DNA from: Polyangium fumosum
GTDB taxonomy: Bacteria; Myxococcota_A; Polyangia; Polyangiales; Polyangiaceae
DNA length: 64,000 nt
Direction: 5' to 3'
Assembly (NCBI RefSeq): GCF_005144585.1
Contig: NZ_SSMQ01000002.1
Span: 1-64,000 of the forward strand
A program made the translations under genes and the position numbers. Every line of letters starts with the position of its first letter. Positions within the stretch are counted from its first letter, which is position 1. Under the pieces are notes generated by a model that was not told the DNA's origin, ran no database searches, and worked only from the letters and a program-made list of their open reading frames with translations. Of the stretch, positions 1 to 64,000 are shown piece after piece.

Positions 1-2475
1 GCGACCCCGCGCCTCGTGCAGAATCGCAAGGCGGCCGCGGCAGGGAAGAAGGGGAATGGGGGGAAGAAGGGGAATGGGGGGAAGAAGAGGGAGGTGGTGA
101 AGAAGGCGGCGCCGCGGCCGACGGTGGAGGTGACGGTGCGGTGGTTGTCGCGGGAGGGGGTGTTCGAGGGGGAGGCGACGGCGACAGGGTTGCGGTTTGT
201 CCCGCCGCTGGAGGGGATGGGGGTGGTGGACGCGCGGGGGTCGGCGCGGGGGGTGGAGATTGTTTGGTATGAGAGTGCCAAACCGGTGGGGGCGAGGAAG
301 GTGGCGGGGATGGGGTGGGCCGCCGTGGGTGGGGGGGTGATTGGCGCGGATGGGAGGTTCGAGGCGAAGAGTCGGTCGAAGGTGGTGGAGGGGGAGCTGG
401 AATGGGGGGCGTTGAAGGGGTTTTATGCGCCTCGGTTGGTGGGCGGGGCGCAGGTGGGGCTGTTGACGCAGCCAGTGGCGAGGGGCGGGAGCTGTGAGGT
501 GAGCTGGTTCGGGGGGACGGGGGCGAAGCTCGGGCGGGGGGCGTGTGCGGTGGATCCGGGGGCGGGCGCGGGTTTGGAGAAGATTCTGGAGGCGGAGCCC
601 CGGCGGATGGAGGGGCAGGGGCGCAATGATGTGGGGCTCGTGGTGTGGGCCGGGGAGCGGGCGTTTTTTACGACGCGTGATGGGCGCGGGCTCCGGTCGG
701 CCGGGCGGGATGGGGTTTGGCGGGAGGAGGGGGCGGCGTTTCCGGCGCGGCGGGGGCGGGTGCATTGGGCGCGGGTTTGGCCGGATGGAACGGGGGTGGC
801 GCTGGCCGGGGGGCGGGTGCGGGTGCTGGAAGGGGATCAGGTGCGGGAGGGTTTGTCGAAGGAGGAGATTTTTGCGGGCGGGCGGGGCGCGGGGGCCGTG
901 GCGGGGATCGGGAAGGTCGGGGGCGCGGTGTGGGTGGCGCGGGGGGATGTGGGGCGGGTGGCGCCGGCGGGTGGGACGGCAGAGGTTTGGCGGGGACGGG
1001 TTTGGCCGGAGGGGGCGGCGCTGGTCGGGGGGAAAGGGAGGGGGATGTTGATGGAGCTGTCCGGGGGGCGGCTGCATGTGGCGGGGCTTTTGGAGGAGGG
1101 GAAGGTGGGGGCGCCGGCGCTGTCGGATGGGCGGGCCCGGAGCGCGGCCTCGCCGGTTCGGCCAGGGTTTGCCGCGGTGGAGCGGGGCGCGGGTGGGGCG
1201 ATCGTGGCGGGCGTGGGGGTGGGCTCGGACGAGGAGGTGGTGGCGTTCGTGGTGGACGGGGCCGGGCGGCTCGGTCCGGTGGCGAAGACGTCCCTGAAGG
1301 TGCGGGCCGGGGAGCTGGGGGTGCGTTTGTCAGGGCTGCCCGGAGGCGGGGCGCTTTTGTCGGACGAGGGGCGGCGGTTTGTGGTTTGGCTGGACGAGGA
1401 GGGGCGTGAGGTCGGGGCGGCGGCTTGGCCGGAAGGGGTGGCGGCAGCGGTTTGTCAGGACGGGTCGGCGGGGCCGCGGTTTTATCCGTCGGGGAAGCCG
1501 GGCGCGTTCGTCGAGGTGGAGGCGCTGGCAGCGCCGGGGACGTGCGTGGTGGGGGAGCCCGGGTGGACGACGGACGGGTCGTTGCGGTGGTTCGGGACGC
1601 GCGCGGAGGGGCGGGACGTGGTGCCGGAAGCCGGCGTGGTGCGGGGGCTCGGGGCGGCTGTGGAGCGGGCCGGCGGGGAGGACGCGGAGGAGGTCGAGGA
1701 GGTCAAGGCGACGGCGCCGCGGCCGTGTCCGCCAGAGATGGTGCTCGTGCAGGGAAAGCTCTGCGTGGATCGGTTCGAGGCGACGCTGGTGGACACGGCG
1801 AGCGGGGAGGAGCTTTCGCCGGATTTCCCGGTGACGCCGAATTTGATGGAGATCACGCTGGGGGATTGGTCGACGGGGCGGAGCCGCGTGGGCGGGGTGC
1901 ACGCGCGGGCCATGCCGCTGCCGTTTTTGCCAGGGTGGCAGCGGGGGCAAAAGCTCAACGTGGTGGCGGTGCCGCGGCGATTGGCCCGGCCAAACGGGTA
2001 TTTGACGGGGCTCGTGGCGGAGAGCGCCTGCGCGGCGGCGGGCAAGCGGCTGTGTACGCTGCCGGAGTTCGTGATGGCTTGCCGGGGGCAGGACGATACG
2101 CCATTTCCGTACGGGGATACGTACGTGGAGGGGGTGTGCAACGTGTTCCGGGAGGCGCACCCGGCGGCGATTCTGCATGACAATGCGTCGATCGGGCATC
2201 TCGATCCACGATTGAACCACGTGCGCGCCGGGGAGGCGCCGCTGTTCCGGAGGACGGGCGCGACGCCTGCATGCCGGAGCCGATGGGGGAACGATGCGAT
2301 TTACGATATGGTCGGGAACCTCGACGAGTGGGTCGACGAAGGAAGCGGGGCGTTCGCGGGCGGGTTTTACGCGCGGTCCACGCGGTCGGGCTGCGACGCG
2401 GTGGTGACGGCCCATCCGCGGAGCTACCTCGATTATTCGACCGGGGCGCGGTGCTGCAAGGACGCGGCGCCCTGA
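1..2475 (+). CDS. FGE-sulfatase-domain protein, 5' end probably outside window
   Basis: The frame is open to the window edge. The first usable start inside is GTG at 16 (819 aa from there), so the N-terminus may be missing. Numbering from that GTG, residues 1-35 are a Lys/Gly linker coded by an 18-base direct repeat. Residues about 40-560 match nothing I recognise; their regularly spaced short Gly/Trp strands would suit a beta-propeller (inference). Residues about 575-819 carry FGE/SUMF1-type landmarks: CPPEMVLV, CVDRFEA, ACAAAGKRLCTLPEF, MVGNLDEWV and a terminal GARCC. Many myxobacterial proteins of this family are probably structural or binding proteins rather than enzymes, and I see no evidence for formylglycine-generating activity. 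The coding strand is strikingly G-rich, with many GGG codons, unlike its neighbours. Confidence 0.75.
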   Translation, partial: ATPRLVQNRKAAAAGKKGNGGKKGNGGKKREVVKKAAPRPTVEVTVRWLSREGVFEGEATATGLRFVPPLEGMGVVDARGSARGVEIVWYESAKPVGARKVAGMGWAAVGGGVIGADGRFEAKSRSKVVEGELEWGALKGFYAPRLVGGAQVGLLTQPVARGGSCEVSWFGGTGAKLGRGACAVDPGAGAGLEKILEAEPRRMEGQGRNDVGLVVWAGERAFFTTRDGRGLRSAGRDGVWREEGAAFPARRGRVHWARVWPDGTGVALAGGRVRVLEGDQVREGLSKEEIFAGGRGAGAVAGIGKVGGAVWVARGDVGRVAPAGGTAEVWRGRVWPEGAALVGGKGRGMLMELSGGRLHVAGLLEEGKVGAPALSDGRARSAASPVRPGFAAVERGAGGAIVAGVGVGSDEEVVAFVVDGAGRLGPVAKTSLKVRAGELGVRLSGLPGGGALLSDEGRRFVVWLDEEGREVGAAAWPEGVAAAVCQDGSAGPRFYPSGKPGAFVEVEALAAPGTCVVGEPGWTTDGSLRWFGTRAEGRDVVPEAGVVRGLGAAVERAGGEDAEEVEEVKATAPRPCPPEMVLVQGKLCVDRFEATLVDTASGEELSPDFPVTPNLMEITLGDWSTGRSRVGGVHARAMPLPFLPGWQRGQKLNVVAVPRRLARPNGYLTGLVAESACAAAGKRLCTLPEFVMACRGQDDTPFPYGDTYVEGVCNVFREAHPAAILHDNASIGHLDPRLNHVRAGEAPLFRRTGATPACRSRWGNDAIYDMVGNLDEWVDEGSGAFAGGFYARSTRSGCDAVVTAHPRSYLDYSTGARCCKDAAP
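45..90 (+). repeat. 18-base direct repeat coding a Gly-Lys-Lys linker
   Basis: The unit gggaagaaggggaatggg occurs twice, followed by a partial third copy (gggaagaag). It codes GKKGNG-type repeats in the first gene's linker. The long G runs could form G-quadruplexes (inference). Confidence 0.7.
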
Positions 2476-2484
2476 GGCGGGCGG

Positions 2485-2928
2485 CTAGCCCGGAATGGAA
2501 GCCCTGCGTTTGCCGGCGATCGTCTCGGTCCGGGTCCGCTCGAACTTGGGGCGGTCGGCATAGACCTTGATCCGGCCGCCGAGCGCGACGTTCGCGACCG
2601 AGACGCCCATCGCCACGATACGCGACTTCACCAGGACGTGCGCGTCTCCCTGCTTCGGGTGCTCCTGCGCCCAGCGCACGAACTCCTGCCGCACGATGCT
2701 GTCGTAGCCCGTCACGAGCTCCCAATCGTGGAAGACCTCGATGTCGCCCAGCGTGTGCGACGCGAGGCGGTCGAACGCGCGCATCACATGCAGCGCGCAG
2801 TCGAGGTCCGCGTGCCCCGAGACGCGGGTGAAAAACACGCCGAACGCAGGGCTCGTCATGAGGAGATCCCAAGCGTCCGTCTTCCAGGACTCTTTCCATT
2901 GCCCACGATCGGACAGGACGTCGGCCAT
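2485..2928 (-). CDS. hypothetical protein, possibly STAS/SpoIIAA-like
   Basis: A 147-aa soluble protein with an ATG start at 2928. It has no signal peptide or membrane segment. The central part (FHDWELVTGYDS, then VKSRIVAMGVSVANVAL) resembles small myxobacterial proteins with a SpoIIAA/STAS-like alpha/beta layout, in which an FxDW...YDS segment precedes a hydrophobic strand and helix. That resemblance is recollection of a pattern, not a search result, and no catalytic residue is recognised. It converges on the first gene (9-base gap) and diverges from the lipoprotein gene at 3051. Confidence 0.6.
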   Translation of the reverse strand: MADVLSDRGQWKESWKTDAWDLLMTSPAFGVFFTRVSGHADLDCALHVMRAFDRLASHTLGDIEVFHDWELVTGYDSIVRQEFVRWAQEHPKQGDAHVLVKSRIVAMGVSVANVALGGRIKVYADRPKFERTRTETIAGKRRASIPG

Positions 2929-3050
2929 GCTTCCTCATGGTGAGCATGGAACTCGAAAGGACGGAAGGGGGATCGAGACGTGGTACGCCGCGCGGATACG
3001 CGTGTAAGCTCACGCCGCGGGCGCCGTTCTCCCGCACCGAAAGGACCGCC

Positions 3051-3857
3051 ATGCCCCGCCTCGCCCCTCTCGCCCTCTGCGCCCTCGCCGCCCTCACGGG
3101 CTGCGGGGTCAGCTACACGCCCGCGCGAAATACGAATTTCGAGATGGATCGCGAGGCAGATATCGACGACGAGGACATCCGCAAGGCGTTCGAAGCCCGG
3201 CCCCAGATGCCCGCCGGCGCGATCCGGCTCGCCTATTACACGCTCGATCCGGAGGTCGCCGGAGACCTGGAAAGAGCGTTCGGCAGGCTGCCCGGCGTCA
3301 CCAGCATCTATCGTATCCCGTCCTTGCTCGTCACCGGCCAGCGGCGGGTCTCCGAAGGGAATGGGAATGGGTATCCCTACGGACCGCCGGCCGAGATCTC
3401 GTTGAAAAAGCTCCGCTTGCTGGCCGCCCGCGCGAACACCGACGTTCTCGTCATCGTTGACCACGGCTACCGCAACCTGGGCGCCAATCCCCTCGTGGCC
3501 ACGACCGCGCTGCTTTTGCCCGTACTCTTCGTGCCGTTCATCGATACCGAGGTGAAAGGGTACGTCGAGGCGTTCGTCGTGGACGTGCGGAATGGATACC
3601 TCTACGGCCACGTCTCCGAGGAGGATACACGCGGAGAGCCGTACGCGACGATCTACGCGAAGAGCGCCAAGGACTACGCCGACGAGCAATGGATCGATCT
3701 GCAGCAATCGCTGCAAAAGCAGCTCGCGAAGCTCGTCGAGGACGAGCGGGCCCGCAAACCCACGCCGAGCGCGCCCCCTCCCCCGCCCCCGCCCGACCCC
3801 GCAGGCCCGCTCACCGCACCCCCGGCCGCGCCGCCCGGGACGGCCTCCGAGCCTTAA
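3051..3857 (+). CDS. lipoprotein of unknown function
   Basis: A 268-aa protein. The ATG at 3051 is chosen because it begins a clean lipoprotein signal (MPRLAPLALCALAALTGCG, lipobox LTGC); the frame is open further upstream but without signal-peptide character. The mature part is acidic at first (DREADIDDEDIRKAF). A hydrophobic stretch near residues 148-168 (TTALLLPVLFVPF) could insert in a membrane or pack as a hairpin. The last 40 residues are a Pro-rich tail. The likely location is the periplasm or the inner face of the outer membrane. The family is not recognised. Confidence 0.65.
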   Translation: MPRLAPLALCALAALTGCGVSYTPARNTNFEMDREADIDDEDIRKAFEARPQMPAGAIRLAYYTLDPEVAGDLERAFGRLPGVTSIYRIPSLLVTGQRRVSEGNGNGYPYGPPAEISLKKLRLLAARANTDVLVIVDHGYRNLGANPLVATTALLLPVLFVPFIDTEVKGYVEAFVVDVRNGYLYGHVSEEDTRGEPYATIYAKSAKDYADEQWIDLQQSLQKQLAKLVEDERARKPTPSAPPPPPPPDPAGPLTAPPAAPPGTASEP

Positions 3858-3910
3858 TATGTCGGTCTTGCCCGATTGACGAGGCTGGCCGGTCGGGTCA
3901 CACCCGAGGG

Positions 3911-4096
3911 ATGCGATCCGTCATCTGCAATGGCCTCCTCCTCGCCGCCCTGACGCTCGCCGCCGCCTGCCGCGAGCCATTGCCCAAGGACAAACCGCCC
4001 AGCACGCCCACGGGTCCGATCGCCACCGCCACGAACGGAGCGCCCGGGACGCCCGCGCCGGACGGGACGCCCGCGCCCGCGCCCAAGTCGGATTAA
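3911..4096 (+). CDS. small lipoprotein, 61 aa
   Basis: An ATG at 3911 opens a 61-aa frame with a lipoprotein signal (MRSVICNGLLLAALTLAAAC, lipobox LAAAC). A Pro/Thr/Ala-rich low-complexity tail follows. The function is unknown. It follows the lipoprotein gene at 3051 by 53 bases and may be cotranscribed. Its TAA stop interlocks with the stop of the convergent gene on the other strand in the 4-base palindrome ttaa (4093-4096). Confidence 0.55.
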   Translation: MRSVICNGLLLAALTLAAACREPLPKDKPPSTPTGPIATATNGAPGTPAPDGTPAPAPKSD

Positions 4097-5148
4097 CGCT
4101 TCTTCTTGCGGGGCTTCTTCTCCACCCCGAGCGCGTCCATGCAGCAGCGGAATCCCGTCGAATAGTCGTGGTAGGTCGGCTCGTGGGCGATCGTGGTGAA
4201 CGCGCAGCCCGGGCCGTGCTCCAGGGTGGTGCTGAAAAACCCGCCCATGAAGATGCCGTTTCCCACTCTCCAGGGCTGCTTCTTTCGCTCGACCTCGTCC
4301 CGCAAAAGGACGTCTTCGATATCGGAGCCGACGGCGTCGCTCACCCATTCGTGGAGGTTGCCGACCATGTCGAAGGCGCCCTCGTCGCTGCCGCAGGTCT
4401 CGTATTCGCCCGACTTGGCGAGGAACCCCGGCTCGCGGTCGAGCTTCGGGTCGTTGAAGACCTCGTACGTCCAGGCGCCGCGGCTCCGGCCGTAAAATTT
4501 TTCGAGGAGGTGGAGCTTGCCGGTATTGCAGGCGCCGCGCTGGCCCTTGTTGCCGTACGGATACCGGTAGCCCTTGCCGCCCTTGCAGGCCCGCGTCCAT
4601 TCGGCGCGGCTGCAGAGGCGCTTGCCCGCGTGCGCGCAAGCCTCGGCCGCCTCGACGCGGCTGATGTACGCCTGCGGGTAGAAGCCCGCTCCGCTCATGG
4701 CGAGGTAAAACGTACCCTTTTCAGGGCGATCATAATGGGGCCACGGCGTCACCACGCCGTCCACGGTCTTCGTGGCAAGGTGCGCCTCCCAGCGATCGAC
4801 GCAAGCGCGGCCGGACTTGATCATCTCGGGAGGACAAACCGGCGGCGGTCCCGCATCCACCTCCGCATCCGCTCCCGCGTCCGCAATCGCTGCCGGGTCC
4901 GCGTCCGCCTCGGCATCCGCTCCCCCTTCCGCCTCCGCGTCCGCTCCCGCTCCTGCTTCCGCGACCGCCTCCACGACGGCCTCCGCGACCACGGGCAACG
5001 TGGACCTCGCCGGAGCGGCCTCCGTGGTGCTCGGCACGGCGTCCACGCCGGTCGGTTGGGCCTCGAAGGAGCTGCATGCGGCGAGGTAGCCCGCAGCGGT
5101 CGAGGTGAGGGCGGCGACGAGCAAGGCAGGGCGAGGATCGAGGCGCAT
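4093..5148 (-). CDS. FGE-sulfatase-domain lipoprotein
   Basis: A 351-aa protein starting at the ATG at 5148; the upstream TTG at 5157 is less likely. The signal ends in lipobox LAACSS (residues about 24-29). Residues about 35-105 are an Ala/Asp/Glu low-complexity spacer coded by degenerate GCATCC/GCGTCC hexamers. The rest is an FGE-like domain: CPPEMIKSGRACVDRWEAH, ACAHAGKRLCSRAEWTRAC, YPYGNKGQRGACNTG, FDMVGNLHEWVSD and a terminal TGFRCC. It resembles the C-terminus of the first gene in the window, down to the SYLDYSTG/TYHDYSTG motif, so the two are probably paralogues. It is likely surface or periplasmic, and no enzymatic role is shown. Confidence 0.8.
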   Translation of the reverse strand: MRLDPRPALLVAALTSTAAGYLAACSSFEAQPTGVDAVPSTTEAAPARSTLPVVAEAVVEAVAEAGAGADAEAEGGADAEADADPAAIADAGADAEVDAGPPPVCPPEMIKSGRACVDRWEAHLATKTVDGVVTPWPHYDRPEKGTFYLAMSGAGFYPQAYISRVEAAEACAHAGKRLCSRAEWTRACKGGKGYRYPYGNKGQRGACNTGKLHLLEKFYGRSRGAWTYEVFNDPKLDREPGFLAKSGEYETCGSDEGAFDMVGNLHEWVSDAVGSDIEDVLLRDEVERKKQPWRVGNGIFMGGFFSTTLEHGPGCAFTTIAHEPTYHDYSTGFRCCMDALGVEKKPRKKKR

Positions 5149-5193
5149 GGAAAGCAAAAGCCGGAACGCACGAGGCCCGGGCGGGCCTTTCCA

Positions 5194-6816
5194 CTACCGT
5201 TCTTCTTCGTATTTGAGCTCGTAGTCCCCGACCCCGATCACGTCCCCAGGCTTGAGCGCCGCCGGCGCCGTGAGCTTCTTGCCATTGACGAACGTGCCGC
5301 TGCCGCCCCCGAGGTCGGTCAGGTAAAACTTGCCGTCCTGGCCCACGATCGAGCAATGCTCCCGCGACACGTCGTTGCCTTCGAGGCGGATCTGCGCCTG
5401 GTTCGTCTGGCCCATCGTGATCGTCGTACCTTCGAGGCGATACCCGTCCTTCGGGCCCTGGCCCTTCACGACGAGCAGGCGAGCGCGGGGGAGGTTCCCG
5501 GCGACCGTGGCCATGGCGCGGCGGCTGAGGGGGCCCGCCTGGCTCGCCCCCGCGCGGCGCGAGGCCGCAGCGGCGCGGCCCGCCTGGGCCTTGCGGAAGA
5601 GGCGATACGCCGCAGGGTTCGGCTTCTTCGCGAGCACCTCCGCCTCCTCCGCGAGCTGCGCGATCGTCTCGCCGAGCGGCGTGCCGTCCTCCGCTTGGAG
5701 ATCGGCCTCCGCGCGCATGCCCTCCACCGCGCGCCGGAGCAGCGCCGCCGCCGGCTCGAACGAGCTCTGATCGGCGAGCACACGCGCCGCGGTGCGCGCC
5801 TCCTCCGCGAGCGCGACGAGCACACGCGCGCGCGCCGCAGGGTCGCGCTCGGGAGGGCCGGGCTGCACGTCGACCCCGATCACGCGCTCGAGGACGTGGA
5901 CGTCCGTCGCGCCGGGGCGGCGATGCGCGAGGCGCGTCTTCACGACCTCGAAGGCCCCGTGCACCGAGGCGCCGGGCTCGATCACGAGCTCGATGACCAG
6001 CGACGCGCGTTCGCCCGGCTGGAGGTCCGGCATCTCCACGCGCGCCGCGCCCATGGTCTTGCGCACGCGTACGTCGCCCGCGATGCGGATGATGTCGACG
6101 CCGCGCGCGGGCGAAACATCGACCGACACGCCCTCCGCGACCGCGTCGCCCGTCGCGCCCACGGCCAGCGCGAGCTCGGTCGCGCAGAGCGCTGGATCCC
6201 GCACGTAATAATACTGGCCGCCGCCCGCGACCGCGATGCGCCGCAGGATGTCCTCGTTGTGCTCCTCGCCGTAGCCGAGCGTGGAGACCGCCGCGTCCGC
6301 GCGAAACGAGGCCGCGATCTCGGCGAGCGCCTCGGGGCGCCGATCCCCGAGCGTCGGATCGCCGTCGCTGAGCAGGAGGATGCCCCGTCGCTCCGCGGGC
6401 ACGCGGGGTCCGAGCGCGCTGCGGCTCACGCGCAGACCACTCTCCATGTCGGTGCCGCCCTCGGGATCGATGCGACGCAAGCTACCCGCGAGCCTGCGGC
6501 GCGCGGCCGCGTCGAGCTGTTCGAGCTCCGCGACGACCTCCGCGCCTTCGGAGAACGAGACGATCCCCACGCGATCGGTGGGATCGAGCAGCTCCACCAT
6601 CCGCTCGATGGAACGGACGACCTGCTCCATCGGCTGGCCCCACATCGACGCGGAGACGTCGATCGCGAACACGAGCGCGAGCGGCGGTCGCTCGTGCCGT
6701 TCGTCCTCGGGGAGCGCGGCCGAGACCTCGACGACGAGGTGCGCGCGCTGCGGGGCGGCCGGAGCGACACTCCGGACGTCGAGCGCGAGCGAAAGATCGA
6801 GGGCAGGACCGGGCAT
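5194..6816 (-). CDS. VWA domain and FHA domain protein
   Basis: A 540-aa protein with an ATG start at 6816. Residues about 45-210 are a von Willebrand A domain with MIDAS motif DVSAS and downstream Thr and Asp (GGTDMESG, LSDGDPTLGD). The middle resembles the C-terminal part of bacterial VWA/Mg-chelatase-like proteins and includes an Arg/Ala-rich helical segment. Residues about 450-540 are a forkhead-associated domain (VSREHCSIV, LGGGSGTFVNGKKL, GDVIGVGDYELKY), which binds phosphothreonine peptides. There is no signal peptide, so it is probably cytoplasmic. A phosphothreonine reader fits a genome rich in Ser/Thr kinases; the partner is unknown. Confidence 0.88.
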   Translation of the reverse strand: MPGPALDLSLALDVRSVAPAAPQRAHLVVEVSAALPEDERHERPPLALVFAIDVSASMWGQPMEQVVRSIERMVELLDPTDRVGIVSFSEGAEVVAELEQLDAAARRRLAGSLRRIDPEGGTDMESGLRVSRSALGPRVPAERRGILLLSDGDPTLGDRRPEALAEIAASFRADAAVSTLGYGEEHNEDILRRIAVAGGGQYYYVRDPALCATELALAVGATGDAVAEGVSVDVSPARGVDIIRIAGDVRVRKTMGAARVEMPDLQPGERASLVIELVIEPGASVHGAFEVVKTRLAHRRPGATDVHVLERVIGVDVQPGPPERDPAARARVLVALAEEARTAARVLADQSSFEPAAALLRRAVEGMRAEADLQAEDGTPLGETIAQLAEEAEVLAKKPNPAAYRLFRKAQAGRAAAASRRAGASQAGPLSRRAMATVAGNLPRARLLVVKGQGPKDGYRLEGTTITMGQTNQAQIRLEGNDVSREHCSIVGQDGKFYLTDLGGGSGTFVNGKKLTAPAALKPGDVIGVGDYELKYEEER

Positions 6817-7157
6817 GCGCCCCCAAGAATACCCGGCAGAGGCCCAGGCGCGAGTCGAGATCGTTTGGGTGCTGCCAAATGAGGCACAAGCGGGACGGAG
6901 CGCCGCACCGTCAACGCGTCACCGGAACGAGGGTACGGCCGACCATAACACTGCGATGACGGCGAAAGCGTGAGCGGGCCCGGTGGGCGGGCGTCCTGCA
7001 TCGCAGAAGCCGTTTATTTCGGCCGTAGAGCGGGTTGACCGGATGAGGAGCCTCGGACTAAGACACCCGCCCCGCGATCGCGTGAAGGGATCGCTCGAAT
7101 GACCGTGACCGGTTTCCCCGGGGGGCACCGGTTTTCTTTGGTTCAAGCGGCGGTGAG
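6817..7157. other. divergent intergenic region, 341 bases
   Basis: It separates the VWA-FHA gene (minus strand) from the NYN gene (plus strand), so it must hold both promoters. I see no tRNA or convincing small ORF. The only clear structure is the inverted repeat at 7108-7132. Confidence 0.5.
7108..7132. promoter_or_regulatory. imperfect inverted repeat before NYN gene
   Basis: ACCGGT arms (7108-7113 and 7127-7132) flank a CCCC/GGGG inner stem, and TTTTCTTT follows. It lies 25 bases upstream of the NYN-gene ATG. It could be an operator, a leader hairpin or a terminator-like element. Confidence 0.35.
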
Positions 7158-8120
7158 ATGCGCGTCTGTATTTTCTTCGACGGCAAGAATTTCCACTCCG
7201 GATGGCGTGACGAGGCCGGAGGTCGGAGGCTCGCGTTTCCAAAGCTCTCGCGCTGGCTGGTCGATCGCGTGGGCGGCTCGTTGCTTTGGGGCGCCTATTA
7301 CTATACCGGCATCGAGATCGGCTCGGCCGCGGTCACCGAAGGGCAGAAGAAGCTCGCGGGCTTCCTCGACATGCTCGAAGTGCAGCCCGGCTTTTTCGTG
7401 AAGCGTTTCCCACGCAAAACGACGATGTTCCAGTGTGCCGCGTGCGGCGCCGAGAACCGGTATACGCAGGAAAAAGAGGTCGACACCTCGATGGTCGCGG
7501 ACATGCTCCGTCTCGCGGCCGTCAACGCGTTCGACGTGCTCGTCCTCGTCTCGGGCGACTCCGATCACGCGCCGGCGGTCGAGGGCGTGCGGCAGCTCGG
7601 CCGCCAGGCCTACGTATCGACCTGGGGGCGCGCAGGGCTGTCGATTCGGCTGCGCAAGGCGGCGTTCGATCACATCGATCTGCTCGAAGGGATCTCGTTT
7701 TTCGAGGATACCGAGGGCTCTGGGCCGCCCGCGCCGCCCGGGCCCGAGCCGCGCTGGGCGAGCGAGGACATTCCCCCCGCCGTGCCGACGCCACCCGCAG
7801 GGTCGGTGCCCCGCGAGGCGATCCACGAGGAGTGCGAGGACCCGCAAAACGGAGACCCGGACGCGGGCGAATCCGCGCCGCCCTCGTACCAGCCGTCGGA
7901 GGACGAGTCGGTGTTCATCGAGGAGTTGCGCGCGGCCGAGCGCAGGCTGCGCAACGGGTACGTCGGGGCGAACTACTTCGTGACGCGCTGGCAATCGAAC
8001 CGGCTCGATCCTTCGCCCGACGCGCGTCGCCGCATGCTCGAGCACCTCGTGACCTCGCGGGTCATCGAGGTCTACCACGCGCCCGACGGAAACGCGGCGA
8101 TCCGGGCGCGCGACGAGTAG
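7158..8120 (+). CDS. NYN-domain (LabA/DUF88-like) putative RNase
   Basis: A 320-aa protein with an ATG at 7158 after a weak purine-rich site. The N-terminal 170 residues form a NYN (PIN-like) nuclease domain. They carry the acidic cluster expected of the family: FFDGKNF (Asp at residue 9), the EVDTSMVADML segment near residues 111-121, and SGDSDHAPAV near 135. A Cys pair (CAACG, about 94-98) could bind metal. Residues 195-245 are a Pro/Glu/Asp linker. The C-terminal 75 residues (FIEELRAAERRLRNGY...VIEVYHA) look like a small winged-helix/OST-HTH-type nucleic-acid-binding module (inference). The family cleaves RNA with divalent metal; the substrate is unknown. Confidence 0.82.
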   Translation: MRVCIFFDGKNFHSGWRDEAGGRRLAFPKLSRWLVDRVGGSLLWGAYYYTGIEIGSAAVTEGQKKLAGFLDMLEVQPGFFVKRFPRKTTMFQCAACGAENRYTQEKEVDTSMVADMLRLAAVNAFDVLVLVSGDSDHAPAVEGVRQLGRQAYVSTWGRAGLSIRLRKAAFDHIDLLEGISFFEDTEGSGPPAPPGPEPRWASEDIPPAVPTPPAGSVPREAIHEECEDPQNGDPDAGESAPPSYQPSEDESVFIEELRAAERRLRNGYVGANYFVTRWQSNRLDPSPDARRRMLEHLVTSRVIEVYHAPDGNAAIRARDE

Positions 8121-8131
8121 GCCCTTTCAGG

Positions 8132-9013
8132 TCAAAGGAAAAGGTCGCCGAGCAGCGGGAGCGCGCCGACGCGCACGTCCCGCGACGCGCGCGTGAGGCG
8201 CTCGGCGAGCGGGCCGAGGCCCACGGCCGGCAAGGCGCGCACGGGCGCGTGCAGCGGCCGAAAGAAATCGTCCCAGTGCGAGAGGAGCACGGCCGCGGGC
8301 GAGACGGCGCGCATCACCCGCTCGGGCAGATCGACCCCGCTGCGCCAGCCCGCCACGCAGAGCAGGAGCAGGTCGACGTGCCGCGGCGCGGGCTCGTCGG
8401 GCAAGAGCTCGGCGCTGCCGAGGTGGACGATCGTGCGGCCGGCGACCTCGATCTCGACGCGGAAGACGGCCCCGCAGCGGTAGCCCTCGGCGCGGACGGG
8501 GACGGCGTCGCAGTCGTCGATGTCGCCGGGGAACGGCACGCGGCCGAGGGCGAAGCGCGAGTGCGCGCTCGGCACGAAGCGCAGGCGGAAGGGGCCGAGC
8601 TCGCGGACGATCGGCGTTTGTCCGGGCGCGCGCTCGACCATGTCGACGCGGGCCTCCGGCACGCCTGCGGCGTGGCAAAGCGCGGCGGCAGAGCGGGAGC
8701 CGAAGACACGGGCGCCGGTGCGCTTGGCGATGGCGGGCACGTCGAGGGCGTGATCGAAGTGCGTGTGGCCGACGATCACCGCGTCCGCGCGGCTGATGTA
8801 GCGACCGATCGCGCCGAGATCCGGGGCGAGCGGGGAGGTGATGCACCGGGTGAGCGAGGCGCGCGTGACGTAGGGGTCGAGCAGGACGACGTGGTCCTCG
8901 CAGGTGATCTCGAAGCCCGCCGTGCCGAGCCAGCGGACCGTGACAGGGGGGCGGCCGGCCGCGCCCCTGAGGACGAGGTCATCCGGCCGGAAAAACAAGC
9001 TCTCGGGGCGCAC
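8132..9013 (-). CDS. MBL-fold metallo-hydrolase
   Basis: A 293-aa protein read from a GTG at 9013. It has the metallo-beta-lactamase fold of the UlaG/RomA-like L-ascorbate-6-phosphate lactonase superfamily: VTVRWLGTAGFEI at the start, metal-binding HTHFDHALD near residues 83-91, a later His in SAHSRF, and a C-terminal LLSHWDDFF His. The reaction cannot be named. It has no signal peptide. The small membrane-protein gene at 9066-9224 is immediately upstream on the same strand. A start codon further downstream is possible. Confidence 0.82.
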   Translation of the reverse strand: MRPESLFFRPDDLVLRGAAGRPPVTVRWLGTAGFEITCEDHVVLLDPYVTRASLTRCITSPLAPDLGAIGRYISRADAVIVGHTHFDHALDVPAIAKRTGARVFGSRSAAALCHAAGVPEARVDMVERAPGQTPIVRELGPFRLRFVPSAHSRFALGRVPFPGDIDDCDAVPVRAEGYRCGAVFRVEIEVAGRTIVHLGSAELLPDEPAPRHVDLLLLCVAGWRSGVDLPERVMRAVSPAAVLLSHWDDFFRPLHAPVRALPAVGLGPLAERLTRASRDVRVGALPLLGDLFL

Positions 9014-9065
9014 GGGCGCGGGTATAGGCCCACGGCGCGGCGCGGGAAAGGTTTTCCTCGTTTCC

Positions 9066-9224
9066 TCAGCGCCGGCCGATCGGGCGAAACAGGAGGCCCG
9101 TCACGGCGAAGGCGATGGAGATGACGAGCAGGACGTGGATCCACGGGCCTGCCTGGTAGACGCCCGTCACAGCGAGCAGCCAGGCGAGGAAGGCGCCGAT
9201 GGTGAGTCCCCAGAAGACCAGCAT
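9066..9224 (-). CDS. small hydrophobic membrane protein, 52 aa (lmo0937/DUF5670-like)
   Basis: A 52-codon frame with an ATG at 9224 and TGA at 9066-9068. The protein begins MLVFWGLTIGAFLAWLLAV and ends VTGLLFRPIGRR. It has two hydrophobic helices (residues 2-22 and 29-46) joined by a Gly/Pro turn (GVYQAGPWIH) and a basic C-terminus. This matches the pattern of the tiny lmo0937-family (DUF5670) membrane proteins, which have a G-x-x-I-H turn followed by a hydrophobic helix. It diverges from the acyl-CoA dehydrogenase gene and could be cotranscribed with the MBL hydrolase gene (52-base gap). No strong ribosome-binding site is visible. Confidence 0.6.
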   Translation of the reverse strand: MLVFWGLTIGAFLAWLLAVTGVYQAGPWIHVLLVISIAFAVTGLLFRPIGRR

Positions 9225-9319
9225 CGTCCGGCGCCGTTGCGAAGGGCGTGCCCGACCTGCGTGGGAAGGTGCTTCGCATGAGGACGGGTGGCGGTGGCTC
9301 TCGTGCTAGTGTCGCGCGC

Positions 9320-10477
9320 ATGAGCGACGTCGTCTTCGACCTCGAGAACCCGACCGAAGAGCACCGGATGCTGCGCCAGATGGTGCGGAACTTCGTCCGC
9401 GACGTGGTGGAGCCGCAGGCGGAAGAGCATGATCGCAAGGGCACGCTGAACGTCCCCTTGCTCCGGCAGGCGGGCGAGCTCGGCTTGCTCGGCCTCACGA
9501 TCCCGGAGAAGGACGGGGGCGCGGGCATGGACGCCGTGGGCTCGGTCGTCGTGCACCACGAGCTGTCGAAGAGCGATCCGGGCTTCTGCCTCGCGTACCT
9601 CGCGCACGCGGTGCTCTTCGTGAACAACTTCTACTACGCCTCGAACGAAGCGCAGCGCGAGCGCTGGTTGTCCAAGGTGATCTCGGGCGAGTGGATCGGC
9701 GCGATGGGCATGACGGAGCCGTCGAGCGGCACCGACGTGCTCGGCATGCGCACCACGGCGCGGCGCGAGGGCGACGGGTTCGTGATCAAGGGCCACAAGG
9801 CGCTCATCACGAACGCGGTCGATGCGGACGTGTTCATCGTCTACGCGAAGGTCGAGGACGCGGTGACGACGTTCGTCGTCGAGCGAAACACGCCGGGGTT
9901 CTCCGTCGGAAAGAAGACGGAGAAGATGGGAATGCGCGCGAGCACGTTGAGCGAGTTCATGCTCGAGGACGTCTTCGTGCCGGCGGAGAACGTGCTCGGC
10001 ACGGTGGGCGGGGGCGTGCGCAACATGATGCGCAACCTGGAGCTCGAGCGGCTCACGCTGGCGGCGATGAGCCTCGGCATCGCGGATCGTTGCCTCGACA
10101 TCATGGTGCGGTACGCGGCGGAGCGGACGAGCTTCGGCAAGTCGATCGCGGAGCACGGGCAGATCCAGCGATACATCGGCGAGAGCTTCGCGAAGACGGA
10201 GGCCGCGCGGGCGCTCGTCTACTGCGTGGCGCGGGACGTCGGCCCGGCCAAACGCAACCGCATCGGCACGGACGCGGCGAAGCTCTTCGCGGCGCCGGTG
10301 GGCAAGGAGGTCGCCGACAACGCGATGCAGGTCCTCGGCGGCTGGGGGTACTGCAACGAGTACAAGGTCGAGCGGTTCCTGCGCGACGCGAAGCTGCTCG
10401 AAATCGGCGGAGGCACGCTGGAGTCGCACCAGAAGAATTTGACGAAGGAACTCCTGCGGAAGGTCAAGCAGGATTAA
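9320..10477 (+). CDS. acyl-CoA dehydrogenase, isovaleryl-CoA dehydrogenase-like
   Basis: A 385-aa FAD enzyme. The ATG at 9320 gives the canonical N-terminus (MSDVVFDLENPTEEHRMLRQ). Family signatures are MGMTEPSSGTDV, the mobile loop into RYAAERTSFGKSI, the QVLGGWGYCNEYKVERFLRDAKL core and a terminal EIGGGTLESHQ. The usual C-terminal catalytic Glu (EGT) is Gly here, whereas LELERL in the middle supplies the Glu used by isovaleryl-CoA dehydrogenases. That arrangement favours a branched-chain (leucine pathway) or long-chain enzyme over the short-chain type. It likely oxidises isovaleryl-CoA to 3-methylcrotonyl-CoA and passes electrons to ETF. No other leucine-catabolic gene is adjacent. Confidence 0.9.
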   Translation: MSDVVFDLENPTEEHRMLRQMVRNFVRDVVEPQAEEHDRKGTLNVPLLRQAGELGLLGLTIPEKDGGAGMDAVGSVVVHHELSKSDPGFCLAYLAHAVLFVNNFYYASNEAQRERWLSKVISGEWIGAMGMTEPSSGTDVLGMRTTARREGDGFVIKGHKALITNAVDADVFIVYAKVEDAVTTFVVERNTPGFSVGKKTEKMGMRASTLSEFMLEDVFVPAENVLGTVGGGVRNMMRNLELERLTLAAMSLGIADRCLDIMVRYAAERTSFGKSIAEHGQIQRYIGESFAKTEAARALVYCVARDVGPAKRNRIGTDAAKLFAAPVGKEVADNAMQVLGGWGYCNEYKVERFLRDAKLLEIGGGTLESHQKNLTKELLRKVKQD

Positions 10478-10641
10478 GGCCTACACGGCGAGCGATTTTC
10501 TTTCGACAACATACCCTCCTCCTCCTACGATATTGTCATCGTTAAACGGACGGGATGTTGAGGGGCCGTGACAATCCGTATCCTGTCTTGCACAGCGGAT
10601 TGCACCTGTACGATAGGGGAAATCAAAGAAAGGATATGCCG

Positions 10642-10667
10642 CCTACGAAGCCCGCGGGCTCCGTAGG
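10642..10667. promoter_or_regulatory. 26-base near-perfect palindrome upstream of kaiC
   Basis: The half-sites CCTACGAAGCCCG and CGGGCTCCGTAGG pair at 12 of 13 positions. The palindrome is centred about 80 bases upstream of the kaiC ATG. It is a candidate operator or leader hairpin for the clock operon. Confidence 0.45.
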
Positions 10668-10678
10668 GGCACGAGCGT

Positions 10679-10694
10679 ATCGGCTTGGGCCGAT
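10679..10694. promoter_or_regulatory. 6-bp stem, 4-base loop upstream of kaiC
   Basis: ATCGGC-ttgg-GCCGAT is a perfect small hairpin lying 11 bases after the larger palindrome and about 40 bases before the kaiC start. A leader structure is possible. Confidence 0.3.
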
Positions 10695-10733
10695 GCGTGA
10701 CCGATTGACCTATCGATTGGGAGTTGGGCTCGT

Positions 10734-12485
10734 ATGGACACATACGAATCTGCGAGGGTTGTTGGTACTTCGATAGAATCATCCAATGTTCTGAAAAAAA
10801 CTCCGACCGGTATCAAGGGATTCGATGAAATCTCGGTCGGGGGACTCCCGAGAGGACGCACCACGCTGGTATGCGGGAGCGCGGGCTCGGGCAAGACGCT
10901 CTTCGCAATGGAGTTCCTGGTCCGCGGCGCGACCGAGCACGTCGAGCCCGGGGTCTTTCTCGCATTCGAGGAGACGGCCGTGGAGCTCACGCAGAGCGTC
11001 GCCTCGCTCGGCTTCGACCTCGACACGCTCATCGCCCGCAAGCTTTTGGCGATCGACTACGTGCACGTGGAGCGGAGCGAGATCCTCGAGACCGGGGACT
11101 ACGATCTCAATGGCCTCTTCGTGCGGCTCGCCTATGCGATCGACTCGGTCGGGGCGAAGCGCGTGGTCATCGACTCGCTGGAGACCCTGTTCTCGGCGCT
11201 CGGCGACGAGGCCATCCTGCGCTCCGAGCTCCGAAGGCTCTTCCGCTGGCTGAAAGATCGCGGCGTGACCGCGGTCATCACGGCCGAACGCGGCGACGGC
11301 ACCCTGACGCGGCACGGAATCGAGGAGTACGTCTCCGATTGCGTGATCCTGCTCGAACAACGCGTGCACGAGCGGGTCGCCACGCGTTACCTGCGCGTCG
11401 TCAAATACCGCGGGACGATGCACGGGACGAACGAATATCCGTTCCTCATCGACGCCGGCGGCATCTCGGTCGTGCCCGTGACCTCGCTCGGGCTCGAGCA
11501 CAACGCCTCCGAAGAGCGCATGTCGACCGGCGTGCCGCGCCTCGACGCCATGCTCGGCGGCAAAGGCATCTACCGCGGGTCGAGCGTGCTCATCTCGGGG
11601 ACCGCGGGCACGGGCAAATCGAGCCTGGCGGCGCACGTGGTCCACAACGCCTGCCGTCGCGGCGAGCGGTGCCTCTACTTCGCGTTCGAGGAGTCGCAGG
11701 GACAGTTCGTGCGCAACATGCGCTCGATCGGCGTCGACCTCCAGCCGTGGCTCGACCAGGGCCGGCTCCTCTTCAAGGCCTCCCGCCCGACGCTCTTCGG
11801 ACTGGAGATGCACCTCGCGAACATGCACCGGCTCGTCGAGTCCTTCGAGCCGAGCGTCGTCGTGATCGATCACGTGACGAACTTCTCCATGGTGGCGACG
11901 ACCTTCGAGGTGCGCGCGATGCTCATGCGGCTCGTCGACTTCCTGAAGAGCCGCGGGATCACTGCGATCTTCACGAGCCTGACGGCGGGCAGCGGCGCGC
12001 TGGAGGAGACGGACGTCGGGATCTCGTCGCTCATGGATACGTGGCTGCTCGTGCAATTCCTCGAAGGAAGCGGAGAGCGGAACCGGGGGCTCTACGTGCT
12101 CAAGTCGAGGGGCATGGCGCACTCGAACCAGGTGCGCGAGTTCCACCTCAGCGACCACGGGATCGATCTGCTCGACGTCTACGTGGGGCCCGCGGGGGTG
12201 CTCACGGGGTCGGCGCGACAGGTGCAGGAGGCGCAGGAGCGCGCGGACGCGATCACGCGGCAGCAAGCGACCGAGCGCAAGCAGCGTGAGCTCGCGCGGA
12301 AGCGTGCTCAGGTCGAGGCACAGATCCTCTCGCTGCGGGCAGAGTTCGAGGCGGAGGAGCAGGAGGTCCTGGCCATCGTGGAGCAGGACAAACACCGCGA
12401 GACGACCCTCCGTCACGACCGTGAACAGATGGCCCGTCTCCGGAACGCGGACACGAGCAAGCAGCAGACGGGAGGTGCCGGATGA
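10734..12485 (+). CDS. kaiC: KaiC-family circadian-clock ATPase/autokinase
   Basis: A 583-aa tandem RecA-like protein. The CI domain (about 20-250) has Walker A GSAGSGKT (48-55) and the paired catalytic Glu of FEE (79-80). The CII domain (about 262-490) has GTAGTGKS (289-296) and FEES (Glu319-320). The autophosphorylation pair of CII is present as Ser431-Ser432 (GISSLMDT), where cyanobacterial KaiC has Ser-Thr, so the kinase function is probably kept. After residue 495 a long charged coiled coil (about 80 residues) replaces the short KaiA-binding tail. It is the first gene of an operon; its TGA overlaps the kaiB ATG (ATGA). No KaiA is present, as in other non-cyanobacterial Kai systems. Confidence 0.93.
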
Positions 12486-12796
12486 CGAGCCCCGGAAACG
12501 GAATCCAACCCGAAGGGAGCGCCGACATCTGGGAGTTACGGCTTTACGTCGCGGGCCAGACGCGGAAGTCGCTCCTCGCGCTCTCCAACCTGAAGCGGCT
12601 CTGCGAGGAGCACCTCGCAGGGAACTACCGCATCGAGATCGTCGATCTGCTCCAGCACCCGCAGCTCGCGGAGGGGGATCAAATCCTGGCGATCCCCACG
12701 CTCGTGCGGCGGCTGCCCGAGCCGATCCGGAAGATCATCGGGGACCTGTCGAACACAGAGCGTGTGCTCGTGGGTCTCGACATCCGGCCTCGTTGA
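12482..12796 (+). CDS. kaiB: KaiB circadian-clock protein
   Basis: A 104-aa KaiB. It aligns across the whole fold: [12 protein letters not shown] (thioredoxin-like strand and turn), [33 protein letters not shown], and the C-terminal [19 protein letters not shown]. The last segment is the part that refolds when cyanobacterial KaiB switches to its KaiC-binding form. A 17-residue N-terminal extension precedes the domain. Its start overlaps the kaiC stop by 4 bases, implying translational coupling. It likely binds the phosphorylated KaiC ring. Confidence 0.95.
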
Positions 12797-12806
12797 AAGA
12801 AGGACC

Positions 12807-13199
12807 ATGGGGGGGAGCGATCAAAACGACGGGCGCCGCGAAGAAACCACCCGAGTGGCCTCGGGAGACACGGCGGACTTCTGGGAGAAGGCGCTCGCCG
12901 ACGATCCCCCGGAGACGTACGTCCTCCGGCTCTACGTCGTCGGCAACTCCCCCCGTTCGCGGCGGGCGATCCGCAACGTGCGTAGGCTCTGCGATGAGCA
13001 CCTCGCGGGTCGCTACGATCTCGAGGTGCACGATCTGAACCAGGAACCGTGGCTCGCGCGCGACGCGCAAATCATCGCCGCGCCGACGCTGGTGCGAGAG
13101 CGGCCGCTGCCCGTGCAGCGCATCATCGGCTCGCTCTCCGGTGTCCAGCGTGTCCTCGTGGGTCTCGGGCTTCCTTCCCACGAACCGGGGGATCCATGA
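12807..13199 (+). CDS. second KaiB-like protein
   Basis: A 130-aa protein. The ATG at 12807 is chosen because of the upstream site (gaaagaagga). An acidic 45-residue extension precedes a KaiB domain: LRLYVVGNSPRS, YDLEVHDLNQEPWLARDAQI, IAAPTLVRERPLP and VQRIIGSLSGVQRVLVGLG. Several residues that are near-invariant in KaiB, and kept in the neighbouring copy, differ here: GDLS is GSLS and the closing GLD is GLG. It may be a diverged partner that binds KaiC differently or connects to the histidine kinase, whose N-terminus could read such a thioredoxin-like fold. Its TGA overlaps the start of that kinase gene (ATGA). Confidence 0.88.
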   Translation: MGGSDQNDGRREETTRVASGDTADFWEKALADDPPETYVLRLYVVGNSPRSRRAIRNVRRLCDEHLAGRYDLEVHDLNQEPWLARDAQIIAAPTLVRERPLPVQRIIGSLSGVQRVLVGLGLPSHEPGDP

Positions 13200-14926
13200 C
13201 GAAGAAGGACGTCGACGCGAGCACCCAACCTCCGGCCCCGATCGTCGCGCACGACCTCATCCTGCGGGTCGAAGAAGCCGAAGCGACGCTCGCGGCGATC
13301 CGCGCCGGCGAGGTGGACGCGCTCGTGGTCGCCGCCGACGGCACGCCGCAGGTCTTCGTGCTGAAAGGCGCCGACCACGCGCACCGGACGCTGCTGGAGA
13401 GCCTGAACGAGGGCGCGATGACGATCACCGGGGACGGGACGATCCTCTTCGCCAACCGCAAGCTCGCCGAGATGCTCGAGCGCCCGCTCGGCAAGGTGCT
13501 CGGCGCGTCGCTGTCGGGGTTCGTCGTGCCCGAACAGGCAGCGGCGCTCTCCGCGCTGCTCGCCCTGGCCAAGGGCGGGAGCGCCAAAGGGGAGGTGTCG
13601 TTCATGCAAGCAAGCGGCGCGCAGTTGCCGGTGATGTTGTCGATCCGGGACGCGGGCGAGGAAGACCCGACGTTCACCGGGGTCGCGACGGATCTGACGC
13701 CGCTCAAGGCAGCGGAGGCGGCGCTGCGGCAGGTGAACGACGAGCTCGAAGCGCGCGTCGCGGCGAGGACGGCCGAGCTCGTGAAGGCGAACGAGGCGCT
13801 GCGCGAGGCCGATCGGCGCAAGGACGAGTTCCTCTCGATGCTGGGGCACGAGCTGCGCAACCCGCTCGCGCCGATCCTGACGGCGGCGGAGATGATCCGC
13901 ATGTCGACGCAAGGCGACACGCGGGTCGAGCGGTTCCGGAGCGTGATCGAGCGGCAGGCGCGCAACCTGTCACGGCTCGTCGACGACCTGCTCGACGTCT
14001 CGCGCATCACGCGCGGGACGATCACGCTGCAGACGATGCTCGTGGATCTCGGGACGATCGTGCGGAGCGCGATGGACGCGGCGCGGCCGCTCATCGACGC
14101 CTCGGGCCACACGCTCGTGGTGTCGTTGCCGGCGGCGCCGGTGCTCGTGCAGGGCGATCCGACGCGGCTCGAGCAGGTGATCGTGAACCTGCTGAACAAC
14201 GCGGCGAAGTACACCGAGCGCGGCGGGCAGATCGCGCTCTCGGTCGAGCAGGACAAGGCGGGCGTGACCACGACCGTGAAGGACAACGGGATCGGGATGC
14301 CCGCGGATCTCCTGCCGCGTGTCTTTGATCTGTTCGTACAGGGCGAACGCACGCTCGATCGATCGCAGGGTGGGCTCGGCATCGGCCTCACGCTCGTGAA
14401 GAGCCTGATCACGATGCACGGCGGCTCGGTCGAGGCGCGGAGCGAGGGCGTGGGCAAGGGCTCGGAGATCGTGGTGCGCCTGCCGCACGTGCGGCGCGAC
14501 GGCCCGAGCGCGAAGGCGCCCCCGACCGAGGAGGCTCCGGCGAGCACGCAACGAGCGCTCGTCGTGGAGGACAACGCGGACGCGGCGGACATGCTCTCCG
14601 AGCTGCTCGGGCTCTGGGGCTACGACGTGCGGGCGGCGCAGAGCGGCGAGGAGGGCGTGACGCTGGCGGCGACGTTCCGCCCGCATGTGGTGCTGGTCGA
14701 CATCGGCCTGCCGGGCATGGACGGGTTCGAGGTCGCGCGGCGGCTGCGCGCGACGAGGCCAACGTCGAAGGCGCTGGTGATCGGCGTGAGTGGCTACGGG
14801 CAGGAGGCGGATCGACGCAAGGCCGAGGAGGCGGGCATCGATCATCAGCTCATGAAGCCGCTCGATCCGCAGGTGCTGGCGGGGCTGCTCACGCGCGCGA
14901 AAAAAAACGGCGCCCGGAGCCCGTAG
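13196..14926 (+). CDS. PAS hybrid histidine kinase with receiver domain, Kai output
   Basis: A 576-aa cytoplasmic hybrid kinase starting at the ATG at 13196. Residues 1-65 include a short helical module (RVEEAEATLAAIRAGEVDALV). A PAS domain spans about 65-175, then a coiled coil (LEARVAARTAELVKANEAL). The HisKA domain has phosphoacceptor His218 (SMLGHELRNPLAP), and HATPase_c has boxes NLLNNAAKY, DNGIGM and GGLGIGLTLVK. A C-terminal receiver (about 455-570) has the acidic pocket VVEDNADAAD, phosphoacceptor Asp in LVDIGLPGMDG and Lys in MKPLD. No DNA-binding domain is present, so output must pass to another regulator. It is the last gene of the kai operon. Many bacterial KaiBC loci carry such a kinase, likely the clock's output or input. 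Confidence 0.92.
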   Translation: MTKKDVDASTQPPAPIVAHDLILRVEEAEATLAAIRAGEVDALVVAADGTPQVFVLKGADHAHRTLLESLNEGAMTITGDGTILFANRKLAEMLERPLGKVLGASLSGFVVPEQAAALSALLALAKGGSAKGEVSFMQASGAQLPVMLSIRDAGEEDPTFTGVATDLTPLKAAEAALRQVNDELEARVAARTAELVKANEALREADRRKDEFLSMLGHELRNPLAPILTAAEMIRMSTQGDTRVERFRSVIERQARNLSRLVDDLLDVSRITRGTITLQTMLVDLGTIVRSAMDAARPLIDASGHTLVVSLPAAPVLVQGDPTRLEQVIVNLLNNAAKYTERGGQIALSVEQDKAGVTTTVKDNGIGMPADLLPRVFDLFVQGERTLDRSQGGLGIGLTLVKSLITMHGGSVEARSEGVGKGSEIVVRLPHVRRDGPSAKAPPTEEAPASTQRALVVEDNADAADMLSELLGLWGYDVRAAQSGEEGVTLAATFRPHVVLVDIGLPGMDGFEVARRLRATRPTSKALVIGVSGYGQEADRRKAEEAGIDHQLMKPLDPQVLAGLLTRAKKNGARSP

Positions 14927-14930
14927 AGAT

Positions 14931-15674
14931 TCAAACGACGGGCACGAGCTTGTAGACGTCGACGTCGACGCCGGGGCTGTAGAGCGCGAGCGGCTCGCCT
15001 GCGGGCGCTGGCAAGCCCGCGGCCGCGACCATTCCGTCGCGCCACGATTCGACCTTCACCTCGTGGAGCGGATACGGCACGTGGTGGACGCGCCCGAGCG
15101 ACAAACCCGAGCGGGTGCGAGCGTAAAGGATGTACCGCTCGGCGAAGAAATGCGTGAGCGTGCCGGGTTTGGCGGAGCCGATCGAGTCTCCGATATGGTA
15201 CCGCGCCTCGAATTCAGCCGGCGTGGGGCCGGGGAAGATGCGCTTGCTCCGGTAATCGACGGTGTTCCCCGCGATGTCGAGCGTCATCGAGGCGCGGTGG
15301 TACGGCAGGTGCCAGCCGGCGCGCGCGACGGCCACCGCAATCGACGCGGCCGCGTCGAGGCTGAAGAACCAGACGCCCGGATCCTTGCCACGGAGGTGCA
15401 CGTACGTGCGGACGTTGAGCTCGTGGAAATGGGAGACCCCCGGGACCGAAGGAGACCAGCGGGGCGCGACGTCCCGCATCGTGAAGGGCACGACCCCGAC
15501 CCACGCTTTTCCCTCGAACGTGTCGACCGAGAGCTCGGGGGGCAGGAGCCTCGTGATCGCCTCGGCCGGCACCTCCCAGTGCAGGAAAAGCAGGGTTCGC
15601 CACCGCTGGAAGCCGGCGGGCCGGCCCGGCGGACGTTCGGCCGGAGAGAGGCGGTCGATCATGGTGGGGGACAT
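14931..15674 (-). CDS. DUF2071 (YqjF-like) protein
   Basis: A 247-aa protein. The ATG at 15674 is preceded by ggaagaggtacc, which fits a ribosome-binding site better than upstream options. The full DUF2071 pattern is visible: WRTLLFLHWEVPAEAITRLLP, WVGVVPFTM, FHELNVRTYV, GVWFFSLDAAAS and HLPYHRASM. The family shares the acetoacetate-decarboxylase-like fold, but its biochemical role is unknown. It converges on the histidine kinase gene (4-base gap) and diverges from holA. Confidence 0.88.
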   Translation of the reverse strand: MSPTMIDRLSPAERPPGRPAGFQRWRTLLFLHWEVPAEAITRLLPPELSVDTFEGKAWVGVVPFTMRDVAPRWSPSVPGVSHFHELNVRTYVHLRGKDPGVWFFSLDAAASIAVAVARAGWHLPYHRASMTLDIAGNTVDYRSKRIFPGPTPAEFEARYHIGDSIGSAKPGTLTHFFAERYILYARTRSGLSLGRVHHVPYPLHEVKVESWRDGMVAAAGLPAPAGEPLALYSPGVDVDVYKLVPVV

Positions 15675-15728
15675 GGTACCTCTTCCCGCGCTTGACGCGC
15701 CCCTCCGAAGGGACGAACGAGGACACCC

Positions 15729-16790
15729 GTGACGCCCGAGCAAGCCATCCAGGAAGCCACAAAAGGGACCCTGCGGCCCGTCTACCTCGTGCTCGGCGAG
15801 GAGCGGTACCTCGCCGACAAGGTGGTGCACGCCCTCCGCGAGGCGACGATGCTCGGCGGCATCGCGGGCTTCAACGAGGACAAGTTCACCGCCGGCGAGG
15901 CGAGCGTGGACGCGGTCCTCTCGGCCTCGAAGATGGTGCCGATGATGGCCAAGCGCAGGTTCGTCCTGGCGCGGGGCCTCGAGCGCTGGGAGAAGAAGGG
16001 CGACAGCGAGGACGACGAGGGCGGCGGCAAGAGCGCCTCGGAGGGCAAGCGCGGGGCGAAAGACGCGAGCCCCCTCGACGCGCTCGCCGAGTACGCGAAG
16101 GCGCCGGCCTCGTCGACGGTGCTCGTGCTGTCGGCGACGAAGCTCCACGCGCAACGCAAGATCGTGACGGCGGCGAAGAAGGAGGACTTCCTCGTCAACT
16201 GCGAGCCCGTGAGCCGCAAGGCGCTGCCGACCGTGGTGCGGCAGATGTCCAAGGAACGAGGGCACGACATCGCGCCGGACGTGGCCGATCACCTGGCGGA
16301 GATCGCCGGGCCGGAGCTCGGCTACGTGGCGGACGCGATCGAGCGGCTGAGCTTGTTCGTCGGGGAGGGCAAGCCGATCACGGAGGACGCGGTCGTGACG
16401 ATGGTGATGAAGGTCCGGCCGGGCTCGGTGTGGGACCTCGTCGACGCGCTCACGCGGCGGCGGCTCGACAAGGCGCTCGCGGTGCTCGCGGAGGTCGTGG
16501 ATTCGAAGGACGGCGGGCTGCCGCTGCTCGGGCTCGTGGCCTCGAACGTGCGGAAAATGGTGAAGATGGATTCGGCGCTGCGCGCGGGGGCGAACGTGAA
16601 CGAGGCGGCTGCGCGCGCGGGCATTCCGCCGTTCAAGGCGCAGGAGACGGCGCAGACGTTGAAATCGCTGCCGCGCGGGACCTTGCCCACGTGGGTGCGC
16701 CTGCTCGCGGAGGCGGATCGAGCGCTCAAGGGCTCGAAACGCACGCCGCAGGCGGTGCTCGAGACGATGGTGATTTCGATGTGCCGGTGA
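15729..16790 (+). CDS. holA: DNA polymerase III delta subunit
   Basis: A 353-aa clamp-loader subunit that opens the beta clamp. The GTG at 15729 sits behind GAGGA. The N-terminus (RPVYLVLGEERYLADKVV) is the typical delta start, and the C-terminal helical part (WDLVDALTRRRLDKALAVL, LPLLGLVASNVRKMVKM, TLPTWVRLLAEADRALKGS) is the collar domain. It lacks a working Walker A, as expected of delta. A charged insertion at about 95-115 (EDDEGGGKSASEGKRG) is unusual. It is about the usual family length (330-350). The gene stands alone between a DUF2071 gene and plsC. Confidence 0.93.
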   Translation: MTPEQAIQEATKGTLRPVYLVLGEERYLADKVVHALREATMLGGIAGFNEDKFTAGEASVDAVLSASKMVPMMAKRRFVLARGLERWEKKGDSEDDEGGGKSASEGKRGAKDASPLDALAEYAKAPASSTVLVLSATKLHAQRKIVTAAKKEDFLVNCEPVSRKALPTVVRQMSKERGHDIAPDVADHLAEIAGPELGYVADAIERLSLFVGEGKPITEDAVVTMVMKVRPGSVWDLVDALTRRRLDKALAVLAEVVDSKDGGLPLLGLVASNVRKMVKMDSALRAGANVNEAAARAGIPPFKAQETAQTLKSLPRGTLPTWVRLLAEADRALKGSKRTPQAVLETMVISMCR

Positions 16791-16793
16791 GGC

Positions 16794-17618
16794 TCAGGCG
16801 GGGGGCGAGGCTTCGATCGCGGCCGGGACCGTGGCTTTTGGTGCCTCGCTCTCGTCGTCCTCCTCGGAGGGCAGCGTCGGCATCCACTTGCCGAGCCGTT
16901 CGAAGGCCGACGAGATATCACCCCGCACGCGATCACGCAGGGTGTCGAGGTCGGCCATCGTCATGCCTTTCACGTCGACGGGCGGCAGGACTTCGATGCG
17001 GGCCTGGCATTTCACGCCGAAGACCCACGAGTTCTTGGGGATCGCGTGGCGCGTGCCGGCGACGGCGATGGGCAGGATGGGGATACCCGTCTCCAGGGCG
17101 AGGCGGAACGCGCCGTCCTTGAAGGGCTTGAGCTCACCGTCGGAGGAGCGCGTGCCTTCGGGGAAGATCATCACGCTCATGCCGCGGTCGAGGTACCATT
17201 TGCAGCGCTCCATCGCCGATTTTGCGCTCTCGCGCTCGCCGCGGCGGAGCGGGATGTCGCCGGCCATGCTCATCATCCAGCCGAGGCCCGGGACCTTGAA
17301 ATTGCTCTCCTTCGAGAGCCATTTCATTTCCCAGGGCAAATAGCTGATCGCGGGGATGTCGGCGATCGACTGATGATTGGCGACTACGATGAAAGGCCCG
17401 CTGTCCTTGGGCCTCTGCCAGCCGGAGACCTTCACGCTCCAGAGCGGGTTCAAGCGGACGAGCATCGTGCCGCAAACGCGAAAGAACCTGCCCGTGATTT
17501 TGCGGACGCGGTCGAATGGTGCGGTCGTGACAAACACCAACGCGACGGCGCCGGTCGACACCGTCACGACGGCGAGAATCTCGAACCAGTTCCAGAGCGA
17601 AACGAGCTTGGCCTTCAT
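16794..17618 (-). CDS. plsC: 1-acyl-sn-glycerol-3-phosphate acyltransferase
   Basis: A 274-aa membrane acyltransferase. The ATG at 17618 is preferred over a TTG 42 bases upstream. Residues 10-32 form a membrane helix. The catalytic HX4D motif is NHQSIAD (His82, Asp87), and the acyl-acceptor motif is FPEGTRS (151-157); both are intact. It converts lysophosphatidic acid to phosphatidic acid in phospholipid synthesis. A short acidic tail (SEEDDESE) follows the domain. Its stop faces the holA stop with a 3-base gap. Confidence 0.9.
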   Translation of the reverse strand: MKAKLVSLWNWFEILAVVTVSTGAVALVFVTTAPFDRVRKITGRFFRVCGTMLVRLNPLWSVKVSGWQRPKDSGPFIVVANHQSIADIPAISYLPWEMKWLSKESNFKVPGLGWMMSMAGDIPLRRGERESAKSAMERCKWYLDRGMSVMIFPEGTRSSDGELKPFKDGAFRLALETGIPILPIAVAGTRHAIPKNSWVFGVKCQARIEVLPPVDVKGMTMADLDTLRDRVRGDISSAFERLGKWMPTLPSEEDDESEAPKATVPAAIEASPPA

Positions 17619-17786
17619 GGAGGAAGGCCCATCTTTACCCGACTGCAGAAAAGCCGGCAAGAGGAGGAAAGGCCGTTTCCAGCATGACGCAATGCGCGTC
17701 TTGCGCTGCGTCGTTGGATTTCATGCAATCGTGACGAGAACCTGACAGAGGGAGGGTGAAAACCCTACATTCGTCTCGCGACGCGG

Positions 17787-19067
17787 TTATTTTTTGCCGC
17801 CCTTGCCACCGCCGCCCTTGGCGTCGCCGCCGCCCTTGCCGCCGCCGCTCTTTCTGTCCCCACCGCCGCCCTTTCGGTCCCCGCCGCCGCGATCGTCATG
17901 GCTGCTGCGCTTCGGGCTGCCGCTGCTCCTCGCGCTGCTGACGTGATCGTGGCCGCGACCGTCGTCGCCGCCGCCCTTCGCCTTGCTGCTGCCAGGGTGC
18001 ACGGCGTTGTCCGACTTGAAGCCGCCGCTATCGCGGGCGAAGGTGCCGTCCTGGCCGAAATGCCGGCCGTTGTTGCCCTTTCTGTCGTGGTCGTGGTGGT
18101 CGTGGTGGTCGTGGTGGTCGTGGTCGTCCCTGTGGTGCACCTTCACGTGGGCGCGGCCGTAGCAGTCGACGCCGCTGTCGAAGCCGCCCCGGAGGCTGAA
18201 GCGGACGCGCGGCGCGGCCGCGATTTTGACCGTGGCGCTCGGGGCGTAGACACGAATGCCCGGCCGATATCCCCAGATCGCCGCGTGCGTGATCGTGCCG
18301 ACGCTGAGCGACGCCGTGACGCGCAGCGGATTGAGCACCGCCGCCGAAGCCCCGAGCCGCGCCGAGAAATAAAAGCCGGAGGGCTCGGGATCGAAGTTCA
18401 CGAACGTGGTCTTCTCGGCGACGAAGCCCATCCGGAGCTTGCGTGACTCGATTCGCACGGGCTTGAGATCGACGTCGAGCACGTACACGCGTGTCTCGCC
18501 CGTGTCCGCGTCCGCGACCATCTCCAGCCGATCCTCGCCGACGATCTGGATCGTTCCGCCGTGCGGGCCCACGGTCTCGTCGGGCAGCTTCGCCTCGGCC
18601 GTCACCTTGGCGCCGGCCACGAGCTCCGCCGTGCCGCCCACGGGCACGTGCATGACGCCGGTCCAGGGTTTGCCCGCGACCGTCAGCGTGTAGTCGACCT
18701 CGGTCAAATCCGCTTCGAGCTTCGGCCCGGCCGCGACGAGCAAGCCCGTCTTCGCGTCGAGCACGAGCGGCACCGTCTTCGGCTCGCTGCCCTCGACTTT
18801 GTAGATGAGCGAGCCGCTGACGTCCTCCTTGACGCGCCCCGTCGCCGAGGCGGTGACCGCGGCCTTCACCTGGCCGTCGTTGTCGATGCGCCAGGCGACC
18901 GTCCCCTCGTCGTGCTCCTCGATCAGCGCCTCCGCCCCGAGATCCGCGTTGACGACCGCCTCGGCCTCGACGTTGACCGCCGCGGGCGCCGCGGCCTCGG
19001 TGCTGCTGCAAGCCGACGCGAACACGAGAACGAGAGACACGAGCGATCCGTGAGCGAAGCGAGTCAT
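17787..19067 (-). CDS. lipoprotein with His/Asp cluster and Gly/Lys-rich tail
   Basis: A 426-aa protein. The ATG at 19067 is preceded by ggagggaacctc and starts a lipoprotein signal (lipobox ASACSS). Residues about 30-290 are predicted beta-rich with no recognised family and contain one Cys (GVDCYGR). Residues about 315-330 are an uninterrupted His/Asp run (DDHDHHDHHDHHDHD) coded by a 9-base tandem repeat, well suited to binding Zn, Ni or Cu. The last 90 residues are Gly/Lys/Ser/Asp repeats (GGGDRKGGG). It is likely anchored in the envelope; metal buffering or surface adhesion are possibilities, neither demonstrated. Confidence 0.7.
   Translation of the reverse strand: MTRFAHGSLVSLVLVFASACSSTEAAAPAAVNVEAEAVVNADLGAEALIEEHDEGTVAWRIDNDGQVKAAVTASATGRVKEDVSGSLIYKVEGSEPKTVPLVLDAKTGLLVAAGPKLEADLTEVDYTLTVAGKPWTGVMHVPVGGTAELVAGAKVTAEAKLPDETVGPHGGTIQIVGEDRLEMVADADTGETRVYVLDVDLKPVRIESRKLRMGFVAEKTTFVNFDPEPSGFYFSARLGASAAVLNPLRVTASLSVGTITHAAIWGYRPGIRVYAPSATVKIAAAPRVRFSLRGGFDSGVDCYGRAHVKVHHRDDHDHHDHHDHHDHDRKGNNGRHFGQDGTFARDSGGFKSDNAVHPGSSKAKGGGDDGRGHDHVSSARSSGSPKRSSHDDRGGGDRKGGGGDRKSGGGKGGGDAKGGGGKGGKK
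18084..18129. repeat. 9-base tandem repeat coding a His/Asp run
   Basis: About four to five copies of gtggtcgtg. On the coding (minus) strand they read CAC-GAC-CAC triplets and give DHDHHDHHDHHDHD in the lipoprotein. The array is prone to copy-number change. Confidence 0.8.
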
Positions 19068-19389
19068 GAGGTTCCCTCCGTCCTTCTCTCCGTGCATACA
19101 CTGCGCCTGACGAGGAGATCATCAAAAAGGTCCAATTCACCGAGAAAATACAGCGCGTCGGCACGGTTTCGACGCAATGCGGTCACTCCACGTACCACCC
19201 GGTGAGACCAACCTCGTATTCGTGGTTGCAGACAGAGCGGCCTTTTCCCATTTCAACAGCCATTCAATGGCGACAATGGGATGGCGCTCGATACGTCCGC
19301 GGCGCCGGCCCGTCCGTCCCGCGGGGGCCCCACGGGCCGTTTCGCCAATCGCTGGGGGGTCTCGGGCGGCCGTGCTAGTTTCGGCGCCG
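19068..19389. other. divergent intergenic region, 322 bases
   Basis: It lies between the His-rich lipoprotein gene (minus) and glmU (plus). It has more A+T than its surroundings, as expected for promoters. The only structure I see is the nested inverted repeat at 19247-19280; no RNA gene is apparent. Confidence 0.45.
19247..19280. promoter_or_regulatory. nested inverted repeat upstream of glmU
   Basis: The 13-base palindrome GCCATTCAATGGC (19259-19271) is flanked by CCCATT (19247-19252) and AATGGG (19275-19280), giving a nested dyad. It lies 110 bases before the glmU start. It is a candidate operator. Confidence 0.35.
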
Positions 19390-20814
19390 ATGACGACCCA
19401 AGCCTCCCCTTCCCTCACCGCCATCGTCCTCGCCGCCGGGCAAGGCACCCGCATGAAGAGCACGAAGCCCAAGGTGCTTCACACGCTCTGCGGCCGGCCG
19501 ATGGTCGACTACGCCATCGAAGCGGCGCTCGCCGCAGGGTGCGGGGACGTCGTGGTCGTCGTGGGGTATGGCCGGGACGAACTCGCCGCGCACCTCACCA
19601 AGGCGTTCGGCGATCGCGTGCGGACGGCGGTGCAGGAGGCCCAGCGCGGGACGGGGGACGCGGTGCGCTCGGCCCTGCCGGCGCTCGATCCCGCGGCCGA
19701 GCGCGTGCTCGTGCTCTGCGGGGATACGCCGCTGCTCGACCCGGCCGAGCTCGTGCGGCTCGCGGGCTCGATCGAGGGCGGCGCGTCGGTCGCGATGCTG
19801 ACGGCGATGACCGAAGATCCGACGGGCTATGGGCGCGTGCTGCGTGACGCCGATGGAAACATCTTCGCCGTGCGGGAGCAGCGCGACGCGACGGAGGAAG
19901 AGCGGCGCGTACGCGAGGTGAACACGGGCGTTTATGTGGCGCGGTCAGGGTTTTTGCGAGAATCGGTGGCGGGGCTCTTGCCGAACAATGCGCAGGGCGA
20001 GCTGTATCTGACCGATATCGTGGCCGTCGCGTCGAAGGCGGGCGGGGTCGCCTCCGTGCGGGCCGAGAGCGCGGCGGCGCTCGTGGGGGTGAACGACCGG
20101 GCGCAGCTCGCCGCGGCCGAGGACATCCTGTACGGGCGCATCGCGGACCGGATCCGGCGCGCGGGCGCGACGGTGCGGGCGACGGCGCGGATCGACGCGA
20201 CCGTGGTCGTCGAGGCGGACGCGGTGATCGAGCATTACGTGGTGCTCCGCGGAAAGACCCGCATCGGGGCGAATGCGCGGATCGACGTGGGCTCGGTGCT
20301 GACGGACGTGGAGGTCGCGCCCTCGGCCCTGGTCAAACCCTATTCGATCGCGAGTGATTCGACGATCGGCGAGAATGCGCAGATCGGGCCGTTCTCGCAC
20401 CTGCGCCCGGAGAGCCGCGTCGAGGCCGAGGCGCACATCGGCAATTTCGTGGAGACGAAAAAGACCGTGGTCCGCCGCGGGGCGAAGGCGAATCACCTCG
20501 CGTATCTCGGCGACGGCGACATCGGCGAGGGCGCGAATATCGGCGCGGGGACCATTTTCTGCAATTACGACGGGTTCAAGAAGCACCGCACCGAGATCGG
20601 CGCGGGCGCGTTCGTCGGCAGCGATTCGCAGATCATCGCGCCGGTGCGGATCGGGGTGGGCGCGTACGTGGGGACGGGCACGACGGTCACGCGCGACGTG
20701 CCGGATGACGCGCTCGCCATCTCGCGGGTGAAGCAGGAGAACAAGGAGGGCTACGCCTCGCGGCTCAAGGCGCGGCTCAAGGCGGGCGCTGCGAAGAAGC
20801 CGTCGGACGGCTGA
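19390..20814 (+). CDS. glmU: bifunctional UDP-GlcNAc pyrophosphorylase / GlcN-1-P acetyltransferase
   Basis: A 474-aa cytoplasmic enzyme making UDP-GlcNAc for peptidoglycan and LPS. The N-terminal uridyltransferase has LAAGQGTRMKS (the nucleotide-binding loop with Lys), CGDTPLL and the NTGVY segment. From about residue 255 the left-handed beta-helix acetyltransferase shows hexapeptide repeats and the catalytic-region HLRPESRVEAEAHIGNFVE, KANHLAYLGDGDIGEGANIGAG and NYDG. Length and order match GlmU. It converges on ribA (3-base gap). Confidence 0.96.
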   Translation: MTTQASPSLTAIVLAAGQGTRMKSTKPKVLHTLCGRPMVDYAIEAALAAGCGDVVVVVGYGRDELAAHLTKAFGDRVRTAVQEAQRGTGDAVRSALPALDPAAERVLVLCGDTPLLDPAELVRLAGSIEGGASVAMLTAMTEDPTGYGRVLRDADGNIFAVREQRDATEEERRVREVNTGVYVARSGFLRESVAGLLPNNAQGELYLTDIVAVASKAGGVASVRAESAAALVGVNDRAQLAAAEDILYGRIADRIRRAGATVRATARIDATVVVEADAVIEHYVVLRGKTRIGANARIDVGSVLTDVEVAPSALVKPYSIASDSTIGENAQIGPFSHLRPESRVEAEAHIGNFVETKKTVVRRGAKANHLAYLGDGDIGEGANIGAGTIFCNYDGFKKHRTEIGAGAFVGSDSQIIAPVRIGVGAYVGTGTTVTRDVPDDALAISRVKQENKEGYASRLKARLKAGAAKKPSDG

Positions 20815-20817
20815 ACG

Positions 20818-21498
20818 TCACTCGGCGTCGATGTTCTCGGCAGAGGTGATCAAGGCCGCGTCCACGGGCGGCAGCGAATGCCCCATCCGCACCCGCTTCG
20901 CCTCCAGATACCCCTGGCTGAACGGGTTCGTCCCGACAATCGACGGCTCGCGCGCCTCGACCCGCGTGCCGAGCTGCCGGAGCGCCTGTACCTTGAGCGG
21001 GTTGTTCGTCATGAGCTGGATCGAGGCGACGCCGAGGTGCTCCAGCATCGCCGCGGCCGGCGCGTAATCCCGCGCGTCGTCCGGGAGCCCGAGCATCCGG
21101 TTCGCGTCCACGGTGTCGTGCCCCCGCGCCTGCAGGTCGTACGCGCGAATCTTGTTCGAGAGGCCGATGCCCCGGCCCTCCTGGCGCAGGTACACGACGA
21201 CGCCCTGCCCCCGCCGCGCGATCTCGGCCTGCGCCGCTTCGAGTTGCCCACGGCAATCGCATTTCAGGGAGCCAAAGACCTCGCTCGTCAGGCACTCCGA
21301 GTGCACCCGGACGAGGACGGACGACCGTCCACGCACATCGCCCATCACCAGCGCCACATGATCCGGGGAGAGCCCGCTTTCGGCGGATTGCTCACCATAC
21401 CGGAATACGATCATCTCGAACAAACCGGTCTGCGTCGGCACGGGGGCCTTCGCGAGTATCTCGAGCCGAGGCCGGATCACCACGTCGGGGACGTACAT
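20818..21498 (-). CDS. ribA: GTP cyclohydrolase II
   Basis: A 226-aa stand-alone RibA. The ATG at 21498 follows a clear site (aggagagcgag); the frame is open upstream but without family character. Zn ligands are seen in SECLTSEVFGSLKCDC (Cys-x10-Cys-x-Cys), and the catalytic region is YLRQEGRGIGLSNKIRAY. NRMLGLPDDARDY and LMTNNPLK complete the family pattern. It performs the first step of riboflavin synthesis (GTP to the diaminopyrimidine). It is not fused to RibB, and no other rib gene is adjacent. I see no FMN riboswitch upstream. Confidence 0.95.
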   Translation of the reverse strand: MYVPDVVIRPRLEILAKAPVPTQTGLFEMIVFRYGEQSAESGLSPDHVALVMGDVRGRSSVLVRVHSECLTSEVFGSLKCDCRGQLEAAQAEIARRGQGVVVYLRQEGRGIGLSNKIRAYDLQARGHDTVDANRMLGLPDDARDYAPAAAMLEHLGVASIQLMTNNPLKVQALRQLGTRVEAREPSIVGTNPFSQGYLEAKRVRMGHSLPPVDAALITSAENIDAE

Positions 21499-21610
21499 CT
21501 CGCTCTCCTGTGCGCTTGCGTGGACGTATATAGCATCCCCAGGGCCTCCGAGGACCTCGGGATCTGCGGGGGCAACGTACGTAGCGTAAGGCCCCGCGTG
21601 TGACAAGGTC

Positions 21611-21630
21611 GGGGGCGCCCGTACGCCCCC
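21611..21630. promoter_or_regulatory. perfect 7-bp hairpin between ribA and transporter genes
   Basis: GGGGGCG-cccgta-CGCCCCC lies in the 244-base divergent gap between ribA and the transporter. No T-run follows on either strand, so an operator or leader hairpin is likelier than a terminator. Confidence 0.3.
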
Positions 21631-21742
21631 GCAAAGGGTCCAGAAGGACAAACCCGCCGCTCGGTTGCTTGCGGCTCTTTCAAGCCCTCCGGCGTCCATT
21701 CGGAGCAAGCTCCCGACGCCGACACGAACCCGTGACCCCGCC

Positions 21743-22996
21743 ATGAGCCACCTGCCCACGCTCGCCGTGTTCGTCGCGACCTACGCGCTGATCGCCTTTC
21801 GGCGCCTGTCGCTCCTGCCGATCGGCCGGCCCGCAGGCGCGCTCGCCGGGGCGTGCGCGATGGTCGTGCTCGCGTCGATCGAGCCGCGCTGGGGCATCGA
21901 CGCGAACGCCGCGTTCGCCGCCGTCGAGCCGAACACGATCGGGCTCCTGCTCGGGATGATGCTGCTCGCCGCCGCGCTCGCGGAGGCCGGGTTCTTCGAG
22001 ATGGCCGCGTCGTATTTGCTGAAGCGGGAGCCCTCGCCGGTGGGCCTGCTCTACGGCACGACGATCGCTTCGGGGGTGCTCTCGGCCGTGCTGGTGAACG
22101 ATCCGGTGTGCGTGCTCTTCGCGCCCGTGGTGGACGCGACGGCGCGGCGGGCGGGCCTGCCCCGCGTGCCCTACCTGCTCGCGCTGGCGATGGGGGCGAA
22201 CGCCGGCAGCGCGATGACGCTCGCGGGAAACCCGCAAAACATGCTCGTCGCGCACCTCTCGGGGTTGTCGTACCGGAGTTACCTCCTGCGCGCGGGGCCG
22301 GCCGGCTTCCTCGCGCTGCTGGTGACGGCGGCGACGCTGCACTTGCTCTTCCGGAAGCAACTGCGGCCGACGAGCTCCGCGGCGATCGAGGCGGACGCCC
22401 CCGTCACGGCCCGATCACGCGGGGAGCTGACGCTCGCGCTCGTCGTGCTCCTGGGTGTCTCGATCGCCTTCCTCGCCGGCGCGAACCTCGCGTTCGCCGC
22501 GCTCACGGGCGCGGCCGCGCTCCTCGTCCTCCGCAGGCGTGATCCCTCGTCGCTCTTCTCGGGCGTGACGTGGACCGTGCTCGTCTTCTTCGGCGCGCTC
22601 TTCATCGTGGCGGCCGCGTTCCAGCGCACGGGCCTCGTCGACGAGGCGCTCGCCGCGGCACGGCCGTTCATCCCGGCCGATCGCGGCGCCGCGATGGCCG
22701 CGCTCTCCGCGATGTTCACGCTCGGCTGTCAGGTCGTGAGCAACGTGCCCTTCATCCTGCTCGCCGAGCCGATGATCCGGACCTTGCCCGATCCCACGCT
22801 CGCCTGGACCGTCACGGCGATGGCCACGACGCTCGCCGGCAACCTCACGCTCCTCGGCTCCGTCGCGAACATCATCGTCGTCGAGGCGGCGCACGCGGAA
22901 GACGAGATCGGGTTCGTCACGTACCTCCGCGCGGGCTTGCCCGTGACGGTCGCCTCGATGGTCGTGGCGATCGGCTACCTGCTGCTCGCCGGTTAA
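21743..22996 (+). CDS. ArsB/NhaD-type ion transporter (SLC13/CitM superfamily)
   Basis: A 417-aa polytopic membrane protein starting at the ATG at 21743. It has about eleven hydrophobic helices. Family landmarks of the ion-transporter superfamily are the re-entrant segments VLVNDPVCVLFAPVVD and GANAGSAMTLAGNPQNMLVA, repeated in the second half as VVSNVPFILLAEP and TTLAGNLTLLGSVANIIVVE. This is the architecture of ArsB arsenite pumps and NhaD/CitM carriers. The substrate cannot be fixed, and no ars genes are adjacent. Its TAA interlocks with the stop of the convergent metallophosphoesterase gene (ttaa at 22993-22996). Confidence 0.85.
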   Translation: MSHLPTLAVFVATYALIAFRRLSLLPIGRPAGALAGACAMVVLASIEPRWGIDANAAFAAVEPNTIGLLLGMMLLAAALAEAGFFEMAASYLLKREPSPVGLLYGTTIASGVLSAVLVNDPVCVLFAPVVDATARRAGLPRVPYLLALAMGANAGSAMTLAGNPQNMLVAHLSGLSYRSYLLRAGPAGFLALLVTAATLHLLFRKQLRPTSSAAIEADAPVTARSRGELTLALVVLLGVSIAFLAGANLAFAALTGAAALLVLRRRDPSSLFSGVTWTVLVFFGALFIVAAAFQRTGLVDEALAAARPFIPADRGAAMAALSAMFTLGCQVVSNVPFILLAEPMIRTLPDPTLAWTVTAMATTLAGNLTLLGSVANIIVVEAAHAEDEIGFVTYLRAGLPVTVASMVVAIGYLLLAG

Positions 22997-25419
22997 TCCG
23001 TCGCCGACGAGAGCAATGCGTTGAGCACGTGGCGCGCGTACCGCCCCTCGCTCTCGCTGAGCCCGTGGTTCGGATCGGTGACGCACGTCCAGAACACGGC
23101 GTTGATGACGGTCTGGAGCATGAGGCGGAGCTTCGTGGCCTCGGGATCCATCGTCTCGGTGCAGATCGCGCGGGCAAGGTGGCCGAGCGCGCGCTCGACC
23201 TGGGTGTTCTCCTCCTCGCTCGCGAGACAAACGACGCCGAGCGAGGACTCCTCCTCCGGCGCGAGGCGCAGCGGGAAGCACAAGATCCAGCGGTAGTGCC
23301 GCGCGAAGAGGCGGTGATGATCCGGGCTCGGCTGGTAGATGATGCTCGTCGTCGCGTGCGCGTCGCGATGCCACGCGGCCGCGATGTTGAAGCGGAAGGC
23401 GTGGCCCGCGACGCCGCTGCCGCAGGTGAAGCGCGCGGCCCAGGACTGCGGCCAGAACTGGCCGAACGCCGGGCAGAGCACGCGCAGGTTCGCGTCCCAG
23501 ATCATGCCCATCCACGACCCGCGCTCCGAGAGCAGGCCGTTCCGCACGATCGGCGCGGTCTGCACGCCCCACGGCGAGGCCGTGGCGATCTTGTAGATCG
23601 AGTTGCCGACCGCCTCCGTGAGCTTCGCCGAGAGCGAGTGGTTCGACATGGGCTTGCCGCAGCAACGCTCCAGCAAGGCGCGCGCGGTCCACTTCGCGGC
23701 CTCGGGATACTCCTTGCCGGGGCCTCCGGGGCGATACGCGAGCGAGTACCGGTAGCCCACGATCGGCCCCGGGATCTTGAGCTCCACGTGCGACTTGCCC
23801 ACGATGAAGTGCGAGCGGCACCGCTCCTGCTCGAACTCCACGGGCTCCCAGCGATCCTCGCCGAACTGCTCGTAGCAGCGCTCGACCATGGGATACGCGT
23901 CCTCGATCGTCGCGCCCGAGCTCTCGGCGAACACGAGCGCCAGCGTGAGGTGGTCGGACTCGAACCGGACGACGTGCGAGCGGACGTCGTAGCCGTCGAT
24001 CAAGTTGGGGTACCAACGATCGCGCTTCTCCAGCAAGTTCAGCTCGGCCTGCGTGAGCGCGACGGCGTTCGAAAGGTGGTAGCTCCACGTGAGATAACGC
24101 TCGGTCTTGTCGGCGCCCTGGAGCATGAAGCGCACGCGCCCGCCGCCGAGGGGCTCCTCCTTCACCTCGCGACGGCCGCGCCACGTGGTCGCGCGCGGCT
24201 CGGCCTGGACGTTGTTGTAGGGCGGTTCGAGCACGGCGATCGGCGTCTCGACGGGGGCCACGAAGTCACGCAGCTCCACCTCGACGAGCGCGATGCCGTC
24301 GTCGCCGACGCTCCAGATCCGGGTGTGCTCGCGGGCCTTCACGAAGCGCTCGGCCTGCGCGACGGGCTCCCAGTTTACCTCGAAGTATTTGCGCTTCGGC
24401 TCGAGCGCGTACTCGCCGGCCTCGCCGTCGCGCTCGTACACCTCGACGCTGACCGTGCTCGGGCTGAGCCGCACCACCGAGAACTGGTTGCCCACGGCGC
24501 CGGGGCGCTCGTGCGCGGCCGAGCCGAGCGATCCCGTGGAGATGATGACGAAGCGGCTCTTGAAGAGCTCGACGAGCTTCGAGCTCTCCTGGTGCGTGTG
24601 GCCGTGGAAGCCGATGCGGAAACCCGCGGCGTAGAGGGTGCCGACGTCCTGGAGCGTCAGGTAGTCGGGGCGCCCGCGCTCGCTCGTGAAGCCGTGGTGC
24701 CAGACGGCGACGCGCAGCGTGTCGCGATCGAGGCCGTTGGCGAAGTCGCGCGCGGCGGAGACGGCGCGCGTGGAGATGCAGGCGCCGGTCCAGTACTTGT
24801 CGTTCCGATGGCAGGAATTGAAACCGAAGAACGCGACTTTCTCCGTGGGGAAGACATGCGCCGACCAATGCTCGCGTTCGTTCGGGTCGAGAAGATCAAA
24901 GGCGCGGCCGCGGCCATCCAAGGACTCGCCATAGAAACGGTCGAAGAAGCGCTGGACGTTCGCGAAGCGCTTGTTGTACTCCGCGCCCGCCCGCAGCTTG
25001 ACGAGGTCGAGGTGACCGTAGCGGCCCACGTCGATGCGCAGATCCGAGAGATCCGGCGAGCGCTTGAGCCGCTGCATCTCCTGTTCGAGGAGGTCGAAGT
25101 CGTGTGCGGTGCGCAGCGACGTGACGCGCACCGGCTCGCCGATGTCAGCGCCCCAGTCGACGTCGTGGTTGCCCGGAACGAACACGACGCGCGCGCGCTC
25201 GCGGTTCATGACGAGCGGCAGGACACGGTGCTCCGCGAATTCGAGCAGCTCGTCGTACTCCGCGGCGCTCCCGCGCTGCGTGAGATCCCCGCTCACGACG
25301 ACGAAGTCAAAGGGGGCCGGGTGCAGCGTCCCCAGCGCTTGCGCCGGGTGCATCCACACGTCGTCGAGCGATTGCCCGGGCTCCGTGACGTGAAGATCCG
25401 ACAGGTGGAGGATGTACAT
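22993..25419 (-). CDS. calcineurin-like metallophosphoesterase with C-terminal GAF-like region
   Basis: An 808-aa protein with ATG at 25419. Residues 1-300 form a class III phosphoesterase domain with all metal motifs: DLH (8-10), GDLT (44-47), GNHD (83-86), a WHH around 240 and GHTH (273-276). Residues about 340-560 are beta-rich with no family I recognise. Residues about 610-760 resemble a GAF-type sensor (WGVQTAPIV, LRVLCPAFG, GSGVAGHAFR, CFPLRLAPEEESSLGVVCLAS). A helical tail follows. It has no signal peptide. Phosphoesterase-plus-sensor fusions could hydrolyse nucleotides or nucleic acid on a signal (inference). A 79-codon gene just upstream is probably cotranscribed. Confidence 0.85.
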   Translation of the reverse strand: MYILHLSDLHVTEPGQSLDDVWMHPAQALGTLHPAPFDFVVVSGDLTQRGSAAEYDELLEFAEHRVLPLVMNRERARVVFVPGNHDVDWGADIGEPVRVTSLRTAHDFDLLEQEMQRLKRSPDLSDLRIDVGRYGHLDLVKLRAGAEYNKRFANVQRFFDRFYGESLDGRGRAFDLLDPNEREHWSAHVFPTEKVAFFGFNSCHRNDKYWTGACISTRAVSAARDFANGLDRDTLRVAVWHHGFTSERGRPDYLTLQDVGTLYAAGFRIGFHGHTHQESSKLVELFKSRFVIISTGSLGSAAHERPGAVGNQFSVVRLSPSTVSVEVYERDGEAGEYALEPKRKYFEVNWEPVAQAERFVKAREHTRIWSVGDDGIALVEVELRDFVAPVETPIAVLEPPYNNVQAEPRATTWRGRREVKEEPLGGGRVRFMLQGADKTERYLTWSYHLSNAVALTQAELNLLEKRDRWYPNLIDGYDVRSHVVRFESDHLTLALVFAESSGATIEDAYPMVERCYEQFGEDRWEPVEFEQERCRSHFIVGKSHVELKIPGPIVGYRYSLAYRPGGPGKEYPEAAKWTARALLERCCGKPMSNHSLSAKLTEAVGNSIYKIATASPWGVQTAPIVRNGLLSERGSWMGMIWDANLRVLCPAFGQFWPQSWAARFTCGSGVAGHAFRFNIAAAWHRDAHATTSIIYQPSPDHHRLFARHYRWILCFPLRLAPEEESSLGVVCLASEEENTQVERALGHLARAICTETMDPEATKLRLMLQTVINAVFWTCVTDPNHGLSESEGRYARHVLNALLSSATD

Positions 25420-25462
25420 TCGGTCCCAGCGCTACATCGACGCGCGGACCGCTTCGGAAGTT

Positions 25463-25702
25463 CTAGCGGCCGCTCGCAGCGCGTCGCCTCGAGGTCGACG
25501 GGTTGGAGGATGGCATGGACTCGCGTTGTGTGTTCGGCGCAAAGGAGCCGGACAGAAGCTCCTTCGTGTAGCGGATGGCCTGCATGGCCACCGCCCGGTC
25601 GATGACGAAGGGTTCACGAACGAGGACCACTGCATCCTGAAACGCCGCTTCGCGAGGGGCAACAGCGACGGCCGGGGTGTGAGGTCGGTTCTTGGCGCTC
25701 AT
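25463..25702 (-). CDS. small hypothetical protein, 79 aa, upstream of phosphoesterase
   Basis: An ATG at 25702 follows a good ribosome-binding site (gggagatgaacg). The first 50 residues look like a short ordered unit (AAFQDAVVLVREPFVIDRAV then AMQAIRYTKELL), while the last 27 are Ser/Arg/Pro-rich. No family is recognised. It ends 43 bases before the metallophosphoesterase start on the same strand, so the two probably form one operon and may act together. Confidence 0.5.
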   Translation of the reverse strand: MSAKNRPHTPAVAVAPREAAFQDAVVLVREPFVIDRAVAMQAIRYTKELLSGSFAPNTQRESMPSSNPSTSRRRAASGR

Positions 25703-26126
25703 CGTTCATCTCCCAAAAGCCGATTTTTCAGAGTTTCCAGGAAACCCTGGCCGGGGTGCAAGAGAAGATTGCCGCTCGGGGAACATGGGGAAGGGTGCAG
25801 CGCGAAGGGAGCGCCGCGTTTGCCCCGGCACCGAGTGTGCGCAGCGCGATCGTCCCTCGGATCGCGGCAGCGTGACTCCCTCGGCCCCCAGCGGTCGGCA
25901 TGCGCCAATCCTACACGATGTGCAGAAGAAGCAAGCCTGACGCGTAGCGGTTTGTGCACGTTCGTGTCGACCGAGGCGAACCCCCGACCGTCCAGGCTGC
26001 GGAATGTTCTTTGCAGCATCAAGCCACCTCGGCGCACCTAAAGCCGAGCCTCTCGAACGGCAACAGTTGTGATCGATTTTTCTGCCGGGACGGGAGGGGG
26101 GAGCACGAGTTGGTCGGCCCAGCGCG
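25703..26126. other. intergenic region, 424 bases
   Basis: This is the gap between the 79-codon gene and the end of the RND pump gene. A 112-codon minus frame (25699-26037) spans part of it, but its Arg/Cys-rich product does not look like a protein. I see no RNA gene or strong terminator. Confidence 0.4.
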
Positions 26127-29100
26127 TCAAACGTGCGGGGGAGGCGGGACCGGCTCGGCGAGGGGCGGGGTGGACGCGGGGCGAGCGCGCGCGAGGCGGG
26201 CCGCGATGCGGTCGGCGACGACGTAAAACGCAGGCACCACGAGGAGGCTCAGGCCCGTGGAGATCACGAGGCCGCCGATGACCGCGATCGCCATGGGCGC
26301 GCGCACCTCGCTGCCTTCGCCGAGCGCGAGCGCCGAGGGGATCGCCGCCATCAGGGTCGCGATGGATGTCATCAGGATGGGCCGGAGACGCACGGGCCCC
26401 GCTTCGAGCATCGCGTCGAGCGCGTTCTTGCCGTGGTTGCGTAGCTCCGTCGCGTAGTCGACCAGGATGATCGAGTTCTTCTTCACGATCCCCATCAAGA
26501 GGACGATCCCGATCATGCTGAAGATGTTGAGCGTCTGCTTCATGAGGAGCAGCGCGAACGCAGCGCCCGCGACGGAGAGCGGGAGGATCGTCAAGACGGT
26601 GACCGGGTGCAGGAACGAGTTGAACTGCGACGCGAGCACCATGTACGCGACGATGATCCCGAGGATCAGCGCGAAGATGAGGCCCCCCATGGACTCGCGG
26701 AAGGCGACCGACGCCCCGCCGAGGACCACGTGGTAGCCAGTCGGTACGTCCTTGCCGAGCTTCTCCACGAGCGCGAGGGCGTCGCTCTGCGACTTGCCCG
26801 GCGCGACGTTGCCGAAGAGGGTGATCGCGCGCTCGCGATCCCGGCGCGTGATCGCCTGGAGCGCCGGCTGCTCCTCGTACTTCACGAGCGTCGAGAGCGG
26901 AACGAGCTCGCCCGATCGCGCGCGGATCTTGAGGCGCGAGAGATCCTCAGGCCGCGAGCGTTGATCGGCCAGCAGGCGCATGCGCACGTCGACACGTCGC
27001 CCGCCCGCGCTGTACTTGCCCACGCGCGTGCCGCCGACGAGCGCGTTCAGGGTCGTCGCGATCTCCTCGACGGAGATGCCGAGATCCGCGGCGCGCGCGC
27101 GATCCGGCACGATCCGTAGCTCGGGCATGCCGAGCTGGTAGTCGGAGTCGAGGTCGACGACGAGGCCCGCCGCCTGAAGCTCGGCCTTCATGCGTTCGCT
27201 GTGCGAGACGAGCTCGCCCCACTCGGGCCCGCGGATCGAGAACTCCACGGGGAAGCCGCGCGACGCGGTGAAGCCCGACTGCGAGAGGTCTTGCACGACG
27301 GCGCGTAGACCCGGGATCGCGTTGAGCTCCTTGCGCAGGACGGCGGCGAACTCGTTCTGCGTCGCCTTGCGCTCGCCCCGGGGCTTGAGCGTCACGAAGA
27401 TCATGCCGCTGTTCACGGCGCCCGTGCCGAAGCCGCCGACGACCACCAGCGTGCGCGCCACCTCGGGCGCGTTGTTCACGATCGTCTCGGCCTTCGTGAC
27501 GATCTTATCCGTCTCGCGGATGTCGGAGCCGACGGCGGTCGTGAGCCGGACCATGAGGCGGCTTTGATCCTGCGAAGGGACGAACTCGCCGGGGAGCGCC
27601 TGAAACGCGAAGACCGCGCCCACGAAGAGGCCCACGGACGCGACGAGCACGAGCGAGGGGAACTTGAGGCCCCGCGCGAGCAGCCAGCCGTAACCGGCGG
27701 AGAGCTTGTCGAAGGCGTGATCGACGAAGATGCCGATCTTGCTGCGGCCCTCGCGCGAGGTCGTGAGGAGCTGCGCGCAGCGCGCGGGCGCGAGCGTGAT
27801 GGCCTCGACGTACGAGAGGGCCACGGCGATGCAGAGCGTCACGCCGAACTGGAGGAAGAAGCGCCCCATCACGCCTTCCATGAAGATGACGGGGATGAAG
27901 ATGGCGATGACGGCGACCGTGGCGGCGAGCGCGGCGAAGGTGATCTCGGCCGTGCCCTCGCGCGCGGCCCGCACGCGATCCTTGCCCTGCTCGGCGTGCC
28001 GGAAGATGTTCTCGAGCACCATGATCGCGTCGTCGACGACGATGCCGACCGCGAGCGAGAGGCCGAGGAGCGTGAAGGTGTTCAGCGTGAAGCCGAGGAA
28101 GTAGATCGCCGCGATCGTCCCGAGCAGGCTCATCGGGATCGCCAGGATCACGTTCAGCGTGCTGGAGAGCGATCCGAGGAAGAGCCAGCAGACGAGGGCC
28201 GTGAGCGCGACCGCGAGGATCAGCTCGAGCTCGATCTCGTGGACCGACTGCTCGATGAAGCGCGTCGAGTCGAAGTTGATCTGGAGCTCCATGCCCTCGG
28301 GCAAGGTCTTCCGGATCTCGTCGAGCTGCGCCTTCACGCCGCCCGCGACCGCGACCGCGTTCGAGCCGCGCTGCTTTTTGATGCCCATGCCCTGCGCGGG
28401 CTGGCCATTCACGCGCGACATGCGCCGCACGTCCTCGAAGCCGTCCTCGATGATCGCGACGTCCTCGATGTACGTCGGGACGCCCTCCTGCTCCCGCACG
28501 ACGATGCGGCGGAGCGTCTCGAGGTCGAGCGCCTCGCCGAGGACACGCACGCTGATCTCGCGGCCCGTGGTCTCCAGGCGCCCCGCAGGAAGCTCCACGT
28601 GCTCCCGGCGCAGGGCCGCGATCACGTCCGTCACGGTCAGCGACTTGGCCGCGAGTTTGTCAGCGTCGAACCAGACGCGGACGTTGCGCTCGAGGTAGCC
28701 GCCCAGCATGACCTCGCCGATCCCCGGCACGGTCTGGAGCTTCTCCTTGACGCGGTAACGCGCGTAGTCGGAGAGGGTCTGCGGCGAGAACGGCCCGGAC
28801 AACCCGATCCACATGATCGGCTGGTCCTCGGGGTTCGACTTGGAGATGACGGGCGGGTCGATGTCGCGCGGCAGGCGCGACTGGGCCTGCGAGACCTTGG
28901 CCTGCACGTCCTGGAGCGCGGAGTCGACGTTGCGCGAGAGGTCGAGCTCGACCGTGATCGAGGCGCCGCCCTGGCGTGAGGAGGAGGTGAGCGATTTGAC
29001 GCCTTCGACCTGGACGACCGACTCCTCGATCTGCTCGACGATGTCGTGCTCGACGGCCTCGGGCGCGGCGCCTTCCCAGGTGACGTTGACGTTGATGGTC

Positions 29101-29228
29101 GGGAAGTCGACGTCGGGGAACTGGCTGATGCCGATGCGGGTCGCCGCGACGATGCCGAAGACGATCGTCGCGAGCATCATCATCCACGCGAGGACGGGCT
29201 TGCGCAGGCACGCTTCGGTCAGGCTCAT
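26127..29228 (-). CDS. RND efflux pump, inner-membrane transporter (HAE-1/AcrB-like)
   Basis: A 1033-aa proton-driven exporter with twelve membrane helices in two repeats. The start MSLTEACLRKPVLAWMM is the typical RND N-terminus. The proton-relay Asp pair is in GIVVDDAIMVLENI (TM4), and the second-half Lys is in MGIVKKNSIILVDYA (TM10). Large periplasmic porter loops follow TM1 and TM7. It overlaps the adaptor gene (ATGA at 29225-29228), so the two are translated together. No outer-membrane channel gene is adjacent, so a TolC-like partner must lie elsewhere. Substrates are unknown. Confidence 0.95.
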   Translation of the reverse strand: MSLTEACLRKPVLAWMMMLATIVFGIVAATRIGISQFPDVDFPTINVNVTWEGAAPEAVEHDIVEQIEESVVQVEGVKSLTSSSRQGGASITVELDLSRNVDSALQDVQAKVSQAQSRLPRDIDPPVISKSNPEDQPIMWIGLSGPFSPQTLSDYARYRVKEKLQTVPGIGEVMLGGYLERNVRVWFDADKLAAKSLTVTDVIAALRREHVELPAGRLETTGREISVRVLGEALDLETLRRIVVREQEGVPTYIEDVAIIEDGFEDVRRMSRVNGQPAQGMGIKKQRGSNAVAVAGGVKAQLDEIRKTLPEGMELQINFDSTRFIEQSVHEIELELILAVALTALVCWLFLGSLSSTLNVILAIPMSLLGTIAAIYFLGFTLNTFTLLGLSLAVGIVVDDAIMVLENIFRHAEQGKDRVRAAREGTAEITFAALAATVAVIAIFIPVIFMEGVMGRFFLQFGVTLCIAVALSYVEAITLAPARCAQLLTTSREGRSKIGIFVDHAFDKLSAGYGWLLARGLKFPSLVLVASVGLFVGAVFAFQALPGEFVPSQDQSRLMVRLTTAVGSDIRETDKIVTKAETIVNNAPEVARTLVVVGGFGTGAVNSGMIFVTLKPRGERKATQNEFAAVLRKELNAIPGLRAVVQDLSQSGFTASRGFPVEFSIRGPEWGELVSHSERMKAELQAAGLVVDLDSDYQLGMPELRIVPDRARAADLGISVEEIATTLNALVGGTRVGKYSAGGRRVDVRMRLLADQRSRPEDLSRLKIRARSGELVPLSTLVKYEEQPALQAITRRDRERAITLFGNVAPGKSQSDALALVEKLGKDVPTGYHVVLGGASVAFRESMGGLIFALILGIIVAYMVLASQFNSFLHPVTVLTILPLSVAGAAFALLLMKQTLNIFSMIGIVLLMGIVKKNSIILVDYATELRNHGKNALDAMLEAGPVRLRPILMTSIATLMAAIPSALALGEGSEVRAPMAIAVIGGLVISTGLSLLVVPAFYVVADRIAARLARARPASTPPLAEPVPPPPHV

Positions 29229-30463
29229 GGCGCGCTCCCTCCCTTCGCAGGCGCGCCGACGCCTTCGCTCGGCGCGCTCGAGGTCCCCGGCGGCGCGGCC
29301 GCGCTGGAGGCCCCGGGCGGTCCTTTGCCCGGCCCTTGTCCCGGCGGCACGACGCGCACCGTGGTGCCATCACGCAGCGGCTCGGCCCCACGCACGACGA
29401 GCATCTCGCCGGGCGAAAGGCCCTTGCGCACCTCGACACGCCCGTCGGCCGTGCGCATGCCGAGCGCGAGCACGCGCTCGTGCGCGACGTTGTTCTCCAC
29501 GACGAACGCGAGGAAGCCCTTTTCGCTCGGGCGAATCGCGGTCTGCGGGATGACGGGCGCGTTCTCGGTCGCGCCGACGCGCACCGTGACGTCGGCGAAC
29601 GCGCCGGGCCGGAGCGAATCTTTTTTCTCGTCCGCGACCTCGGCGACGATCGGAACCATCCGCGTCGCGGGATCCGCGGCGTCCGCGACGAGCGTGATCT
29701 TCGCGGTGAAGTCGTGCTCGATGCCCGTGACCTTGAACGAGACGTTCATGCCGGCCGAGAGGCGCGGCGCGTCGGCCTCGGGGACCGGGAAACGAAGCAG
29801 GAGCGGGTCGCGACGCAGGACCGTGCCGAGCACCGCGCCGGGCTGGACGAACTGGCCGGTCTGCACCGTGCGCGTCTGCATCTTGCCCTCGATGGGCGCG
29901 CGCACGTACGCGTCGCGCAGGTTCAGGTTCGCCTCGTCGAGCGCCGCGCGCGCCTCGGCGACCTGCGCCGCCCCGGTGCGCGCGCGTGTCCTCCAGCCGT
30001 CGACGTCCTCCTTCGAGAAGACGCCCGCGCCGTCTTCGCCCGCTTTTTCCCGCCGATCGAGGTTCTGCTGCGCCTCGGCCGCCGAGGCTTGCGCGCGCTC
30101 GAGCGTGGCCTTGGCGCTGCGGACGGCGAGGTTGAAGCGGGCCGGATCGATCTCGACGAGGACCTGGCCTTTCTTGACGACGTCACCTTCGGCGAAGCGC
30201 ACGTGCTCGATCACGCCGGAGACACGCGCCGTGACCTGCACACGCTCGTACGCGTCGACGCTGCCGACGGCGGTGACGGAGTACTCGACGCGCTCGCCCG
30301 GGACGGGCGCGAGCTCGACGGGGAACGCCATCTTCCCCTTGCCGCCCCCGGGAGGGCCTGCGCCCTCGTCCTTTTTCGAGCAGCCGAAGAGCGCGATCAC
30401 GAGGAGCGTGATGCCGAGGGTGAGCCAGACCGAGAGCCTTCGGGGTGTTGCGAAAACAGGCAT
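29225..30463 (-). CDS. RND periplasmic adaptor (membrane fusion protein)
   Basis: A 412-aa adaptor with ATG at 30463. A TM/lipoprotein signal (LGITLLVIALFGCSKK) anchors it. A split biotinyl-lipoyl-like domain (YERVQVTARVSGVIEHVRFAEGDVVKKGQVLVEID and APIEGKMQTRTVQTGQFVQPGAVL) brackets a helical hairpin (ATLERAQASAAEAQQNL), followed by the beta-barrel and membrane-proximal domains. The C-terminal 40 residues are a Pro/Gly/Ser-rich tail. It bridges the RND pump and an outer-membrane channel. It is the middle gene of a three-gene operon, starting 2 bases after the hydrolase stop. Confidence 0.92.
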   Translation of the reverse strand: MPVFATPRRLSVWLTLGITLLVIALFGCSKKDEGAGPPGGGKGKMAFPVELAPVPGERVEYSVTAVGSVDAYERVQVTARVSGVIEHVRFAEGDVVKKGQVLVEIDPARFNLAVRSAKATLERAQASAAEAQQNLDRREKAGEDGAGVFSKEDVDGWRTRARTGAAQVAEARAALDEANLNLRDAYVRAPIEGKMQTRTVQTGQFVQPGAVLGTVLRRDPLLLRFPVPEADAPRLSAGMNVSFKVTGIEHDFTAKITLVADAADPATRMVPIVAEVADEKKDSLRPGAFADVTVRVGATENAPVIPQTAIRPSEKGFLAFVVENNVAHERVLALGMRTADGRVEVRKGLSPGEMLVVRGAEPLRDGTTVRVVPPGQGPGKGPPGASSAAAPPGTSSAPSEGVGAPAKGGSAP

Positions 30464-30465
30464 GA

Positions 30466-32166
30466 TCACGGGTCCGATGGAGCGAGGACCACCCCCCCTG
30501 CGGGGCTGTTCGTGGTCATCCACGTGGTGAGCGAGTCGTACCATTTCGTCACATCGCCCTGACCGTCATCGGTGCCGGACAGGGGATCGATGTGCGTGAG
30601 CTTGACGATGTCGAGCACGACGAACGCATCGGGATCCGTGCGAGGTTTGCCCGCGAGGGGCCGGTCCGGTCCGATGGGTACGTTCTGAACGAGCGCGCGC
30701 AGCGGGTCGAGGGCGGCCGTGTCCCCGACGAGGCCCGCGACGGCGGCGAAGATCGGGAGGTCCATGGAAGCGCCGTGAATCGCGCGCATTCCGTGCGTTG
30801 CGAGGGGCCAGTCGCCATCTTTCAAGACGAGCGTGGCCGCGGCCTGGGCGTCGAGCGAGAGGCGCGCCGGGAAGTACCACTCGGCGAAATCGAGCGAGGG
30901 GCCCTCGAACCAGGAGCGCGAAATGTCGTCCAGGGAGGTGTGCTCGCGCGGGCTCTTGGCGTCGTACTCCACCCAATCGTACGTGGCCGTAGGATCGGAG
31001 GGCTGGATGAGCTTGGTGCCGAAGAGGCTGTCGTACGCGGCGAGCGCGCCGCCCTTGCTCTCGCCACACGAGACGGCCGCGAAGGAGACGCCGTTCGACG
31101 CTTCGTCCATGGCGAACCCCATGGCCGCGCGGTTCGTCATGCGCGGGACCTGGGTGAGCGAGAGGAGCGTGAGGAAGGCGTTGTCGCGGTAGGGATCCTC
31201 GGTGATCGCGGTGGGCGACCACATCGCGCGCATGCCGGCGACCGCGGCGACGGGGTAGATCTTGAGGCCGAGCAAGGGGAGCGCGATGTAACGCGTGGTC
31301 TTGCGGATCGTCTCGAGGCCCGGGGTGAGGTAGGCGTTGGGCTCCTGGGACGAGCCTTTCAGGTAGTCCTCCTCGGTGATCGTCGGGGCAGCGGCACCCT
31401 CCTGCCGCGCGACGCCGTCGACGAGGACGAGGCCCGCGAGCTCGCCGTAACCAGGCTTTCCGTCGAAATCCCAGGCCGCGTACTCCTCGACGATCGTGGC
31501 GCCGAGCGAGTGGCCGACGAGGAAGACGCGCGCCTTGCGCTCCTCGGGCGCGACGATCTCGATGACGCGGCGGAGGTCGCCGATCGTGGTGTCGAGCCCC
31601 CACTCGGAGGCGTAATCGACCGCGGTTTGATCAACGAAGCCCGGGAACGTCTTGTCCTCGGCGGGCTCCTCCTCGAAGTAGTAGCGCTTCGCGATCTCGG
31701 GATCCTTGCGGAACTCGGCGACGTCGAGGCCGTGGTGATCCTCGAGCAAGTTCGAGCGTCGATCGATGGCCCAGGCCTCGAAGGCCTCGCCCTGCTTGGA
31801 CCTGCGCACGACCGCGCGCGCCATGGAATCGTAGCTGCTGGCGCCGCCGAGGAAGCCGGGCATGAGGACGGCGACCGCGCGGGCAGGCGCCGGCGGATCG
31901 GCGTCGACGCGGTACCGAACGACGCGGACGGCGTTGAGCTCGGCGGGCGTCGCGCTGCCCGTCAGGGGGTTCGGCGGGGGCGTGACGCCGGGGACGAGGA
32001 AGACGTCGCGGCGAATCCGCACGGGTCCGTCCTCGACGACGGTGGAGCTCGGCGGCGGCGTATACGGCGCGGGCGGGATGGGGAGCTCGACAGGATCGGA
32101 GCAGGCGACGAGGAGGGCGGCGCTCGCGAGGACGAGCGCCGAGGGACACGTGCGGCGCAAGGGCAT
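30466..32166 (-). CDS. alpha/beta-hydrolase lipoprotein
   Basis: A 566-aa protein with a lipoprotein signal (LASAALLVACSD). The alpha/beta-hydrolase core has an oxyanion segment (LMPGFLGGASS, 102-112) and nucleophile Ser220 in VGHSLGA. A likely catalytic His lies in the C-terminal part (around ATHGMRAIHG), and a long lid-like insertion separates it from the nucleophile. It may be an esterase, lipase or hydrolase of the exported substrate. It is the first gene of an operon with the RND adaptor and pump (2-base spacing). That suggests a link between substrate hydrolysis and efflux, though the coupling may only be transcriptional. Confidence 0.82.
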   Translation of the reverse strand: MPLRRTCPSALVLASAALLVACSDPVELPIPPAPYTPPPSSTVVEDGPVRIRRDVFLVPGVTPPPNPLTGSATPAELNAVRVVRYRVDADPPAPARAVAVLMPGFLGGASSYDSMARAVVRRSKQGEAFEAWAIDRRSNLLEDHHGLDVAEFRKDPEIAKRYYFEEEPAEDKTFPGFVDQTAVDYASEWGLDTTIGDLRRVIEIVAPEERKARVFLVGHSLGATIVEEYAAWDFDGKPGYGELAGLVLVDGVARQEGAAAPTITEEDYLKGSSQEPNAYLTPGLETIRKTTRYIALPLLGLKIYPVAAVAGMRAMWSPTAITEDPYRDNAFLTLLSLTQVPRMTNRAAMGFAMDEASNGVSFAAVSCGESKGGALAAYDSLFGTKLIQPSDPTATYDWVEYDAKSPREHTSLDDISRSWFEGPSLDFAEWYFPARLSLDAQAAATLVLKDGDWPLATHGMRAIHGASMDLPIFAAVAGLVGDTAALDPLRALVQNVPIGPDRPLAGKPRTDPDAFVVLDIVKLTHIDPLSGTDDGQGDVTKWYDSLTTWMTTNSPAGGVVLAPSDP

Positions 32167-32238
32167 GCGCCATCATTAAGGAAGGAGGGCGTCGTGGCGA
32201 GGGTTTCGCCCGGTTTCCGACGCCGATGGATCGCGGGC

Positions 32239-33108
32239 TCAGCGCCGCGGCGTCCTTGTCTCGGCAAACGCGAGGACCTCGGCGATCGAAGCCTCGTCGC
32301 CGTCCGCCGCGAGCGCCGCTTGCAGCGCGGCCTTGGTCTCGGGCGCGGCCGTGAGGTCGACGGCGATACGCAAGCGGCGCAAGTGCTCGTCGTCCCGCGA
32401 GGCGGCGAGGGCGACGAACGCGGCGGCGCGATCGACGACCGGCGCGCCCGGGTTCTCGGCGACGCGGAGCAGCTCGTCGGCGGGGACGGGCGAGGTGCGG
32501 ATGCCCTCGTGGGCGCCCGATCCGATCGCCCGGAGCGCGCGCGCCCAGGCGTCGTAGGGCCTGCCGCCGCGGCCGAGGGCGTCGGGCGCGCTGGCGGGGC
32601 GGCGCGCGCTCGCGGCCTCCGTGGTGGCGCGAATCAAGCTGAGGAGGGCGTCGCGCTCGGCCCAGCGATCCTTGAAGACGCTGGTGGCGAAATCGACGGC
32701 GCGGCCCGAGCGGAGGGCGATGTTGATGCCGGGGTGGCGAAGGTAAAACCCGTCGGAGGTCTCGACGTAGGCGATGTCGCGATAAGGGATGAAGCGGGCG
32801 CGGATCCAGACGAGCAAGAGCCCATCCTCGCCGACGACGAGCTTGCGCGGATAAAGCAGGACAACGACGACCGCGAGGACGAGCGCGACCCAGAGCGTGG
32901 CGCCCCAAGGCCCCACCCGCACGAGCCCGCGCGCGAGGATCGCGACGGCGATGCCGAGGAGGATGCCGAGCCAGGGAAGGAGCGGCGAGGGCAAGGAGAA
33001 GACGGGGCGCTCGTCGGGCGAGCGGCCGAGGTCCCGGAGCAGGCCTTCACGGGAGGGCAGGCCCGTCGGGGAAGGGCGCGCGGCGCTGCTCGTTTTCGGC
33101 CGGCTCAT
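32239..33108 (-). CDS. membrane protein with PH-like domain
   Basis: A 289-aa protein. I use the ATG at 33108; an in-frame start at 33144 is possible. Two membrane helices (PWLGILLGIAVAILARGL and GATLWVALVLAVVVVLLYP) are followed by a short beta domain (DGLLLVWIRARFIPYRDIAYV...INIALRSGRAVDF) resembling bacterial PH domains, in which the RFIPYRDI turn is typical. A helical C-terminus (about 160-289) with Ala-rich repeats may be HEAT-like. The function is unknown. It diverges from the ATPase gene at 33172. Confidence 0.65.
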   Translation of the reverse strand: MSRPKTSSAARPSPTGLPSREGLLRDLGRSPDERPVFSLPSPLLPWLGILLGIAVAILARGLVRVGPWGATLWVALVLAVVVVLLYPRKLVVGEDGLLLVWIRARFIPYRDIAYVETSDGFYLRHPGINIALRSGRAVDFATSVFKDRWAERDALLSLIRATTEAASARRPASAPDALGRGGRPYDAWARALRAIGSGAHEGIRTSPVPADELLRVAENPGAPVVDRAAAFVALAASRDDEHLRRLRIAVDLTAAPETKAALQAALAADGDEASIAEVLAFAETRTPRR

Positions 33109-33171
33109 CCGCGGGGCATGATGAACCCGGATGCGCGCGGGTTCCATCACGAGTAGGCTCGGGGCGCTCCC

Positions 33172-34221
33172 ATGAAAATCCAGGCGGTCCGGTTGACGGA
33201 GTTCGGCGCGTTCAAGGACGTCGCGTTCCAGCCCTGCGCCGGCATCAACGTATTCCTGGGAACGAACGCCACGGGGAAGTCGCACGCCATGAAGGCGCTT
33301 TACGCGCCCATCAAGGTCATGGAGCACGCCGAGAGCACGATCCCCCTCGACGCCCGTATGCATGAAAAGCTCGCCAAGGTGTTCCGTCCCGACGACGGAT
33401 TCCTCGGACGCCTCGTGCGGCGACGCAAAGGGCAAGGACACGGCGACATCGACATCGAGGGCAGCTCCGGGGATTTGCGGCTGACGCTGTATACCCGCGG
33501 CAAAAAGAAGCTCGACGTGCGCGCGGCGACCTGGAAGAGCGAAGAGCCGACCATCTTCCTCCCGACGCGCGAAATCCTCGCCATGTACGAGGGGTTCATC
33601 GCCGCGTACCAGGATCGGGAGCTCTCCTTCGACGAGACCTACTACGACGCGTGTCTTGCCCTCAGCCGGGCCGTGCTGCGCGGCCCCCGCTCCGCGCAGG
33701 CCAAGGCGCTGATCGAGCCCATCGAGGCCGCGCTCGGGGGAAACGTCGCCCTCCAGGGCGGGCGATTCTACCTCGTGCGCAAGGACGGCGCTATGGAAGC
33801 CCATCTCGTCGCGGAAGGCTTGCGCAAGATCGCTGGCCTCGCGCACCTCGTCCTCAATGGTTCCCTCACGAAGAACGGCATTCTGTTCTGGGACGAACCG
33901 GAGGCAAACCTCAATCCCCGGCTCGTCTCCCTCGTGGTGGACATCCTGCTCGAGCTCGGAAAGCGCGGCGTGCAGATCTTCGTCACGACGCACGATTATC
34001 TGCTCGCCCACAAGCTCTCCCTCCTCTCGGAGTATGGCCGGTGTCCAGATGTTCCCATTCGCTTCTTCGCATTTCACCGGAAGGAAGAGCACGACCCGGT
34101 GCAAATCGCGCCGGGCAGCACGCTCGCCGAGCTGCCGGACAATCCGATCCTCGACGAGTTCACGAAGCATTACGATTTCGAGCGGAAGCTCTTCGACGAA
34201 GACGCGCGGAGCACCGCGTGA
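33172..34221 (+). CDS. AAA/ABC-type ATPase (AAA_21/SMC-like), candidate defence ATPase
   Basis: A 349-aa ATPase with a compact SMC/OLD-like head. The N-terminus MKIQAVRLTEFGAFKDV leads into Walker A GTNATGKS (30-37). The region around FLPTREILAMYEGF is typical of AAA_21 proteins. A signature-like AEGLRKIAGL (about 214-223), Walker B FWDEPEANLNP with catalytic Glu242, and an H-loop TTHDYLLA (His274) complete the site. There is no coiled-coil arm. The TGA overlaps the start of the next gene (GTGA), so the pair is coupled. Similar ATPases power Gabija-, Septu- and PARIS-type anti-phage systems; this assignment is by analogy. Confidence 0.85.
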   Translation: MKIQAVRLTEFGAFKDVAFQPCAGINVFLGTNATGKSHAMKALYAPIKVMEHAESTIPLDARMHEKLAKVFRPDDGFLGRLVRRRKGQGHGDIDIEGSSGDLRLTLYTRGKKKLDVRAATWKSEEPTIFLPTREILAMYEGFIAAYQDRELSFDETYYDACLALSRAVLRGPRSAQAKALIEPIEAALGGNVALQGGRFYLVRKDGAMEAHLVAEGLRKIAGLAHLVLNGSLTKNGILFWDEPEANLNPRLVSLVVDILLELGKRGVQIFVTTHDYLLAHKLSLLSEYGRCPDVPIRFFAFHRKEEHDPVQIAPGSTLAELPDNPILDEFTKHYDFERKLFDEDARSTA

Positions 34222-34757
34222 GCGCGCTTCACGTCGAGGGGCGGCTCTCCTTCTCCTTCGGGGACGACTGGCAGATCCTCAAGTGGGACGACCACACCGC
34301 GTTTCAGGATGGATTGAAGCGATTCGAAGGGACCCGGGCCGTCGATTTCGTAGGCCTGCTCTTCGGCGCGCCCTGGTTCATCGAGGTCAAGGACTTCCGG
34401 GACTATCGAATCGAGAACAAGCAGCGGCTCACGAGCGGTGAGCTCGCGAAAGAGATCGCGTGGAAAGTGCGTGATTCGATCGCCTCGATGGCGTGGGCAT
34501 GTCAGCGAACCCCCCTCGACCGGAACGATCTCGGCCCGTTCTTGCGCTCCCTCCTGGGGTGCAAGCACAAGGTCCCCGTCGTGCTCTGGCTCGAAGAGGA
34601 TCGCCCGCCGACGCCCGCCGCGGCTTCCGCGCTCGCCGAGGCGATCAAGCGCGAGCTCACATGGCTGAATCCCAAGGTGCTCGTCATGTGCCGCGATCTC
34701 GCCGAACAGCACGCGATCCCTGGTCTCGTCGTCACGAGCCAGCCCGCGCCTCGATGA
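34218..34757 (+). CDS. PD-(D/E)XK-like nuclease partner of the ATPase
   Basis: A 179-aa protein read from the GTG at 34218, overlapping the ATPase stop by 4 bases. The sequence VDFVGLLFGAPWFIEVKDFRDYR places Asp43 on one strand and Glu56-x-Lys58 on the next. This is the D...ExK spacing of PD-(D/E)XK endonucleases and related restriction-type folds. A basic helix (RIENKQRLTSGELAKEI) follows, and a later strand is VPVVLWLEEDRP. The nuclease assignment rests on the motif only. Coupling to an SMC-like ATPase suggests an ATP-gated nuclease, as in several two-gene defence modules. Confidence 0.68.
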   Translation: MSALHVEGRLSFSFGDDWQILKWDDHTAFQDGLKRFEGTRAVDFVGLLFGAPWFIEVKDFRDYRIENKQRLTSGELAKEIAWKVRDSIASMAWACQRTPLDRNDLGPFLRSLLGCKHKVPVVLWLEEDRPPTPAAASALAEAIKRELTWLNPKVLVMCRDLAEQHAIPGLVVTSQPAPR

Positions 34758-34770
34758 CCTGGGTGACCCC

Positions 34771-35946
34771 ATGCTTCGGGCCCGCGCCCCTTCCTTGATC
34801 CTCGCCTCCCTCGCGTCGCTCGGCCTCGCCGCCGATGCGCACGCCGAGAGCGCGGTGCGCTTGCGATGGTCCGCGCCGGAAGGGTGTCCCACGGCCGAGG
34901 TGGTCTCGGCCGAGGTGGATCGATTGCTCGGCGGCCGAGGCGCGCAGGCCGCGCCGCTCGACGTCACGGCCGAGGTGAAGCGCGACGAGGCGGGGCGGTA
35001 TCGGGTTCGGCTGGAGACACGGAGCGAGGAGGGACCCCGGACGCGTGAGGTCGAGGCCACCTCCTGCGCAGCCCTCGGCGAGGCCGCAGCCTTGATCATC
35101 GCCATGATGATCGATCCGGACGTGATCGCCGAACCGCCGCCGGAGGTCCCCCCCACGACCCGAACGGAAGCGCACATCACCACGAGCCCTCCCCCCCACG
35201 ACCCGAACCGAAGCGCGCATCGGTCCGAGCCCTCCCCCCCACGACCCGAACCGAAGCGCGTATCGGTTCCGGCCCTCCCCCCCACGACCCAAACCGAAGC
35301 GCGTATCGGTCCGAGCCCTCCCCCCCACGACCCAAACCGAAGCGCGCATCGGTTCCAGCCCTCCCCCCCACGACCCGAACCGAAGCGCGTATCGGTTTCG
35401 AAGGTCCCTCTGTCGGTATCCCCACAACCGCCACCGCCGCCGATGGCCCTCTCCGTGCGTGCCCTCGCCGACGCCGGCACCTTCCCCACCCCCACCCTCG
35501 GCCTCGGCGCCGCGATCTCCCTCTTCGTCGGCAACTACCGCCTCGAAGCGGGCCTCACCTACCTCCCGACGCGCACCTTTCCCTTCCCCACCCTCGGCAC
35601 CGCCACCGGCGACATCGACCTCACCCTCGCCCACGTCGGCGCCTGCGCGGCCTTCTTCCGGCGCCCCCGCATCGAGCTCGGCCCCTGCGTCGCCTTCGAG
35701 GCCGGCCGGATCCAGAGCTCCAGCGCCGGCGTCTCCTCCCCGGGCCAGGGCGCCGCCCCCTGGCTCGCCCTCTCCGCCGGCGGACGGTTCGGCTGGATGT
35801 TCGCGCGGCCCGTCGCCCTCGTCGTCGGCCTCGGCGCCGGCGTGCCCATCGTCCACCCGGACCTCGTCATCTCGGGCCTCGGCACCGTTCACCGCGCCTC
35901 GCCCGTCGTCGGGCGGGCCGAGCTCGGCTTCGAGGTGCGGTTCTGA
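34771..35946 (+). CDS. secreted/outer-membrane-type protein with frame-rotating repeat linker
   Basis: A 391-aa protein. A signal peptide (LILASLASLGLAADAHA) is followed by a small alpha/beta domain (about 25-115, with two Cys: EGCPTAEVV and ATSCAALGEAA). A Pro/Arg/Thr linker (about 125-215) is coded by six copies of a 43-base repeat. Residues 225-391 are beta-barrel-like (GLGAAISLFVGNYRLEAGLTYLP, LALSAGGRFGWMF, ending AELGFEVRF), consistent with an outer-membrane barrel. This N-domain/barrel layout recurs in myxobacterial proteins of unknown function (recollection). It starts 13 bases after the nuclease gene, and a sigma-factor gene follows. Confidence 0.75.
   Translation: MLRARAPSLILASLASLGLAADAHAESAVRLRWSAPEGCPTAEVVSAEVDRLLGGRGAQAAPLDVTAEVKRDEAGRYRVRLETRSEEGPRTREVEATSCAALGEAAALIIAMMIDPDVIAEPPPEVPPTTRTEAHITTSPPPHDPNRSAHRSEPSPPRPEPKRVSVPALPPTTQTEARIGPSPPPHDPNRSAHRFQPSPPRPEPKRVSVSKVPLSVSPQPPPPPMALSVRALADAGTFPTPTLGLGAAISLFVGNYRLEAGLTYLPTRTFPFPTLGTATGDIDLTLAHVGACAAFFRRPRIELGPCVAFEAGRIQSSSAGVSSPGQGAAPWLALSAGGRFGWMFARPVALVVGLGAGVPIVHPDLVISGLGTVHRASPVVGRAELGFEVRF
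35149..35402. repeat. 43-base tandem repeat, six copies, in coding sequence
   Basis: The anchor cacgacc recurs at 35154, 35197, 35240, 35283, 35326 and 35369, exactly 43 bases apart each time. Because 43 is not a multiple of 3, successive copies are read in successive frames. They give three different peptides in turn (PPTTRTEAHI, PPHDPNRSAHR, PPRPEPKRVSV), and the cycle runs twice. The copies differ at only a few positions. Confidence 0.95.
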
Positions 35947-35992
35947 GATTTTTGATCACGGAACGAGAAGGCGCCGGCCACCAAGGACACGC

Positions 35993-36628
35993 TTGCCCCC
36001 TTCCGCCTCCTGCCACGCTGCCCTCCCCTCGCCGCTCGCCCCCGAGTCCACGGCCGCGGCGCGCCCGGGGGGTGGGGGCGAGGTGGTCGCCGTGCCCCCC
36101 TTCGAAACCGTCTACGAGGAGCATTTCGATCTCGTCTTCCGCAACGTGCGCCGCCTCGGCGTCCCCGACGCGCTCGTCGACGACGCCGTGCAGGAGGTCT
36201 TCCTCGTCGTGTATCGCCGCCTCGGCCAGTTCGAGGGCCGCTCCTCGCTGAAGACGTGGATCTGCTCCATCGTCACGCGCGTCGCGAGCGACCACCGGCG
36301 CGCCCTGCGGCGAAAGAGCCCGCACGCCTGCGGCAAGGCCGAGGCCGTCGACGTCGATTCGGTGCCCGACGAGCGCACGGAGGGCCCGCACGAGTTTACC
36401 GTTCGGCTCGAAGGCGCGCGCCTCTTGCACAAGCTGCTCGACGAGCTCGAATTCGACAAACGCACCGTGCTCGTGCTCGCCGAGCTGGAGCAGATGACGG
36501 CGCCCGAGATCGCGGACGCGCTCGGGGAAAACGTGAACACCATTTACGCGCGGCTGCGGGCGGCGCGGCGCGATTTCGAGCAAGTGGTCGCCCGGGAGCG
36601 GGCGCGCGACACGTGGAGGCTCCGATGA
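35993..36628 (+). CDS. ECF-like sigma-70 factor
   Basis: A sigma-70-family protein, 211 aa from the TTG at 35993 (AAGGA just upstream). A GTG at 36083 would give a tighter 181-aa ECF-type product, so the start is uncertain. Region 2 is FDLVFRNVRRLGVPDALVDDAVQEVFLVVYRRLGQF...LKTWICSIVTRVASDHRRAL. Region 4 is LELEQ-type: LDELEFDKRTVLVLAELEQMTAPEIADALGENVNTIYARLRAARRDF. There is no region 1 or 3, as in ECF factors. Its stop overlaps the next start (ATGA), coupling it to a membrane protein that is probably its regulator. Confidence 0.88.
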   Translation: MPPSASCHAALPSPLAPESTAAARPGGGGEVVAVPPFETVYEEHFDLVFRNVRRLGVPDALVDDAVQEVFLVVYRRLGQFEGRSSLKTWICSIVTRVASDHRRALRRKSPHACGKAEAVDVDSVPDERTEGPHEFTVRLEGARLLHKLLDELEFDKRTVLVLAELEQMTAPEIADALGENVNTIYARLRAARRDFEQVVARERARDTWRLR

Positions 36629-37446
36629 GCGAGCTCGGCCCCGAAGCCCGGGCCATCCTTCTTGCAGGGCGCGACGGGGACGAGCCCTCGCCCGCCGATC
36701 GCGCCCGCCTGCGCCGATCGATCGCGGCCGCGATTGCCGCAGGTGGAGCAGCTTCGGTCGGGGGCGAGGGCGTCGCCGACGCCGCGACGACGAAGCTCGG
36801 CGAGGTCGCCGCCGCCACGAAGATCGCCTCCGCTGCCAAGACCAGCGCCGTGGTTTCCCTCGGTGGTCTCGCGTGGAAAGGAATGCTTGCCTTGATCGTG
36901 GGCGGCGCCGCCTCTGCCGTGGCGATCCTCGGGCCCACGGCGACGCACGTGGAGACGCCCCCCGCGGCGACACACCTCGAAGCGCCCGCACCCTTCGGAC
37001 AAACCCCGCCCGCGCAAAAGCCGGCGGAGGTCGAGGTGCGGCCTTTGGAGGCTCTCCCCACGGACGAACCGCCGCCGCCTGCGCCCGCGCTCCCGAATAC
37101 ACCGGTGGTGAATGCGCTTCCCAAGCGGCCGGCGGCGCCCCTCGCGACGAACGAGCCTCCCCCGGCGCCCGTGGACCCGCTGCTCGCCGAAACGAAGCGC
37201 CTTCGCGCCGTGCACGGCGCCATGAAGGAAGGGGATCCCGAGCAGGCCTTGCGTTTGCTCGACGAGACCTCGGCGGGCGCGGAAGGGCAATCGCTCCGCG
37301 CGGAGCGGACCGCGGCGCGCGTGCTCGCGCTCTGCAAGCTCGGCCGCGTCGCCGAGGCCCGCGCCGAGGCAGCCAGGTTCCTCTCGGAGAGCCCCGGTTC
37401 GCCGCTCGCCGATCGCGTGCGGAAGGCCTGCCCCGCGAGCCCTTAA
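36625..37446 (+). CDS. single-pass membrane protein, putative sigma regulator
   Basis: A 273-aa protein whose ATG overlaps the sigma-factor stop. The N-terminal 70 residues are soluble and helical. One membrane helix (KGMLALIVGGAASAVAIL, about 86-103) is followed by a long Pro-rich spacer (105-190). A C-terminal helical pair (MKEGDPEQALRLLDET...AARVLALCKLGRVAEARAEAARFL) looks like one or two TPR-type repeats. The coupling and topology suggest an anti-sigma or sensor partner, but no classical zinc anti-sigma motif is present, so this is inference. Confidence 0.7.
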   Translation: MSELGPEARAILLAGRDGDEPSPADRARLRRSIAAAIAAGGAASVGGEGVADAATTKLGEVAAATKIASAAKTSAVVSLGGLAWKGMLALIVGGAASAVAILGPTATHVETPPAATHLEAPAPFGQTPPAQKPAEVEVRPLEALPTDEPPPPAPALPNTPVVNALPKRPAAPLATNEPPPAPVDPLLAETKRLRAVHGAMKEGDPEQALRLLDETSAGAEGQSLRAERTAARVLALCKLGRVAEARAEAARFLSESPGSPLADRVRKACPASP

Positions 37447-37575
37447 CATTTCGACACGGATCGGCGGACGTCCGGCCACGAAGACAGACGAAGACCCGGA
37501 CAACCGCGCCGTGCGTCCCTCGCGCGGGCGAACGGACGCGCACGCCCATTCCTCCACGAGAAAGACGGTCCTCCC

Positions 37576-38739
<1,164 letters not shown>

Positions 38740-38750
38740 CCCCCCCGCCG

Positions 38751-38781
38751 CGCCCGCCGGCGCCGGAGGGCCCGGCGGGCG
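38751..38781 (+). terminator. GC-rich hairpin after the MopE-repeat gene
   Basis: CGCCCGCCGG (38751-38760) pairs perfectly with CCGGCGGGCG (38772-38781) across an 11-base loop, starting 12 bases after the TAA. No T-run follows, so it is a GC-type terminator candidate or mRNA 3'-end stabiliser. Confidence 0.5.
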
Positions 38782-38989
38782 ACGCGGAGGTTCCGTAGCA
38801 GCCTCCGCGCGCCAAAGGTCGGCTTCCCCACGGCTCGTCCTCGGTCCCTCGGAGGGGGTCGGAGAAACCTTCCGGCCAACGCGATTTTTTTCGTCACATC
38901 GGTTCGCAGCGGGAACTCTCTCGATGAAGGCTGGGGGGCCGTTCGTCCCGCCCGGGGCCTCTTGTTCGTTCTTCCGAGGAGAGTACGCC

Positions 38990-39655
38990 ATGATCAGTGG
39001 GCATATCGGCGCAGGTCAGTACATTCTTTTTCAGCGCGATCCGCGCGTTCCGAGCGCGCCGCTGCTCGAGGTCGGGCGCCTCGTGGTGACGGAGCTCGAC
39101 GGGGATACCCGCGTCGAGCACTGGTTCCTGTACACGAGCGCGCCCGTCGGTTCCGGTTACGCGGAGTACGTCCGCCCGAGCAGCTCGTTCCTGGGCACGC
39201 CGGTGGGTCTGTCGTTCCGGGGCACCGGCGCGCCGCCGGCCAGCTTCAACGTGAACGACTACCTCGCGCGGCTGACGATCTCGACGGGTTGTGGCATCGA
39301 GTACATCGAGGCGCGTTGCGACCGGCTCGCCTCGAACAACGCCGGGAGCATCTCCGCCGCGATGCCGAGCCTGCCGCAGCAGGTCGACCTCGGCATCTAC
39401 GACATCACCCAGGGCAACCGGCGCGTCGGCGTGCTCGTCGTGACGCCCATCGCCAGCGGCACCCTGGAGACGTGGCACCTCTTCGACCGCGTCACGACGA
39501 GCACGCTGAACAACCTCAACGAGGCGCCGTACAGCGCCCCTGACGCGAGCCTCGGCGGGACGTACGCGCTGACCTACCTCGGCGCCGTGAACACGCCGGA
39601 TCTCACGGGCCGCGCCGTCGTGACGGTGAACGCGCTCTGCGCCGTGGCCGCGTGA
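38990..39655 (+). CDS. hypothetical beta-rich protein
   Basis: A 221-aa protein. The ATG at 38990 follows a good site (gaggagagtacgcc), so the upstream ATG at 38924 is rejected. It has no signal peptide. Short alternating hydrophobic strands (LLEVGRLVVTELDGDTRVEHWFL, ARLTISTGCGIEYIEA, VGVLVVTPIASGTLETWHLF, LTGRAVVTVNAL) suggest two similar beta modules of about 100 residues each. The motif EHWFLY in the first half is echoed by ETWHLF in the second, so it may be an internal duplication. The function is unknown. It converges on the kinase gene at 39661. Confidence 0.7.
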   Translation: MISGHIGAGQYILFQRDPRVPSAPLLEVGRLVVTELDGDTRVEHWFLYTSAPVGSGYAEYVRPSSSFLGTPVGLSFRGTGAPPASFNVNDYLARLTISTGCGIEYIEARCDRLASNNAGSISAAMPSLPQQVDLGIYDITQGNRRVGVLVVTPIASGTLETWHLFDRVTTSTLNNLNEAPYSAPDASLGGTYALTYLGAVNTPDLTGRAVVTVNALCAVAA

Positions 39656-39660
39656 AACGA

Positions 39661-42459
39661 CTAGGCGCGTGGCATTCCTTCGAGCGCCTCCTCCACCGAG
39701 AGCACATCCATCCGATCCCGTCGCCGATCCACAGGGACGAGCGCGACGAGCCTGTCGACGTCGTCCCTCCCCCACGTGACCGGCACCCCGGCCACCACGA
39801 AGAGCGCGAGCGCCTGCACGCCCACGCCGGGGATCGGGCATGTCCGCGCCGCCTCGACGAAGGCCTGCACCTCGGCCTCCGGCAAATCGCCGCCGTGCGC
39901 GAGGAAAAGCCCCGCGCAGAGCAGCGCGCCGACACGCTCCTGCAAAGGCCGCCACACACGGTAGGCCCGGCCGGCGAGGTCCCGCGCGAGGGCGCGATCC
40001 CCCGCGCGGTGGGCGACCGCGGCCTCGGTCAGGCATACGAGCGCTTCGAGGTCCGAGCCGCCCACGAGCGGCGTCGCCTCGACGAGCTCGTGGTCCACGG
40101 GACCGCCGTCGATCACGCCCATCCGGTACGCGACCGATCGGAGGATCCACTCGGCTCGGCCCGCGCAAACGGCATGGCGGCAGTGCCGCGCGAGGGCGAG
40201 CGCCTCCTCGGCTGTGGCCTTCGCCTCCTCGAAACGAAACGCTTCGAGCAGCGCCGAGGCCCCGAAGAGCAGCGCCCACAGCCGCGCCACGGGCCAACCC
40301 TCGCCCGCCGCCGCCGTCAGATGGCACGCCGCCGCCTCGTCGAAGCGACCCTGCCGATACCGCAGCCGTCCGAGCCAGCTCGCCGCGCGCGCCTGCGCGA
40401 CCCGATCCCCTCCGGCCTCGGCCCACGCCGCGACCTCGGCGATCGTCGCCTCCTCGGCCGCGAGCGCCCCGCGCCGCGCCGCGAGCACCCGCACGCCCTG
40501 CCGCCGCAATTCGAGCGCCGGATCCGTGAACGGCGGCACCTCGGCCGCTGCCACGAGCACGCGGGACGTCCAGGGCCCGGCCGCGAGCGCCGCGCGCACG
40601 AGCGCCGCGAGGTGCGCGAGCGTCGGATCGTCGGCCGCGCCGGGCCGGCAAAGCTCGTAGAGCACCCGATCGAGCGCCGTCGACGTGTTCTCCGCGAGCG
40701 CGATCTCCACCCACGACGCGAAGAGCCGCGCCCGATCCTCGCGCGACGCCTGCGGATTCTGCCGGAGCATCCGCAGGCCCTCCGTGAGCAGGAGCGTCGC
40801 CCGCGTGGTGCGCCCCTCGGCCGCGAGCCGTTGCGAGGCCCGCACGACCTCCCGCGTCACGTCGGCCGCGCTCTCCCGATCGTCGGCGGCGCCCTTGAGC
40901 AGGTGCATCAGCCGGCCCGGCGCGCCGAGCGGCAAGGCCGCGGCGAGCGCCCGGTGCGCGCGCTGCTGCGCCTCGACCGTCCAGAACTCCTCCACATTCG
41001 GCCAGAGCACCGGGAGGAATTTCCCCTCGGGCAGCGGGCGCAAGACCTCCGCGCGCACGAGCTCGTCGAGCTCGACCTCGACGTCCTCCGGATCGTCGCC
41101 GCGCGCCTCGGCCAGCACGCCCACGTCCGCGTGCGGGAACGCGAGCGCCACCCATGCGACGAGGTCCCACTGCCGCAGCGTCAGATGGCGCCGCATCGCG
41201 CCCGTGTCGTCGTGCGGCGCGACCACGAGCCCCGCTTCGAGCACCTCGATCGCCTCGCGATCCATGGCCACGCGTTCGCCGTCCCAGCGCGCAAGGCCCG
41301 CGCGCACCCACGCTTCGAGCTCCCGCGCGACGAGCGCAGGCTCGCCCGCGGTCCGCGCGAAGAGCACCCGGGCGGCGTCCTCTTGCAGATACAGCAGGCG
41401 GTTCGGACCGGAGAACAAGGCCTGGAGCGCCGCCACCGTGCGCGGCGGCTGCCGATCCCGCGGCATCAGGACCGGACGGAGCGGCGGCGGGACGCGGCTC
41501 GAACGTGTCGAGGGGATGACGCGATCCCGCAGCCGCACCACGACCTCCGCGGCCGAGCGGGGTCGATCCGCGGGGTTCGTGGCGACGAGCTGATCGAGCA
41601 CGAGCGCCACCTCGAAGGGCAGGCTCGGGACGAGCGTGCGCAGGTTCGGCGCAGGTTCGTTCAGGCGCGAAAGAATGAACGCGCACATGTCACGCTTCTC
41701 ATGGGGGACGCGCCCCGTGAGCGCGAGGTACGCCATGACGCCGACGGCGTAGAGATCGGTGCGCGCCGTGGCGCGTTGCTCGCGGAACTGCTCGGGCGCG
41801 AGGTACGAGAGCGTGCCGACGATCTGCCCCGCGTCCGTGATCGGATCCGGCGACGCGGCGGAGGGCGACGAGAGGCCAAAATCGAGGACCACGGGGCGCT
41901 TGTCCGGCCCCACGAGCACGTTGTCGGGCTTGAGATCGCGATGAACGATGCCCACGGCGTGGATCCGCGCGAGCGTCTCCAGCAGGCCGACGAGGACGGG
42001 CTCGAGCTCCTCCCAGGAGCAAGGGACGCTCACGCCGGGGAAAGGCCGGCCCATGATGCGCTCGGTCACGAGGAAGGGGCTGTCGCCTTGGAGGCCCTCG
42101 TCGACGAGGCGCACCACGCCGGGCAGGCGCAGGAGCCGCAGCACCGCGATCTCTCGTTGCGCGCGCGCCGCGCAGGTCGCCGACACCGAGCGCAGCACCT
42201 TCAGCGCGACCCGCTCGCCCGTGAGCGTGTCCTCCGCCTCCCACACCGCGCCTTGCCCGCCGCGGCCGAGGAGCGAGACGAGCACGTACCGCTCCGCGAC
42301 CCGGTTGCCCGCTCTCTCCTCACGCTTGGGGGGCACGGGCACGTCGTCGATGCGCGCGACCTCGCGCAGGAACGAGTCGTCCGACGCGTCGTCCGACGAG
42401 GAGCTCCCCGCGAGCGTGGACATGAGCCAGGCGAAGCTCTGCGACGACATCGTGCTCAC
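39661..42459 (-). CDS. Ser/Thr protein kinase with large C-terminal TPR-like region
   Basis: A 932-aa protein starting at a GTG (42459) that overlaps the upstream sigma-like gene; an ATG lies 9 bases further in. The kinase domain (about 58-330) is complete: GRGGQGAVW (P-loop), Lys87 in VALKVL, HRDLKPDN with catalytic Asp175, Asp193-Phe-Gly, and LSYLAPEQ. It is followed by a helical region of about 580 residues with TPR-type pairs (ARAASWLGRLRYRQGRFDEAAACHL) and a PknK-like layout, but I see no Walker motif. No membrane helix is evident, so it is probably cytoplasmic. Overlap with the sigma gene suggests the kinase and sigma factor form one signalling unit. Confidence 0.9.
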   Translation of the reverse strand: MSTMSSQSFAWLMSTLAGSSSSDDASDDSFLREVARIDDVPVPPKREERAGNRVAERYVLVSLLGRGGQGAVWEAEDTLTGERVALKVLRSVSATCAARAQREIAVLRLLRLPGVVRLVDEGLQGDSPFLVTERIMGRPFPGVSVPCSWEELEPVLVGLLETLARIHAVGIVHRDLKPDNVLVGPDKRPVVLDFGLSSPSAASPDPITDAGQIVGTLSYLAPEQFREQRATARTDLYAVGVMAYLALTGRVPHEKRDMCAFILSRLNEPAPNLRTLVPSLPFEVALVLDQLVATNPADRPRSAAEVVVRLRDRVIPSTRSSRVPPPLRPVLMPRDRQPPRTVAALQALFSGPNRLLYLQEDAARVLFARTAGEPALVARELEAWVRAGLARWDGERVAMDREAIEVLEAGLVVAPHDDTGAMRRHLTLRQWDLVAWVALAFPHADVGVLAEARGDDPEDVEVELDELVRAEVLRPLPEGKFLPVLWPNVEEFWTVEAQQRAHRALAAALPLGAPGRLMHLLKGAADDRESAADVTREVVRASQRLAAEGRTTRATLLLTEGLRMLRQNPQASREDRARLFASWVEIALAENTSTALDRVLYELCRPGAADDPTLAHLAALVRAALAAGPWTSRVLVAAAEVPPFTDPALELRRQGVRVLAARRGALAAEEATIAEVAAWAEAGGDRVAQARAASWLGRLRYRQGRFDEAAACHLTAAAGEGWPVARLWALLFGASALLEAFRFEEAKATAEEALALARHCRHAVCAGRAEWILRSVAYRMGVIDGGPVDHELVEATPLVGGSDLEALVCLTEAAVAHRAGDRALARDLAGRAYRVWRPLQERVGALLCAGLFLAHGGDLPEAEVQAFVEAARTCPIPGVGVQALALFVVAGVPVTWGRDDVDRLVALVPVDRRRDRMDVLSVEEALEGMPRA

Positions 42460-43085
42460 CCGTCCTCGTCGAGCAGGCCCTCGCGGCGGGCCATCTCGCG
42501 CAGCCGGTCCTTCAGGAGCTGGAACTTCTTGCGTAGCCTCATCGCCTCGCGGCGTTTGTCCTCGGCCGAGAGGGGCGGCTCGTCCTCGCCGCGCAGCACC
42601 ACGGCAAGCTCGTCCCAGGGCAGCTTGCGGTCCACGCGGAGCATCAGCAGCTCCTGGTCCTCCTCGGGGAGCGAGGCGCGCAGCGCGGCGAGGCGGCTGC
42701 GTGTCGTCGTCCGCAGATACGCGGCCGTGCGCTCGCGAACCTCGGCCATGACGCCCGAGAGCTCGGCGCTGTCGAGCTCGCCCTCGCGCTTGCGCCTACG
42801 CGCCGCGTCCCTGCGAACGTGAACCGAGGTCTTCCGCGCGACGGCGTAGGCGAAGGTGCGGAAGGAGGCGTGGCCCTCGAAGCGCTGGAGCCCCTGCCAG
42901 AGCGCCTCCCCGAAGCGGGAGAAGACCTCCTCGGCGTCGCTCTCGTCGCGGTGCAGGGCCGCGAGGAACGCGTAGATCTCGGGCCCGTACGTCGCGAGCA
43001 GGGCCGTCGCGACGCCTCTCAGGTCTCCTCTGGCAAGGCGGGTCCCGAGTTCACGCTCGAGATCGCCCCGATCCTCCGCGGTCAT
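42456..43085 (-). CDS. sigma-70-family factor, ECF-like
   Basis: A 209-aa protein with ATG at 43085. The N-terminal part resembles sigma region 2 (IYAFLAALHRDESDAEEVFSRFGEALWQGLQRFEGHASFRTFAYAVARKTSVHVRRDAARR). The C-terminal part resembles region 4 (LAALRASLPEEDQELLMLRVDRKLPWDELAVVL), ending in a basic tail. The DNA-recognition helix is shorter and less typical than in the sigma factor at 36 kb, so promoter specificity or even activity is uncertain. Its stop overlaps the kinase start (GTGA), a strong coupling signal. Confidence 0.8.
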   Translation of the reverse strand: MTAEDRGDLERELGTRLARGDLRGVATALLATYGPEIYAFLAALHRDESDAEEVFSRFGEALWQGLQRFEGHASFRTFAYAVARKTSVHVRRDAARRRKREGELDSAELSGVMAEVRERTAAYLRTTTRSRLAALRASLPEEDQELLMLRVDRKLPWDELAVVLRGEDEPPLSAEDKRREAMRLRKKFQLLKDRLREMARREGLLDEDG

Positions 43086-43192
43086 GGTGACGTGGTCCCG
43101 GAGCCCGAACGCCGAGCCGACGTCGTGCCCTCGGTCCATCCTACACCATGGGGCGGTTCTCCGATCGCCCATGTCCCCGCCGGCCCTGCGCC

Positions 43193-44212
43193 CTAGCCCT
43201 TCGCGTCCCTCGCGCATCGGAACCCGCTCATCACCATCCGGTAGCGCGCCGGGTGGTGGACGCGGTTCGTCGAGCGGAGCCCCGTCGCGTGATAGTTGAA
43301 GCCGCCGCCACGCAAGACGCGCTCGCATTCGGTCGGGATCTTGTTCGACCCGGTAAAACCCTGCTGGCGCTTTCGCCGGAGCTCCGCGTAGGCTTCGAGG
43401 GTCTCCTCGCACGACCCGCCGCGCCCCTCGGAGGCGCCGGCGCGCTTGTAGGCGAACGGATCGTAGATGTCCTCGGCCCACTCCCACACGTTGCCGGCGA
43501 GGTCGTGGTGCCCATAAGGACCACGCCCCGCGGGGTGTGTCCCGACATCCGCCGTGACGCTGACCGCGAAGACCGCGCGCTCGGGCCCGGGCGGCGAGTG
43601 TCCCCACGGGTAGAGCCGACCGCTCTCGCCGCGCGCCGCCTTTTCGAGCTCCGCCTCGCGCGGGAGGCGCTTGTCCACGAATGCGCAATAGGCACGCGCG
43701 CTGTCCCACGAGACGCTGCTCACGGGTTGCTTCGGGCCCCGGAACCGTTTGTCCGGGCCCACACCATTGCGATCCGCGTTGCTCGGCTCGGGCGGCGGGC
43801 AGAGCTTCGCCTCGATGCAGCGGGCGTAGGCGCCGTTCGTCACTTCGAACTCGTCGAGGTAATAGGCCGGCAGCGTCACGGTGTGCGCCGGCCATTCGTC
43901 GGCCTCGCCGCCCGTGTCGGCGCCCATCGTGAAAGGCCCCGCGGGCACGAGGATCATGCCGTCCACGCGGGCCGGGAGCGCGCTCGTCTCCGGGGGGGCG
44001 GGCGGCGGGGAAGGCTCCACCGGCGCGGGCGGCGCGGGTTTTTTGGGTTCGAGCGGCGGCGGCGCGGCGATCGACGGCGGATTCGGGACGACCGGCAGCG
44101 GCTCGGGCGGTGGCGCGGAGGGCCCGACCTCGGGCGTGGGCCCGCGGCTCGAGCAAGCCATCGTGAGGAGAAGGGCCCCGAGGAGAAGGGGCCTGCGGAG
44201 GGATCGAAGCAT
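43193..44212 (-). CDS. FGE-sulfatase-domain lipoprotein
   Basis: A 339-aa protein with ATG at 44212 and a lipoprotein signal (LLLGALLLTMACSS). A Pro-rich spacer (about 25-80) leads into an FGE-sulfatase domain: MILVPAGPFTMGAD, YYLDEFEVTNGAYARCI, PVSSVSWDSARAYCAFVDKRLPREAE, LYPWG, AGNVWEWAEDIYDP, RVLRGGGFNY and a terminal MSGFRCARD. This copy keeps the canonical FGE/EgtB-type pattern better than the other two in the window. It may sit in the envelope and bind or modify a partner. It lies upstream of the sigma/kinase pair, separated by 107 bases. Confidence 0.88.
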   Translation of the reverse strand: MLRSLRRPLLLGALLLTMACSSRGPTPEVGPSAPPPEPLPVVPNPPSIAAPPPLEPKKPAPPAPVEPSPPPAPPETSALPARVDGMILVPAGPFTMGADTGGEADEWPAHTVTLPAYYLDEFEVTNGAYARCIEAKLCPPPEPSNADRNGVGPDKRFRGPKQPVSSVSWDSARAYCAFVDKRLPREAELEKAARGESGRLYPWGHSPPGPERAVFAVSVTADVGTHPAGRGPYGHHDLAGNVWEWAEDIYDPFAYKRAGASEGRGGSCEETLEAYAELRRKRQQGFTGSNKIPTECERVLRGGGFNYHATGLRSTNRVHHPARYRMVMSGFRCARDAKG

Positions 44213-44278
44213 CACGGGCAGCGGCGGATCACGACTTTGACATGAGGATTGGAAGGCAAGGCCCGCGAGGAGTCAACT

Positions 44279-45751
<1,473 letters not shown>

Positions 45752-45835
45752 GGGCGTGGGTGCTCCCTGGGAAAACGCCCACGATCGTACCGCGCGGAGC
45801 CGCGGCGCCACAAGGCGCATGCGCGGCGCGCCTTC

Positions 45836-46738
45836 TCAGCGCAAAAGCTCTTCCGGCACGAACCCGTATTCGGCCTTCTTCTCGGCCCCGCTCGGCCTCC
45901 ACTTGAAGACGGCGTCGTTGCGCAGGAGCATCACGCAGCAGACGCCCAAGGCCGCCACGAGCGGGACGAACCCGAGCACGTTGCTCACCCACGAGCGCTG
46001 CACGGCCTCGGCGTCCCGCACGACGTCGATGACGTCCGGGTGCTCCGCGAGCAGCTTGTTCCAGAGCGCCCCGTGCACGCGCTCCGCGTCGGCCCGCATC
46101 GGGCCCACGGAGAGCGACGCGTCGATGCAGGCGAGCGTGAACGCCGCTTCGAGATACTCCCGATCCCGCATCGACGGCTCGAGCGCGAGCACCCGATACC
46201 CCGCCTTCACGGGCCCGCCCTTGCGGTAGTTCGAGCCCGTCATCACCGCCGCCGCGCGCTCCTCCAGGAAATCACGCAGCTTCTGCGCGACGGCGCCGCG
46301 CATGTCCTCGTCGAGGATCGACGGGTGCACCGGGTGCCCGAGGAAACGCGCGTAAAGGAGGCGTTGCGCTTTCTCCTCGCGGCTCAGGCGGCCGATCCTG
46401 GAGAACGCCGCCGTGGTCAACCCCGCGCAGGCGAGCACGAGGCCCGCGCCGACATAGGCCGTCGGCACCTTCGAGGTGCCCGCCATGACGAGGCCCGGGA
46501 TGAACGTGAAGAGCGTGGCCGCGATGCCGTACGCGCGGAGATACCCCGTCGCGACGCTCTTCCAGTGCATCTTGATGGGCACGACCGTGTGCGTGTCGGC
46601 CGCGCCCTCGGCGACGACGATGTGCGACCGCACGGGGAAGAGCGGCAAGAACTGGAGGAAGGCAAACGTCGTCGCGACGTAGGTGCTGCCGACCTGCTCG
46701 ACCTTGCCGTAGAGGCGTTTCCCACCAACCCAGAGCAC
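45836..46738 (-). CDS. hypothetical membrane protein
   Basis: A 300-aa protein read from a GTG at 46738. The N-terminal 35 residues (WVGGKRLYGKVEQVGSTYVATTFAFLQFLPLFPVRS) resemble the start of small myxobacterial membrane proteins of unknown role. Two membrane helices lie at about 70-112 (YGIAATLFTFIPGLVMAG and YVGAGLVLACAGLTTAAF), and a third sits near the C-terminus (VLGFVPLVAALGVCCVML, about 254-271). The intervening soluble part is helical. No enzymatic motif is seen. Confidence 0.7.
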   Translation of the reverse strand: MLWVGGKRLYGKVEQVGSTYVATTFAFLQFLPLFPVRSHIVVAEGAADTHTVVPIKMHWKSVATGYLRAYGIAATLFTFIPGLVMAGTSKVPTAYVGAGLVLACAGLTTAAFSRIGRLSREEKAQRLLYARFLGHPVHPSILDEDMRGAVAQKLRDFLEERAAAVMTGSNYRKGGPVKAGYRVLALEPSMRDREYLEAAFTLACIDASLSVGPMRADAERVHGALWNKLLAEHPDVIDVVRDAEAVQRSWVSNVLGFVPLVAALGVCCVMLLRNDAVFKWRPSGAEKKAEYGFVPEELLR

Positions 46739-46781
46739 GCTCGAAGGCTACCCGCGCTTTCCCCGTTTTTCAACGCTTCGA

Positions 46782-48416
46782 TCAGCGCCGGTTGCGCTTT
46801 CCCAGGGTCTGCGCAATCGGCTCGATCACGCGGTACTGGCCCGTGGGGAAGTCGCGGCGGGTCGGATTGCGGCGGAGCGCGAGCAGCGTGATGTCGTCGA
46901 ACTGCGCGGCGCTCCCGATGTGATGGCGGAGCGCGGCCACGACGTCGCCGAGCATGGTCGTGACGGAAGGCGCGCCGCCCCGCAGCATCGAGAGGAGTTT
47001 TTCCTCGCTGAACGGGGCCTCGGAGGGGTCGAGCGCGTCGCTCACGCCGTCCGTGAAGGCCACGAGAGAATCGCCGGGCAGCAACGTCACCTGTCCCATC
47101 TCGAATTCGACGTCCCGGATGGCGCCGAGCGCGGGGCCCGTCGATTCGAGGCGGCTCTCCTCGCCGGTCGCGCTGAGGACGATCGGCGCGTCGTGCCCGC
47201 AATTGACGTAGGAGAGATCGCCGCTCTCCGGGTCGAGGACGCCGAAAAAGAGCGTCGTGAACATGGCCGTGCGGCCGTGGTTCTCGGCGAGGTAATCGTT
47301 CGTCTGGGTGATCGCCTCGAGGACCGCGGTCCGATGGGGCGCCCGGAGCGCGAACGCGCGGAGCAGGCCGCGGACGAGGGACATGAAGAGCGCGGCGCCG
47401 ACGCCCTTGTCGCAGACGTCGGCGATCGCGACGGCGACCTCGCCGGAGGCGAGCTGAAAGACGTCGTAGAAATCGCCCGAGAGCTGGCGCGCCGGCAAGA
47501 ACCGGGCGGCGATCTGCCAGCCGGGCAAGGAGGGCAGATCACGCGGGAGGAACTCGGATTGGAGGACGCGGCCGATCTGCATCTCGCGCTCGACGGCCGC
47601 GAGGCCATTCTCGGCGCGCTCGCGGGCCACGGCGAGCTCCTTGTAAAGGCCTTCGAGCTCGAGGAGGCGTTGCTTGAGCGCCTCGTCGGTCTGCCCGAAG
47701 AGCTTGGCATTGTGGATCGCGATCGCGGCCTGCCCCGCGAACGCCTCCAGCAAATCGAGCTTCGCTTGCGAGAACTGCCCGGTGAAGGCGCGGTTGTCCA
47801 CGTACAGGACACCGATCACCTTGCCCCGGATGCGCAAGGGCGCGGCCATGATGCTCGTGAGCCGGAACATCGCCACGCTGCGCTGGAGCGCGAATCGCTC
47901 GTCCGTCTGCGCATTGCTCGTGAGCACGCTGCGCTCGCTCTTCAAAACCTCCTCGACCACGGAGCTCGAATACGCAAACTCCATGCTCCGAATGGTGTCC
48001 TGATCGAGGTTCCGCGCGACCTGGACGTCGAGCTTGCCGTATTGGTCGACGAGGACGAGGTAGCCGCGCTCGGCCTTCGTCAACTCGATCACGGAGTCCA
48101 TGCACTGGTTCAGCACGGTCTTGAGATCGAGCGAGGAGGTGATCGCCTTGCCGACCTCGAAGAGCGCGGCCTGCGCCTCGCGCGACATGGCGCCCTCCTG
48201 CTCGCGCCGCTCCACGTCGAGGCTCGTGCGAAACGTGGAGAGCTGCGTGATCAGGGCGTCGATCTCGCCTGGCAAATCCCGCGCGAGATCACCGCCGCGC
48301 TCGCGCAGGAGGCTCGCGGCCCGGGCAAGGTCGAGCTGAAGCCGCGTGGCGTCGCGGAGGATACGCTCGAGGTCCGAGGCGTTCGGCTCGTCGGGGGCTC
48401 TTCGGGTGGCGGTCAT
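46782..48416 (-). CDS. GAF-PP2C (SpoIIE/RsbU-type) phosphatase
   Basis: A 544-aa cytoplasmic protein with ATG at 48416. An N-terminal coiled coil (1-80) is followed by a GAF sensor (about 85-250, AQAALFEVGKAITSSLDL...VIGVLYVDNR), a second coiled coil, and a SpoIIE/PP2C phosphatase (about 300-525). The phosphatase has metal ligands in SGDFYDVF, ADVCDKGVGAALFMSL, FTDGVSDALD and FDDITLLAL. RsbU-type enzymes dephosphorylate Ser/Thr on STAS anti-sigma antagonists. It lies just downstream of four Ser/Thr kinases on the same strand, so it could reverse their phosphorylation (inference). Confidence 0.92.
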   Translation of the reverse strand: MTATRRAPDEPNASDLERILRDATRLQLDLARAASLLRERGGDLARDLPGEIDALITQLSTFRTSLDVERREQEGAMSREAQAALFEVGKAITSSLDLKTVLNQCMDSVIELTKAERGYLVLVDQYGKLDVQVARNLDQDTIRSMEFAYSSSVVEEVLKSERSVLTSNAQTDERFALQRSVAMFRLTSIMAAPLRIRGKVIGVLYVDNRAFTGQFSQAKLDLLEAFAGQAAIAIHNAKLFGQTDEALKQRLLELEGLYKELAVARERAENGLAAVEREMQIGRVLQSEFLPRDLPSLPGWQIAARFLPARQLSGDFYDVFQLASGEVAVAIADVCDKGVGAALFMSLVRGLLRAFALRAPHRTAVLEAITQTNDYLAENHGRTAMFTTLFFGVLDPESGDLSYVNCGHDAPIVLSATGEESRLESTGPALGAIRDVEFEMGQVTLLPGDSLVAFTDGVSDALDPSEAPFSEEKLLSMLRGGAPSVTTMLGDVVAALRHHIGSAAQFDDITLLALRRNPTRRDFPTGQYRVIEPIAQTLGKRNRR

Positions 48417-48504
48417 GACCTCTCGGGGGCAATTCGAAGGGGACAGCGTATCTTACGTGGCAAGCCGGCGCGCGCCTACCCTCCCGCGCGGCGCCGCGGG
48501 AACG

Positions 48505-51231
<2,727 letters not shown>

Positions 51232-51287
51232 GACGGGAACATCGTAGCCCGTCCGCGGGCTCCCGCCCAGGTACGATGGCGCGTTCG

Positions 51288-53885
51288 TCAGGGTTTGCGC
51301 CGGGGCGCGCAGCCGAGCGCCTTCTGCCGACGAGCCGCGTCGCGCGCCGTGATCGAGTCCTTCGCCGCGCCCCACCGCGAGAGGACGCTCTGATACGCCG
51401 CGCACGCGAGGTCCTTTTCACCCCGCGTTTCACGCGCGACGCCGATGCGATGCTGGTTCTGCAGATAGCTGACCGGATCCATCAACATGGCGCAATGGCT
51501 CGAAGCCTGGACGAGGTCCGGCAAGGCCGCGTCCATCTCGCCCGCGAGGAACCGGATTTTTCCACGAAGCGCGGCGGCATAATGACCACGATAGAAAGGG
51601 ACGTCCTCGGGGCGCACGGCGAAACGCGACATCGCGGCGAGCGCCTCGCGCGCGTCCTCGGGCGTGAGCGCAGGCAGGGCATACCCGGCGTACCAGGCGG
51701 AGGCGGCGTCACCCTGCTCGGTGCAGCGTTGCAACCAGGCGTCGCGATGCGCAGCGCGGTCGTCCGCCGAGAGCAGGCCCGCGCGATGGGCGACGGCGTA
51801 AAACAACGGGTCCGGGTCGACGATGCATCCCTCGACGGTGGAGCGGAGCGAGGCCGTCTGCCGCGCGAGGAAGTCCGAGGCGACGCGGCCGGCATCCGCG
51901 GTGCGCCCGAGCTCGAGCAAAAGAAGGGTATGCTTGGCCGTGGGGCCGGCCCCGTGATCCGTGTCGCCGACGTTGCCCGTCTGCTGGAGGGCCTTCAGCG
52001 CGGCCTCGAAATCACCCGTGCCCGCGGCGAGCCCGAAATCGAGCGTGAGGGCATCGACCTGGAGGCCCGAGAGGCGGAGCTTTTGCGTCGCCACATCGAC
52101 GACGGCGCGGACGGCGGCGTTCTCGCGGCCCTGCCCATAAAGCGCGGACGCGAGATACCCATGCGCCCGGCCGAGATCGGGCTCGCGCGCGATCCAGTTC
52201 CGCGCGACCTCTTCGAGGCCCACGCAGCGGCCCGACAGGACCTCCACGGTGGCCCGGTCGAACATGCAGTCACCCGCGGTGGGAGCGATCTCGACGCATC
52301 GATCGAGCGCGCGCCGCGCGTCCTCGCCCCGACGGAGGGCGAGGAGCGCGCGGGCCTGGGTTTGCCAGCAATCGGCGTATCGATCGTCGAGCCTGAGGCA
52401 ACGCTCGGTGAGCGCGAGGACCTCGGCCGGGGTGTGTTGGACGAACGGGAAAAACTGCCAGTACACGAGCTCGGCGTCGCCCGGATACCGGGCCGAGAGC
52501 GCCGTGACGCGGCGGCGCATCTCGGTGAGGTCGGGCGGGTCGCGCTGCAAGAAGGGTTCGATCGCGTCGAGCAGCGCATGATCACGAGCGCCGAGCGAGG
52601 ACCGCAAAAGGAAGGCGACCCGGTAGGCCTCGCGCGCGGGGTCGAGGTCGTCGGAGTCGATCGCGGTCATCGCATAACGGAGATGCGCGAGCGCGAGCGA
52701 GGGATCGGCCTTGCGGGCGCGATCGAAGGCGAGGCGCGCCGTCGACCAGGAGGCGTCACGGATGGCCTGGACCCCCTCGCGATACGCGACGAGCGCCTCG
52801 GGTTTGTCCGTGGTCGGGAGCGGAAGATCGGTGATCGCGACCTTGACCGGCAGCACGGCCGACGCAAACGGCAAGGCCGGCCCGATGTCGGCACGTTTTT
52901 CCTGGCGAAACACGAACCACGCGACGGCGGCGAGCGCGGCGAGGACGGCGGCGAGCGCGAGCCCGCGCGCCGCAGGAAAACGGGCCGTGGCGGGCGGGGG
53001 CGGCGCGGGGAGCGGCGCGGGCGCGGGCTCGATCGAGAGGAGCGCGAGCTCATCGGCGAGCGCGGCCATCGAGGGGAATCGATCGGCGGGGTCTTTGGCG
53101 AGCGCGCGGCGGACGAGGTCACGGACGCCCTCGGGCGCGCGGGTCATGGGCTTGGGCTCGTCGGCGAGGATCGCGCTGATGAGGGCCGCGGGGCCCTTGT
53201 CCGCGCGGAACGGCAGCTCGCCCTCGAAGAGCTCGTGGGCGACGACGCCAAAGCCGAACTGATCGGAGCGCGCGTCGAGGGCCTCGCCCGTGAGCTGCTC
53301 GGGCGCCGTGTACGCGGGCGTGCCCTGGAACATGGACTCGGGCGGCTCGGCCTCGAGCGTCCGCGCGCCGGGATCGGTCTCGCGATCGAGCCCGCGCGCG
53401 ATGCCGAAATCGAGCACCTTCACGGCGCCCGCCTGGCTCACGACGATGTTCTCGGGCTTGACGTCGCGGTGCACGAGGCCGGTCTGGTGGGCCGCGGCGA
53501 GCGCGCGCGCGACGTCGTGGAGGATCTGGATCTTGCGGGCGTCGGGTACGTCCTTTCCGACGAGCGCGCGCAAGGGTTCGCCCTCGGCGATCTCCATGGC
53601 GATAAATGCCGTGCCGTCGAGCTCGCCGACGTCGTAGATCGCCACGATGCAGGCGTGCGAGAGCGCCGCGGCCGCGCGCGCCTCGCGGAGCATGCGCGAC
53701 GCCTCGTGGGCCCACGCGTCTTCGGAGAGCTCGCCGTCCTTGCGCAGGAACTTCAGCGCGACCCTGCGGCCGAGGCGCGTGTCGAGGGCGCGATACACTT
53801 CGCCCATGCCCCCCTCGCCGAGGAGGGATTCGACGACGTACCGGCCAAAGACCTCGCCGCTGGCGAATCGCGTGGACTCCGCCAT
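51288..53885 (-). CDS. membrane Ser/Thr kinase with TPR-like ectodomain, array copy 2
   Basis: An 865-aa paralogue with ATG at 53885. The kinase motifs are complete (GEGGMGEVY, VALKFLRK, HRDVKPEN, LDFGIARG, GTPAYTAPEQ). The activation loop is shorter and more acidic (DRETDPGARTLEAEPPES) than in copy 1. A membrane helix (GLALAAVLAALAAVAWFVF) precedes the TPR-like part and the shared terminal module (CAAYQSVLSRWGAAKDSITARDAARRQKALGC). It ends 56 bases before copy 1, and its start is 3 bases from the stop of copy 3, suggesting one transcript. Confidence 0.92.
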   Translation of the reverse strand: MAESTRFASGEVFGRYVVESLLGEGGMGEVYRALDTRLGRRVALKFLRKDGELSEDAWAHEASRMLREARAAAALSHACIVAIYDVGELDGTAFIAMEIAEGEPLRALVGKDVPDARKIQILHDVARALAAAHQTGLVHRDVKPENIVVSQAGAVKVLDFGIARGLDRETDPGARTLEAEPPESMFQGTPAYTAPEQLTGEALDARSDQFGFGVVAHELFEGELPFRADKGPAALISAILADEPKPMTRAPEGVRDLVRRALAKDPADRFPSMAALADELALLSIEPAPAPLPAPPPPATARFPAARGLALAAVLAALAAVAWFVFRQEKRADIGPALPFASAVLPVKVAITDLPLPTTDKPEALVAYREGVQAIRDASWSTARLAFDRARKADPSLALAHLRYAMTAIDSDDLDPAREAYRVAFLLRSSLGARDHALLDAIEPFLQRDPPDLTEMRRRVTALSARYPGDAELVYWQFFPFVQHTPAEVLALTERCLRLDDRYADCWQTQARALLALRRGEDARRALDRCVEIAPTAGDCMFDRATVEVLSGRCVGLEEVARNWIAREPDLGRAHGYLASALYGQGRENAAVRAVVDVATQKLRLSGLQVDALTLDFGLAAGTGDFEAALKALQQTGNVGDTDHGAGPTAKHTLLLLELGRTADAGRVASDFLARQTASLRSTVEGCIVDPDPLFYAVAHRAGLLSADDRAAHRDAWLQRCTEQGDAASAWYAGYALPALTPEDAREALAAMSRFAVRPEDVPFYRGHYAAALRGKIRFLAGEMDAALPDLVQASSHCAMLMDPVSYLQNQHRIGVARETRGEKDLACAAYQSVLSRWGAAKDSITARDAARRQKALGCAPRRKP

Positions 53886-53888
53886 ACG

Positions 53889-56621
53889 TCAGCCGGCCTT
53901 TGCCTCGCAACCGAGCGCTTTTGCGTGCGCGCGGACCTCGGCCGCCGTGCGCGAGGCGCGCGCCCCGCCCCAGCGCGCGAGGACACGGCCAAACGCGTCA
54001 CACGCGCCCGAGCGGTCGCCGAGGGCCTCACGGACGAGGCCGAGCAGGTGGAGGCTCTTCGTGTGGCGCATGGGGTGCGTGGGCATCATCGGCTCGACGA
54101 GGCCGCTGCACGAGACGGTCGCCGCCGTGAGGTGCGGAAGCGCGGCGGCGGGGTCGCCCGCGAGCCAATACGTTTGGCCGAGCGCGCTGTCGAGGATGAG
54201 GCCGAAGTGAAGGGAGAAGCTCCGCGGCTTGGCGAAAGCCTCGGACGGCATCACCGCGAGCGCGGCCTTCGCTTCCGCGGCGTCGCGGGCGACGAGCGCA
54301 TACCCGGAGACCCATACGCCCATCCGATACGCGTGCTCCGAATGGCTCTTCACCCAGGCCGCGCGCTCGGCCTCGTACACGTCCCGCGTGATGAGCCCCG
54401 CGGCGCGCGAGGCACGCAAAAGATGCACGAAAGAATCGGCGCTGATGGGATCGGTGATCAGCGCGCCGCGGCGCGCGAGGAAGCTCTGCGCCTCGCGGCC
54501 CGCGTCGGCGTCGCGGCCCATTTCTTCGAGCACCTGGACGAGCATGCTGGCCGTCCAGCCATGCGCGCCCGCGGCCGGATCGTCGGCGACGAGGCGCTGG
54601 TGGTCGCGGAGCATGCGCTCGGCTCGCTCGAACCTGCCCGTGGCGATCTCGTGCAGGATGAGCTGCTTGGAGGCCTCGGCCTCGAGCCCCTGCGTTCGGA
54701 ATTGCGCCGCCGCGGTCTCGACGGCGGTCTTCACGGCGGCCTCGGGCGCGCCGCGCGCGTAGAGCGCGCCCGCGAGCTGCATGTGCGCGGCTGGGGCAAT
54801 GCCGACCTTGGCGATCCATTCACGCGCGCCGGCCTCGACGACCGAACACCGGCCGAGCGCGAGATTCGTATCGCCTCGATCCATGAGGCAATCGGAGGCG
54901 GCTGGTGTTGCCTCGATACAGCGCTCGAGCGCCGCGAGGCCCTCCTCGATGTGCCCGGTGCGACGGATGAGCAGGCGCGCACGCCCCTGCAAGCAATCGC
55001 CATACAGGGGATCGAGCTCCAGGCAACGATCGATGCGCGGCAGGACGTCGGAAGGCGGCAGGTAAGCGAGCGCGTACATCGAAGCGAGGTTCGCGAGCTC
55101 GGCGTTGCCAGGGAATCGAGCGGAGGCGAGCGCGAGGCGCCGGGCGGTCTCGGGGACATCACTCGGCTGGCGCTGAATGAGGGGTTCGTGCGCGTCGAGG
55201 AGGGCCTGGTCGTGGGGGTCGAGCGTCGCGCGCCCCAGGACCGCGCGGCGAAAATGCTCGCGCCCCGCCGTGAAGTCCGCGTCCCAAATGAGGATGGCCA
55301 TCCGCAGCCAGGCCGCGGCGAGCCCCGGATCGGCCCCTGTGGCGCGCGCGAAGGCGGCATACGCCGTCCTCCAGGCCCCGTCGCGCAGCCCCTGGAGCCC
55401 CTCGCGATACGCCGCGCGCGCCTCTTCATTCGCGAACTTCGGCAAAGGCAGGGCCGTGACGGCCGTCGGCACGGGCGTGAGGGAGGTCCGCGCGAGCACG
55501 GGCGGCGGCGCGGTCCTGGCCTTGCGGGCGAAGACGAACCCCGCGGCCGCGACGCCCACCGTGACGATGGCGGCGAGGCCGAGAAAGCGGCGCGCGCGTG
55601 CGGGGGCGCGCGTGGTCGTCACCGGGGTGCGATTCGTGGTGGCGCGGCGCGCGGACGAGCGCGTCGTCATGCTGCGGGAGGGGGTGCTCGCCTTCGGTGG
55701 CGGCGGCTCTCGCACGGAGGGACGCGCGGCGTTCGCGGGCCCGTCCCTTCTCCGCAGGAGCGTGGTGATCGGCGTGGCGAAGGGCGCGAGCGCCGCGACG
55801 ATGTCGTCCATCGAGGCGTGGCGATCGGCGGGCTCCTTGGCGAGCGCGCGAGCGACGACGGCCTCGATCTCGGCAGGCACGTCGTTCATCGGCGGCGGGT
55901 CGTCGCTCAGGATCGAGGCGATGAGGCTCACGGGCCCGCGATCCAAACGGAACGGGAGTTTGCCCACGAGCAGCTCGTACGCGGTGACGCCCCAGGCGAA
56001 TTGATCGACCCGTGCGTCGATGGGATCCCCCTTCACTTGCTCGGGCGCCATGTACGCGGGGGTGCCGACGAACGAGCCATCCCCGGTGCGCGTGGCGAGA
56101 TCGTCGTGCCCCTCGGAGAGCGCAATCTCCGCGTCGGTACGCCGCGCGATGCCGAAATCGAGGATCTTGATGACGCCGTCCTCGCGCAGCATCACGTTCT
56201 CGGGCTTGACGTCGCGGTGCACGAGCCCGGCGTGGTGCGCGACGGAGAGGACCTTCGCGATCGCGGAGAGCAGGGTGATCTTTTCGCCGAGCGGCGCATC
56301 CGCGTGGACGAGGTCGCGCAAAAGCTTGCCTTGCACGAGCTCCATCGCGATGAAAGGCGCGCCCTCGTGCTCGCCGACGTCGTAGACCGCGACGATGCCG
56401 GGATCATTCAACGCCGCGGCGATCCGCGCCTCGCGGAGCATGCGGCGCACCTGCCGTGCCCAGCTCTCGCTCCCGCCCTGGATGTCGCGCCGAAGCACCT
56501 TGAGCGCGACGCTGCGGCCGAGACGCGTATCTTGCGCGCGGTACACCTCGCCCATGCCGCCTTCGCCGAGGAGCGCTTCGACGACGTACCGATCGAACCT
56601 TTCTCCCGGGGAAAGGGGCAT
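53889..56621 (-). CDS. membrane Ser/Thr kinase with TPR-like ectodomain, array copy 3
   Basis: A 910-aa paralogue with ATG at 56621. Its kinase domain (GEGGMGEVYRAQD, VALKVLRRD, HRDVKPENVML, LDFGIARR, GTPAYMAPEQ) is complete. A Ser/Thr/Arg-rich linker (about 300-345: SRSMTTRSSARRATTNRTP) offers many possible autophosphorylation sites. A membrane helix (FLGLAAIVTVGVAAAGFVF) and TPR-like helices follow, ending in CDAFGRVLARWGG. The N-terminal MPLSPGERFDRYVVEALLGE is nearly that of copy 1. It starts 51 bases downstream of the methyltransferase gene. Confidence 0.92.
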   Translation of the reverse strand: MPLSPGERFDRYVVEALLGEGGMGEVYRAQDTRLGRSVALKVLRRDIQGGSESWARQVRRMLREARIAAALNDPGIVAVYDVGEHEGAPFIAMELVQGKLLRDLVHADAPLGEKITLLSAIAKVLSVAHHAGLVHRDVKPENVMLREDGVIKILDFGIARRTDAEIALSEGHDDLATRTGDGSFVGTPAYMAPEQVKGDPIDARVDQFAWGVTAYELLVGKLPFRLDRGPVSLIASILSDDPPPMNDVPAEIEAVVARALAKEPADRHASMDDIVAALAPFATPITTLLRRRDGPANAARPSVREPPPPKASTPSRSMTTRSSARRATTNRTPVTTTRAPARARRFLGLAAIVTVGVAAAGFVFARKARTAPPPVLARTSLTPVPTAVTALPLPKFANEEARAAYREGLQGLRDGAWRTAYAAFARATGADPGLAAAWLRMAILIWDADFTAGREHFRRAVLGRATLDPHDQALLDAHEPLIQRQPSDVPETARRLALASARFPGNAELANLASMYALAYLPPSDVLPRIDRCLELDPLYGDCLQGRARLLIRRTGHIEEGLAALERCIEATPAASDCLMDRGDTNLALGRCSVVEAGAREWIAKVGIAPAAHMQLAGALYARGAPEAAVKTAVETAAAQFRTQGLEAEASKQLILHEIATGRFERAERMLRDHQRLVADDPAAGAHGWTASMLVQVLEEMGRDADAGREAQSFLARRGALITDPISADSFVHLLRASRAAGLITRDVYEAERAAWVKSHSEHAYRMGVWVSGYALVARDAAEAKAALAVMPSEAFAKPRSFSLHFGLILDSALGQTYWLAGDPAAALPHLTAATVSCSGLVEPMMPTHPMRHTKSLHLLGLVREALGDRSGACDAFGRVLARWGGARASRTAAEVRAHAKALGCEAKAG

Positions 56622-56672
56622 GCGGCAGAGGGTAGCGCGAAGGTGCCTTCGCAGGAAGGAGGCCGGGCAAAT

Positions 56673-57470
56673 TCAGCGCGCGAGGGCCGCGCGTTCGATG
56701 CCGAGCGCGGCGCACGTCTCTTCGTCGAGCACGTCGCCACGGGCCGGGGGCACGTAAAGCGTGGTCGCGGGCGTGAGCTCGGCATCGGCGAGTTTGCCGA
56801 GCGCGATTCGCTCGATGCGCGGGGGGCAATTGATGAAGACCGCGGCCTCGTAAAGGGTGACCTGGTGGTCCTCGGGGTAATGCTGGAGCAGGCGATCGAC
56901 GAGCACGTGAATCCATTGGCCGCGGTTGCCCTCGGGCCGGTACGTCGCGTCGCCGAACATGCCGACCTGCCAGAGGATCAACCCCGACGAGGGGTCGACG
57001 GCCTTCTTGTACAGGACGAACCGCGTGGCCTCGTGGCTGTTGCAGCCAGGGTTCGCGGGGTCGACGCCGAGATCGGCGAAGAGGCAATCCTCGGCGGAGA
57101 CGGCCGGGTACATCGTGGCCTCGAAGCCCTCGGCGCGCGCCCGGCGAATGGCCTCGTGCGTGGGAAAAGCGAAAACGCCGGGGTGGCCGTACGCGGCGCA
57201 GCAGGTGCGATGGCCGTCGCGGACGGCGCTCATGATCCGCTCGACCATGGCGTCGTACGCCTCCCGGCGATTGCGACCGAGCCGGTAAAACCGACCGAGC
57301 GACTCCGCCGCGGGCTGAATTTGCTTGATGACCTGCTCGCCGACGAGATCGGCGATGATGTAAAAGACTTTCGTGGAGGTCTTCAGCCTTGCAATGGTAT
57401 CGCCGGTGAGCTGACCGACCGTCCGGATCCCGGTGCCCACGACGACGAGCGAACCTTTTTCTTTGATCAT
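56673..57470 (-). CDS. borosin-type peptide alpha-N-methyltransferase
   Basis: A 265-aa SAM-dependent enzyme of the tetrapyrrole-methylase fold. The ATG at 57470 fits the family start (KGSLVVVGTGI) and has GGGAGG about 11 bases upstream; an ATG at 57494 is possible. Against remembered OphMA (Omphalotus) and SonM (Shewanella) it keeps VVGTGI, the Arg68-x3-Tyr72 pair (RREAY) equivalent to catalytic Arg72/Tyr76 of OphMA, YGHPGVF with Tyr94, SAEDCLFADLGVDPANPGC, SHEATRF and LILWQVG. These enzymes iteratively methylate backbone amides of a RiPP precursor. Here no precursor is fused to the C-terminus, so it is the 'split' type, needing a separate substrate; the likely one is at 60611-60841. It sits between two kinase genes on the same strand. 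Confidence 0.87.
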   Translation of the reverse strand: MIKEKGSLVVVGTGIRTVGQLTGDTIARLKTSTKVFYIIADLVGEQVIKQIQPAAESLGRFYRLGRNRREAYDAMVERIMSAVRDGHRTCCAAYGHPGVFAFPTHEAIRRARAEGFEATMYPAVSAEDCLFADLGVDPANPGCNSHEATRFVLYKKAVDPSSGLILWQVGMFGDATYRPEGNRGQWIHVLVDRLLQHYPEDHQVTLYEAAVFINCPPRIERIALGKLADAELTPATTLYVPPARGDVLDEETCAALGIERAALAR

Positions 57471-57510
57471 GCGGCCTGATGCCTCCCGTGGCATGCGCCG
57501 GGCTCGCGCC

Positions 57511-60450
57511 TCATTCGACGCATTTCAACGCTTTTGCCCGGGCCGCGGCGCCCTGGGCCGTGACCGAGCCCTTCGCGCGCCCCCAGCGATCGAGCACGGC
57601 TCGATACGCGGAGCACGCGCCTTGTTTGTCGTTGCGCTGCTCGCGCGCGACGCCGAGGCGATACGTCGCGACGGTATGGAGAATGGGCTCGTCGAGGGCC
57701 GTGCAGGAGCGGGCGGCGACCTCGAGGTGCGGCAAGGAGCGCTCGACGTCGCCGGCCAGGTAATGGACGCCGCCGACCCACATCTCCACCCGCGGCGCCA
57801 TTTGCGCATAAAAGGTCGCCGGCTGGAGCGCGGGCTGCGCCGCGAGCGCCTCCCGCGCCTGGGCCTCCGTTCGGGCCGGCATGGCGTACCCGACGAACCA
57901 GATCGAGGCCTGCTTCATGTCGTTCGTGCTGCTCGCGAAGCTGCTCTCCCACGAGGCGCGCGCCAGGGTGAACTGCACGGCGTCGAGCCCGCCGCCCCGC
58001 CGCTTCGCTTCGAGGAACGCGACCGTCGGATCCCACCAGATCGACCGGACCACCGGCTGGGTCCACGCCGAGCGTTGCGCGAGAAATCGATCCGCCACCT
58101 CGGCCGCGCGTTTGTCCTGGCCTAGCTCCCCATAAAGCTGGACGAGCGCGAGGGCCGGGACGACGTGCTTTTCTTCCAGGGATTCGTCGGCGATGTCTTG
58201 TTCGAGCTCACGCGCGATGCGCTCGGCAGCCTCGAAGTCACCGCCGATGATCGCGTGATGAATGCGCAGCCGGCCGGCCTCCTCGATACGCCCCTGATCC
58301 CGGAATTTCCTCGCCGCCTGCTCGACGGCCGCCTTCACGGCGGGGCCCTGCTGCCCGCCGGCCTGCAGGGCCACGGCGAGCTCGTTGTGGGCGCTCGCCG
58401 AGCTCGGATCCTTCGTGATCCATTGCCGCACGTCCGCTTCGAGCAAATCGCACTGGCCGAGGTACTTCCGCGCGAGGACCCGCTCACGCAGGCAATCCAC
58501 CGCCGCCGGCACGAGCTCGACGCAACGATCGAGCGCCGCGAGCGCCTCCCGCTCCTGGCCGGTCCGGAAGAGCGAAAACGACCGCACATGCCAGCAATCG
58601 GCATATTTCGGATCGAGCTCGAGGCACCGGTCGGTCAACGAGAGGAGCCGCGAGGGCTCTGCGCGCATCTGCAGCGCCACCAGCAAATTGACGAACTCGG
58701 CGTCCCGCGGATACCGATTCGAGGCGTCCTCGATTCGCTTCACCGTCTCGTTCACGTCCGGAGGATCCCGCTGGAGCAGGGGCTCGAGCGCGTCGAGGAG
58801 GACCTGATCCCGCTCCGTCATCGTGCTCCGGAGCTGCACGGCGCGCTGGAAGGCGAGCCGCGTGCTCTCCGTGTCGGTGAGGAACCGCTCGATGAGCGCG
58901 AGGCGCAGATACGCCGCGCCAAACCCATTGTCGGCCTTCGTCGCGCGCTCGAACGCCCCCCGCGCGAACTCCCAGGACGCGTCCCGCAAGGCCTGCAAGC
59001 CCTCCCGGAACGCGGCGATCGCCGCAGGGTTCGACGATCCCGAAATGGGCAGCTCCGTGATCGGCGTGGGCGCGGGCGCGGGCGTGATCGTGGCCACGGG
59101 CGGAGGCGCGATTTTCTTCCGATACCAGAAGGTCCCCCACACCGCCGCGGCCACGACCCATATCGCGCCGAGGCCCAACATCGGCCAGCGCGACCACCGC
59201 CGCCCGAGCTTCGGCGGAGCCGCCGTCGCCAGGGCCGGCGATTCGAGCGTGGTCATCGCCGCCGTCGTCGTCTTCCCCGTATTGCCGGGCATTTCCACGC
59301 GCACGACGGGCGTGATCGGCGCCGGCGTGGGGCGCCCGGCCCTGTCGAGGTCCGGCGAGCGCATCGTGTGCGTGGCGGGCGTGGCGCGCGCGGGCGGCGG
59401 CGCGGACTCCGACTTCGTCGCGATCGAGACCCTGGACATCCTCGGCCCGGGCGGCATCACGCGCGCGTTCGGCGCTACGTCCTCGGGCGCCAGCGTCTCC
59501 GGCTCCGTGGAGTCGGGCCCGGGGATCACGACGTCGTGCAGGCCGCCCGCGTGCTCGGACGCGACATAAGGCGCGAGCGCGTCGACCACGAGATCCATCG
59601 AGGAGAAGCGGTCGACTTTGCGCTTCGCGACCGTGCGCTTGAGGACCCGCTCGATCACCGGCGGCACGAGGCCGTCGAGCGAAGGCGGCTCGTCCTGCAG
59701 GATGGCCGAGAGCAGCTTGATGCCTTCGAGGTTCGCGCCGAACGGCACGCGGCCCGTGATGAGCTCGTACGCGAGCACGCCCCAACCGAACTGATCCGTC
59801 CGTGCGTCGACCGGATCACCCGTGAGCTGCTCGGGCGACATGTACGCCGGGGTTCCGACCATGACGCCCTCGCTCGTGACCGTGTCCGCGCTTCGTAGCG
59901 ACCCGATCTTGTTCGCGATCCCCGTGCCACGCTGGGTGGAGGCGGCCTCGTCGGCGTCGAGGTGCACACGCCGCGCGATGCCGAAGTCGAGGACCTTGAT
60001 GGCGCCGTCCTCGCGCAGCATCACGTTTTCCGGCTTCACGTCGCGGTGGACGAGGCCTGCGCGGTGGGCGGCGGAGAGGGCGCGGGCCACGTCGAGCAGC
60101 CATCCGAGGCGCGTGGAGATCGAGGCGCCGCCGCCGATCAAGCGCCGGAGCGAGAGGCCCTCGATGAGCTCCATCGCGAGGTAGGGCAGGTTCTCGGCCT
60201 CGCCGATGTCGTAGATGGAGACCGTGTTCGGGTGGTTCAGCGCTGCGGCGGCCCGTGCCTCGCGGAGCATGCGGACGAGGGCGCGTTGCCAGCCCTCGGG
60301 ATCGGCCGCGGCGTCCTTGCGCAGGACCTTCAGCGCGACGCGGCGCTGCAGGCGGACGTCGCGCGCTTGATACACCTCGCCCATGCCCCCCTCGCCGAGG
60401 AGCGCTTCGATCACGTACCGGTCGAAGGTATCGCCCGGGCGCAGGCGCAT
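57511..60450 (-). CDS. membrane Ser/Thr kinase with TPR-like ectodomain, array copy 4
   Basis: A 979-aa protein with ATG at 60450, the longest of the four. The kinase domain has GEGGMGEVYQARD, VALKVLRKD, HRDVKPENVML, LDFGIARR and GTPAYMSPEQ. A long Pro/Thr/Ser linker (about 320-425) precedes the membrane helix (WPMLGLGAIWVVAAAVWGTFWY), then TPR-like helices and the terminal module CSAYRAVLDRWGRAKGSVTAQ. It lies directly between the putative borosin precursor and the methyltransferase, with all three on one strand. It could regulate or modify the peptide pathway, or simply be part of the kinase array into which the pathway is inserted. Confidence 0.92.
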   Translation of the reverse strand: MRLRPGDTFDRYVIEALLGEGGMGEVYQARDVRLQRRVALKVLRKDAAADPEGWQRALVRMLREARAAAALNHPNTVSIYDIGEAENLPYLAMELIEGLSLRRLIGGGASISTRLGWLLDVARALSAAHRAGLVHRDVKPENVMLREDGAIKVLDFGIARRVHLDADEAASTQRGTGIANKIGSLRSADTVTSEGVMVGTPAYMSPEQLTGDPVDARTDQFGWGVLAYELITGRVPFGANLEGIKLLSAILQDEPPSLDGLVPPVIERVLKRTVAKRKVDRFSSMDLVVDALAPYVASEHAGGLHDVVIPGPDSTEPETLAPEDVAPNARVMPPGPRMSRVSIATKSESAPPPARATPATHTMRSPDLDRAGRPTPAPITPVVRVEMPGNTGKTTTAAMTTLESPALATAAPPKLGRRWSRWPMLGLGAIWVVAAAVWGTFWYRKKIAPPPVATITPAPAPTPITELPISGSSNPAAIAAFREGLQALRDASWEFARGAFERATKADNGFGAAYLRLALIERFLTDTESTRLAFQRAVQLRSTMTERDQVLLDALEPLLQRDPPDVNETVKRIEDASNRYPRDAEFVNLLVALQMRAEPSRLLSLTDRCLELDPKYADCWHVRSFSLFRTGQEREALAALDRCVELVPAAVDCLRERVLARKYLGQCDLLEADVRQWITKDPSSASAHNELAVALQAGGQQGPAVKAAVEQAARKFRDQGRIEEAGRLRIHHAIIGGDFEAAERIARELEQDIADESLEEKHVVPALALVQLYGELGQDKRAAEVADRFLAQRSAWTQPVVRSIWWDPTVAFLEAKRRGGGLDAVQFTLARASWESSFASSTNDMKQASIWFVGYAMPARTEAQAREALAAQPALQPATFYAQMAPRVEMWVGGVHYLAGDVERSLPHLEVAARSCTALDEPILHTVATYRLGVAREQRNDKQGACSAYRAVLDRWGRAKGSVTAQGAAARAKALKCVE

Positions 60451-60461
60451 GGCGTCATGCT

Positions 60462-60480
60462 AACCCGGTGCGGCCGGGTT
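60462..60480 (-). promoter_or_regulatory. 7-bp hairpin just before the kinase start
   Basis: AACCCGG and CCGGGTT arms with a 5-base loop lie 11 bases upstream of the kinase ATG (60450). On the minus-strand mRNA this would sit next to the ribosome-binding region, where no clear Shine-Dalgarno is seen, so it may lower translation of the kinase. Confidence 0.4.
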
Positions 60481-60568
60481 CGCTAAGAACATGCTGAGCG
60501 GCAATTTTTCGACAGGCAGCAGCGCGCGCAAGCTCACCTGCGGGCGTACCTGATTATGGCGTGACGCC

Positions 60569-60600
60569 CGAGGGCCCTCCGGGACGAACGGGGGCCCTCG
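60569..60600 (-). terminator. 9-bp hairpin after the putative precursor gene
   Basis: CGAGGGCCC (60569-60577) pairs perfectly with GGGCCCTCG (60592-60600) across a 14-base loop, starting 10 bases after the precursor stop in the direction of transcription. There is no T-run. It is a candidate attenuator or mRNA-stabilising stem letting precursor mRNA exceed that of the downstream genes, common in RiPP operons (inference). Confidence 0.45.
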
Positions 60601-60610
60601 CCGGCGTGGC

Positions 60611-60841
60611 TCAAAACAAGACGGCGAGCACCGGGCAGTTCCACGGGGCCGAGGCGGGTCCTCCGCGCTCCGTGCAAAGCCAGTCGGACATCAACGCGGG
60701 GTTCGCGCTCTGAACGACGAGGCGCTCTTCCTCGCCCAGGTTCACCCGCTTCATCAGCTCGTCGGGATCCTGGAGGAACGCGGCCAAATGGGACGGATCG
60801 AGGGCCATATCGGCCAAAAACCGACCAAGAGAAGCTTCCAT
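60611..60841 (-). CDS. putative split-borosin precursor peptide, 76 aa
   Basis: An ATG at 60841 follows ggagcctccc. Residues 1-50 form three to four short amphipathic helices (LGRFLADMALDPSHLAAFLQ, DPDELMKRVNLGEEERL, VVQSANPAL). This is the layout of the borosin-binding domains of split-borosin precursors and of LigA/Nif11-like leaders: F-x-x-x-L, a DP turn, a second DP-x-x-L-M helix, then a Gly-bounded loop. A GG at 60-61 is followed by a short tail ending WNCPVLAVLF, whose hydrophobic VLAVLF run is a plausible methylated core. Cys56 and Cys69 could form a disulphide or be modified. It is encoded upstream of the kinase and methyltransferase genes on the same strand. An AT-richer patch at about 60925-60950 could hold its promoter. 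Confidence 0.68.
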   Translation of the reverse strand: MEASLGRFLADMALDPSHLAAFLQDPDELMKRVNLGEEERLVVQSANPALMSDWLCTERGGPASAPWNCPVLAVLF

Positions 60842-61002
60842 GGGAGGCTCCGAATGTCGTGCGGCTCTGAATCGACGATGACTCCATCGCCCAATTCGAG
60901 GTGGGACGACAGGCCGGCAGTGTTCTTAGTTTACGTGTGAATGCTCGCTGGGGGCAAGGCTTTTCTTCCCCGGCAGGATCTTTCGGGTTCGGGGCCTCGG
61001 CC

Positions 61003-61488
61003 CTACATGCAGCCGGTCGGATTGAACACGTCGGAGGCGACGGACGTGGCGCCGACCTGGAGGCTGTCCTGGAGGGTGCCCGCGATCCGGATGCCCGCGG
61101 GCAGGCAAAGCGTGTCCACGGTCCCCTCCGGGATGATCTTGTCGAGCTCGAAGTCGATCGTGACCTCGCTGTCCGGCTGCACGGTGACGGGGAACGGCGT
61201 CGTGGAGACGAGCGAGAGACCCGACACGAGGGACTGCTGGTTCGGCGCGTCGGTGATCGCGACAGCGCCGATCTGCACGGTGCTCGGCCCACTCGCGCGC
61301 GGACCGAGCACGAGCGTGAGCTTGAACGAGCCGGTCAACGTGGCGCCGAGCACGCCGACCTTGACGTCGACGGTCGGCGCCTCGATGCGCGGCTCGACGA
61401 AGACGACGTCCTCGTTCTCGCCGATGCACCCCACGAGGAGCGAGGACAGCCCGAGGAGGAGAGCAGGAAGGGCGCGCAGGTTCTTCAT
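61003..61488 (-). CDS. small lipoprotein of unknown function
   Basis: A 161-aa protein. The ATG at 61488 begins a lipoprotein signal (LPALLLGLSSLLVGCIG); the frame is open further upstream without signal character. The mature part (FVEPRIEAPTVDVKVGVLGATLTGSFKLTLVLGP, TTPFPVTVQPDSEVTIDFELDKIIP) is beta-rich and could be an immunoglobulin-like or LEA-type sandwich. Two Cys near the end (TLCLPAG and FNPTGC) may pair. It lies on the same strand as the OmpA gene upstream and the precursor gene downstream, 161 bases from the latter, and has no evident tie to the peptide pathway. Confidence 0.65.
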   Translation of the reverse strand: MKNLRALPALLLGLSSLLVGCIGENEDVVFVEPRIEAPTVDVKVGVLGATLTGSFKLTLVLGPRASGPSTVQIGAVAITDAPNQQSLVSGLSLVSTTPFPVTVQPDSEVTIDFELDKIIPEGTVDTLCLPAGIRIAGTLQDSLQVGATSVASDVFNPTGCM

Positions 61489-61611
61489 GACGAGACGATA
61501 AAGCAACGAGGCACCTCGCGGCGCGACGATGACGCGCATTGCGAGGGCGCTCGTGCTCCCCAATGCGAAGCGCAATGGGAGGCGGGCTCGACTCTCCGAG
61601 AGGAATCCCGT

Positions 61612-63507
61612 TCAGGGCGCCGGCGAGTTGATCCCCTTCGATCGCGCCTTCTCGCAGCCGAGCTCGACGCCCGTCGGGCCCGCGTCGGTCCGGACGATCT
61701 TGAACTCGACGCGGCGGTTCTTCTCCCACGCGACCGCGTTGCTCGCGGGATCGATGGGGCAGAACGGGCCGTAGCCTATGGCGCGCAGGCGGCTCGCGTC
61801 GACGCCGCGCTCGATGAGCGCCTTCACCACGGACTCGGCGCGGGCCTGCGTGAGCTTCACGTTGGCGAACTCGGCGCCGCGCACGTCGGCGTGTCCCTGC
61901 ACTTCGAGCAGCTTCAAGCTCGGGTTGCCCTTCAGCGTCGCGGCGACCGCGTCCACGATCGGGAACGACTGCGCGAGGATCTCGGCGCTGCCCGTCTTGA
62001 AGAGGATCTTGTCCAGGATGAGGACGTTGTTGTCCTGCACGATGACGCTGCCCTTGTCCGGACAGCCGTCCTCGTCGTCCTTGCCGTTGAAGGTCTCGGG
62101 TTCGTCCGGGCACTTGTCCACGCCGTCGAGGATGCCGTCGGCGTCGTTGTCGTCCTCGGGGCAGCCGTCGTCGTCCTTGAAGCCGTCCTTGTCTTCCGGC
62201 GTGTTGATGCACTTGTCGCGCACGTCGGGGATGCCGTCCTTGTCGTTGTCCTCCTCGGGGCAACCGTCGGTGTCCTCGAAGCCGTCCTTGTCCTCGGGGT
62301 TGTCCGGGCAGCCGTCCTCCGCGTCGAGGATCCCGTCGCCGTCGCGATCGCCGCTGCGAACCTGGACGGGCTCGTCGACCGGATCCTGCTCGGGACACCC
62401 GTCGGTGTCCTCGTCGCCGTCGCGATCCTCGGGTTCGTCGGGGCACTGGTCGACGTCGTCGGGGATGCCGTCCTTGTCGCGGTCCTCCTCGAACGGCTCG
62501 AAGACGAACGCGAGCATGCCGCGCTGCGAGGCGGACTGAAAGCCGGGCAGATAGCCGACGCCGCCCGCGAGCGAGAGGTACGAGTTCTTCTGGATGAAGA
62601 CCTTGAAGCCGCCGAGGACCTCGGCGCTCAAGCGTTGCTTCGCGTCGGAGCTGCCGGCGAGGAGATAACTCGCGTAGGTCTCGGCCGTGATGTCGAACTT
62701 GTCGCCGATGCGGATGCTCGCCGCGAAGCCGCCGGTGCCGAGATTGTTGTACTGAAAGACGCCCGAAGCGAGCTGCGGCGCGCCCCGTTGATCGAGGCCG
62801 AACGTGGCGTTCTCGCCGGTGTGGCCGCGGTAGCCGGCGTTCAGGCCGAGGCGCACGACGTTCGTCTTGCCGAACTGCTTCTCGACGATGAGCTGAGGCC
62901 AGTAGAAGAAACCGGCATCGGCGCCGAAGTTGCGCTGTCCGCCGATGCCGTAGCCGCCTTGCACGAGCAGGGCGAGGCCGATGGGGCCGTCGGGCGAGAG
63001 CAGGCGGAGCTTTCCGTGGATGGCGACGTGGCCGAGGGCCTCCGCGGTGAGGCCGTTGTCGTCGTAGTTGCCGGTGCCGCCGGGGCCGATGTCGGTGACG
63101 CTCGTGCCGTAGTTGAGGACGACGGGCGCGCTGAGGCCGAGGACGAGCCGATCGGCGATGCCGTAGTTGAAGTTCAGCGTGCCCTGCAGGGCGTGGTCGA
63201 CGAGGTAGTCGGCGCCGTGGCCGGGCGCGAGCTCGAGCAGGTTCCTGCCGTAGTCGAGGACGAGGCCGAAGCTGATGGCGCCGCCGGGCAAGACGCTCGC
63301 GCCGTTGACCGTGAAGAAGCCACGCGAATCGACCGCGGGCCGGAAGAGGTGCAGGTCGGCGCCTTCGCCGTTCGACGCGGGGATGCGATCGGTGCTCTGC
63401 GCGCGCGCGGGCGCGGCGAGGGTGGTGGTGGTGAAGAGCGCGGTGAGCGCCACGAGCGTCGCGACAGGGCGGCGACGCAGGCCGGTGAGCAAGCCAAGGG
63501 TCGTCAT
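61612..63507 (-). CDS. OmpA-family outer-membrane protein with TSP3 Ca-binding repeats
   Basis: A 631-aa protein. The ATG at 63507 follows GAGGTCCGAG and starts a signal peptide (TLVALTALFTTTTLAAPARA). Residues 40-345 are beta-barrel-like with alternating strands. Residues about 350-495 are thrombospondin type-3 repeats (DRDKDGIPDDVDQCPDEPED, NDKDGIPDVRDKCINTPEDKDG), which bind calcium and have conserved Cys. Residues about 505-615 are an OmpA C-terminal peptidoglycan-binding domain (DKILFKTGSAEI, LEVQGHADVRG, LTQARAESVVKALIERGVD, NRRVEFKI). It tethers the outer membrane to the wall. It diverges from the gene at 63660. Confidence 0.94.
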   Translation of the reverse strand: MTTLGLLTGLRRRPVATLVALTALFTTTTLAAPARAQSTDRIPASNGEGADLHLFRPAVDSRGFFTVNGASVLPGGAISFGLVLDYGRNLLELAPGHGADYLVDHALQGTLNFNYGIADRLVLGLSAPVVLNYGTSVTDIGPGGTGNYDDNGLTAEALGHVAIHGKLRLLSPDGPIGLALLVQGGYGIGGQRNFGADAGFFYWPQLIVEKQFGKTNVVRLGLNAGYRGHTGENATFGLDQRGAPQLASGVFQYNNLGTGGFAASIRIGDKFDITAETYASYLLAGSSDAKQRLSAEVLGGFKVFIQKNSYLSLAGGVGYLPGFQSASQRGMLAFVFEPFEEDRDKDGIPDDVDQCPDEPEDRDGDEDTDGCPEQDPVDEPVQVRSGDRDGDGILDAEDGCPDNPEDKDGFEDTDGCPEEDNDKDGIPDVRDKCINTPEDKDGFKDDDGCPEDDNDADGILDGVDKCPDEPETFNGKDDEDGCPDKGSVIVQDNNVLILDKILFKTGSAEILAQSFPIVDAVAATLKGNPSLKLLEVQGHADVRGAEFANVKLTQARAESVVKALIERGVDASRLRAIGYGPFCPIDPASNAVAWEKNRRVEFKIVRTDAGPTGVELGCEKARSKGINSPAP

Positions 63508-63659
63508 GTCTCGGACCTCGTCAGGCGAATCGTGCAGGCGCGGTTTCGTAGAAGCCTGAAAAACCCGTATCACCAGCGCAATACAACTGCAAAAGGATCG
63601 CAAGGATCACGCGGGCCTCTCCGTCCACGTTCTCCGTCGATCTGCTACGGTGCTCGACC

Positions 63660-64000
63660 GTGCGCTGCACACGTTCCTTCGCACGTCGCTCGCTCGTGGC
63701 CCTCGCGCTCGCCACGACGACGGCCTGCTCCGCGAGCGCGAGCGCCCAGGGCAAACCGACGCTGAGCGGCTCGTGGTCGGCAAGCTCCGTATCGGAGAGC
63801 TGGTCCTTTGATGGCTGGGTGGACGCATGCGGGCCAAAGCCGCGGGGTCAAGGCGGGGGCGGCGGGTCGGTGCAGATCCGCGAGCAGGGCGGCGAGCTGT
63901 CGATCGTGGGCGCAGGGCGCGCGTGGAGCACGGCCGAGTGCTGGGAGCAGGCGCCGGGGCTCGGGCGCGTGAGCCACTCGCAGTCGGGCGGCGGGCGGTT
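63660..64000 (+). CDS. secreted protein, 3' end beyond window
   Basis: A GTG at 63660 opens a frame that runs to the window edge (113 complete codons). It starts MRCTRSFARRSLVALALATT and has a lipoprotein-like signal (ATTTACSAS). The visible mature part (LSGSWSASSVSESW, DACGPKP, VQIREQGGELSIVGAGRAWSTAECWEQAPGLGR, SHSQSGG) has the Trp/Gly/Ser pattern of a myxobacterial secreted-protein family of unknown function that I recall often paired with envelope genes. It has two Cys (DACG and AECWEQ). It is divergent from the OmpA gene (152-base gap). Confidence 0.7.
   Translation, partial: MRCTRSFARRSLVALALATTTACSASASAQGKPTLSGSWSASSVSESWSFDGWVDACGPKPRGQGGGGGSVQIREQGGELSIVGAGRAWSTAECWEQAPGLGRVSHSQSGGGR

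Follow-up and report, generated by a model that had tools for sequence, protein, structure and literature searches.

The window, that is, the whole 64,000-nucleotide stretch of Polyangium fumosum DNA analysed, carries on its minus strand a row of genes in the order precursor, KIN2, methyltransferase, KIN3, KIN4, KIN5 and GAF-SpoIIE phosphatase. The features considered are as follows.

60863..60892, minus strand: 30-bp upstream element, occurring once per genome with 0 mismatches in 6/6 Polyangium genomes (the search covered Polyangium only); a putative promoter or 5' leader.
60611..60841, minus strand: split-borosin precursor ORF (very probable), 76 aa; predicted borosin binding domain (BBD, residues 1-58) plus tail, assigned by orthology, selection and predicted fold.
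60614..60667, minus strand: proposed linker and core, residues 59-76 (RGGPASAPWNCPVLAVLF); 59-70 invariant in six species, 71-76 variable, with putative exact core limits.
60545..60612, minus strand: GC-rich stem-loop just past the precursor stop, z -2.64; a possible attenuator or processing site with no T-run.
57511..60450, minus strand: KIN2, 979 aa; Pkinase (HRDxK, DFG), linker, possible membrane segment and TPR-type domain (pLDDT 92).
56673..57494, minus strand: borosin alpha-N-methyltransferase, 273 aa, SonM homologue; TP_methylase, with SonM Y58/R67/Y71/Y93 corresponding to Y70/R76/Y80/Y102.
53889..56621, minus strand: KIN3, 910 aa; Pkinase, one hydrophobic segment and a TPR-type part homologous to KIN2.
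51288..53885, minus strand: KIN4, 865 aa; Pkinase, one hydrophobic segment and a TPR-type part homologous to KIN2.
48505..51405, minus strand: KIN5, up to 966 aa, with an uncertain start that overlaps KIN4; Pkinase, one hydrophobic segment and TPR.
46782..48416, minus strand: GAF-SpoIIE (PP2C-type phosphatase), 544 aa, immediately following KIN5 and presumably part of the same unit.

The initial annotation had placed a 76-residue candidate precursor at 60611-60841 without giving a strand. We found exactly this ORF on the minus strand, with an ATG start, 76 codons, a TGA stop and a GGAG 6 nt ahead of the ATG; its translation, MEASLGRFLADMALDPSHLAAFLQDPDELMKRVNLGEEERLVVQSANPALMSDWLCTERGGPASAPWNCPVLAVLF, contains the GG at 60-61, the cysteines at 56 and 69 and the C-terminal Phe that had been pointed out. 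A full-length or near full-length orthologue was present in 6/6 Polyangium genomes searched, the five others being 82-97% identical to the window precursor, and within the organism's own genome, 13 Mb in 201 contigs, there is a single full-length copy beside one paralogue at 41% identity. Among 183 genomes of the order, seven gave a match at E <= 0.001, six of them Polyangium and the seventh (G163) with a partial leader match only, and a second search of 377 genomes spread evenly over the phylum returned matches only in Polyangium (5 genomes). Spurious ORFs are many in this GC-rich genome, and an ORF as short as this might simply go untranslated. However, the mean synonymous difference over residues 2-57 was 0.249 per site against 0.062 for non-synonymous sites (15 genome pairs, six species), the corresponding values for residues 58-70 were 0.27 and 0 (mean of 15 pairs), and the reading frame runs without internal stop or frame break through six species, which leaves that explanation a close to negligible probability. 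The precursor ORF is a real gene under purifying selection.

The methyltransferase gene lies 3.1 kb downstream. Its product matches TP_methylase (PF00590, E 1e-15 in Pfam), and its best PDB match is SonM (E 2.8e-60), with dbOphMA and OphMA also matched. The SonM alignment spans residues 14-266, with 7 residues remaining at the C-terminus, and describes a stand-alone enzyme without a fused core. SonM residues Y58, R67, Y71 and Y93, which have been probed by mutation (PMC8429565), align to the identical Y70, R76, Y80 and Y102, and these are invariant in 15 aligned relatives. At E <= 1e-10 the methyltransferase was found in 10/183 genomes of the order, 6/6 Polyangium genomes included. The precursor and methyltransferase genes share a strand and a cluster and are not direct neighbours, a 2.9-kb kinase gene standing between them: the precursor ends 160 nt before KIN2, KIN2 is followed after 16 nt by the methyltransferase, and 51 nt separate the latter from KIN3. 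In 6/6 Polyangium genomes precursor, KIN2 and methyltransferase keep the same order on a single strand with only KIN2 in between, although in G151 a contig end truncates the downstream part, and the remaining kinases, on a second contig, were assigned to the cluster by homology. Homologues occurring mostly without a borosin methyltransferase had been named as evidence against the precursor call; instead, all six genomes with the ORF carry an orthologous methyltransferase. Precursor, KIN2 and methyltransferase are one inherited unit. Relatives of the GAF-SpoIIE gene adjoin KIN5 in G149-G152 (83-92% identical), the G148 stretch not reaching that far.

Two non-coding elements flank the precursor. 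The 30-bp upstream element contains CGATG-GAGT-CATCG, a possible operator, and synonymous sites nearby do differ. The fold of the precursor's 5' leader RNA was unremarkable (z -0.63), and we therefore do not argue that the conserved 30-mer is structured RNA. Downstream, the stem-loop is strong in 6/6 genomes, but over the 75 nt after the stop its z against shuffles was -3.17, -1.05, -1.88, -1.44, -4.17 and -4.78 in the six genomes, below -3 in 3/6 and weak in the other three, and we treat it as no more than a lead; the 75-nt windows of the same stretches that folded equally well numbered 9/316, 32/266, 6/233, 30/249, 0/331 and 10/331. A sigma-70 scan returned no promoter-like site, and a terminator scan gave one plus-strand terminator-like site, near chance.

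The leader had been described as compact and helical, which an AlphaFold2 model built from 13 rows bears out: five helices at residues 5-14, 16-24, 26-32, 37-44 and 48-58, with pLDDT block means of 72-94 for residues 1-60; for the tail, confidence is low (41 and 47). Residues 1-53 of SonA form a five-helix bundle in crystal structures (PMC8429565). The leader model superposed on the SonA BBD (7ltr_I) with a VIA Z of 7.6 over 52 residues at an rmsd of 1.5 A, a Z below 8 that is not decisive for a helical bundle, and Foldseek gave a target-normalised TM of 0.83 against the same chain with weak E-values (best 0.49). The top fold matches among solved chains were SonA, DesB/LigA domains (DesB, LigAB) and the MroMA clasp, and structural homologues of the BBD are described as capping dioxygenases (PMC8429565). 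Given the weak Foldseek E-values, a Z below 8 and a fold common to LigA-type dioxygenase domains, the fold alone is no proof; phmmer of the ORF against PDB sequences gave nothing meaningful (three matches, E 1.1-1.3). The small ORF might accordingly be an orphan LigA-like dioxygenase subunit unrelated to the methyltransferase, as the presence of DesB and LigAB among the fold matches and a Pfam LigA match (PF07746, E 0.013, 16 bits, below the curated cut-off of 25.3) would allow. This is very improbable in view of its linkage to a SonM homologue in 6/6 genomes and of BBD-like stretches at other SonM-type loci that match a profile built from Polyangium leaders; moreover, no dioxygenase catalytic subunit was matched among the window neighbours scanned with Pfam. 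As modelled, leader residues 1-58 are a borosin binding domain.

Across six Polyangium species, variable positions number 13/50 in residues 2-51, 0/19 in 52-70 and 5/6 in 71-76 (Fisher p 0.014 for 2-51 vs 52-70, and 0.0001 for 71-76 vs 52-70). The invariant stretch 52-70 ends …TERGGPASAPWNCP and runs into C-terminal ends that are mostly hydrophobic (VLAVLF, VLAVLF, VLMMF, MLAMF, MLIQ and TLAMIF). These counts divide the precursor into a conserved leader, an invariant linker together with the start of the tail (SDWLCTERGGPASAPWNCP), and a short end that varies. The initial annotation had expected a conserved leader with a variable hydrophobic tail and had taken a strictly conserved tail to speak against its call. 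The outcome is divided: the expected pattern holds for residues 71-76 and across the paralogous modules described below, in which the leader is kept and the tails differ, and fails for residues 52-70, which are strictly conserved. The GG and Cys56 are present within the window's orthologue group and absent in the paralogues. The paralogous cluster keeps PWSCP and lacks both, so neither a GG cleavage site nor the 56-69 disulphide that had been put forward is common to the family, and both are possible inside the window's own orthologue group. By the double-glycine motif rule, hydrophobic residues stand at -4, -7 and -12 before the GG (PMC10885120); counted back from Gly61, Leu55 (-7) and Leu50 (-12) fit, Glu58 (-4) does not, and a Pro follows the GG. 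Pfam found no C39 domain among the scanned window neighbours, two C39 domains lie elsewhere in the own genome (C171; C123 at 271.5 kb), and a C39-type cut after the GG is possible.

Taken together, it is very probable that the ORF encodes a bacterial split-borosin precursor (type IV-like), whose leader docks on a SonM-type methyltransferase, whose tail is N-methylated, and whose leader and linker are removed. The earlier suggestion that the ORF is a substrate of the borosin methyltransferase thus gains support from the gene's orthology and selection, the predicted fold, the linkage and the conserved SonM-type active site, with methylation, its positions, cleavage, export and signalling as predictions. 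The five-helix leader would dock on the methyltransferase encoded at 56673-57494, which would thread the C-terminal tail through its active site and N-methylate backbone amides from N to C, as described for SonA (PMC8429565), and a protease would then remove leader and linker. Pro66 and Pro70 have no NH, so methylation would probably fall among Trp67, Asn68, Cys69 and Val71 onwards; by position, SonA Leu63/Ile65 correspond to about precursor residues 64-66. Counting against the precursor reading are the gene between the pair, the weak Foldseek E-values, the LigA-like fold, the lack of a recognised protease or exporter (Pfam recognised none among 11 window proteins, 42.5-63.5 kb) and the invariance of residues 52-70, unlike a diversifying core.

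Among known systems, the closest likeness is to SonA/SonM, the type IV split borosin of Shewanella oneidensis, which shares the separate methyltransferase of about 270 aa, the precursor of about 75 aa, the five-helix N-terminal binding domain, the short C-terminal tail and the same active-site residues (PMC8429565). In contrast to SonA/SonM, a kinase gene lies between the Polyangium precursor and methyltransferase genes, whereas in the Shewanella and Streptomyces pairs the precursor is described as next to the methyltransferase gene; and the Polyangium tail PASAPWNCP is rich in Pro, Trp and Cys, while SonA is methylated at Leu63 and Ile65 (PMC8429565). The fungal fused borosins (OphMA, dbOphMA and MroMA) have a homologous methyltransferase domain and the clasp fold; unlike in them, the Polyangium precursor is encoded apart from the enzyme and has a short tail. 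The initial annotation had contrasted the short core with the long Val/Ile cores of fungi, which are not the best comparison, as in bacterial SonA residues 62-71 occupy the active site (PMC8429565). Bacterial split borosins of types V-X, with trans-acting methyltransferases and diverse precursors, are alike by description (PMC11285071, PMC11395268). By the features testable here, the Polyangium system is a split borosin except that precursor and methyltransferase genes are not direct neighbours; its variant features are the kinase between the genes, what looks like a duplication of the whole unit, and the occurrence of kinase genes at loci of this type in other phyla.

A second cluster of precursor, kinase and methyltransferase is carried by 3/6 Polyangium genomes (G000, G148 and G150), the own genome among them. 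The second-cluster precursors (L044, L045 and L046) share the leader and SPWSCPY, after which come about 95 residues of PLSTRAP-like Ser/Thr/Arg/Pro repeats; phosphorylation and a spacer role are two options for these repeats. Extra BBD plus methyltransferase pairs lie between the kinases, one in G150 and two in G152; NYNYPYYPNDTGETV and QTWPFYCDPGDPGEAS are examples of their tails. The same kinases thus enclose three pairs in G152 (L043 4312-16949) and two in G150 (L042 5208-16508), and the window has one pair with four kinases; from these differing numbers, pairs seem to have been gained or lost while the kinases were retained. At L047 and L048, BBD and methyltransferase are plain neighbours, kinase-free within 6 kb. 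Further BBD ORFs were sought in six stretches (L146-L151), covering the rest of the clusters and kinases off borosin loci, and none was found at E <= 0.05. BBD-like ORFs also occur apart from a linked methyltransferase: L055 (8290-8871), from G163, a genome with no methyltransferase match, is a longer protein whose N-terminus is BBD-like, and L003 in the own genome is a weak BBD-like match (E 0.64) away from both methyltransferase loci. These cases indicate that a BBD by itself proves nothing.

The paralogous modules bear on whether a peptide is released at all. The BBD protein could stay whole and serve the kinase as a methylated regulatory partner, be it adaptor, inhibitor or phosphorylation substrate, which would suit the invariance of residues 52-70 in six species, the scanned neighbours among which no protease or transporter was recognised, and the paralogous precursor, which has a long tail of Ser/Thr-Arg-Pro repeats and is followed by a kinase gene. 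However, the last six residues vary and are mostly hydrophobic, and paralogous modules within the genus have quite different tails, as expected of cores rather than of a fixed docking surface. We regard such a permanently attached partner as unlikely.

KIN2-KIN5 each contain a Pkinase domain with HRDxK and DFG motifs, and the C-terminal parts of KIN3-KIN5 are homologous to that of KIN2 at 39-42% identity. Pfam TPR models scored above cut-off in KIN2 and KIN5 and matched KIN3 and KIN4 weakly. Between the kinase and TPR parts, KIN3-KIN5 and the second-cluster kinase have a strongly hydrophobic 19-residue stretch; KIN2 has a Trp-rich stretch at this position, below threshold. The KIN2 C-terminal part was modelled as a helical TPR-like superhelix (pLDDT 92), and its fold matches were generic superhelices (OGT, APC/C subunits and LGN), and NprR, a peptide quorum sensor, ranked 44th (Z 14.1); matches this generic mean that the fold does not demonstrate peptide binding. 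Cys 643, 667, 916, 946 and 977 of KIN2 are invariant in 22 aligned rows, a pattern that suggests disulphides and hence a TPR part that may lie outside the cytoplasm. LanKC/LanL and the TOMM kinase-cyclase (NCBIfam TIGR03903) likewise belong to RiPP systems with Ser/Thr kinase domains and gave partial model matches; in contrast to those proteins, scores were far under the curated cut-offs and the matched stretches, hence the resemblance, are confined to the kinase domain.

Myxobacteria are very rich in Ser/Thr kinases, and the borosin unit might merely have landed in a kinase array that carries it as neighbour by chance. Scoring 150 out of 320 candidates gave at least 150 Pkinase domains for the own genome, the TPR-kinase family occurs in 56/183 genomes of the order with 7 candidates scored per genome, 48 of the 56 being without a methyltransferase match, and for 4/21 methyltransferase genes in the order the surrounding 6 kb contain no kinase-domain ORF; at 2 more (L049 and L053) the sole one is on the other strand. 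However, there are two copies of the precursor-kinase-methyltransferase unit, and the kinases of one cluster have those of the other as their nearest group in the tree. That tree comprises 33 kinase rows; one branch (89/82) splits the 26 borosin-locus rows from the 7 others, the latter being a small sample of the family, and KIN2 orthologues and second-cluster kinases form one group (100/99), from which precursor, kinase and methyltransferase seem to have been duplicated together. Of six matches to the KIN2 TPR part in the own 13-Mb genome (84 candidates scored), five, KIN2 included, are at the two borosin loci. Kinases at loci in other phyla, described next, are moreover concentrated on the same strand, 24/25 of them within 4 kb despite slightly more flank at 4-10 kb. 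On this balance we find it unlikely that the kinases are passengers, to about the same degree as the attached partner.

Beyond Polyangium we examined 75 SonM-like loci, the best-scoring of one scan and not phylogenetically balanced. An HMM built from 13 Polyangium leaders detected BBD-like sequence on the methyltransferase strand, no more than 4.5 kb away, at 44 of these, leaving 31 without; one of the 44, L072, is a fusion to the methyltransferase, and some loci, such as L080 and L082, are near copies. Over all 78 loci at E < 1e-3, it gave 50 matches on the methyltransferase strand vs 1 on the opposite strand. Since the leader profile was built without non-Polyangium loci, the BBD matches there are independent support. 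Kinase-domain ORFs were found at 24/75 non-Polyangium loci from several phyla, 12 of the 24 being cyanobacterial and related to each other; the other 51 had none in the flanks examined. At these 24 loci there are 25 kinases, 23/25 on the methyltransferase strand and 24/25 within 4 kb, the flank available amounting to 528 kb within 4 kb vs 624 kb at 4-10 kb. Nine borosin-locus kinases were resolved by Pfam into Pkinase plus TPR (L071, L093, L103, L107 and L128), Pkinase, AAA and TPR (L111), Pkinase, AAA, GAF and SpoIIE (L096), and Pkinase plus FGE-sulfatase (L077 and L087). At cyanobacterial loci, separate TPR genes stand beside the methyltransferase: a strict home-made TPR profile found 20 ORFs in 12/75 loci, all cyanobacterial and interrelated, 11 of the 12 with a kinase, and these ORFs were 20/20 co-directional and within 4 kb, with none at 4-10 kb. 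The strict profile misses divergent TPRs that Pfam detects in fused kinases, so this is not a full TPR count. GAF and SpoIIE domains, fused to cyanobacterial borosin-locus kinases such as L096, form a separate gene beside KIN5 in the window.

Some BBD-like proteins encoded close to SonM-like genes, in cyanobacteria (L096, L101, L117, L123, L139 and others) and also in Polyangiales (L051, a weak match at E 0.29, L053 and L054), have Asp-Pro-rich tails (DPGPDPLPDPDP and similar), a tail type unlike hydrophobic cores. BBD-like ORFs with many repeat units (MVYGA, VVYAAG, QMPAGAVAPQ) were found at L077 (9027-10010), L087 (9018-10001), L086 and L076, those of L077 and L087 adjoining the kinase-FGE-sulfatase fusions, and L072 (9773-10795, Planctomycetales) joins an N-terminal BBD-like stretch and a methyltransferase in a single reading frame.

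The conserved gene row with membrane-type kinases suggests that the finished peptide may be a signal. Judging from the gene company, the peptide would be read by, or act with, the TPR-bearing kinases; we propose tentatively, at less than even confidence, that the co-encoded Pkinase-TPR proteins are partners or mediators of the modified peptide's action, in the simplest case with the TPR domain binding it as a signal. A wider and more doubtful extension is that split borosins like this one serve as ribosomally made signal peptides, N-methylated on the backbone and each encoded alongside a receptor kinase of its own: methylation would make the peptide protease-stable, an extracytoplasmic TPR would bind it and switch a cytoplasmic Ser/Thr kinase, and a SpoIIE-type phosphatase would counter the output. 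On that extension, methyltransferase, BBD precursor, Ser/Thr kinase and TPR would have been assembled, fused or separate, in Polyangium, Acidobacteria and cyanobacteria.

Borosins have been described as a widespread bacterial class (PMC11285071), to which the precursor on its own adds one new member. A borosin-kinase link was not found in the borosin literature searched, which stands apart from the main surveys (Imani 2022, Cho 2022, Lee 2024, Crone 2023), and we make no claim of priority. With its short Pro/Trp/Cys-containing substrate made of invariant and variable parts, the Polyangium unit is useful for questions of what borosin methyltransferases accept. To our knowledge, the biological role of bacterial borosins is largely open, and the repeated link to sensor-type Ser/Thr kinases would offer a concrete, testable one, peptide signalling.
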